Positions 1 through 33,485 of a stretch of 33,485 bases of DNA are shown here, in pieces. The notes below the pieces were generated by a model that saw only the letters and a list, made by a program, of their open reading frames with translations, did no database searches and had not been told where the DNA came from. Positions within the stretch are counted from its first letter, which is position 1; each line of letters begins with the position of its first letter. The position numbers were made by a program, and so were the translations under genes. Source of the DNA: Bacteroidales bacterium (GTDB lineage Bacteria; Bacteroidota; Bacteroidia; Bacteroidales; F082); contig JAFWRA010000209.1 of NCBI GenBank assembly GCA_017508895.1, positions 1-33,485 on the forward strand, in the 5' to 3' direction.

Positions 1-8
1 AGAGACAA

Positions 9-118
<110 letters not shown>

Positions 119-129
119 CCACAACGGAA

Positions 130-167
130 AGCCCGTCAGCATGCAGCTGGCGGGCTGTTCTGTTTTT
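130..167 (+). terminator. Rho-independent terminator of the rRNA operon
   Basis: An 11 bp stem (130-140 with 146-156, one G-T wobble) closes an ATGCA loop and is followed by a T-rich tail ending in TTTTT. It lies 12 bases after the 5S gene. Confidence 0.85.
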
Positions 168-208
168 ATGCATTGGCATATTTTTTCCATCCTTTCCATA
201 TTTTTTCC

Positions 209-216
209 TATCTTTG
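209..216 (+). promoter_or_regulatory. Bacteroidota -7 promoter element for cdsA
   Basis: TATCTTTG is an exact match to the Bacteroidota consensus TAnnTTTG and ends 19 bases before the chosen cdsA start, giving a short leader. No clear -33 TTG is seen. It separates cdsA transcription from the upstream rRNA operon. Confidence 0.6.
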
Positions 217-235
217 CAATTCATTTCAAATCGCC

Positions 236-1048
236 ATGAAAGAATTGTTGATACGTTCGATTTCAGGCTTGGTGTTGGTTGCCTTGGTGTTGGGATGCAT
301 CTTTGTCTCACCTTGGGCTTATGCGGCCTTGTTGCTTTTCATCGTTGTTGTCGGTACCTATGAGATGGCTTGCCTGCAGCAGATGAACCAGCCTCTCTAC
401 CTTTTACTAGGTGAGATATGTTCTGTCGGTACTTTCACGTGTTCGGCATTGTCGGCTTTGCAGGTCATTACGCAAAAATGGCTTGTATTGGAAATTCTGT
501 TTGTGATGCTCCCGTTCCTCATAGCTTTGTTTTCTAAATCAAAGGATGTCAAACATGTGTTTGCCTATATCTATGGTTCGTTGGTTTTCCTTTCCATGCC
601 TACTTCTTTGATGCTTTATTTTTATCGTGAAGACTTGTTTGGAGCTATGGCTGGACCAGGCCTAATCGTTCTGGTGTTCTGCCTTTTGTGGGCAAACGAT
701 ATTTTCGCCTATCTTTCGGGTAAAATGTTTGGCAAACATAAGCTCTATGCTCGTATTTCCCCTGGCAAGACCATTGAAGGCAGTATCGGTGGACTGGTGT
801 TTACTATTATCGCTATGATAGTTTTCTCCCATTATGCTGATTGGCTTACGATTGCTGTTGGAATAGGTTTGGCATGTATCGCCGTAATTTTTGGTACTTT
901 AGGTGACTTGAGTGAATCAATGCTGAAAAGGCAGGCTGGCGTGAAGGATTCAGGTAAACTTATTCCCGGTCACGGCGGAATTTTGGATCGTTTTGACTCT
1001 ATTATGTTCAGCGTACCGTTTATTTTCGTTTATTTGCTGTTGCTATGA
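236..1048 (+). CDS. cdsA: Phosphatidate cytidylyltransferase (CDP-diacylglycerol synthase)
   Basis: It converts phosphatidic acid and CTP to CDP-diacylglycerol, the precursor of membrane phospholipids, in the inner membrane. The 270-residue product is a chain of hydrophobic segments. Near its C-terminus it carries the family signature GDLSESMLKRQAGVKDSG followed by PGHGGILDRFDS, including the conserved acidic residues that bind metal and substrate. The frame stays open to a TTG at 173, but that start would contain the TATCTTTG promoter element and add 21 untypical residues, so the ATG at 236 (MKELLIRSI) is preferred. The stop overlaps the psd start by four bases (ATGA), so the two phospholipid genes are probably translationally coupled. 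Confidence 0.95.
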   Translation: MKELLIRSISGLVLVALVLGCIFVSPWAYAALLLFIVVVGTYEMACLQQMNQPLYLLLGEICSVGTFTCSALSALQVITQKWLVLEILFVMLPFLIALFSKSKDVKHVFAYIYGSLVFLSMPTSLMLYFYREDLFGAMAGPGLIVLVFCLLWANDIFAYLSGKMFGKHKLYARISPGKTIEGSIGGLVFTIIAMIVFSHYADWLTIAVGIGLACIAVIFGTLGDLSESMLKRQAGVKDSGKLIPGHGGILDRFDSIMFSVPFIFVYLLLL

Positions 1049-1719
1049 AGATCAATAAAAGGTTACACGAGGAAGGAACGAAAGCCATAATGATAACTTT
1101 GGTCGTCATTGTGGCGGTTTTGTTTGTCGTCAATTGGGTTTGGCCATTGCAGTCGGTGTGGCATTATCTTCTTTATCTTTTTTTGACTGTTGTAATTGTC
1201 TTGACTGTCCGTTTTTTCCGTGTCCCAATTTGGCGTAAAACCACTATCGAGAAAGATGCAGTTTTGGCCCCTGCCGATGGCGTGATTGCAGCCAATGAGG
1301 TGGTTATGGAGGATGAGTATTTCCATGACAAACGTCGACAGGTTTCCATTTTTATGTCCATCTACGATGTGCATATTAACTTTTTTCCTTTCGATGGCGA
1401 AGTTACCTATTATAAATATCATCCTGGGAAGTTTTTACTGGCTTTCAAACCCAAGTCATCTGCTGATAACGAACACAATACCATTATTTTAAAGGATAAG
1501 AAAGGCCGTGAGATTATGGTTCGGCAAATTGCGGGTTTTGTTGCGAGGCGTATCGTTTGTGATTTGCAGCCTGGCGATGAGGCCGTTGTAGGAGAGGAAT
1601 TGGGCATGATACGTTTCGGTTCGCGTGTTGACGTTTTCCTTCCTTTAGATGCTGAGGTCAAGGTGAAAATCAATCATCGGACGGTAGGAAAGGAAACGGT
1701 GCTGGCGAAATTGAAGTAA
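1045..1719 (+). CDS. psd: Phosphatidylserine decarboxylase, short (archaeal-type) form
   Basis: It makes phosphatidylethanolamine from phosphatidylserine. The 224-residue proenzyme has two N-terminal membrane segments (about 15-33 and 38-57), the conserved APADG motif (75-79) and DVH (108-110). The autocleavage site is Gly192-Ser193 in RFGSRVDVFLP. By family knowledge that serine becomes the pyruvoyl cofactor of the small alpha chain. The length fits the short PSD class common in Bacteroidota rather than the roughly 300-residue proteobacterial class. It overlaps cdsA by four bases and ends immediately against the convergent HAD gene with no spacer. A phosphatidylserine synthase is not in the window. 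Confidence 0.95.
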   Translation: MKINKRLHEEGTKAIMITLVVIVAVLFVVNWVWPLQSVWHYLLYLFLTVVIVLTVRFFRVPIWRKTTIEKDAVLAPADGVIAANEVVMEDEYFHDKRRQVSIFMSIYDVHINFFPFDGEVTYYKYHPGKFLLAFKPKSSADNEHNTIILKDKKGREIMVRQIAGFVARRIVCDLQPGDEAVVGEELGMIRFGSRVDVFLPLDAEVKVKINHRTVGKETVLAKLK

Positions 1720-2415
1720 TCAAACGAATTTTGTTATTTCCATTAATCTTTTCACCTCAAACGTCCTTTCTCCTTCAATCGTTTCTCCTTTTGGATTGAA
1801 CAAAACTGTATCCATCCCAACGGCACGGGCACCGTCAATGTCGACCGCCATCTCGTCGCCAATCATAAGGCTTTCTTCGGCTGAGGCGTGGGCTTTTTTT
1901 AAGGCATAACGGAAAATCTCGGGATTGGGTTTTTTCACGCCAACTTCCTCAGAAACGGTCATGGTTTCAAAATATGGCTCCAAGCCCGAACCGCTGAGTT
2001 TGGTGTGTTGTACCTCTTGAAAGCCGTTGGTAATCAAGTGCAATTGGTATTTTGGTTTCAGATAATCCAATAGTTCCATCGTACCTGATACCAGCCTTAC
2101 AATTCGGGGTGACAAATAGACATAATCCTCGCTCAAACGGTCGGCCAATTCGGTGTTGTGGATGCCATAATGTTCCAAAGGCTTCTGGAAACGGGTGCGG
2201 TTGAGATCGTTTTTGGTGATTTTGTCGGCACGGTAAAGCACCCAAAGCTGTTCGTTCAAAGGATGATACACTTCGTGAAACTCATGCGCGCTTGAGATGC
2301 CAAGACTTTTCAGGTTGTATTTTTCGTAGATACGCTCAAAGGCCACCTCGGCAGCAGCATCGAAGTCCCAAAGGGTACGGTCGAGGTCGAAGAATATGTG
2401 ATTGTAGTGTTTCAT
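1720..2415 (-). CDS. yjjG: HAD-family hydrolase, YjjG-like (pyrimidine) nucleotidase
   Basis: This 231-residue haloacid-dehalogenase phosphatase opens with the nucleophile motif FFDLDRTLWDFD (Asp10 and Asp12). Later it has the SGTMELLDYL/LITNG region (motif II), a conserved lysine in VGVKKPNPEIF (motif III) and MIGDEMAVDIDGA (motif IV). The DLDRTLWDFD start is typical of the YjjG group, which dephosphorylates noncanonical pyrimidine nucleoside monophosphates; the exact substrate here is inferred. The frame continues upstream to 2439, but the ATG at 2415 overlaps the stop of the preceding methyltransferase as ATGA and puts the HAD motif at the usual distance. It is the last gene of the minus-strand unit and abuts psd. 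Confidence 0.88.
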   Translation of the reverse strand: MKHYNHIFFDLDRTLWDFDAAAEVAFERIYEKYNLKSLGISSAHEFHEVYHPLNEQLWVLYRADKITKNDLNRTRFQKPLEHYGIHNTELADRLSEDYVYLSPRIVRLVSGTMELLDYLKPKYQLHLITNGFQEVQHTKLSGSGLEPYFETMTVSEEVGVKKPNPEIFRYALKKAHASAEESLMIGDEMAVDIDGARAVGMDTVLFNPKGETIEGERTFEVKRLMEITKFV

Positions 2416-2939
2416 CGTTGAAGCATTTGGCGTTGCCATTCAAACAGGGCTACAGCTGCAGCATGACTCACATTGAGCGAGCGAGTTGGGCCAGGAACGG
2501 GGATATAGACCACCATGTCGCATTGACCTAATAGATCTTCACTCAAGCCTTGGCTTTCGCTACCCACAATAAAGGCCACATCTTGTGGAAGTTGAGTCTC
2601 ATAGATGCAGGTAGCGTTGTCGGCAGTCTCAATGGCGACGATTTTTTTGCCAGCAGGGATGATTTTCCGAAGGTCAGTCTCTTCGCTGAAATACCAACGG
2701 ATGTTGTCGCGGCTGGAAGCAGCTGCACGGCGCACTTTACCTAACCTGTGATCCTCTTCTTTGCCTAAGAAGCAAACCTCGTTAGCCCCAATGTTGTCGG
2801 CCAGTCTAATCAAGGCACCCAAGTTGTCGGGTGTCATCAGATGGTCGGCGATGAGTAGGGGATGGGGCACATGTTGGTAGAGATTCTCAGGGGAGAGTTG
2901 CTCAAACAGATAGTTGGATTTCAGATAGGTCATGGTCAA
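2412..2939 (-). CDS. TrmH-family (SpoU) RNA 2'-O-methyltransferase
   Basis: This 175-residue SPOUT-fold enzyme should transfer a methyl group from S-adenosylmethionine to a ribose 2'-hydroxyl in tRNA or rRNA. The three family motifs are visible: NLGALIRLADNIGA (motif 1, with the Asn-Arg pair), FIVGSESQGLS (motif 2) and YIPVPGPTRSLNVSHAAAVALFEW (motif 3, the knot that binds the cofactor). It lacks the extra N-terminal RNA-binding domain of RlmB, so it is a compact TrmH/TrmL-like form and the target nucleotide cannot be assigned. A second possible start lies at 2933. It begins five bases after the C25 peptidase stop and overlaps the HAD gene by four bases. Confidence 0.9.
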   Translation of the reverse strand: MTMTYLKSNYLFEQLSPENLYQHVPHPLLIADHLMTPDNLGALIRLADNIGANEVCFLGKEEDHRLGKVRRAAASSRDNIRWYFSEETDLRKIIPAGKKIVAIETADNATCIYETQLPQDVAFIVGSESQGLSEDLLGQCDMVVYIPVPGPTRSLNVSHAAAVALFEWQRQMLQR

Positions 2940-2944
2940 AAGGG

Positions 2945-5900
2945 TTATTGCACGATGATTTTTTTGATGAACATCTTGTCATCGGTTTTGATATGTAGAA
3001 TATATACACCTTTGGGCAACACGCCACATTCGATTTGTGTATTCCCAGTGCTATGACCTACCATAACATTCTGACCAACATCGTTATAGAGAATATATTG
3101 GAACGGATGTTCAAAGCTAACGTTTAGCCAATTACGTGTCGGATTTGGGAAAATTCTCAGCTCGTTCTCGATGCTGTCAATACCAAGAATGGTAATCTCC
3201 ACAGTCGCAAATGCTGGGATGGATTGCTGACCTTGGTTGTTGAAAGCCGTGACGCTATAGGTGTGAGTACCGAGATCGAGGAATTCCGTTAAGGTCGTTT
3301 CGTGCTGTGTAGCAATAGGTATCCCATTGCGCCTGATATGGTAATTGTCGTTCAAGTTGTTTGCTTGCCAATTGATAGTAACTTCATTTTCAAAGATTTG
3401 AGTCTCTAATTCTACGCTTGGCAAGAACAAGAAAGTGTTAGCCGATGGGAACTGAATATCATCTATCCAGCAGCAGTCTTCACCATACGAGCCACTGCCG
3501 TTTTTCGAATAAATCCATTTAAACTTGTGTGTCCCAGGGTCTACAGGGAAGGTCTCGCGGCTCCAACCAATCTCTCCCGACCATTCGCCCATGACGGTGT
3601 TATCGATGTAAAAGGTGAGTTTGTCCTTGTTGGCTTCAGTGCAAACTTTCTTGTAGAAACTGATTTCACTTGATTCCTCAACATCGAAACTGACTTGTAA
3701 AGTAGTGAGATTGGCATCGCTAATGGCTCCTGAACGGGCACAATAGATTCCCGTATTGGCAGTGCTGTTGTCGATAAACCAATAGGAACCTCCAAGCATT
3801 TGCCAGGCAAAAGCGCTGAAGTCTCCGGTTTCGAAGGTTTCTTTGAATGGGCCGATATTTAGGAATTCCGTGCTGCTGAGCGTGTATGGGGTAGCGTCCA
3901 TGTGGTAAAACACTTCAAAATTCGTACCTGTTGGGGTGTTCGCCGAAGTGCTGAATGAGATGGCCGCGGTAGCAGTGCTTCCAGCAGGTATTATCCCGAG
4001 GTTATATTGAATTGGATTGAAAATCAAATTGTCGGAGCTGCTAAACAACTGTACCGTGGCTTCTCGCGCGTCTGACGAACCTATATTCCTAAATCCTATG
4101 AGCAAAGTTCCGTTTTCGCCCGGATTGACTGTGTTTGCCGGCCTAAACTCCGACAAAACGAAAGCGGGTGCATGAAGCGTTATGCGGAAATGGCTGGTCC
4201 AAGTATTGCCGCCTTCAGTGCAAGTAAGTGTGAATTCAGCTTGATACCCATCTGTAATCATATCGTTTACAGATATTTCAAATCCGTTGGCTATGGTATA
4301 TTCTTCCATAGCAGCAAGGCTGCCGATGGTGTACGATCCGTTTGTGATTTCCACAAAAGGAGAGTCGACGCTAAGGGTGACTTGTACATTTGAGGCAGTT
4401 TCGTTTCCAATATTCTTGATGTTCAAATCCATGTTAAGTGTTTCGCCATAATCTGCCTGACCGTTTTCGTCATTGATGGAGAAACCATTATAGGTGAGGT
4501 AGGCGCCATTTGCTGGGATGATGGCGATGTCGCGAACTTCTGTGACCTTATTGAAACTTGTTATTATGAGTTGTGCCGTTCCGGTATGTGTGAGGTTAGG
4601 GAAAGTGAGCGTGCCCTCTCCGTCGAGGATAGGGGCGTTGGCGATGACTTCTCCGTCAACCGAAAGCGTGGCAAAAGCATAGTTGGCATCTGCCATAACA
4701 TGTAGTTCTGTCTGTCCAAGGAAGATGGCTTCAGGCTGGCACATGACATTCATTTCGGTCGGGTTGTCGGTGCGTAGAAGCAAACTTGGGTCTCCAAAAA
4801 GAATCCAAGTGTTGTGGGTCTTGCCTTGATCAGAAGGATGAAGGTCGAGGATCTTCATGTTGCCGTTGAGAGAAGCCCCGCCAAGGGTGTGGTGGAATTG
4901 GTCTGCGTTGCGCCATTCGCAAAGGATGTCGACCATCTCGTCCTGTCCCGTCATGGGCGGCTGCCAGGGCTGGGAAGTCCATGAAAACATGCCGCCGATG
5001 GCTCCAGTGGGTGCGCCGGAAGTGTTGTTGGTGGCTCGCATCCATGCCTCGGCGAAGCAGTTTTCGTCGAATTTCCCATTGAGGCAGGCCGTAGACCAAA
5101 TGACAGGCCATTTGTAATCGTTGACCAAGGTGTTCACGTGGCTGTTGTTGAAAGAGCCTACGTACCAACTTATTGTGGAACCATGGTTGCAGTAGTTGCA
5201 GATGCTGACACCGTTATTGAAGTTCTCACTTAACATGGCGGAATTGGTGCCCGCGCCCACACCTTGATAATGCTGCGAAACTTCTGCATAGGTATAATGT
5301 AGCAAAGTGTCGCGGATATATTCAATATGTTGATAGTCAGATTCTCCTCCGTTATGACCGCTGCCAGCCCCTTCGGTGGCGCCTATGCCCATGCCTTTGT
5401 TGAGCCAATTCGCATCGGAGGGAATGTCGCGTTCATAATATATCACTTTGGCGACTTGGTTCTCCACGTCAGCAACACTTTCAGCTGAGAATCTTCCAAC
5501 CAGGACTTCAGGGTAATAGTCGTTGCCTTCGAGTTGGCCAAACCAAATGTCCGACGCTCCTCCATTCATTGACTTTGGCGTAAGGTCATCATAGTCGCCT
5601 ACAAGGAGTACATAACATAGATTTTTCTCTGGATTGTTGTAATGGCTGAGAATGAACGATTTGATTTGGTTGGTGTTGTTGCCTCCGATGTCTGAAAGAC
5701 TGACGATAGTGGTAGGCTGACCCGATTTGTTTTTCCAGTCCACAAAGGGCTGCATGGCATCGAGATAGGCAGGCGGGCAGATGACTAACATTTCGCCTTC
5801 GTCAGGGATGAAGTTGTATTTTGTCGCCCGTTCTTGGTAGTTGATAAAACGATGATGATACATCTCAAGCGTTTCGGGCGACATTCTAATCTTGTTTGAT

Positions 5901-6523
5901 TTGTGGCTTGGTTTTGGGTTGTCTCCACCTTTGTCGCTCATCTTTTTCATTGTCAAAGTCAGCTGGGTGTAGACACGAAGGGTTTTCGTCACGGGATTGT
6001 ATGCAAAAGGATAGACCAAAATGTTTTGTCCGCGGAAATCGCGGAGGATATAAGGCTTGTCTAGTTGTGCCTGAAAACCTGGAAAGAATTGTTTTTTTGA
6101 ATAGGTCTCTCCATATCGGTAAGGCACGGTCTCAGGATCAATCTCTCGGCTGAGATTGCCTTTGGATGGTGCGATTTCGATGTCTTCAAAATCCTGATAT
6201 TGGGCCTTGTCGACTTCCACCTTCATCTTGGCCAGGTCGTCGATGAGCATGGGGATGGCAAACAGCGGTAGGTCGGGCGAGCCTTCTTCAAGCAGAGAGG
6301 CCATCTTGGGCACTGTGATGGTGTACTGAAGTCCAAAAGGCGTATTGACCTCGTCTTTATAAAAACCTTCTAATGTGAAGCTGACCGAAATCTCTTCTTG
6401 GGAATTGGAGAGCAGTTTGACGTTAGGCGATGTTGGGTTTTTGCTTCCACAATTCACCCATTCCTGCGAAAACAGGTGGCAGGAAAACAAACAGATAATG
6501 AGGAATAACAGTCCTTTTTTCAT
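2945..6523 (-). CDS. Secreted gingipain-like cysteine peptidase (family C25) with type IX secretion signal
   Basis: The 1192-residue protein begins with a Sec signal peptide (MKKGLLFLIICLFSCHLFSQ), followed by a gingipain-type propeptide to about residue 240 and a C25 catalytic domain at about 244-590. The catalytic pair is His447 (in YCNHGST) and Cys480 (in STACLNG). They are 33 residues apart, as in RgpB, and are followed by the family motif CFAEAWMRA. Several beta-rich modules follow, including a jelly-roll segment (FKETFETGDFSAFAW onward) and a fibronectin-III-like one. The last 75 residues are a type A T9SS sorting domain (IFPNPTRNWLNV to KKIIVQ). It therefore probably leaves the cell by type IX secretion and is anchored or released there. 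The frame is open to 6634, but the ATG at 6523 starts the signal peptide and follows a promoter element. Confidence 0.93.
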   Translation of the reverse strand: MKKGLLFLIICLFSCHLFSQEWVNCGSKNPTSPNVKLLSNSQEEISVSFTLEGFYKDEVNTPFGLQYTITVPKMASLLEEGSPDLPLFAIPMLIDDLAKMKVEVDKAQYQDFEDIEIAPSKGNLSREIDPETVPYRYGETYSKKQFFPGFQAQLDKPYILRDFRGQNILVYPFAYNPVTKTLRVYTQLTLTMKKMSDKGGDNPKPSHKSNKIRMSPETLEMYHHRFINYQERATKYNFIPDEGEMLVICPPAYLDAMQPFVDWKNKSGQPTTIVSLSDIGGNNTNQIKSFILSHYNNPEKNLCYVLLVGDYDDLTPKSMNGGASDIWFGQLEGNDYYPEVLVGRFSAESVADVENQVAKVIYYERDIPSDANWLNKGMGIGATEGAGSGHNGGESDYQHIEYIRDTLLHYTYAEVSQHYQGVGAGTNSAMLSENFNNGVSICNYCNHGSTISWYVGSFNNSHVNTLVNDYKWPVIWSTACLNGKFDENCFAEAWMRATNNTSGAPTGAIGGMFSWTSQPWQPPMTGQDEMVDILCEWRNADQFHHTLGGASLNGNMKILDLHPSDQGKTHNTWILFGDPSLLLRTDNPTEMNVMCQPEAIFLGQTELHVMADANYAFATLSVDGEVIANAPILDGEGTLTFPNLTHTGTAQLIITSFNKVTEVRDIAIIPANGAYLTYNGFSINDENGQADYGETLNMDLNIKNIGNETASNVQVTLSVDSPFVEITNGSYTIGSLAAMEEYTIANGFEISVNDMITDGYQAEFTLTCTEGGNTWTSHFRITLHAPAFVLSEFRPANTVNPGENGTLLIGFRNIGSSDAREATVQLFSSSDNLIFNPIQYNLGIIPAGSTATAAISFSTSANTPTGTNFEVFYHMDATPYTLSSTEFLNIGPFKETFETGDFSAFAWQMLGGSYWFIDNSTANTGIYCARSGAISDANLTTLQVSFDVEESSEISFYKKVCTEANKDKLTFYIDNTVMGEWSGEIGWSRETFPVDPGTHKFKWIYSKNGSGSYGEDCCWIDDIQFPSANTFLFLPSVELETQIFENEVTINWQANNLNDNYHIRRNGIPIATQHETTLTEFLDLGTHTYSVTAFNNQGQQSIPAFATVEITILGIDSIENELRIFPNPTRNWLNVSFEHPFQYILYNDVGQNVMVGHSTGNTQIECGVLPKGVYILHIKTDDKMFIKKIIVQ

Positions 6524-6542
6524 TTCTTGTGTGTATTTTGCG

Positions 6543-6550
6543 CAAAAATA
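6543..6550 (-). promoter_or_regulatory. -7 promoter element for the C25 peptidase unit
   Basis: On the minus strand this reads TATTTTTG, an exact TAnnTTTG match, ending 19 bases before the peptidase ATG. The position supports the start at 6523 and rules out the longer frame beginning at 6634. Confidence 0.6.
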
Positions 6551-6611
6551 CGCAAATTCTTTGAAATGAGATAATACGGGCTGTATTATTGGTAGTGTGT
6601 AGTTATATTTG

Positions 6612-6650
6612 CGAAAAACAAACGGACTCCCCAAATAGGAAGCCCGTTTG
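6612..6650 (-). terminator. Terminator of the dcw operon, downstream of ftsZ
   Basis: On the minus strand CAAACGG(G) pairs with CCGTTTG across a partly paired inner part (CTTCC with GGAG), followed at once by TTTTTCGC. It lies about 40 bases after the ftsZ stop and upstream of the peptidase promoter. Confidence 0.65.
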
Positions 6651-6689
6651 CCTCGTCGGATTTCAAATAGTCTGTGACGATAGTTTTGT

Positions 6690-8441
6690 TTAGTCTACGT
6701 TCTTGTGAAGGTAGGAGTTCTCTCCGCTGATGCCGTTTTTGGAGGCCGAGTATTCCGACAGCCCCTCGTCATTATGGGTAATGTCGACATTGCGGCGCAA
6801 ATAGGCCGGCTGGTTCTCCAGCTCCTCCAAACCACGGGTTGTCCTGAAGTTCATGCTTAGGGCACGCAAACGCTGTTTCTTCAGCAACTCCTTAGGGTCG
6901 GTTTCCTTGGCTTTCTTGGCCTCAAGGACTGCAATTTCGTGTTCGGCCTTGGCTTGCACTTCTTCCTTTGTCATGATGCGGGAGGTGATTTCAAAGCCTT
7001 CGTCGTCGTTGCCGTTGGTCCTGAAAGGATTGTCGAACACTTTGACAACGGGGCGTTCTTCTTCGTGATGGACGGTTTGTGGCGCGTCGTAAACGGGTGC
7101 CTCGGGTTTAGGCTCGGCGATAGGCTCATAGGAAGGCTCGTCGTCAACGGGATGTATCTCTTTAGGCTCTTCTACTTGCTTGGGAACTTCAGACTCAACG
7201 GCCTTGGGCTTTTCCACAGAGAACAACGGGTGCACAGTTTTTTCCTCGGGCTTGGTTTCGGGTAGCGTTTCCTTTGGATAGGCTTTTTCGACTTCGGTGG
7301 CTGCAACCGACCCCACTGCAAGATGGGCGGGTTGGGCGGGCGTTTCTTTTTCGTCCACCTTGATTTGGCCGTTCAAGTCGTACACCTTTTTCGGTTGGGT
7401 AGTGCTGACTGGAGCTTGTTTTTCTGCAAGCACGGAGCTGTATGATTTGGCATCATGGTTGAATCCAGTGGCGATCAAAGTCACGCTAAGGGCCTCGCCG
7501 AGGCTTTCATCGGTGCCATTGCCCCAGATGACGTCTGAGTTGTTGCCGCAGGCGTTCTGTGCGATTTCTAAGATCTCATCAACTTCATCGAGCGAGACTT
7601 CGTTGGTGCCCGAAGTGATGTATAGGAGAATGTTCTTTGCGCCTTCGATGTTGGAGTCGTTGAGCAGGGGAGAGTGTATGGCATCCTTGATGGCTTTCTC
7701 GGCTCTGTTTTCGCCTTCAGCGACACCTGAACCCATGATGGCCTTGCCGCTGTCTTTCATGACGGTCTTCACATCCTCGAAGTCGACGTTGACGTAGCCG
7801 GGCACGGTGATGATTTCAGCGATGCCTCGGGCTGCTGTGGCCAACACGTCGTCGGCCTTCTTGAAAGCTTCAGATAGCTTCATGTTGCCATATTGGTCAC
7901 GTAGCTTGTCGGTACTGATGAGGATAAGCGTATCAACGCATTTTTTTAGTTCGTCTATGCCTGACAAGGCTTGCAGTTTGCGGCGACGGCCTTCACGTTC
8001 CATGGGCATGGTGACGATGCCGACGGTGAGGATGCCTTTGTCCTTGGCCAACTTGGCCACCACGGGAGCAGCACCTGTTCCGGTGCCACCGCCCATGCCT
8101 GCTGTGACGAACAGCATCTTGGTTTCGTCGTCGAGTAAGGCTTCGATTTCATCTTTGCTCATCTCGGCGGCTTCACGACCGATGTTGGGGTCGTTGCCAG
8201 CGCCCAATTCCCGTTTGCCAAGGTGGACAGTGGTTTTCACATTGCTTTTAAGCAAGGCCTGATGGTCGGTATTGCAAAGTACGAAGTCGACTCCTTGTAT
8301 GCCTTCCTCCATCATGTGGTTGACGGCATTGCCGCCGCCACCACCCACACCGACGACTTTGATGTAGTTGGGCTTTTCCACTCCGACGGGCTTGAACATT
8401 TCGTCGTGGGTGTTATGGTTTGTTGTGTAATCTTCTGCCAT
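6690..8441 (-). CDS. ftsZ: Cell division GTPase FtsZ
   Basis: FtsZ polymerises with GTP into the division ring at midcell. The 583-residue protein has the nucleotide-binding VGVGGGGGNAVNHM region, the tubulin signature GGGTGTGAA (117-125), and the catalytic T7 loop NVDFEDV (218-224). The globular core ends near residue 340. It is followed by a linker of over 150 residues, rich in Pro, Glu and Lys, which makes the protein much longer than the roughly 380-residue E. coli form. The tail has PAYLRRN and ends ENSYLHKNVD, a Bacteroidota-style terminus probably used to bind FtsA. It is last in the operon, 20 bases after ftsA, with a terminator behind it. Confidence 0.97.
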   Translation of the reverse strand: MAEDYTTNHNTHDEMFKPVGVEKPNYIKVVGVGGGGGNAVNHMMEEGIQGVDFVLCNTDHQALLKSNVKTTVHLGKRELGAGNDPNIGREAAEMSKDEIEALLDDETKMLFVTAGMGGGTGTGAAPVVAKLAKDKGILTVGIVTMPMEREGRRRKLQALSGIDELKKCVDTLILISTDKLRDQYGNMKLSEAFKKADDVLATAARGIAEIITVPGYVNVDFEDVKTVMKDSGKAIMGSGVAEGENRAEKAIKDAIHSPLLNDSNIEGAKNILLYITSGTNEVSLDEVDEILEIAQNACGNNSDVIWGNGTDESLGEALSVTLIATGFNHDAKSYSSVLAEKQAPVSTTQPKKVYDLNGQIKVDEKETPAQPAHLAVGSVAATEVEKAYPKETLPETKPEEKTVHPLFSVEKPKAVESEVPKQVEEPKEIHPVDDEPSYEPIAEPKPEAPVYDAPQTVHHEEERPVVKVFDNPFRTNGNDDEGFEITSRIMTKEEVQAKAEHEIAVLEAKKAKETDPKELLKKQRLRALSMNFRTTRGLEELENQPAYLRRNVDITHNDEGLSEYSASKNGISGENSYLHKNVD

Positions 8442-8461
8442 GTTTTTGCGGTTTTGATGGG

Positions 8462-9829
8462 TTATACAAGGTTGTCGTCAGGTGTGAAAAATTCAGTGAA
8501 CGAAGTTACGATTTTTTTCAAGTCGATTCCCTTCTTTTTCTTCTTTTTGCCCTCGGATTCTTCCTTTTCAATGTCGTTTTCTCCCTGTTCAAGCGCTTGG
8601 GCATTGTTTTTAGTCGGTTCCATGAGTCCTCCCTTTTCCTTTTCAGCTTCTTTCACGGCTGCCAAGTATTCGTCATGCTCCATTCTGGCGATGGTTTCGA
8701 TGACGATTCCGATACCTGTGGAGAACATGGGACTCGACATTTCCTTCATCTCAGTTTGGTTGAGGTGCTCGTTTGGATAGCCGATGCGTACCTCCAATCC
8801 AGTCTTAAATTCGGCCAACTGTTGGATATGACGCATCATGGCGCCGCCACCTGTGAGGACGATGCCTGCGATGAGTTGATTCTCCGACTTGGCCTTCTGG
8901 ATTTCGTAGTTGACCAGCTCGAAGATTTCTTCCAAACGTGCTTGGATGATATGGGCCAGGTTTTTGAACGAAATCTCCTTGGGCTCTCTTCCACGGATGC
9001 CTGGGATGGATACCACCTCGTCGTCGCGGTTTTCGCTGGCCAAGGCAGAGCCGAACTTCACCTTCACCTCTTCTGCGTAATGCTTGATGATGGAGCACCC
9101 CGTGCAGATGTCATCGGTGATGATGTTGCCACCGAATGGAATCACGGCGGTATGCTGGATTTTCTTGTCTTTGAAAATGGCAATGTCGGTAGTGCCGCCA
9201 CCGATGTCGACAAGGACCACACCAGCATCTTTTTCTTCATCGTCAAGGACGGCTTGTGCCGATGCGATGGGTTCAAGAATCATGTAATCCATGTCCAAGC
9301 CTGCGCTTTGGATGCACTTGATGATGTTTTTGGCAGCCGAAGTTTGGCCGATGATGACATGGAAGTTGGCTTCAATTTTGTTGCCCAACATGCCGACTGG
9401 GTTGGTGGCCAACTCGCCATCGACGTAAGTGTCCTGACGGATGACATCGATGATTTCTTCGCCAGGGGTCATGTTGATTTTAAAGGTGTCGTTGCGCAAA
9501 CGTTCAAGCTCTGCCTCCGAAATCTCCGTGTCGTGGCTGTCACGCATGAGTACACCCCTGTGTTGCAGGCTCTTGATGTGCTGTCCAGCAATACCCACGC
9601 TGACTCTATTGATTTCAACCCCCGACTGGTCGGAGGCTTGCTTGACGGCAGTCTTGATGGCTTCGACAGTGTCGAAGATATTGGTCACGACGCCTCTTTT
9701 CACACCTGTGGATATGGTTTTGCCGTATCCCAGGATTTCGATTTTTCCGTTCTCGGCTTTGCGGCCCACGATGCAGGCCACTTTGGTTGTGCCGATGTCT
9801 AATCCGACTATGATTTTACCTTCACTCAT
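8462..9829 (-). CDS. ftsA: Cell division protein FtsA
   Basis: This actin-like ATPase tethers FtsZ to the membrane and recruits later divisome proteins. The 455-residue protein starts with the phosphate-1 loop VGLDIGTTKVACIVG and has the phosphate-2 motif LVDIGGGTTDIAIF and the adenosine motif GIVLTGGGAMM. The C-terminus is a charged, lysine-rich linker followed by KKIVTSFTEFFTPDD, which looks like the amphipathic membrane-targeting segment. It starts four bases after the ftsQ stop and precedes ftsZ by 20 bases, which fits balanced expression of the pair. Confidence 0.97.
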   Translation of the reverse strand: MSEGKIIVGLDIGTTKVACIVGRKAENGKIEILGYGKTISTGVKRGVVTNIFDTVEAIKTAVKQASDQSGVEINRVSVGIAGQHIKSLQHRGVLMRDSHDTEISEAELERLRNDTFKINMTPGEEIIDVIRQDTYVDGELATNPVGMLGNKIEANFHVIIGQTSAAKNIIKCIQSAGLDMDYMILEPIASAQAVLDDEEKDAGVVLVDIGGGTTDIAIFKDKKIQHTAVIPFGGNIITDDICTGCSIIKHYAEEVKVKFGSALASENRDDEVVSIPGIRGREPKEISFKNLAHIIQARLEEIFELVNYEIQKAKSENQLIAGIVLTGGGAMMRHIQQLAEFKTGLEVRIGYPNEHLNQTEMKEMSSPMFSTGIGIVIETIARMEHDEYLAAVKEAEKEKGGLMEPTKNNAQALEQGENDIEKEESEGKKKKKKGIDLKKIVTSFTEFFTPDDNLV

Positions 9830-9833
9830 AACA

Positions 9834-10598
9834 TTATCGTTTTGTACAGACTATTTGATTTTTATAATTCAGATTGATGCTTTTTAGGGTTTGTGTTTCA
9901 GGATTGTCGATCCTTTGTTTCATGAAGATTTCCAAGCGTTTCAGTTTGTCGGCGGCATAGAGTGTGTCGCCAACAATCACTCTTGTGTCGAGGCCGCGAA
10001 CAGTGAGCTCGAATTGGTTACGATTGTTGCAATACAACTGTCCCACGCAGTTTTTGATGAAGTTATTCTTCTCTATAGTCTCAACCCAATGCAGGGCGTT
10101 GATTATGTTTCTGTCGCTGTTGAGCGTGTCGCAAAGTTGATAGGAAACCGTGTCTTTCTTCAAGTCGAAATTGCCGCTGGCGATCAGGACGTATGGCGTG
10201 TAGATGCGGCTCGATGGAATGACGACACCTTCGCGGGTCACATAGACCGAATGCCCCTCCTTGTCGAACACCCTGAAGGTGGGCTCGTATTCATTAAAGC
10301 TGACGTTAAGCGTACCGTCAAGGTCGACGTATGAGGCATTGTTTTCAATCCAGGGGTTGTCGTCCAGATGATTCTGCACGGCAATCATGTTGACGGTACC
10401 GATGTTTTTATTGTTGCAAATCTGGCTGAGCTCTTCGCGAAGCTGACTCTTTTTGACGAAGCCGGTGTCGGTCTCTGTTATCAGTCGGATGGACTTCAAG
10501 GGCTTGTTCAGGTAGTCTTCTCTCGCAAAGATGAACAAGACAACCAATGCGGCGGCTGTGACAACCCATAACACTATGCTAAGTATCTTCTTTACCAT
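9834..10598 (-). CDS. ftsQ: Cell division protein FtsQ (DivIB family)
   Basis: FtsQ is a bitopic divisome protein linking early and late division proteins. The 254-residue product has a short cytoplasmic start, one membrane segment (about 4-25, ILSIVLWVVTAAALVVLFIF) and a periplasmic part. That part has a degenerate POTRA-like region (LREELSQICNNKNIGTVN, then NPWIENNASYVDLDGTLNV) and the conserved beta-domain stretch GHSVYVTREGVVIPSS. Sequence conservation in this family is low. The assignment rests on topology, those motifs and the position between murC and ftsA. It overlaps murC by seven bases. Confidence 0.9.
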   Translation of the reverse strand: MVKKILSIVLWVVTAAALVVLFIFAREDYLNKPLKSIRLITETDTGFVKKSQLREELSQICNNKNIGTVNMIAVQNHLDDNPWIENNASYVDLDGTLNVSFNEYEPTFRVFDKEGHSVYVTREGVVIPSSRIYTPYVLIASGNFDLKKDTVSYQLCDTLNSDRNIINALHWVETIEKNNFIKNCVGQLYCNNRNQFELTVRGLDTRVIVGDTLYAADKLKRLEIFMKQRIDNPETQTLKSINLNYKNQIVCTKR

Positions 10599-11932
10599 GT
10601 CTTTATCAGTTTTTCCAAGGGTTCAACAAAGCGGTCGATGTCGCCGGCACCCATTGTGATGAGTAATTCGGGTTTCTCTCTGTCAATCAGGTCGATGAGT
10701 TCCGACTTTTGGCAATTTTTCTTGTTACTTGCGTTCACCTTGTTTAATAGGGCTTCGGAGGTGATGCCTTCGATGGGTAACTCGCGGGCAGGATAGATGT
10801 CGAGAAGGATGAGCTCGTCAGCCATAGCTAAAACAGAAGCAAATTCGTCCATGAAATCACGGGTGCGGCTGAACAGATGGGGCTGGAACACAAGTGTGAT
10901 GCGTTTCTCGGGGAAGGAATCTCTCACTGCTGTCAGGCAAGAACGAATTTCCTCGGGATGATGGGCATAATCGTCTATGTAGCAGTGCTTTTCATTGTTT
11001 ACCCTGATGTCGAAGCGACGCTTCACACCTTTGAATGAAGTCAAGGCTTCGGCGATGTCGGTAGAGGGAATGCCAATGTTTCGGGCGGCGATGAAAGCTG
11101 CGGTGGCGTTCAGCACATTGTGACGTCCTGCCATGGGCAATTGGATAGCGGTAGTCGTGTCTTCTGCATTGATGACAAAGTCTGTGACGCCTTTTTCTGA
11201 GCGGATGATATGGGCCCGGTAGTCATTTCTGTCACTAAAGCCGAAGCGGATGCCTCGGTCGGTATGGATATCAAGGCCTTCTTTGACGATGACCTTTTCC
11301 TCGGTGAGTTGGGCAAAATCGTTGAAACTTTGCACCAAATGTTGTTTGTCTCCATAGATGTCCAAATGGTCGGCATCGATAGAGTTGATGATGCTGATGT
11401 TGGGATGGAGTTTCAGGAAGGAGCGGTCAAACTCGTCGGCCTCCACGACCATGATATTGTCTTTACCTTTGCCTAACAGCAGGTTACTGTTGAAATTGTT
11501 GGCAATGCCCCCAATGAAGGCGGTAGTGTCCTTGCCACAGATGTGTAGGATGTGGGCAACCATAGCCGTGGTGGTGGTTTTGCCATGTGTGCCTGCCACG
11601 GCTATGGTGAAGTGATGCTCCGAGATTTGCCCTAAAGCCTCGGAGCGTTTCATAATCTTTATATTACGTTGTTTAAGGGCTTCAAATTCCTTGAGGTCTT
11701 TAGGCACGGCGGGCGTGTAGACGACAAACTCAATGAGGGCAGGCAATAGGTTGGGGTTGTCTTCATAATGGATTGCCATGCCCTCATCTTCCAGTTGTTT
11801 GGTGAGCGGGGAAGGGGTACGGTCGTAGCCAGCCACGGTGTAACCTTGGCTTTGGTAGTATCTGGCTAAGGCGCTCATGCCTATGCCCCCTATGCCTAAC
11901 ATGTAGATTATATGTCCTTCTCCGTTGTTCAT
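10592..11932 (-). CDS. murC: UDP-N-acetylmuramate-L-alanine ligase
   Basis: MurC adds the first amino acid, L-alanine, to UDP-MurNAc in cytoplasmic peptidoglycan precursor synthesis. The 446-residue protein has the MurC-type N-terminal dinucleotide fold IYMLGIGGIGMSALARYY, the P-loop AGTHGKTTTTAM (GTHGKTT at 114-120), the central EADEFDRSF motif, and the C-terminal domain with DDYAHHPEEI and FQPHLFSRTRDF. All three Mur ligase domains are present, in contrast to the murD position in this same cluster. It follows murG after a 106-base gap containing a palindromic repeat and overlaps ftsQ by seven bases. Confidence 0.97.
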   Translation of the reverse strand: MNNGEGHIIYMLGIGGIGMSALARYYQSQGYTVAGYDRTPSPLTKQLEDEGMAIHYEDNPNLLPALIEFVVYTPAVPKDLKEFEALKQRNIKIMKRSEALGQISEHHFTIAVAGTHGKTTTTAMVAHILHICGKDTTAFIGGIANNFNSNLLLGKGKDNIMVVEADEFDRSFLKLHPNISIINSIDADHLDIYGDKQHLVQSFNDFAQLTEEKVIVKEGLDIHTDRGIRFGFSDRNDYRAHIIRSEKGVTDFVINAEDTTTAIQLPMAGRHNVLNATAAFIAARNIGIPSTDIAEALTSFKGVKRRFDIRVNNEKHCYIDDYAHHPEEIRSCLTAVRDSFPEKRITLVFQPHLFSRTRDFMDEFASVLAMADELILLDIYPARELPIEGITSEALLNKVNASNKKNCQKSELIDLIDREKPELLITMGAGDIDRFVEPLEKLIKTW

Positions 11933-12038
11933 TATTCTGGGTTTGTTTTCTGTCGCCCCTATGAGGCTTTCTTTCGTTTTCGTTTTGCCGAGGGGTTACA
12001 CCGCCTCGTTGATATCTGTCGCCCCTACGGGGCTGGTT
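11933..12038. repeat. Palindromic intergenic element between murG and murC
   Basis: The gap holds two copies of TCTGTCGCCCCT (11949-11960 and 12015-12026). Each continues into a small hairpin: GCCCC-TAC-GGGGC at 12021-12033, and a one-mismatch version at 11955-11967. Between them lies another inverted repeat, CGAGG...CCTCG, at 11989-12008. Paired hairpins in an otherwise tightly packed operon resemble a REP-type mobile repeat. The murG stop codon lies just after the second copy. Whether it recurs elsewhere in the genome cannot be seen here. Confidence 0.6.
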
Positions 12039-13136
12039 TCAACTTATTGCTTCTATTATCACATCTACAATGTCATCGGCTGCATTCGGGCGAGCGAATT
12101 TGCCAATGTTGGCGCTTAATCTGTCTTGTAAGTCCTTGTCGGCAGCAAGTTTGAACAAGGCAGGGATAAGCTCTTTTTCCGTGTCGGCGTTACGTACCAT
12201 GATGGCTGCGTCAGCATCGACAAGTTGCTGGGCGTTTTTGGTCTGATGGTCTTCAGCGGCTGTCGGGAGCGGCACGAAGATGACAGGTTTTTGTACCAGT
12301 GCCAGTTCCGAAATCGACATGGCACCAGCGCGTGAGATGACCACGTCGGCCAAGCCGTAAGCCAAATCCATGCGGTCGATGAAGACGGTGGACTTCACTT
12401 GGCTTTCCAAGCCTAAGGCTTTCACTTCCTCTTGAGCTTGGGTGATGTAGGTCTTGCCCGTCTGCCAGATAAGCTGCAAGTCGTTGTCCTTGAAGGCTGC
12501 AAGTTGGGCACTGATGCCTTTGTTGATACCTAAGGCGCCTTGGCTGCCACCTACGAGCAGCGCGACAGGTTTCGCCGGGTCGAGATTGAAAAACGCAGCG
12601 GCTTCTTCGCGGGTGCCACGAAGGGTGATGTTGGCTCTCAGTGGATTGCCAGTGAAGTGTATCTTTTTGGCTGGGAACCATTGGTCGAGATGGTCATAGG
12701 CAACACAGATGGCTTTGGCCTTCTTGCCTACGTTGCGGTTGGTTTTGCCTGGATAGGAATTCTGCTCCTGAATGACAGTAGGGATACGGAGAAAGTTGGC
12801 ACCCATTAAAGTGGGGCCACTGGCAAATCCACCGACACCGATGACCACATCGGGCTTGAAGCGCTTCAAGATGGCGATGGCATGGTTGAAGCTGCTTGTA
12901 AGCTTCAAGGGCAACAAGAGTGACTTTATGTCCTTGGTCATGCCGCTGATCCACAAGCCTTCGATGGGATAACCCGCCTTGGGCACCCTTTCCATCTCCA
13001 TGCGGCCTTTGGCACCGATAAAGAGGATGTCAGCCTTGGGGAATCTCCTTTTCAAGGCATCTGCGATGGCGATGGCGGGAAAGATGTGACCGCCCGTTCC
13101 GCCTCCACTAATCACGACTTTAAGGTTCTCTTTCAT
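12039..13136 (-). CDS. murG: UDP-N-acetylglucosamine--undecaprenyl-PP-MurNAc-pentapeptide GlcNAc transferase
   Basis: MurG converts lipid I to lipid II at the inner face of the cytoplasmic membrane. The 365-residue GT-B glycosyltransferase has the glycine-rich loop SGGGTGGHIFPA near residue 10, the second glycine motif GVGGFASGPTL, the LLVGGSQGALGIN loop, and the UDP-GlcNAc-binding region SRAGAMSISELALVQKPVIFVPLP with the following DHQTKNA. It overlaps ftsW by 17 bases, which keeps the lipid II-making and SEDS genes coupled. After its stop the operon is interrupted by a repeat-filled gap. Confidence 0.97.
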   Translation of the reverse strand: MKENLKVVISGGGTGGHIFPAIAIADALKRRFPKADILFIGAKGRMEMERVPKAGYPIEGLWISGMTKDIKSLLLPLKLTSSFNHAIAILKRFKPDVVIGVGGFASGPTLMGANFLRIPTVIQEQNSYPGKTNRNVGKKAKAICVAYDHLDQWFPAKKIHFTGNPLRANITLRGTREEAAAFFNLDPAKPVALLVGGSQGALGINKGISAQLAAFKDNDLQLIWQTGKTYITQAQEEVKALGLESQVKSTVFIDRMDLAYGLADVVISRAGAMSISELALVQKPVIFVPLPTAAEDHQTKNAQQLVDADAAIMVRNADTEKELIPALFKLAADKDLQDRLSANIGKFARPNAADDIVDVIIEAIS

Positions 13137-14397
13137 CTTCTGTTATTTCTGTAAGTGCTTGTAATTCTTGTTCTTTATTCATATTCTCGTCTTCCATGTA
13201 TCTCGTGACACTCAGAATCATGCCCAAGATGAGTCCAGTGGCCATCAGCGAGGTGCCACCCATGCTGACGAAAGGCAACGGCTGTCCTGTGACGGGCAAC
13301 AACCCGATAGACACGCCCATGTTGACCATGGCTTGCAGGATGACGAGGAAACCCAAGCCGAAGGCCATCAGTGAACCGAAAGTGAGTGGCCTCTTGATGA
13401 CGATGCGCAACACTCTGGTGAAGAGAATGAGATAGAGCAGTAACACAACGACAGCGCCAATGAGCCCATACTCTTCTATGATGATGGCAAAGATGAAGTC
13501 GGAGTAAGGGTGGGGCAGGAAATTGCGTTGCTCACTCTTGCCAGGCCCTTTTCCGAAAATTGAGCTTGAAGCTACAGCAATATCGGCATAGGTACGCTGC
13601 ATGTGTTTGTCGTCGAATGGATCCACTTTCTCTTTGTCTTCGCCCATCGATTTGAGTCGGTTCGACCAGGTCTGAATGCGGTTTTGCTTTTCCTTGTAAG
13701 TGTCTGTTTTCTCTCCAATCACCATGGTGTCTTGTTGTGCGGCACGACGGTGCTTGTTTTCAATATTGGTCTTGATGGCATCATAACCTAAATAAGCGCT
13801 CATACCGGCGATGCAAAGCCCGACCAATGCGAGCAGATGCAAAAATTTCACGCGACCAATGAAGAGCAACACCATGCAAACGGCGACTAAGATAACGGCA
13901 GTGGAAAGGTTTTCGGAAAAAATCAAGGCTGCGGTTACCAAAATGGGAAGTGCCAACCTGAGAAGGAAATCCTTGAAATTATAGACCGAGCCTTCCATCA
14001 TAATCAGTTGGCGGGCCAGGTAGGTGATGAGTATGATTTTGGCCATCTCGCTGGGCTGGAACGAGAATCCACCGACATTGATGGAACGGCTGGCATCGTT
14101 GATGTTGCGGCCAAACACCAAGGTGTAGAGCAACAAAGCCAGGCAAGGTATCATGAGCAACAAGGCGATCTTCGCATAACGTTTGTAGTTGATTCTTGAT
14201 GCTAGAATCATCATGGCGAAGCCGAAAATCAACATGGCGAGGTGCTTCATCAGCACTTTGCCCGTGTCACCTTCATATTTCGAGACCGCCAATGCGCTGG
14301 TCGCACTGTACACGACAATCAGCGAGATGATGCCTAAAATCAGGGAAACAATCCAAATGACTTTGTCGCCTCTCAATATTTTATTGATGATATTCAT
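13120..14397 (-). CDS. ftsW: Septal peptidoglycan polymerase FtsW (SEDS family)
   Basis: FtsW is the polytopic glycosyltransferase that polymerises lipid II at the septum with its partner FtsI. The 425-residue protein has about ten hydrophobic segments. Family signatures include GGFSFQPSEMAKI, FGKGPGKSEQRNFLPHPYSDFIFAIIIEEYGL and the terminal LPFVSMGGTSLM. A hydrophilic stretch (NIENKHRRAAQQ to DDKHMQRTYAD) forms the long extracytoplasmic loop. It overlaps the murD-like fragment upstream by 17 bases and murG downstream by 17 bases. Confidence 0.96.
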   Translation of the reverse strand: MNIINKILRGDKVIWIVSLILGIISLIVVYSATSALAVSKYEGDTGKVLMKHLAMLIFGFAMMILASRINYKRYAKIALLLMIPCLALLLYTLVFGRNINDASRSINVGGFSFQPSEMAKIILITYLARQLIMMEGSVYNFKDFLLRLALPILVTAALIFSENLSTAVILVAVCMVLLFIGRVKFLHLLALVGLCIAGMSAYLGYDAIKTNIENKHRRAAQQDTMVIGEKTDTYKEKQNRIQTWSNRLKSMGEDKEKVDPFDDKHMQRTYADIAVASSSIFGKGPGKSEQRNFLPHPYSDFIFAIIIEEYGLIGAVVVLLLYLILFTRVLRIVIKRPLTFGSLMAFGLGFLVILQAMVNMGVSIGLLPVTGQPLPFVSMGGTSLMATGLILGMILSVTRYMEDENMNKEQELQALTEITEDEREP

Positions 14398-14947
14398 TTT
14401 CCAGTTTCTTTACGGTTTCCGTGAAAAGGTTGCCACGCTCAACGAAGGTCTCGTCTTCCTTGTCCGACTTGCAGGCGGGAGAAAACAACACAACATCGTC
14501 TTGCTTGGCCAGAAACGAAGCGGTGTCGATGGCCTCTTCGATATCAGAGACCTCGTAGATGTCCTTGATGTCTTTTTGGAAGGATTTCTTCAGATTGGCG
14601 TTGTACTTTCCGATGCAAATCAACGCTTTGACTTTCTTCTTGGCTACTTGCTTCAGGTCCTTGAAGTCGGTGTCGCGATCGTTGCCACCCGCAATCCAAA
14701 TAACTGGCTTGACGATGTTTTCGAAAGTGAACCAGGTGGCATTCACGTTCTCAGCCCTCGAGTCGTCGTAGTACATCACTCCATCGATGGTGGCGATGTA
14801 GTCTTGGCGATGCTCGATGGTGTTGAGGTCGCTGAGACTCTGTTTGATGTTCTCTTTTCTAATTTGCAAGATTTTGGACGATATTCCTGCTACCATGGTG
14901 TTGTGTATCATATGTCGCATATTGGTTAATTCTTCAAAATAAAACAT
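14381..14947 (-). CDS. MurD C-terminal-domain-only protein (truncated UDP-MurNAc-L-Ala:D-Glu ligase)
   Basis: The 188-residue ORF aligns by eye only with the last third of MurD. Recognisable parts are HNTMVAGISSKILQIRKE (end of central domain), EHRQDYIATIDGVMYYDD, VIWIAGGNDRDTDF, VKALICIGKYN and VLFSPAC with FVERGNLF. The N-terminal UDP-binding and central GKT ATP-binding domains are absent, so it cannot be a ligase by itself. The usual NDSKATNVN reads DDSRAENVN (61-69), the usual GGxDKG-type lysine is Arg91, and SPACASFD reads SPACKSDK (156-163). These are contact residues for D-Glu or ATP in MurD (comparison from memory). An in-frame stop lies 16 codons upstream, so no longer product is possible. 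It occupies the normal murD slot and overlaps ftsW by 17 bases. It may be a remnant or a repurposed domain. Confidence 0.85.
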   Translation of the reverse strand: MFYFEELTNMRHMIHNTMVAGISSKILQIRKENIKQSLSDLNTIEHRQDYIATIDGVMYYDDSRAENVNATWFTFENIVKPVIWIAGGNDRDTDFKDLKQVAKKKVKALICIGKYNANLKKSFQKDIKDIYEVSDIEEAIDTASFLAKQDDVVLFSPACKSDKEDETFVERGNLFTETVKKLENEYHQ

Positions 14948-15036
14948 GATGCTTTGGTTATCGGTTGTTCGATTGAAAGTTTTGATTCTTGAATTTTAAA
15001 TTTTGAATCTTTGAATTTTAAATATTGAGTTGAGAT
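14948..15036. other. AT-rich spacer between mraY and the murD fragment
   Basis: This 89-base gap holds no ORF. It contains a 13-base direct repeat TTGAATTTTAAAT (14989-15001 and 15011-15023) with a related TTTTGAATCT between them. Neighbouring genes in the cluster mostly overlap, so the gap marks the likely place where the 5' two thirds of murD were lost. No TAnnTTTG promoter element is seen for the downstream genes. Confidence 0.6.
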
Positions 15037-16314
15037 TTATCTGATTTTGAAAGTAATAAGCGTAAATGCAGCCAGCAGGATGGTGATAATCCAGAAACGG
15101 ATGGTGATTTTCACCTCATGATGGACGGTGTTGTAGCCCTCACCATGCCCTTTAAATGTGACAGTTGAGTTGGGCCAAGCTTTCTTGAAATCGCTGTACG
15201 AGGTCCTAAAGTGGTCGTGCAAAGGGCCTTTTTTCCAGATACGGTGTTTCTTTCCTGTCTTGACAAAGTGTTTCACGTCTAAGTCGGAGAGGATTTCGAA
15301 GAGGAACACACCACAGAGCAAAGGGAGGAGCAATTCCTTATGCAGAATAATCGCCGACACGGCAATAATTCCTCCGATGGTCAGGCTGCCCGTGTCACCC
15401 ATGAAGATTTGGGCGGGGTAGGAGTTGAACCACAGGAATCCGATAAGCGAACCAACGAAGGCTGCCAAGAAGATTACAATTTCTTCACAACCTGGGATAT
15501 ACATCAGGTCGAAGTGGCTTGCAGTGACCGCGTTGCTGGAGATGTAGGCCAAAATGACCAATGTGATGCCGATGATGGCCGAGTTGCCCGATGCCATGCC
15601 GTCCATGCCGTCATTGAGGTTGGAGCCGTTTGACACAGCAGCCACAATGAATACGGTGAGCAGCACAAGGAAGACCCACGCCAAATTATACATCCACTTC
15701 GGTCCTGCCCATTTGAATAGGTTGGCATAGTTGAGGTTGTGGTTCTTCAAGAAAGGAATGGTGGTCTGTGTCGATTTCACGTTGGGACTCTTCACGACAA
15801 CTTCCTTGTTGTCTTCGATTTTCAACTTCACAGTCTCGTTGATTTGCACAGCAGGGCTGAAACGAAGCGTGAGTCCTACGATGAGACCCAACAGGATTTG
15901 TCCACCCAATTTTACGATGGGTTTCAAACCGTCTTTCTTGTGCTTGAAGGTCTTGACGTAGTCATCGGCGAAACCAATGACACCGAGCAAAAGCGTGGTG
16001 ACTATCATCAAAATGGTGTAGACGCTATGAAGTTTGCATACCAACAAAACTGGTATCAGAATGGCCGCTATGATGGTGACGCCGCCCATGGTAGGAACGC
16101 CAACTTTCTTGGTGTTGTAGGGGTCAATGGCTTCGTCACGCTGGGTTTCAACAATTTTTCTCCGTTTCAGCATCTTGATGAAGAAGTTGCCGAACCATAC
16201 AGAAACGATAAGCGCCAAGATAATAGCTGCGGCTGCCCTGAAGGTGACATAATTGAACACACCCGCACCCGGGAAGCTGTGTTTGTGCAGATAATTGAAC
16301 AGATAGTATAACAT
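15037..16314 (-). CDS. mraY: Phospho-N-acetylmuramoyl-pentapeptide transferase
   Basis: MraY transfers phospho-MurNAc-pentapeptide to undecaprenyl phosphate, forming lipid I. The 425-residue polytopic protein has the conserved KKVGVPTMGG, the first acidic pair GFADDYVK, the NLNDGMDGMASGN motif, FMGDTGSLTIGG, and the cytoplasmic GPLHDHF loop. It is about 65 residues longer than E. coli MraY because of an inserted stretch around residues 160-220 (NETVKLKIEDNKEVV to NHNLNYANLF), which I associate with Bacteroidota versions. Its ATG shares one base with the murE stop. The next gene should be murD but is only a fragment. Confidence 0.96.
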   Translation of the reverse strand: MLYYLFNYLHKHSFPGAGVFNYVTFRAAAAIILALIVSVWFGNFFIKMLKRRKIVETQRDEAIDPYNTKKVGVPTMGGVTIIAAILIPVLLVCKLHSVYTILMIVTTLLLGVIGFADDYVKTFKHKKDGLKPIVKLGGQILLGLIVGLTLRFSPAVQINETVKLKIEDNKEVVVKSPNVKSTQTTIPFLKNHNLNYANLFKWAGPKWMYNLAWVFLVLLTVFIVAAVSNGSNLNDGMDGMASGNSAIIGITLVILAYISSNAVTASHFDLMYIPGCEEIVIFLAAFVGSLIGFLWFNSYPAQIFMGDTGSLTIGGIIAVSAIILHKELLLPLLCGVFLFEILSDLDVKHFVKTGKKHRIWKKGPLHDHFRTSYSDFKKAWPNSTVTFKGHGEGYNTVHHEVKITIRFWIITILLAAFTLITFKIR

Positions 16315-17771
16315 CAGTTGGCCTCCTTAAAAGCTTCCGACAAGACTTCCTTGTCGTCAAAATGGTTCTTTACTCCGTTGATTTCCTGATAGGTCTCGTG
16401 ACCTTTGCCTGCCAAAAGGATGATGTCGCCTTTCTTGGCTAAGGCTACGGCCGTGCGTATGGCTTCTCCTCGGTTGGTGATGCTTAACACTTTACGCTTG
16501 TCCTCTTCGGCGATGCCCGCTTTCATCTGTCGGATGATTTCGTCAGGGTCTTCGTTGCGAGGGTTGTCGCTGGTGAGGATGACCTTGTCGCTCAGCTTCA
16601 CTGCGACAGCGGCCATTTCAGGTCGTTTGGTGGCATCACGGTTGCCTCCGCATCCCACCACGGTGATTAGTGTTTCCTTGTGGCAGCGCACTTCGTTGAT
16701 GGTGGTGAGCACGTTCTCCAAAGCATCGGGTGTGTGGGCATAATCAACAATGCCGACAATGCCTTTGTCGGAATGTACCATATCGAAACGGCCGTTGGCT
16801 CCATGCAACTTGCTGATTTCAACCAGCAATTCGTCTTTATTGAATCCCAATGATAACGCGGCTCCGTAGATGGCCAACAGGTTACTGGCATTGAAGCCAC
16901 CAACAAGTTGGGTGTAAACTTCGGTACCGTTCACTTTGAGCAACATCCCGTCGAAGTGGCTTTCCATGATGACTCCCTTAAAGTCGGCATCGTGTTTCAG
17001 GGCGTAGCTCAGTTTTTTTGCTTTGGTGTTTTGCAACATGATGGCGCCGTTTTTGTCATCGAGGTTGGTGAGGGCAAAGGCGGTTTGAGGCAGATTGTCG
17101 AAGAATTTCTTTTTGGCATTGCGGTAGTTGACCATCGTTTTGTGGTAGTCGAGATGGTCATGGGTAAGGTTGGTGAAGATACCACCTGTGAAATGCAGTC
17201 CTGCAATACGGTCTTGTGCAACGCTGTGTGAACTCACCTCCATGAAGGCGTATTCACATTTGTTTTCGGCCATTTGTTGCAATAAGGCATTCAGTTCTAT
17301 GGGATCGGGGGTAGTGCGCGTCGAAGGGATGATCTCACGATTCACGATGTTCTCAATCGTGGAGAGCAATCCGCAGTTGTAGCCCGCATCGGTGAAAAGC
17401 CTATAAAGTAAGGTGGCTATAGTGGTCTTGCCGTTGGTGCCGGTCACTCCGACCAAACGCAGCTTCTTGGATGGATTGCCGTAGAAATTGGAAGCAGAGA
17501 CGCCTAGGACGTAGGCAGAGTTGTCAACCTTGACATAGGTGACGTTTTCCACCTTCTTTCGAGGCATCTTTTCGCCTACAATGGCCGTTGCACCTTGTTC
17601 GATGGCTTTGTCGATATAGTCGTGGCCGTCGACTTGCGTGCCTTTCACGGCAAAAAATAGTGTGTTGGGCTTGACCTTCCGCGAATCGAAAGCGATGTCG
17701 AGGATGTCCAAGTCCTTGTCACCTATTATCTCCAAAAGGTTACAGTTGACTAATATGTCTTTGAGTTTCAT
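16314..17771 (-). CDS. murE: UDP-MurNAc-L-Ala-D-Glu:meso-diaminopimelate ligase
   Basis: MurE adds the third stem-peptide residue. The 485-residue protein has the N-terminal FDSRKVKPNTLFFAVKG domain, the P-loop VTGTNGKTTIATL (GTNGKTT at 111-117), the DHLDYH motif, YRNAK with the probable carbamylated Lys220, and the C-terminal SDNPRNEDP. The DNPR motif (402-405) is the diagnostic signature for meso-diaminopimelate rather than L-lysine, so the wall is DAP-type. Its substrate is the product of MurD, which implies that a D-glutamate ligase works somewhere in this genome. It overlaps ftsI by four bases. Confidence 0.97.
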   Translation of the reverse strand: MKLKDILVNCNLLEIIGDKDLDILDIAFDSRKVKPNTLFFAVKGTQVDGHDYIDKAIEQGATAIVGEKMPRKKVENVTYVKVDNSAYVLGVSASNFYGNPSKKLRLVGVTGTNGKTTIATLLYRLFTDAGYNCGLLSTIENIVNREIIPSTRTTPDPIELNALLQQMAENKCEYAFMEVSSHSVAQDRIAGLHFTGGIFTNLTHDHLDYHKTMVNYRNAKKKFFDNLPQTAFALTNLDDKNGAIMLQNTKAKKLSYALKHDADFKGVIMESHFDGMLLKVNGTEVYTQLVGGFNASNLLAIYGAALSLGFNKDELLVEISKLHGANGRFDMVHSDKGIVGIVDYAHTPDALENVLTTINEVRCHKETLITVVGCGGNRDATKRPEMAAVAVKLSDKVILTSDNPRNEDPDEIIRQMKAGIAEEDKRKVLSITNRGEAIRTAVALAKKGDIILLAGKGHETYQEINGVKNHFDDKEVLSEAFKEAN

Positions 17772-19927
17772 TTTTTCTCCAGTTTTAAGTGAATGACAGG
17801 GTTGGTTTTGAGGGTGTCACCAGGATGCAACGACTGCTCTTTCACGGTTCCTTGACCTGCGAATTCGGTGCGAATGCCCATGTTTTCTAAGAGATAGACT
17901 GCATCGGTGATATCCATACCGACTACATTAGGCACGATGTTGTTGGCAAGTTGGGCTTCGCGTATGCTGATTTGACCGCTTTCGTTGCTTTCCACAGTGA
18001 CCCAGTCGCCATTGATGGCAAAGTCGTTGTAGTTTTTGGCGATGCCGTTGAGGTAATTGGCCTCTTTTTCATGACGGGCAAGAACAGGCCCCATGCCATA
18101 TTCAGGTGTTATGGTGAGAGAGTCGTCTTCCTGAACACCGATGCGCATGGCATATACTTTTTCTGCAATCTCCCTGAAACCAGGGGCAGAAACACCTCCT
18201 GCCGCCCATTTGGCCCCGCGAGCGCGGCTTACCATGACGATGCAACTGTAGCGAGGCTTGTCGGCTGGGAAATAGCCAACAAAAGTAGTGTTGTATAACT
18301 TCCTGCCGAGCCCAGGCTCATGGTAGGCATAACCTTGCACCTTATCATAATACTGGGCTGTCCCGGTCTTTCCCGCTACGTTGACGATACAATCAGCAAA
18401 TTGACGTTTAGCAGTACCTCTGATGGCGACTCCTTCCAACATGGTCTGGAGCTTTTCGATGGACTCGGGTGAGGCGATGTGCTCGTTGAGGACGATGGGA
18501 TCGTATTTCTCGATGGTCTGGTTGCCCCTACGGATTTCGGTGACAAATTGCGGCTTCATCATGCGGCCACCATTGGCAATGGCATTGTAAAGCATGAGGA
18601 GTTGCATTGGGGTTACGTTCACCTCATAGCCGATGGACATCCACGGTAAAGAGACATTTGACCACAGCTTTCTGCCGTCTTTGGTCTTGTCGTCAGGGTG
18701 TTTGATGACGGGTTCTGCCTCACCTTTGATGCCTGTGCCGATTTTCTTGTTCAGGCCTAAGGCATAGAGCCCTTCAACGTATTTTTCGGGATGCGCTGCA
18801 AAGTTTTTGGTGATGAGCACAGCAGTGCCTTTGTTAGACGACTGTTCGATAACTTCTTGCACGGTACAGATGCCGCCTTTGGCAAAACTGTGGTCGTCTT
18901 TCATGGTGCGGTTCGAGAACTTGATGGGTCCCGTGCCGATATTCACCAAGTCGGTGAGTTGTGTGTTCTCTTTGTGGTTGAGCAGCACCACCATTGAGGC
19001 TATCTTGAACACGGAACCAGGCTCGTAGCGTTCGGTCAATGCCACATTGTATGATTCTTCGTATACACCCGTTTCATGGTTGAGTCTTAAGTTGGCCAAT
19101 GCTTTCACATAACCCGTTTCCACGTCCATTAGGATGGCGCAACCCTGCTCGGCTTTATTGGTGACTAAAGTGTTGTTGAGGGCGCTTTCCACAACGTCTT
19201 GCAACTTGATGTCGAAGGTGGTGTAAACGTCGTCGCCGTTTTTGGCATCGATGTCATCTTCAGAATTGACAGGCATCCAGTCGCCATGGTGTATTCTTCG
19301 CACCAATTGCTTTCCGTTTTGACCTTTGAGGAAGTCGTTGTAGGCGCCTTCGATACCAAAATAGTAGCCTTTCTCTTCGTTGGCCATGCCGAGCATGAGG
19401 CTGGCAAGTTCCTTATAAGGATGGTCGCGGCGGATTTTCTTTTCGGTGATGATGCCGCCTTTATAGATACCGCGGTTAAAGATGACAAATTGCTCCATTT
19501 GGCGCAACTCCGTTTGCGTGATGTTCAGGGCAATTCTGTAATGGCGGTTCTTTTTGGCCTTGCCTTCGGCAAAGAAGGCTTTCCATTGTGCGGCGTTTCT
19601 TTTCGGGAAGAGGCCGGCCATTTGGCGGCAGAGCGAGTCGATGTTTTCGGCAAGGAAAACCGAATCAACAGCTTTATAGTCGAAGAAAACATCGTAAAGT
19701 GGAATGGAAATAGCCATCAGCTGACCGTCGGCAGAGAAGATGTTGCCGCGCGAAGCCTCCAAGGTCCTGACACGATATTCGCGTTGCTCGGCGCGTTCGA
19801 GCAGTTCTTTGTTGTCCTTGGTCTGCACGAGGATGATCTTCGCGATGATGGCGACACCGAAGACAAGAACGAGGATGTAAACCAGATAGGTCTTCAATAA
19901 GGTCTCTGTTTTTGGATCTGCTTTCAT
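17768..19927 (-). CDS. ftsI: Septal penicillin-binding protein FtsI/PBP3 with PASTA domain
   Basis: This class B transpeptidase cross-links septal peptidoglycan with FtsW. The 719-residue protein has a short cytoplasmic tail, one membrane segment (about 14-34) and a pedestal domain. The transpeptidase domain carries Ser305-Val-Phe-Lys308 (nucleophile motif), Ser363-Ser-Asn365 and Lys520-Thr-Gly. The last 65 residues (IVPNVVGMDITDAVYLL onward) form a single PASTA domain, which FtsI of E. coli lacks. It overlaps the FtsL-like gene by four bases upstream (ATGA) and murE by four bases downstream. Confidence 0.96.
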   Translation of the reverse strand: MKADPKTETLLKTYLVYILVLVFGVAIIAKIILVQTKDNKELLERAEQREYRVRTLEASRGNIFSADGQLMAISIPLYDVFFDYKAVDSVFLAENIDSLCRQMAGLFPKRNAAQWKAFFAEGKAKKNRHYRIALNITQTELRQMEQFVIFNRGIYKGGIITEKKIRRDHPYKELASLMLGMANEEKGYYFGIEGAYNDFLKGQNGKQLVRRIHHGDWMPVNSEDDIDAKNGDDVYTTFDIKLQDVVESALNNTLVTNKAEQGCAILMDVETGYVKALANLRLNHETGVYEESYNVALTERYEPGSVFKIASMVVLLNHKENTQLTDLVNIGTGPIKFSNRTMKDDHSFAKGGICTVQEVIEQSSNKGTAVLITKNFAAHPEKYVEGLYALGLNKKIGTGIKGEAEPVIKHPDDKTKDGRKLWSNVSLPWMSIGYEVNVTPMQLLMLYNAIANGGRMMKPQFVTEIRRGNQTIEKYDPIVLNEHIASPESIEKLQTMLEGVAIRGTAKRQFADCIVNVAGKTGTAQYYDKVQGYAYHEPGLGRKLYNTTFVGYFPADKPRYSCIVMVSRARGAKWAAGGVSAPGFREIAEKVYAMRIGVQEDDSLTITPEYGMGPVLARHEKEANYLNGIAKNYNDFAINGDWVTVESNESGQISIREAQLANNIVPNVVGMDITDAVYLLENMGIRTEFAGQGTVKEQSLHPGDTLKTNPVIHLKLEKK

Positions 19928-20292
19928 TGTTCCTTCGTGTTTTCTTCGTTGATATTGATGCGCTTCAGTGGCTCGGTTGCCTCTTTCAAGCCAACGTTGG
20001 CCAGTTTCTTAGCCAACACGGATTGCTTGGAGGCTTCCATGATGGCAGACTTCACTTGGATGTATTCCACCTGAAGGTCGTTCAACTTTTTGGTGGTTTG
20101 TGTCAATTCGCGGTTGCGTTCTTCGGCGATATAGGTATTGGTGATGATGGCCATCAGCAAGATGGTGATGTAGACCATGAAGGGAAACTGCTTGGTGAAT
20201 TTCTCCCTCACGAGGAAACCACCGCCCAAAACGGTCATGGCGTTTTTCTTCTTGCGCTTGCTTCGGCTTTTCTCTTTCTTCTCTTCTTCCAT
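19924..20292 (-). CDS. ftsL: FtsL-like divisome protein
   Basis: The 122-residue bitopic protein has a highly basic cytoplasmic N-terminus (KSRSKRKKKNAM), one membrane segment (about 37-54, FPFMVYITILLMAIITNTY) and a periplasmic heptad-rich helix (AEERNRELTQTTKKLNDLQV) that should form a coiled coil. By topology and position between rsmH and ftsI it is the Bacteroidota FtsL equivalent, which holds FtsW-FtsI in the divisome. Sequence identity in this family is minimal. The frame stays open to 20541, but that part is inside rsmH. The ATG at 20292 lies two bases after the rsmH stop and precedes the typical basic segment. Confidence 0.88.
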   Translation of the reverse strand: MEEEKKEKSRSKRKKKNAMTVLGGGFLVREKFTKQFPFMVYITILLMAIITNTYIAEERNRELTQTTKKLNDLQVEYIQVKSAIMEASKQSVLAKKLANVGLKEATEPLKRININEENTKEQ

Positions 20293-20294
20293 GG

Positions 20295-21194
20295 TTAAAT
20301 CCTTTCTGCAATTCTGAGTTTGGCACTGCGTGCCCTGCTGTTGTTTCCAATTTCCTCGTCGGAGGGAGTGATGGGCTTGCGGGTGATGATATGGTAGGGT
20401 GTAAGTAGGTTGCCGAAGAAGTCTTTTTCTTCCTTTCCTTCGGCGTTGCCTGTCTTCATGTAGTTCTTCACGAGGCGGTCTTCCAATGAATGATACGACA
20501 TCACCACAAGACGTCCGCCTGGCTTCAGCACGTCGGGGCATTGGGTGAGGAAGGCATCGAGGGCGTCGAGCTCTTGGTTCACTTCAATGCGCAAGGCTTG
20601 GAAGAGCTGGGCGAGGATTTTGTTTTCTTTTCCTCTCGGTAAGCGGCGTCGCACCGCAGTTTTCAGCTGTTCTGTGGTCTCGATAGGCTCTGCGTCGCGA
20701 GCCATGATGATGTCGGAGGCCATGAGTTGGGGCTGCTGCATCTCGCCATAGAGTCGTAGAATGCGTGTCAAGTTGGCATGGTCGTAAGTGTTAATTACGG
20801 TTGCGGCATCGTTGGGCGTCATCTGGCTCATGCGCATGTCCAATGGGCCATCGAATCGGGTGGAGAATCCTTTTTCGGGTGTGTCGAATTGGTGCGATGA
20901 AACACCCAAATCGGCAATGACACCATCAATCTTTCCTCCGTGATAGAGTTGGATGAAGTTTTTGAAGTACTTGAAATTCTGTGGGATGAAGGTAAAACGA
21001 TCATCGTCAAAAGCGTTAGCTTCAGCGTCTTCGTCCTGGTCGAAAGCGTAGAGGTGCCCTGTCGTGAGGCGTTCTAGGATGGCGCGCGAGTGGCCGCCGC
21101 CGCCAAAAGTGACGTCGGCGTACACGCCTTCGGGGTTAATGTTCAGACCCCCGACACATTCGTTCAACATGACCGGATTGTGATACATTTTCAC
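20295..21194 (-). CDS. rsmH: 16S rRNA (cytosine-1402-N4)-methyltransferase
   Basis: RsmH (MraW) methylates N4 of C1402 in the decoding site of 16S rRNA. The 299-residue protein has the substrate-entry motif YHNPVMLNECVGGL, the SAM-binding loop DVTFGGGGHSRAIL, GVIADLGVSSHQFD, the GPLDMRMSQ helix and the C-terminal SYHSLEDRLVKNY and RAKLRIAERI-like end (ARSAKLRIAERI). An alternative start at 21188 would drop two residues. It follows mraZ after six bases and is followed by ftsL after two. Confidence 0.97.
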   Translation of the reverse strand: MKMYHNPVMLNECVGGLNINPEGVYADVTFGGGGHSRAILERLTTGHLYAFDQDEDAEANAFDDDRFTFIPQNFKYFKNFIQLYHGGKIDGVIADLGVSSHQFDTPEKGFSTRFDGPLDMRMSQMTPNDAATVINTYDHANLTRILRLYGEMQQPQLMASDIIMARDAEPIETTEQLKTAVRRRLPRGKENKILAQLFQALRIEVNQELDALDAFLTQCPDVLKPGGRLVVMSYHSLEDRLVKNYMKTGNAEGKEEKDFFGNLLTPYHIITRKPITPSDEEIGNNSRARSAKLRIAERI

Positions 21195-21200
21195 CCCTCC

Positions 21201-21650
21201 TTATTTTATGTTTTCGCTAAGTAACTTGAAGAAAACTTCATCGTCGAGTTCGTTGATGGACTGTTCGTAAAGGTCTTTGTCCCAAATCTCCATCTTCGTT
21301 GTGACCGCGGTGATGACGATGTCTTTGACGAGAGAACCTTTCTCGATTAAGTCTTTTGGGATTTGTAACCTGCCACTACCATCGAGTTTCACGAAACGTG
21401 CGCCGCTGTTGTATTTACGCATCACGGCTTCTTCATTCACGTTGAACTGGCTGAATTTGGCGCGCAATTGATCTTGCACCTCATACCAGTCTTTCTTCGT
21501 GTAGAGCTCCAGGCAATGGGCATGCAGCCCGGGGCGAAGGATAAAGCCTTCCTCCGCTTCGCTGCCCAATTGCTCCTTGAATTCGCTGGGGACCAAAACA
21601 CGTCCTTTTGCGTCCAATTTGCAATTATGATGTCCTACCAGATAGCTCAT
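21201..21650 (-). CDS. mraZ: Transcriptional regulator MraZ
   Basis: MraZ is the first gene of the dcw operon and, in characterised bacteria, an autorepressor that binds repeats upstream of itself. The 149-residue protein contains the two AbrB-like halves of the family: DAKGRVLVPSEFKEQL near the N-terminus and LDGSGRLQIPKDLIEKG in the second half, which together build the ring-forming DNA-binding fold. Immediately upstream, TG-starting pentamers repeat every 10 bases over the predicted promoter, which fits self-control. Confidence 0.95.
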   Translation of the reverse strand: MSYLVGHHNCKLDAKGRVLVPSEFKEQLGSEAEEGFILRPGLHAHCLELYTKKDWYEVQDQLRAKFSQFNVNEEAVMRKYNSGARFVKLDGSGRLQIPKDLIEKGSLVKDIVITAVTTKMEIWDKDLYEQSINELDDEVFFKLLSENIK

Positions 21651-21675
21651 TTTCGGTTCGACGATTTTTCAGCCG

Positions 21676-21683
21676 CAAAGATA
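21676..21683 (-). promoter_or_regulatory. -7 promoter element for mraZ and the dcw operon
   Basis: On the minus strand this reads TATCTTTG, an exact TAnnTTTG match, placed 25 bases before the mraZ ATG. No convincing -33 TTG is visible at the usual distance, where the MraZ-type repeats lie instead. Confidence 0.65.
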
Positions 21684-21717
21684 TACACTTTCTCCCATTT
21701 CTCACCACTTTTCTACA
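21683..21717 (-). promoter_or_regulatory. Probable MraZ operator repeats
   Basis: Reading the minus strand, four pentamers recur every 10 bases: TGTAG (21713-21717), TGGTG (21703-21707), TGGGA (21693-21697) and TGTAT (21683-21687). The middle two match the TGGGN-N5 pattern known for MraZ boxes. The array runs up to and one base into the -7 element, as expected for an autorepressor site. Confidence 0.55.
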
Positions 21718-21889
21718 CAATTCTTATGTCTATTTTTCAACAGTGGTTGTTGATAACTTTGTTCATATCTTGTTTATAACATTGTTAACAATTTGCCACC
21801 CAAAAAAGGAAAGATGTGTTGATGGGCGGTATTTTGCCTTTTTTGGGTGTTTTTTCAGGCGAAAACGACCATCCCATTTTTCTTTTTAC

Positions 21890-21897
21890 TATTTTTG
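21890..21897 (+). promoter_or_regulatory. -7 promoter element for the glsA-glsB-engB unit
   Basis: TATTTTTG matches TAnnTTTG exactly and ends 23 bases before the glsA ATG. It is divergent from the mraZ promoter, with about 205 bases between the two -7 elements. Confidence 0.6.
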
Positions 21898-21920
21898 CCG
21901 ATTGTAGAGATTTTTCGATT

Positions 21921-22796
21921 ATGGATTCGGAACAGAACAACCTTATCGACTTAAGGAAGATTTTCACGGCAAAAGTGCCCAAGCTGATGAAGTATATGCC
22001 TGAATGGCTGTTTAGGAAAATTCAGCGTCTGTTGCATGAAGACGACATCAACGAGATTCTGACTAAATATGCCGACAAGGAAGGAATTGATTTCATCAAT
22101 GCAGTGGTGGCCGATTTTAATCTTGATGTTGTTTTGAAAGGTGTTGACAACCTGATGGAGAGCGACCGCATCCTTGTGGCCTCCAATCATCCTTTGGGTG
22201 GCCTCGACGGTATTGCGCTCATCGGTGCGGTGGGCAACCATAGGGGAGAGACCTTGACCCCTGTCAACGATTTCTTGATGTTTGTGAAGAACCTGCGTCC
22301 GATTTTCATTCCCGTCAGTAAGGTGGGCAGTGCTACCGCCAATCGTGAGGAGAGCCTCAAACTCTTCAATGAAACTTTTGCTGGCGATGCCACGATTTGT
22401 TATTTCCCTTTTGGCCTCTGCTCGCGCAAGTCTAAAGGCGGAAAAATCATGGATTTGGACTGGAAAAAAACGTTTATAACGAAATCGAAGGCTTATCAGC
22501 GCGACATTGTCCCCGTGCATATCGAAGGCCGCAACTCCAACTTTTTCTATAACCTTGCCCGTCTGCGCAAACGCTTGGGAATCAAGGTGAATATTGAGAT
22601 GGCTTTCCTCGTCGATGAGTTCTTCAAGCAACGCAACAAGCAGCTGACCATCACCTTCGGCAAGCCTATTCCTTATCAAACTTTCGACCGTCGGTTCACC
22701 GATGCCCAATGGGCGGAGAAGCTTCGCACTTTTTCCTATAATTTGGCGAACGATGCCGATTTGGTTTTTGATCCTCAAAAAGAATATACGATATGA
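21921..22796 (+). CDS. glsA: Glycine-lipid O-acyltransferase GlsA (PlsC-like)
   Basis: This 291-residue acyltransferase has the PlsC-family catalytic motif as NHPLGGLDG (His90 and Asp96, an HX5D spacing seen in Bacteroidota homologues). Further on it has FIPVSKVGSATANREESL and YFPFGLCSRKSKGG, corresponding to later acyltransferase blocks. In Bacteroides thetaiotaomicron the matching adjacent genes glsA and glsB make glycine lipids: GlsB N-acylates glycine with a 3-hydroxy fatty acid and GlsA then O-acylates that hydroxyl. The same lipids feed flavolipin-type serine-glycine lipids. The frame extends to 21816, but the ATG at 21921 lies just after a -7 element. It overlaps glsB by four bases (ATGA), strong support for a shared pathway. 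Confidence 0.85.
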   Translation: MDSEQNNLIDLRKIFTAKVPKLMKYMPEWLFRKIQRLLHEDDINEILTKYADKEGIDFINAVVADFNLDVVLKGVDNLMESDRILVASNHPLGGLDGIALIGAVGNHRGETLTPVNDFLMFVKNLRPIFIPVSKVGSATANREESLKLFNETFAGDATICYFPFGLCSRKSKGGKIMDLDWKKTFITKSKAYQRDIVPVHIEGRNSNFFYNLARLRKRLGIKVNIEMAFLVDEFFKQRNKQLTITFGKPIPYQTFDRRFTDAQWAEKLRTFSYNLANDADLVFDPQKEYTI

Positions 22797-23770
22797 TGAA
22801 AGATATTATTGCACCGGTGCCAGTTGAGGCCATCATGGATGAGTTGACCCGTGACAAGTTTTTCCGCAAAACCAACAATGCGAGCAACGAGATTTATATC
22901 CTTTCAGCCCATGATTCGCCAAATATCATGCGTGAAATCGGTCGCCTGCGCGAAATCAGCTTCCGCGACTCTGGCGGTGGTACGGGCCTTGACTGCGATA
23001 TTGACGTGTTTGACACCCGTGAGGAGAATTATTTCATGCAGCTCATCGTGTGGAATCCTACTGATCGTGCCATCGTGGGTGGCTACCGTTTCCTTCTTTG
23101 CGACGGTCTTCCTGTTGACGACAACGGTCAGGTTGATACACCTACTAGCGAACTTTTCCTTTATTCCAAGAAGTTCGTGGAGGAGTATCTTCCCGGCACC
23201 ATCGAGTTGGGCCGTTCCTTCGTGCAGCCCAATTACCAGCCTTCAAAGAGCCTTTCAAAAGGCCTGTATTCTTTGGATAACTTGTGGGATGGCCTAGGTT
23301 CGTTGGTCGATATCTATCCTGATGCCTTGTATTATTTTGGCAAGGTGACGATGTATCCCACTTTGGAACGTACTTCTCGCGACATGATTCTTTATTTCAT
23401 GCAAAAGCACTTCCCTGACAAGGAACATTTGGTTACGGTGCGACCTGAGTTGAATCTTCCTATCCTTACTGATATTCAATGGCTTGATAGCGTATTTAAT
23501 GCCGATAATTATCGCGACAACTACAAGACTTTGGTCAAGCTGGTGCGTGAACGGGGTGCCGCTGTGCCGCCTTTGGTGAACGCTTACATGAACCTCTCGC
23601 CCACTTTACGTTCCTTTGGTACCGCTCTCAATCCAGGTTTTGGCGAAGTGGAGGAAACAGGTATCTTGATGACCATAAGTGACATGTTTGAGGATAAAGT
23701 GAAACGCCACTTGATTTATGACATGAATGAGATCCCAGAACATTTAAAAATGCCCTTCTATGCAAATTAA
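22793..23770 (+). CDS. glsB: Glycine N-acyltransferase GlsB (hemolysin/OlsB-like GNAT fold)
   Basis: The 325-residue protein belongs to the family often labelled putative hemolysin, related to ornithine-lipid N-acyltransferase OlsB. Visible features are the early block [19 protein letters not shown], the beta-strand pair [20 protein letters not shown], the core motif [14 protein letters not shown] (ELGRSFVQP at 138-146) and the [12 protein letters not shown] segment. By comparison with Bacteroides GlsB, it should transfer a 3-hydroxyacyl chain from acyl carrier protein to glycine. It is tightly linked to glsA before it and overlaps engB by 11 bases after it. It is unrelated to the YeaQ-family proteins that some databases also call GlsB. 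Confidence 0.85.
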
Positions 23771-24377
23771 CAAAGCCGAATTTCTGATGAGCAACACTCG
23801 CTTTGAGTTTCTCCCCAACGACAATATCCCGGAATATGCCTTCATCGGTCGCTCGAATGTGGGTAAGTCTTCGCTAATTAATTTGCTGGTGCAACGTAAG
23901 GGCTTGGCAAAGACTTCCTCTGTTCCAGGCAAGACGGTGGCCATCAATCATTTCATTGTCAACGACGCTTGGTATCTTGTCGACTTGCCGGGTTATGGTT
24001 ATGCACAACATTCGAAGAAAACGCGTGAACAGTGGCGTGTCATGATCAACAATTACATCACACGCCGCCGCAACTTGGTGACGACTTTTGTGCTGGTCGA
24101 TGCACGTCTTGAGCCGCAAAACAACGACTTGGGCTTCATGGAATGGTTGGGCGAGAGTCAGGTGCCTTTTTGCATCGTCTTCACCAAGGCCGACAAGGTG
24201 TCGAAAGCCGAACTCGATCGTAACGTGCAGGCGATGAACAACCGCCTGTTGGAGAATTGGGAGGAATTGCCGCCCATCTTCATCACCTCGGCGGAGAAGA
24301 AGCAGGGGAGAGACGAAGTGTTGGATTATATCGAGCAACAAAACAAAGAGATAGCCGATCTTCTCAACAAGAAATAG
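23760..24377 (+). CDS. engB: Ribosome biogenesis GTPase YsxC/EngB
   Basis: This 205-residue TRAFAC GTPase takes part in late large-subunit (50S) assembly. G motifs are clear: G1 GRSNVGKSS (30-38), G2 around PGKT, G3 DLPGYGYA (75 onward), G4 TKADK (from 142) and G5 [12 protein letters not shown]. The N-terminal [31 protein letters not shown] layout is typical of the family. Its start lies within the end of glsB (11-base overlap), so it is very probably cotranscribed with the glycine-lipid genes. Confidence 0.96.
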
Positions 24378-24418
24378 CAACTACAATTAACTTCAATATT
24401 CACAAAATCTACATCATT

Positions 24419-24661
24419 ATGGGAATGTTAGTTTCAATTTTGATTGGCGCGCTGGCAGGTATCATCGCCGGTAAAATCATGAACTACGGCCTCGGTTTGA
24501 TCTGGGCCATCATCGTCGGTGTCGTCGGCGGCTTCTTAGGCAGCTGGATCTTTAGCATTATCGGTCTTCCCGTCAGTACCTCATTCTGGGGTCAGCTTTT
24601 GGTCGGTACAGTGGGTGCCGTGGTCTTGCTGTGGCTTGTTTCTAAGATTAAGAAGAAATAA
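24419..24661 (+). CDS. Small membrane protein of the YeaQ/YmgE (transglycosylase-associated) family
   Basis: The 80-residue protein is almost entirely hydrophobic, with three predicted membrane segments and glycine-rich helices (SILIGALAGIIAGKI, IWAIIVGVVGGFLGSWIF, GQLLVGTVGAVVLLWLV) ending in KIKKK. This is the layout of the YeaQ/YmgE family, small inner-membrane proteins often induced by stress but with no settled biochemical role. The frame is open upstream into engB to 24257, but the ATG at 24419 begins the hydrophobic protein. It lies 41 bases after engB and just before a strong terminator. Confidence 0.85.
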   Translation: MGMLVSILIGALAGIIAGKIMNYGLGLIWAIIVGVVGGFLGSWIFSIIGLPVSTSFWGQLLVGTVGAVVLLWLVSKIKKK

Positions 24662-24684
24662 GTCTAACGTCGTGCGTTAATACA

Positions 24685-24710
24685 AAAAGCGAAGTTCAGG
24701 CTTCGCTTTT
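24685..24710. terminator. Bidirectional terminator between the engB unit and mutS2
   Basis: A perfect 10 bp stem (AAAAGCGAAG with CTTCGCTTTT) closes the loop TTCAGG. It is followed by TTTTTTT on the plus strand, and the AAAA flank gives a T-run on the minus strand. It ends six bases before the mutS2 stop codon, so it can serve both convergent units. Confidence 0.9.
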
Positions 24711-24716
24711 TTTGTG

Positions 24717-27107
24717 TTATCTAAAATACACTCTCGTTATTCCCGTGCCCCCCGTTTCCAGTGAGGCATCACAAAAGCGCTCCACATCGTGGTTGTGGCT
24801 GAGTTTCTCGCGGATGAGTTTGCGCAGGATGCCGTTGCCTTTTCCATGGAGTATGCTCACTTCCTTGATGCTGAGGAGCTTGGCTTCGTCCAAGTATTTG
24901 TCAACGATGTCCAAGGCTTCTTCGGCGCGTTTGCCGCGCACGTCAAGGGTGAGCTCGAAGTGCTCGGCTTTTTCGCTGAGGTCTTCGGCGATGCCCTTCT
25001 GCCAGCGTCGTTGGGTCTTGCGGGCTTCGGCGCGACTCACCTTGCGGAGCTTGTCGGGGCTGGTGCGCAGGCGGATGCTGTCGAAGAGGATGGTGGCGTC
25101 GGTGTCGCTGATGGACAGAATTTCGCCCACCACCTGCATCTCTTCGATGCAGACGGTGTCGCCCACCTTCAACACGACTTCGGCTTCTTCCTTTTTCTTG
25201 GCTTCGGCCACCTCTTTGGCTTTTTGTGCAATCTCTTCCTTGGTCTTTTCAAGGTTCTGGCGGATTTCCTTGGTCTTGTTCTTCTCGGCCTGAGCCTCCT
25301 TGATTTCCTTGATAGTGCGTTCGATTTGACTGTTGGCCTTTTGAATCAGTTCTTGGGCCTCGGCGGCAGCATCGCGGAGGTATTGCTTTTTCTTGCTCTC
25401 AAGTTCGGCGAGAAGGCCTTTGTATTTCTCCACCACCTCGGTCAGCAGCTGGTCGGCGATGCGCAGGTCTTGCTCCTTTTTGCGGATGGCTTTCTTGTCG
25501 ACTTCGAGTTGTTGCAGTTGTTTCTCAAACTTGAGATGCTGGTCGCCGGTGATGTTGGCTGCCTCGTCGAGAATCTGTTTTGGGAAGCCGATTTTCTTGG
25601 CGATTTCGAAGGCGAAGGAGGAACCAGGTTTGCCCGTCATCATGAGGTACATGGGCTGCATGAAGCGCGTGTCGAACAGCATGGCGCCATTGATGATACC
25701 CTCGTGGTTGTCGGCCAAAAGCTTCAGGTTGGCGTAGTGCGTAGTGACCATGCCGAAGGCTTGTTTCTTGTTGAGTTCCAAGAGGATGGCCTCGGCGATG
25801 GCACCGCCCAATTGCGGCTCCGTGCCCGTGCCGAACTCGTCGATGAGGAACAACGTTTTCTCGTCGGCTTGTTCTAGCAGCGCTTTCATATTAATAAGGT
25901 GCGAACTGTAGGTGGAAAGGTCGTCCAAAATGGATTGTTCGTCGCCGATGTCGATGAAAAGGTTTTCGAACAAGCCGCATTGCGAGTCAACGCGCATGGG
26001 AGGCATGAGGCCGCATTGCAGCATGTATTGGAGTAGTCCGGTGGTTTTCAGGCACACCGACTTACCGCCCGCGTTGGGACCGCTGATGACAAGGATGCGG
26101 TCAGTGTCGTCCAGCTTCAAGTCTAACGGGACGACTTGCTTGCCTTGTGCTTTCAGCTTTTTCTCCAGCAAAGGATGACGCGCCTGCTGCCAGTTGAAAT
26201 AAGGTGCGTCTTTGATTTCGGGTTTCACGCCACCGATTTCTTGGGCCAGCAACGCCTTGGCGCGGATGAAGTCGAGTTCGCCCAACAGGTTCCATGCCTT
26301 GCGCAATTCGGAGAGGTAAGGCCGAAGGAGACGCGTGAAGGCCATCAAAATGCGGTGGATTTCACGCTTCTCGGCATATTCCAACTCTTTGATTTCGTTG
26401 GAGGTGTCGAAGATTTCGGCGGGCTCGATGTAGACGGTTTGTCCCGTAGACGACTCGTCGTGGATGAAGCCTCGGATGGCGCGTTTGTCGCCTGCCTTCA
26501 CAGGGATGACCAACCTGCCGTCGCGGACGGTGAGCTCCGATTTCTGGTCGACCCAGCCGGCTGTCTTGGCGTCACTCATGATTTGGCGGATGCGCTTCTC
26601 GATGCCTGTTTGCTTGCGGCGGATGCTTTGGCGGATTTCCAAGAGCTCGGTGGAGGCATTGTCGGGAATCTCGCCTTTGTCGTCGACGAGGCGGTTCACT
26701 TCGGTGAAGATGCTACGGTCGATGAAAATGTTCTCAATCAGTGATTTAAGTCGTGGAGTTTCGTTGGCACTTTCGGAATGACCATAACGCAAGATGGCGT
26801 CAAGCACATTGAGCGAAGGCTTCAGTGCAAACAGGTCCTCCACATTCAGGCAGGTGCCGTCAATCTGGACACGATGGAAGGCCTCACGGAGGTCGTGGAA
26901 GTCGCGCACGGGAAAGGGGATCCCTGTTTGGAGCAGGTGGATAAACTCTTCTGTCTGCTCCAAACTTTTGATAATGAAGTTTATATCATTTGAAAAGGCC
27001 ACGTTCCCCACCTTCTCCAAGCCCATCGCGCTGATGCAATGCTCGGAGAGCATCTGGCGGATGCTTTTGAAGCCGATTTTCTGTTCGAAGTTATTAGGGT
27101 AAATCAC
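24717..27107 (-). CDS. mutS2: MutS2 family ATPase with Smr nuclease domain
   Basis: The 796-residue protein has the MutS2 core without the mismatch-recognition domain. It has an N-terminal clamp region and the ABC-type ATPase with Walker A GPNAGGKS (343-350), Walker B LFLIDEFGTGTEP (419-431) and signature region STYSSHL. A long coiled coil follows (about 520-640, rich in Lys, Glu and Gln), then a KOW-like segment and a C-terminal Smr domain with LDVRGKRAEEAL and LHGKGNGILR. MutS2 proteins have been linked to suppression of recombination and, more recently, to splitting collided ribosomes. Which role applies here is not visible. It is monocistronic, with its own promoter and terminator. Confidence 0.96.
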   Translation of the reverse strand: MIYPNNFEQKIGFKSIRQMLSEHCISAMGLEKVGNVAFSNDINFIIKSLEQTEEFIHLLQTGIPFPVRDFHDLREAFHRVQIDGTCLNVEDLFALKPSLNVLDAILRYGHSESANETPRLKSLIENIFIDRSIFTEVNRLVDDKGEIPDNASTELLEIRQSIRRKQTGIEKRIRQIMSDAKTAGWVDQKSELTVRDGRLVIPVKAGDKRAIRGFIHDESSTGQTVYIEPAEIFDTSNEIKELEYAEKREIHRILMAFTRLLRPYLSELRKAWNLLGELDFIRAKALLAQEIGGVKPEIKDAPYFNWQQARHPLLEKKLKAQGKQVVPLDLKLDDTDRILVISGPNAGGKSVCLKTTGLLQYMLQCGLMPPMRVDSQCGLFENLFIDIGDEQSILDDLSTYSSHLINMKALLEQADEKTLFLIDEFGTGTEPQLGGAIAEAILLELNKKQAFGMVTTHYANLKLLADNHEGIINGAMLFDTRFMQPMYLMMTGKPGSSFAFEIAKKIGFPKQILDEAANITGDQHLKFEKQLQQLEVDKKAIRKKEQDLRIADQLLTEVVEKYKGLLAELESKKKQYLRDAAAEAQELIQKANSQIERTIKEIKEAQAEKNKTKEIRQNLEKTKEEIAQKAKEVAEAKKKEEAEVVLKVGDTVCIEEMQVVGEILSISDTDATILFDSIRLRTSPDKLRKVSRAEARKTQRRWQKGIAEDLSEKAEHFELTLDVRGKRAEEALDIVDKYLDEAKLLSIKEVSILHGKGNGILRKLIREKLSHNHDVERFCDASLETGGTGITRVYFR

Positions 27108-27126
27108 GGTTTGAGAAATTTAGGTG

Positions 27127-27134
27127 CAAAATTA
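27127..27134 (-). promoter_or_regulatory. -7 promoter element for mutS2
   Basis: On the minus strand this reads TAATTTTG, an exact TAnnTTTG match, 19 bases before the mutS2 ATG. Confidence 0.6.
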
Positions 27135-27270
27135 CGGAAAATTCCTAATACCGTGAATTGAGTTTAGTTAAGGTTTGCTTCTTGTATCCTTTTCTCAATA
27201 TGCGCGAAGATTTTCTTGTAGGTTGAGCAAAGGAATAATCTTTCGATCGGTTGCAAGGGACTAAAATTAA

Positions 27271-27310
27271 AAACTGCTCAATTTCGACTATCTGTCAAAT
27301 TGAGCAGTTT
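27271..27310 (-). terminator. Terminator of the lipoprotein gene
   Basis: A perfect 14 bp inverted repeat (AAACTGCTCAATTT and AAATTGAGCAGTTT) closes a 12-base loop. On the minus strand it continues into TTTAATTTTAG. It lies 15 bases after the lipoprotein stop. The stretch from here to the mutS2 promoter (27135-27270) shows no further gene. Confidence 0.8.
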
Positions 27311-27325
27311 GATTGTTGTAGGGGT

Positions 27326-27814
27326 TTAGTTTACCTTGATAAATTCATACTTGCTACGACTCTGCTTAAGAACCAGCTTTGAATTTGTTAGTTCTGAAAT
27401 ATTGAAAATTTCACCTCCTATATTAAGTTCATTATCATCAATAATGTATGAAAACATAAAGTAGTCATCATCAACGAGTTTTTGTCCAATGTTCCAAGAT
27501 GTTAGAACCAATGATTCTGTTTTGAAATTGAGATCATATTCCCAATCATGGGGGTGTTCCTCTGTCATGTATAATTCTCCTGATTCATCATAATAATACC
27601 TTGTTGATCGATTGGAGGTGAATATAACTTCGCTCCATATTAATTCTTCCGATGAATCATAATACCATGTTATTCGTGTAAATTTCCATTTTCCGAGAAT
27701 TCTGCTTTGATAGTCGTTGCTTTCTTGGTTGCCGTTTTCTTTCGTGCAAGAACTCGTCATAAGCATTGCTACTGCGCACAGCAGTAAAGCCATTGTTTTA
27801 AGTGTCTTTTTCAT
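27326..27814 (-). CDS. Lipocalin-like lipoprotein of unknown function
   Basis: The 162-residue protein has a lipoprotein signal peptide (MKKTLKTMALLLCAVAMLM) with lipobox TSSC, Cys23 being the modified residue. The remainder looks like the lipocalin-like fold common among small Bacteroidota lipoproteins. It opens with ILGKWKFTRITWYYDSS, the usual 'GxW' first strand, and continues with alternating beta strands (STRYYYDESGELYM, WEYDLNFKTESLVL, FSYIIDDNELNIGG). No catalytic motif is visible. It is likely exported to the outer membrane, and the ligand is unknown. It lies 40 bases after the small membrane-anchored gene in the same direction and may be cotranscribed, since no TAnnTTTG element is seen in between. 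Confidence 0.75.
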   Translation of the reverse strand: MKKTLKTMALLLCAVAMLMTSSCTKENGNQESNDYQSRILGKWKFTRITWYYDSSEELIWSEVIFTSNRSTRYYYDESGELYMTEEHPHDWEYDLNFKTESLVLTSWNIGQKLVDDDYFMFSYIIDDNELNIGGEIFNISELTNSKLVLKQSRSKYEFIKVN

Positions 27815-27854
27815 TGTGTTTCGTTTTTAATTGTACACGAATATTGATTTAAGT

Positions 27855-28295
27855 TTAGATTAATCCAACTTTTCTGAAAACCTCATTGTCAAAGAATGAG
27901 ACAAAATCTTGATTGTAGTATTGAGCGTGTTTTTTCCAGACGGTCAAGAAAGATGGGTCTTTTTTCACGATTCCACACGCTGTGTCAACAAACATATTCA
28001 GCATTTCTTGTGAAATCATGCCTTGTTGCTTGGCGATGAATTCGTCTTTGCAAAGGTCTAAAAAATCTTGTTGGTACTTCTCCTTGTTGTTTCTGTCATG
28101 CAAGTGTTTTTTGATAATTTGATACCTGGTGAAAAGAGAGGAAACATCCAGAAGATGGTCTTTGCTTTGTGAAATGATTCCGTGAATGGCTTTAGCATTT
28201 TCGTCTGATTGCTTGGAACTTTTATTTGCCCGTACTATCGACCAAACTGCGAGTACCAAAGAGATGACACCAAGAATAATAGAAATGATTTCCAT
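27855..28295 (-). CDS. Small membrane-anchored protein of unknown function
   Basis: I do not recognise this 146-residue protein. It starts with one membrane segment (MEIISIILGVISLVLAVWSIV), which should leave the rest in the cytoplasm because a positive cluster (RANKSSK) follows it. The remainder is hydrophilic and largely helical (SKDHLLDVSSLFTRYQIIKKHL, KEKYQQDFLDLCKDEFIAKQQG). The frame begins at a TTG at 28325, but that lies inside a perfect promoter element, so the ATG at 28295 is used. Short anchored helical proteins like this occur among accessory and defence-type genes, but nothing here proves such a role. Confidence 0.65.
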   Translation of the reverse strand: MEIISIILGVISLVLAVWSIVRANKSSKQSDENAKAIHGIISQSKDHLLDVSSLFTRYQIIKKHLHDRNNKEKYQQDFLDLCKDEFIAKQQGMISQEMLNMFVDTACGIVKKDPSFLTVWKKHAQYYNQDFVSFFDNEVFRKVGLI

Positions 28296-28322
28296 GAGTA
28301 AAATCTTGTTTGCTTTTCGTTG

Positions 28323-28330
28323 CAAAACTA
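28323..28330 (-). promoter_or_regulatory. -7 promoter element for the membrane-anchored protein
   Basis: On the minus strand this reads TAGTTTTG, an exact TAnnTTTG match, 27 bases before the ATG at 28295. It decides against the TTG start at 28325. Confidence 0.6.
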
Positions 28331-28414
28331 TCTATAAATTGTTTTATATCAGCATTAACAGACTAACTCATTTTACCAATAAAACTGAAAGTTTTTACCA
28401 CAAAACCACAACCG

Positions 28415-28663
28415 TTATTTCGTTTTTTCCGCTTCCAAATACGCCGAGCAATCCTTGAAGAAATCATAATCCAAGGCCTTGCAAATCTCGAAGAGCAACG
28501 GCATGGAAATCCATTGTTGGCGGTAGGCTTTGTAGATGTTCTCGGGAGTACAGTGTACCTGCTTGGCCAGCCAGGTGGCAGTGCGGCCTTGTCGGGCGAG
28601 TTCGGCTTTGAGAAGCAGGCCTAGATGGAAATCGGTTGGGGATGGTGACGCTTTCGTTTTCAT
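28415..28663 (-). CDS. Small helix-turn-helix DNA-binding protein (XRE-like)
   Basis: The 82-residue protein is essentially one helix-turn-helix domain. LGLLLKAELARQGRTATWLAKQVHC gives the first helices, with the AxxLA-type turn. TPENIYKAYRQQWISMPLLFEICKALDYDFF supplies the recognition helix and the following helices typical of XRE/lambda-repressor folds. There is no effector domain. The target is unknown. Its upstream region (28664-28953) contains a long imperfect palindrome that could be a binding site. It may be a free-standing regulator or part of a mobile-derived segment. Confidence 0.75.
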   Translation of the reverse strand: MKTKASPSPTDFHLGLLLKAELARQGRTATWLAKQVHCTPENIYKAYRQQWISMPLLFEICKALDYDFFKDCSAYLEAEKTK

Positions 28664-28953
28664 GGTAGTTGGCGGTTAGGGGGAGGACTTTCGCTCTTGC
28701 CAGCAAGCCATAAAGAAAGGCGCTCACCTTTCGTTTGAATGCTTATCCAGACTGGAGGCTCGGCAAAGCCCGATACATAAATAAGCACGAAATAGTTCAC
28801 GCCTAAAACGCGAACTTTTCGCTAACTTATTCTCATGTATCTAAAATTTTGCCGATTTCCAATCAGAGAACAAGAGCGTAAAGCTCAGGGGTTATGTTAT
28901 GAGGTATACTTTGTTATATTTATTTTGCTGGTTTAAAGTTTGTTATAATAATG
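28664..28953. other. Gene-free structured intergenic region
   Basis: No ORF, tRNA or standard promoter element is seen in this 290-base stretch between the HTH gene and the zeta-like kinase. It contains an imperfect palindrome of 70 bases, listed separately, and an AT-rich tail after about 28890. Confidence 0.5.
28772..28841. repeat. Long imperfect inverted repeat
   Basis: GATACAT (28772-28778) pairs with ATGTATC (28835-28841), and AATAAG (28780-28785) with CTTATT (28826-28831). Inside, GTTC...GAAC and GCGAA...TTCGC can form smaller hairpins. The pairing could fold as a branched RNA or serve as a protein-binding palindrome. Confidence 0.45.
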
Positions 28954-29553
28954 TTATTCAATTATCTGTCTCGCCCATTCGGGCAGTTGCTCCACATATC
29001 TTTTCACGATGATACCGTTAGAAAGGCGCAGAAGCAAAGAGGCATCTGCACGATCAACGGAATTGTCGTATAAATAAGTTCGGTCGGTTTTGTCGGAAAG
29101 AAACTTGCAATTAGCGATAGACTTCTGGTAACGCGAGATAACCTTTGTTATGGGAACATCATGGCCTCCTTCCATCACTCGCTTTGCAATTCTTGATGCA
29201 TTAATAATAGGTGATTGGGTGCACACGAAAAACAATCTGACAAAGAATCCCGATTCTTTGGCTCTCAAAATGTAATCTACTTTGTCGGTCGCTGATAGGA
29301 CTGTTTCAAAAATCAAACTTTGTTTTTCTTTCAGGCATTGTTCTCTCCAATCTTCGCAATACTTCACAGCCTGCATGATGGCTTCCCTTGAGTTCCAATC
29401 TCCAAAACGCTCTTGAGCAACAATGTCAGGGTTGATATACACCGAGTCCTCCATCCATTCATGATGAAGGATTTTCCCTGTAATTGAAGTCTTTCCGCTG
29501 CCGTTAGGACCAGCAATAACTATCAGAACCGGTTTTCTTTCCTGCAAGGTCAT
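28954..29553 (-). CDS. Zeta-toxin-like P-loop kinase
   Basis: The 199-residue protein has the zeta-toxin/UDP-N-acetylglucosamine-kinase architecture. Walker A is GPNGSGKTS (15-23), followed by YINPDIVAQERFGD (substrate-side NPD), FETVLSATDKVDYI (the zeta 'ETxxS' block at about 83-87), KRVMEGGHDVP with the basic residues of the lid, SRYQKS and a closing YDNS. Zeta toxins phosphorylate UDP-GlcNAc and so block peptidoglycan synthesis, but many family members are housekeeping or unknown kinases. A 60-residue acidic partner overlaps its start by four bases, which suggests a toxin-antitoxin pair. No toxicity can be concluded from sequence. Confidence 0.8.
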   Translation of the reverse strand: MTLQERKPVLIVIAGPNGSGKTSITGKILHHEWMEDSVYINPDIVAQERFGDWNSREAIMQAVKYCEDWREQCLKEKQSLIFETVLSATDKVDYILRAKESGFFVRLFFVCTQSPIINASRIAKRVMEGGHDVPITKVISRYQKSIANCKFLSDKTDRTYLYDNSVDRADASLLLRLSNGIIVKRYVEQLPEWARQIIE

Positions 29554-29732
29554 GCTCTATTGCCGTACTGCTTTTTGTACAATTCCTTGATTTCGTTAAA
29601 ATAGCGTTCAAGTGCCTCGTCATATTTTTGATTAGCTTCCTCCGCCACTTCCCGCATGATATACGCCAGCATCTCATCCGTTGGTTCCTCCAACGAAGTC
29701 AAGCGATAGGCGTTGATTTCTTTCTCTGACAT
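29550..29732 (-). CDS. Small acidic protein, putative antitoxin of the zeta-like kinase
   Basis: This 60-residue, strongly helical, Glu-rich protein (SLEEPTDEMLAYIMREVAEEANQ, then RYFNEIKELYKKQYG) precedes the kinase and overlaps it by four bases. It has no recognisable DNA-binding motif and does not look like the classical three-helix epsilon antitoxin. Being first in the operon, small and acidic, it would suit a direct inhibitor that blocks the kinase ATP site. A well-placed -7 element lies upstream. The pairing is inferred from context only. Confidence 0.7.
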   Translation of the reverse strand: MSEKEINAYRLTSLEEPTDEMLAYIMREVAEEANQKYDEALERYFNEIKELYKKQYGNRA

Positions 29733-29754
29733 GGCTTTCTGTCTTTTTGTTGTG

Positions 29755-29762
29755 CAAAAATA
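29755..29762 (-). promoter_or_regulatory. -7 promoter element for the antitoxin-kinase pair
   Basis: On the minus strand this reads TATTTTTG, an exact TAnnTTTG match, 22 bases before the ATG at 29732. It is divergent from the cutC promoter. Confidence 0.6.
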
Positions 29763-29810
29763 GTGTTTTTTTCACAATTTGCGTCCTTTTCCACCAACAA
29801 TTAAACAATT

Positions 29811-29837
29811 CAACACTCAACACTTCAACACTTCAAC
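29811..29837 (+). repeat. Short tandem repeat (CAACACTT unit) upstream of cutC
   Basis: Reading from 29811: CAACACT, then CAACACTT twice, then CAAC. The array ends eight bases before the cutC -7 element, so it covers the spacer and the -33 region of that promoter. Confidence 0.6.
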
Positions 29838-29845
29838 AAAATCAA

Positions 29846-29853
29846 TATCTTTG
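29846..29853 (+). promoter_or_regulatory. -7 promoter element for cutC
   Basis: TATCTTTG matches TAnnTTTG exactly and ends 18 bases before the cutC ATG at 29872. This supports that start over the longer frame from 29779. Confidence 0.65.
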
Positions 29854-29871
29854 CCCCAAAATTCTAAAACT

Positions 29872-30606
29872 ATGATTAGACTAGAAATCTGTGCCAACGG
29901 CATCAAGTCGTTGCAGAATGCGATGGACGGCTGCGCTCAGTGCGTGGAGTTGTGCGAGTGTCTCGAAGTGGGTGGCGTCACGCCTTCTTTCGGCACTTTG
30001 GCAAAGGCCATTGACATTTCGTTTATCCCTATGCGCGTGCTCATCCGTCCGCGACCAGGCAACTACATCTACGACGAGGAAGAAGTCGAGATGATGAAGA
30101 CCGACATCATGCTTTGCAAGAAGCTGGGTTTTGAAGGCGTGGTCATCGGAGCTTTGAACGACAAGGGAGAGCTTGATGTTGAGACGATTAAGGCTTTGAT
30201 GGGAGCAGGCGAAGGCTTGAAGTTCACTTTCCATCGCGCCATCGATGCCTGTGTGAAGCCATTCGAAGCGGTCGAGAAACTGATTGAACTCGGTTTCGAC
30301 AAAATCCTCACTTCGGGTGGCAAGCCCACAGCTTTGGAGGGTGTCCCGATGATTGCGGAGATGCAGCTGCGCTATGGCGACAAAATCGGCATCATGCCGG
30401 GCGGCGGCATCAACCTTGGCAACGTGAAGGACATCTTGAATATGACGGGCACGGTGCATTGCCACGCCTCGTTGGCGCATTGGGTGCCGCGCTTCAATGA
30501 GAAACTCTATCCTAACCAGAAGGATGCGACAGGCGCGACGATGGTCTGGACCGAGTCGAACAAGGACTTGATTTACGAGATGGAAAAGATTCTGAATCCG
30601 TTTTAG
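29872..30606 (+). CDS. cutC: CutC family protein
   Basis: The 244-residue TIM-barrel protein starts MIRLEICANGIKSLQNAMDG and continues with CVELCECLEVGGVTPSFGTL, VLIRPRPGNYIYDEEE, FTFHRAIDAC, ILTSGGKPTALEG and IMPGGGI, all conserved CutC blocks in order. CutC was first described as a copper-homeostasis protein, but its enzymatic role is still uncertain, so 'copper' should be taken as a family label. It is the first gene after the toxin-antitoxin-like pair, reads away from it, and is followed by a beta-mannosidase with a hairpin-forming repeat in between. Confidence 0.93.
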   Translation: MIRLEICANGIKSLQNAMDGCAQCVELCECLEVGGVTPSFGTLAKAIDISFIPMRVLIRPRPGNYIYDEEEVEMMKTDIMLCKKLGFEGVVIGALNDKGELDVETIKALMGAGEGLKFTFHRAIDACVKPFEAVEKLIELGFDKILTSGGKPTALEGVPMIAEMQLRYGDKIGIMPGGGINLGNVKDILNMTGTVHCHASLAHWVPRFNEKLYPNQKDATGATMVWTESNKDLIYEMEKILNPF

Positions 30607-30631
30607 TTGTCTCACGCAGGAATAATTATCT

Positions 30632-30718
30632 CACGCAGAATTCGCAGAATACGCAGAAGCGCGAAGCGACGAAAAATAGGCGTCCGGTAGGTTCATAAAA
30701 TTCTGCGCATTCTGCGTG
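30632..30718. repeat. Inverted repeat between cutC and the beta-mannosidase
   Basis: The arms CACGCAGAATTCGCAGAA (30632-30649) and TTCTGCGCATTCTGCGTG (30701-30718) are complementary at 17 of 18 positions and enclose 51 bases. Partial copies of the CACGCAG and CGCAGAA motifs lie just before and within it (30613, 30652). It resembles a dispersed intergenic palindrome. It could also shape the mRNA between the two genes. No T-tract follows on the plus strand. Confidence 0.65.
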
Positions 30719-30734
30719 CCAAAAAAAACTCACA

Positions 30735-33035
30735 ATGAAAAAACTACTTCCTCTGATTCTATTGGCCTTCGCCTTTTTGGCGTGTCAACAAGTTGAAAAG
30801 CAAAACGTCGTTGTGCAACTCCTCAACCAAGGCTGGATGCTCACTGGTGACACCTTAAATATTAATATGCAGGTCGATGTGCCTTCGGTGGTGCAGCAGA
30901 GTCTTTATGACAACGGCCTGATACCGCATCCCTATCTCGGCACGGTGGAAAACCAATTGCTCTGGATTTCAGATCATCCGTGGGAATACACCTTGCGTTT
31001 CGATACGGACAAGGATTTGCTTGGAAAAGAGAATGTTGAATTGGAATTTGACGGCATTGATACATACGCTGAAGTGAAATTGAACGGCGAAAAACTCTTC
31101 TTTGCTGACAACCAATTCCGCGTTTGGAAACACGAGGTGAAAGACTTGCTGAAAAAGAAAGACAACCTTTTGGAGGTGCATTTCCTTCGTTATGACAGCA
31201 CTCAATTGGCTTTGTATGAGCAACATCAGCCTCGATTGCCCGAGAAATACGCCGTTTCGCGCAAAGCACCTTACCAGCACGGCTGGGACTGGGCACCGAA
31301 GTACAAGAACGTGGGCATTTGGAAACGGGTGGAATTGATCGGTTGGTCGGATGCGAAATTGCAAAACGCATATATTGTCACAGAAAACATTGATAACGAG
31401 AAGGCTACGATGCGTTTGTGCCTTGATGTGGAAAGCAGGGCTGAAGGAAATTACATGGCGGAAATTTATGTCAATGGTGAGAAAAACAGTCAGAAAACCA
31501 TACACATTAAAGGCGGTAGCCAAAACGAAAACCTGAACTTTGAAATAGAAAATCCAGAGTTGTGGTGGCCCAACGAGATGGGCGAACAACCGCTATATGT
31601 CTTTGATGTTCTCCTAAAAGATGGGGATAAGGTTCTGGATTTTAAGAAAATATGGTCTGGTATTAAAACCTTTGAGATGGTGGATGAGCCTGATAGCATC
31701 GGGCGGGCGTTCTATTTTAAGGTGAACGGTGTGCCATTCTTTGCCAAAGGCGCGAACTATATTCCAGAGGACATGATTGAGACCTGGAATGATGTTGACC
31801 ATACGATTCGTCTCTTGGAGCAAGCCAAAGACGCTCATTTCAACATGCTGCGCGTGTGGGGCGGCGGCATTTATCCCTCTGACGACTTTTTCACGCTTTG
31901 CGACAAATATGGCATCTTGGTTTGGGAGGATTTCATGTATGCAGGAACGATGTATCCATACGATGAGGCTTTCCTCGAAAACGCACAAATCGAGGCGGAG
32001 GAGCAGGTGAAACGCTTGGCTTCGCATCCTTCTTTGGCTCTATGGTGTGGTGGCAACGAGATTTCGGAGGGCTACTATAACTGGGGCTGGCAGCAGTCTA
32101 TGGGTTGGAGCGAAGAAGACGACAAAGCCATCAAAGCAGGCTATGACCGATTGTTTGAAAACATTCTGCCTCAAGCCGTTGCACAATTTGACGGCACGCG
32201 CCCCTATTGGCCCAGTTCGCCCTCGAAAGGTTGGGGCCGGCCTGAAAGCCTGACCGAAGGCGATGTTCATTATTGGGGCGTTTGGTGGGGCGAGCAGCCT
32301 TACGAAATGTATCGTGAGAAGGTGGGCCGTTTCAACAGCGAGTATGGCTACCAAAGCTATCCCGATTATTCGACCTTGCTGAAAATAGCAGAAGGCGAGG
32401 AATTGAGTATGGATGCTAAGGTGATTGCGGCACACCAAAAACATGCCCGTGGCACACGCCAAATCGACGACTTCATCCAACGGTATTATCCCGACGTTCA
32501 GCCGAAGGACTTTGAGGAGTATGTGCATCTGAGCCAACTCTCGCAAGCATACGGCATGGAAGTCGCCATCGAAGCGCACCGTACGGCAAAGCCTTACAAC
32601 ATGGGCACGCTCTATTGGCAACTCAACGATGCCTGGCCCGTGACTTCGTGGTCGTCCATCGACTATTATGGCAACCCCAAGGTGCTACAAGATCAGCTGA
32701 AGACGCTTTTTGCGCCTGTACTTTTGAGTCTCGACAGGAAAGACTGTGGCGTTTTTGTCACATCAGATTTGCTACGCAACATTGATGGCATGCTGACGGT
32801 CAAGGTGTGCGACCTTGAAGACCTCAAAGTTGATGAGCTCCAAGACCGTCCGTTGTTTGAGCAAAAAGTGAAGGTGAAGTTGGATGCCAACGAGAATCGG
32901 AAATTTGTCGTTGACGGCTTAAGAGAATTCTTGGCTAATGCCGACTTGCAAAAGGTTTACGTGAAACTGCAATTGACCGAAGGCGATACCCTTACTGCAG
33001 AGCGTAAATGCTATTTTTCCGCTTTTTTTGAGTGA
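30735..33035 (+). CDS. Beta-mannosidase lipoprotein (glycoside hydrolase family 2)
   Basis: The 766-residue protein begins with a lipoprotein signal (MKKLLPLILLAFAFLAC, Cys17), so it is membrane-anchored in the periplasm or on the outer membrane. It has the GH2 layout: sugar-binding jelly roll (about 30-200, ending APYQHGWDWAPKYKNVGIWK, the mannosidase-type block), an immunoglobulin-like domain (about 205-315) and the TIM barrel. Catalytic residues are Glu442 in WCGGNEISEG (acid/base) and Glu536 in RFNSEYGYQSYP (nucleophile). It should release terminal beta-linked mannose from N-glycan cores or mannan oligosaccharides. No SusC/SusD or other polysaccharide-utilisation genes are in view. It lies 128 bases after cutC and may share its transcript. 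Confidence 0.93.
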   Translation: MKKLLPLILLAFAFLACQQVEKQNVVVQLLNQGWMLTGDTLNINMQVDVPSVVQQSLYDNGLIPHPYLGTVENQLLWISDHPWEYTLRFDTDKDLLGKENVELEFDGIDTYAEVKLNGEKLFFADNQFRVWKHEVKDLLKKKDNLLEVHFLRYDSTQLALYEQHQPRLPEKYAVSRKAPYQHGWDWAPKYKNVGIWKRVELIGWSDAKLQNAYIVTENIDNEKATMRLCLDVESRAEGNYMAEIYVNGEKNSQKTIHIKGGSQNENLNFEIENPELWWPNEMGEQPLYVFDVLLKDGDKVLDFKKIWSGIKTFEMVDEPDSIGRAFYFKVNGVPFFAKGANYIPEDMIETWNDVDHTIRLLEQAKDAHFNMLRVWGGGIYPSDDFFTLCDKYGILVWEDFMYAGTMYPYDEAFLENAQIEAEEQVKRLASHPSLALWCGGNEISEGYYNWGWQQSMGWSEEDDKAIKAGYDRLFENILPQAVAQFDGTRPYWPSSPSKGWGRPESLTEGDVHYWGVWWGEQPYEMYREKVGRFNSEYGYQSYPDYSTLLKIAEGEELSMDAKVIAAHQKHARGTRQIDDFIQRYYPDVQPKDFEEYVHLSQLSQAYGMEVAIEAHRTAKPYNMGTLYWQLNDAWPVTSWSSIDYYGNPKVLQDQLKTLFAPVLLSLDRKDCGVFVTSDLLRNIDGMLTVKVCDLEDLKVDELQDRPLFEQKVKVKLDANENRKFVVDGLREFLANADLQKVYVKLQLTEGDTLTAERKCYFSAFFE

Positions 33036-33124
33036 AGGCTGTAACTTTTTCCCGGTTTCTCCGTATTACTGATGTTTTCGCGAAGAACAAAAGTAACAAG
33101 AGAAATAATTAAAACCTAAACGAA

Positions 33125-33485
33125 ATGAAAACTAGATTATTTTTTGCAGCCATGCTGCTGCTGGCCTTTGGAAGCATGAAGGCGCAAGACAAACCAATCC
33201 CTACACCCAATGGGGATAGTAGTAAAATCAACACTTTGGTGGTAAGTGGCACTGGCAGTGTGTGGCTTAAACAAGGTGACGAACTGACGATTAATGATTA
33301 TGGGCATCACAATGCCAAGTATCGTGTTGAAGATAGCGTTTTGTATCTTGAAGGTACGGGGGCTCGTGAGTTAACTCTTCAAAATCTGGCTTATTTGAAG
33401 GTTTTGGGTACGGCGGGAGTCAGATCAAAGGGCCAGTTGAAAGGTGAGAATCTCTCCATCAACAAGACGGGTACTGGCATATTAA
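33125..33485 (+). CDS. Secreted protein resembling GIN-domain proteins (5' part only)
   Basis: The frame starts at the ATG at 33125 and runs open to the window end, giving the first 120 residues of a longer protein. It begins with a Sec signal peptide (MKTRLFFAAMLLLAFGSMKAQ, cleavage after AQ likely). It continues INTLVVSGTGSVWLKQGDE, a beta-helix-like pattern seen at the start of the head-GIN (DUF2807) domain, followed by YLKVLGTAGVRSKGQLKGENL, which repeats the short-strand style. Function is unknown; such proteins are sometimes called putative autotransporter adhesin heads. The 89-base gap before it shows no exact TAnnTTTG element. Confidence 0.7.
   Translation, partial: MKTRLFFAAMLLLAFGSMKAQDKPIPTPNGDSSKINTLVVSGTGSVWLKQGDELTINDYGHHNAKYRVEDSVLYLEGTGARELTLQNLAYLKVLGTAGVRSKGQLKGENLSINKTGTGIL

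What the first reader, a model, noticed from the sequence alone, without database searches (positions are those of the whole stretch)
14381..14947. The murD slot of the division cluster holds only a MurD C-terminal domain
All other Mur ligase genes in the window (murC, murE) are full length, but at the place where murD belongs there is a 188-residue ORF matching only the C-terminal domain. The catalytic P-loop and UDP-binding domains are missing, and an in-frame stop 16 codons upstream excludes a longer product. The ORF is intact, overlaps ftsW by 17 bases, and keeps most structural motifs. Residues that contact D-Glu or ATP in MurD are changed in a charge-keeping way (NDSKATNVN to DDSRAENVN, a conserved Lys to Arg91, SPACASFD to SPACKSDK). 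A simple pseudogene would be expected to pick up frameshifts. A retained domain could act as a regulator, a decoy or partner of a Mur ligase, or a UDP-precursor sensor. MurE is still present and needs the D-Glu product, so a D-Glu ligase must exist elsewhere.
Basis: partly seen in the sequence, partly recalled or inferred. Interest (0 to 1): 0.75.

Follow-up and report, generated by a model that had tools for sequence, protein, structure and literature searches.

The report
Stand-alone MurD tail in division cluster
In many Bacteroidales bacteria a cell-wall enzyme gene has been cut down, again and again, to the same non-catalytic end piece, apparently after another enzyme pair took over its chemistry, and selection has kept that piece next to a cell-division gene, which suggests the piece has a second, still unnamed job.

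Summary
In detail: the murD slot (14381-14947, minus strand) holds an intact 188-aa ORF matching only MurD's C-terminal domain (CTD). It is neither an assembly artefact nor a decaying remnant: 95 of 99 genomes of the nearest genus carry the same short gene, and dN/dS is about 0.21. In relatives the ligase step has moved to MurD2 (with L-Glu specificity residues) and the epimerase MurL, and the glutamate racemase MurI is not found. Among 120 MurL-positive Bacteroidales genomes outside the genus, the slot is CTD-only in 46, a full MurD in 67, undecidable in 3 and not found in 4; among 80 MurL-negative genomes one is CTD-only. On an FtsW tree the state changes 19 times (at least 7 forced by well-supported branches). 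ATP- and Glu-contact residues erode while the fold and one lip of the old cleft stay. My reading: MurD's CTD has a catalysis-independent role, most likely docking in the cytoplasmic cell-wall/division complex, that survives when the ligase activity is replaced. The truncation pattern is shown by computation; the role is inferred. The window's own genome is not held, so the pathway swap is shown for relatives only.

The parts
14381..14947 (-). 188-aa stand-alone MurD C-terminal domain (the finding)
   Evidence: orthologues
14813..14947 (-). N-terminal 45 residues, corresponding to the end of MurD's central domain and the linker; modelled with low confidence; the H-N-x-x-N ATP-contact motif of MurD is not kept
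14471..14812 (-). Pfam Mur_ligase_C (PF02875), residues 46-159
14741..14767 (-). DDSRAENVN, counterpart of MurD NDSKATNVN (E. coli 316-324): Asp317 kept, Lys319->Arg, Thr321->Glu
14675..14677 (-). Arg91, counterpart of the D-Glu-binding Lys348
   Evidence: role of Lys348
14459..14482 (-). SPACKSDK, counterpart of MurD SPACASLD (E. coli 410-417)
14948..15036 (.). 89-bp AT-rich gap between the mraY stop and the ORF; in-frame TAA 16 sense codons upstream of the ATG
15037..16314 (-). mraY, upstream neighbour
   Evidence: TIGR00445, above cut-off
13120..14397 (-). ftsW (SEDS family), downstream neighbour, overlaps the ORF by 17 bases
   Evidence: best model TIGR02614, 250 bits, below its cut-off of 337.5
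16314..17771 (-). murE, full length
10592..11932 (-). murC, full length

Best explanation
The ORF is a stand-alone, non-catalytic MurD C-terminal domain kept by selection. In relatives, the Glu-adding step is done by MurD2 (adds L-Glu) and MurL (turns it into D-Glu), and MurI is missing. This made the ligase activity of the dcw-encoded MurD dispensable, and its first ~255-260 residues were deleted, cleanly and many times independently. The C-terminal domain was kept because it has a second, catalysis-independent job, most likely docking to partners of the cytoplasmic precursor/division complex (MraY, MurG, FtsW or other Mur ligases). Shown by computation: the truncation, its recurrence, its link to MurL, purifying selection, loss of catalytic contacts. 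Inferred: that there is a second job, and that it is docking.
For: Same short gene in 95 of 99 genus genomes; median dN/dS 0.21 over 116 pairs, near FtsW 0.165 and MurC 0.17. CTD-only in 46 of 120 MurL-positive genomes outside the genus against 1 of 80 MurL-negative ones. 19 state changes on the FtsW tree, at least 7 forced; 13 and at least 4 on the CTD tree; short forms nearer to full forms of their own family than to foreign short forms in 7 rows. No MurD sequence upstream in 63 CTD-only loci. HN..N and K348 lost while R302, D317, W72, W84, F175 stay. mraY was identified upstream in 62 of the 63 loci and ftsW downstream in 62 of 63. MurD binding to MurG and MreB is reported for Thermotoga maritima, with flexible C-terminal regions suggested for partner binding (PMC6420597, passages).
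Against: No partner or phenotype is known. G175, MurL-positive and 91% complete, has ftsW among unrelated genes and no CTD match, so the CTD may be dispensable when the cluster is broken up, or it lies in the missing part. 67 of 120 MurL-positive genomes keep a full MurD with an intact active site although MurI was not found in the 24 of them tested, so the swap does not by itself remove MurD. The former cleft residues R302 and D317 stay, which would also fit ligand binding. Part of the sequence conservation may reflect fold stability only. The trees are quick ones with long-branch warnings.
Confidence: 0.5

Rival explanations
1. The CTD is a dedicated subunit or activator of the MurD2-MurL pair, kept because MurD had become a partner of that pair in an ancestor with both routes.
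For: CTD-only forms are almost confined to MurL-positive genomes.
Against: MurD2 shows no position that is conserved in full-MurD genomes and lost in CTD-only ones (26 versus 20 sequences). G051 (98% complete), G024 (97%) and G074 (95%) keep the CTD although no MurL or MurD2 was found, though assembly gaps are possible. The gene stays beside ftsW, not beside murL.
Confidence: 0.2
2. The CTD is a ligand sensor (nucleotide or glutamate-type ligand) that regulates the pathway.
For: R302 (Arg or Lys) and D317 equivalents are kept in all family-weighted CTD-only sequences, and H301 in 86%; my recollection is that they line the ATP site.
Against: The P-loop domain is gone, the HN..N motif is lost, K348 is kept in 40% and T321 in 64%. 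R302-D317 may be structural.
Confidence: 0.15
3. The stretch is kept as DNA or RNA: a promoter, or translational coupling for ftsW.
For: It lies directly upstream of ftsW, with a 17-base overlap in the window.
Against: Protein-level constraint, dN/dS 0.21. Several CTD-only loci have 62-271 bp between the gene and the first ATG of the ftsW frame (start choice is mechanical).
Confidence: 0.06
4. Decaying remnant or assembly artefact.
For: Catalytic residues erode in CTD-only forms.
Against: Intact in 95 of 99 genus genomes, named records from many different samples, low dN/dS, no MurD pieces upstream in 63 loci.
Confidence: 0.02

Closest known systems
[quoted passage not shown]
   Same: Sequence, fold and place in the cluster of its C-terminal third
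   Different: No UDP-binding and no P-loop domain, catalytic contacts changed: cannot be a ligase on its own
MurD2-MurL pathway (Xanthomonas type; PMC8788868, passages)
   Same: In relatives of the window: MurL beside or fused to a MurD-like ligase with E182 (45 of 46), R348 (46 of 46) and I319 (46 of 46); MurI not found
   Different: The review passages name gamma- and alphaproteobacteria and actinobacteria, and 'bacteroid' does not occur in its main text; the short CTD is not part of that pathway as described; NF041275 matches stay far below its curated cut-off
Mur ligases as members of a precursor-synthesis complex (MurG scaffold; PMC6420597, passages)
   Same: MurD of Thermotoga maritima reported to bind MurG and MreB
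   Different: Those are full-length enzymes; no free-standing CTD is described in the passages seen
PAP11/MurE-like subunit of plastid RNA polymerase (PMC9456514, passages)
   Same: A Mur-ligase relative that is a subunit of another complex; one weak Foldseek match of the model is a chain of such a structure (8qma_O, E 1.4e-3, chain identity not checked)
   Different: A plant protein of MurE type; that it has no ligase role there is recalled, not read

Membership tests
MurD ligase | C-terminal Mur ligase domain of MurD type | tested here: met
MurD ligase | N-terminal UDP-binding domain | tested here: not met
   no MurD sequence upstream in 63 CTD-only loci
MurD ligase | Central ATPase domain with P-loop, E157, H183, carbamylated K198 (E. 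coli numbering; carbamylation recalled) | tested here: not met
   present in all 98 full-length MurDs of the set
MurD ligase | D-Glu and ATP contacts of the C-terminal part (N268, N271, K319, T321, K348) | tested here: not met
   window: counterparts of H267 and N268 are H12 and M13 in the alignment, K319R, T321E, K348R; an Asn stands at the N271 column
MurD2-MurL pathway (in relatives, not in the window) | MurL homologue | tested here: met
   94 of 99 genus genomes match NF041275, 93 substantially, none above the curated cut-off
MurD2-MurL pathway (in relatives, not in the window) | MurD-like ligase with the L-Glu determinants (Glu at 182, Arg at 348) | tested here: met
   45 of 46 and 46 of 46 sequences; criteria from PMC8788868
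MurD2-MurL pathway (in relatives, not in the window) | No gene for D-Glu formation (MurI) | tested here: met
   0 of 77 MurL-positive genomes tested above cut-off, 75 of 80 MurL-negative; other D-Glu sources not tested
MurD2-MurL pathway (in relatives, not in the window) | Epimerase and L-Glu ligase activity | not testable with these tools
   needs enzyme assays
MurD2-MurL pathway (in the window's own genome) | Presence of MurL and MurD2 | not testable with these tools
   own assembly not held

The most novel reading that the evidence does not exclude
MurD of Bacteroidales is a two-function protein: its C-terminal domain does a catalysis-independent job at the cell-wall/division machinery that is kept, alone, each time the ligase function is replaced by MurD2-MurL. 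CTD-only genomes would be natural separation-of-function mutants, and an internal start at the conserved Met might even make the short form from ordinary murD genes.
Probability: 0.55. Interest if true: 0.85.

Novelty: new variant of a known kind. Interest (0 to 1): 0.75.

Why it matters
MurD is an antibiotic target that is usually treated as a soluble enzyme only. Repeated loss of everything but its C-terminal domain points to a second role and isolates the domain that carries it, so the open question whether Mur ligases act as structural parts of a complex could be tested with a 188-residue protein. It also shows an apparent pathway swap (MurI + MurD to MurL + MurD2) in about a third of the sampled Bacteroidales genomes (127 of 393), a group that the review passages seen do not list for this pathway.

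Tried and rejected
Internal-start idea (a short isoform already made from full-length murD): the Met at which short forms start is conserved in 89 of 98 full-length MurDs, and its upstream context scores better than that of the other in-frame Mets (mean 1.37 against -1.38). But the conserved Met 17 codons further on scores 1.62, and the Streptococcus MurD also has Met there. Inconclusive.

Split-gene idea (N-terminal part elsewhere): no N-terminal-only fragment in the TIGR01087 listings; the listing is capped.

MurD2 changed to make up for, or to need, the CTD: no CTD-only-specific change found.

Expectation that full MurDs of MurL-positive genomes would be decaying: not borne out. Of 67, all keep the P-loop Lys, E157, H183, K198, K319, T321 and K348; D182 is Asn in 1, N271 is Asp in 2, and the F422 position is Tyr in 50, as it also is in 28 of 31 MurL-negative ones (the list of exceptions printed at the end of that call is an indexing slip of mine).

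Plasmid origin: no match in 'near' mode.

Literature: searches for MurL+MurD2, truncated MurD CTD in Bacteroidetes (55), MurD/MurG/scaffold/FtsW (59), Limimorpha+peptidoglycan (60), MurL+Bacteroidetes+glutamate racemase (70), MurD CTD+FtsW+interaction (71) and murD+dcw+Bacteroidetes+truncat (75) listed no paper whose title or shown abstract describes a CTD-only MurD. Passages only were seen of PMC8788868, PMC6420597 and PMC9456514; all other papers as search listings only.

Full report
OBSERVATION. The ORF at 14381-14947 (-) is intact and starts with ATG. An in-frame TAA lies 16 sense codons upstream, mraY ends 89 bp upstream, and ftsW overlaps by 17 bases. Only the last 170 positions of the MurD model match, and only Mur_ligase_C of the three Mur domains. 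The AlphaFold2 model (53-row alignment) has mean pLDDT 80.6; residues 1-46 are uncertain. The 33 best Foldseek PDB matches are MurD structures.

RELATIVES. The window's own assembly is not held. The nearest genome, G001, shares 32% of the sampled 31-mers and has a 99%-identical ORF. Of 99 genus genomes, 97 have a match and 95 the short gene. The other four (G003, G004, G007, G119) are 62-72% complete, and only weak FtsW matches of 28-36% identity, which I read as RodA-type, were found in them, so nothing can be said. In 93 of the 95 the open frame is 179-222 codons; in G015 and G068 it is longer only because the frame stays open through mraY in another reading frame, with the usual start inside. 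Cluster context was checked in fetched loci, not in all 95.

SELECTION. Nei-Gojobori counts on genus loci: 26 loci taken, 23 with all six genes, 118 pairs chosen by MraY divergence, 116 usable for the ORF. Median dN/dS is 0.21 (maximum 0.486), against FtsW 0.165, MurC 0.17, MurG 0.118, MurE 0.098 and MraY 0.078. The ORF is thus the least constrained of the six, and dS is high (median 1.21), so values are rough; a neutral remnant would be near 1.

WHERE THE LIGASE WENT. G001 has one ORF in which a MurL region precedes a full MurD-like ligase. MurL matches occur in 94 of 99 genus genomes, 93 of them substantial (no match in G003, G004, G017, G074, G113; only a weak partial match in G024). In 46 MurD2 sequences (26 from CTD-only genomes, 20 from full-MurD genomes) position 182 is Glu in 45, position 348 Arg in 46, position 319 Ile in 46; K115, E157, H183 and K198 are intact in all. 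PMC8788868 (passages) reports that Glu197 and Arg358 of Xanthomonas MurD2 (E. coli 182 and 348) decide for L-Glu, and that changing K319 lets E. coli MurD accept L-Glu. MurI is above cut-off in 0 of 77 MurL-positive genomes tested (46 CTD-only outside the genus, 7 of the genus, 24 of the 67 full-MurD ones) and in 0 of the 3 others in that call (G024, G051, G074); 14 of the 80 had weaker, sub-threshold matches. Of 80 MurL-negative genomes 75 are above cut-off (no match in G051, G185, G212, G220, weak in G173).

RECURRENT TRUNCATION. Of 393 Bacteroidales genomes (drawn evenly, at least 85% complete), 127 have a MurL match, in 66 of 204 genera. I set aside 6 of the window's genus and one weak partial match (G151) and searched all 120 others with the CTD alignment. 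CTD-only: 46. Full-length: 67. Cut by a contig end: 3 (G201, G443, G455). No CTD of dcw type found: 4 (G056, G175, G222, G248). For three of these four only weak FtsW matches were found; G175 has ftsW among unrelated genes without the CTD, a possible true loss. Control: 80 of the 266 MurL-negative genomes were searched; 78 are full-length (one, G042, split over two contig ends), one has no match (G223), one is CTD-only (G051). On an FtsW tree of 158 rows (215 columns) the short/full state changes 19 times, at least 7 forced by strongly supported branches; on the CTD tree of 162 rows 13, at least 4 forced. Both are quick trees with long-branch warnings. In 7 of 47 short rows outside the genus the nearest full-length CTD belongs to the same family; for example G243 is 82% identical to full-length G389 of its own genus and at most 64% to short forms of other families, G433/G376 82% against 66%, G148/G391 70% against 53%. 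For the other 40 the nearest full form is of another family; many of those families have no full form in the set. In 63 CTD-only loci the 1.5 kb upstream of the ORF gave no convincing match to the missing part of MurD (best E 0.026).

WHAT CHANGED IN THE PROTEIN. Family-weighted comparison (63 CTD-only rows of 20 families, 97 full rows of 58 families, numbering). Lost: H267 from 100% to under 7%, N268 from 100% to 35%, N271 from 98% to 28%, K348 from 100% to 40%; T321 falls to 64%, K319 to 68%. Kept: R302 (Arg 88%, Lys 13%), D317 (100%), the Glu at the position of window Asp49 (93%), N at window 69 (90%), W72 (97%), W84 (95%), V106 (99%), A139 and V140 (98%), S156 and P157 (92%, 90%), F175 (100%). 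The piece cannot be a ligase, but it keeps its fold and one lip of the old cleft. By contrast, the 67 full-length MurDs of MurL-positive genomes keep the catalytic residues checked, with the small exceptions given under 'tried and rejected': in this set there are two clean states.

HOW IT MOST LIKELY WORKS. Inference: MurD's CTD has a non-catalytic role that outlives the ligase. I favour docking because the gene stays between mraY and ftsW (each identified in 62 of 63 CTD-only loci), because no substrate pocket is retained as a whole, and because MurD is reported to bind MurG and MreB in Thermotoga maritima (PMC6420597, passages). A subunit of MurD2-MurL is less likely: MurD2 shows no matching change, and G051, G024 and G074 keep the CTD although no MurL or MurD2 was found, though gaps are possible. 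A DNA-only role is unlikely given the protein-level constraint and given CTD-only loci with 62-271 bp before the ftsW frame's first ATG. Against any general claim stands G175, and the fact that more MurL-positive genomes keep the full MurD than have the short form.

NOVELTY. The searches named under 'tried and rejected' listed no description of a CTD-only MurD. Of 709 proteins of 0.55-1.75 times its length found in the protein collection the best 120 were listed; where a source gives a name it is either 'UDP-N-acetylmuramoylalanine--D-glutamate ligase' or 'hypothetical protein'. I file it as a new variant of a known domain with an unassigned function.

Noticed in passing
L275 (genome G051), dcw cluster: A 98%-complete, 10-contig Bacteroidales genome with a CTD-only gene between mraY and ftsW in which no MurD, MurD2, MurL or MurI was found: no known route to the D-Glu residue was seen. 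It also lacks murC between murG and ftsQ.
   Followed up: partly
67 MurL-positive, full-MurD genomes: They carry MurL-MurD2 and an apparently catalytic canonical MurD together, yet MurI was not found above cut-off in the 24 of them tested. What feeds MurD with D-Glu is unexplained.
   Followed up: partly
L002 and L052 (G001); also G020, G022, G025, G029, G067, G109, G177, G201, G269, G345, G406: MurL and MurD2 share one open frame of about 885-996 codons: an apparent epimerase-ligase fusion. In other genomes they are separate neighbours or lie on different contigs.
   Followed up: partly
Bacteroidales: MurL matches in 127 of 393 genomes; the distribution given in the review passages of PMC8788868 does not name this group. 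Matches stay below the curated cut-off of the Xanthomonadales model.
   Followed up: partly
full-length MurDs, Met before TLEELALQG(K/R)HN: The Met at which short forms start is conserved in 89 of 98 full-length MurDs: either a ready-made start codon or a hidden internal start; sequence context is inconclusive.
   Followed up: partly
window 28954-29553 (-): 199-aa P-loop kinase with a Zeta_toxin Pfam match (E 4e-13); no partner gene was looked for.
   Followed up: no
window 2945-6634 (-): 1229-aa Peptidase_C25 (gingipain-type) protein with propeptide and Por secretion tail.
   Followed up: no
L337 (genome G175): MurL-positive genome in which ftsW stands among unrelated genes and no CTD was found: a broken-up dcw cluster.
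   Followed up: partly
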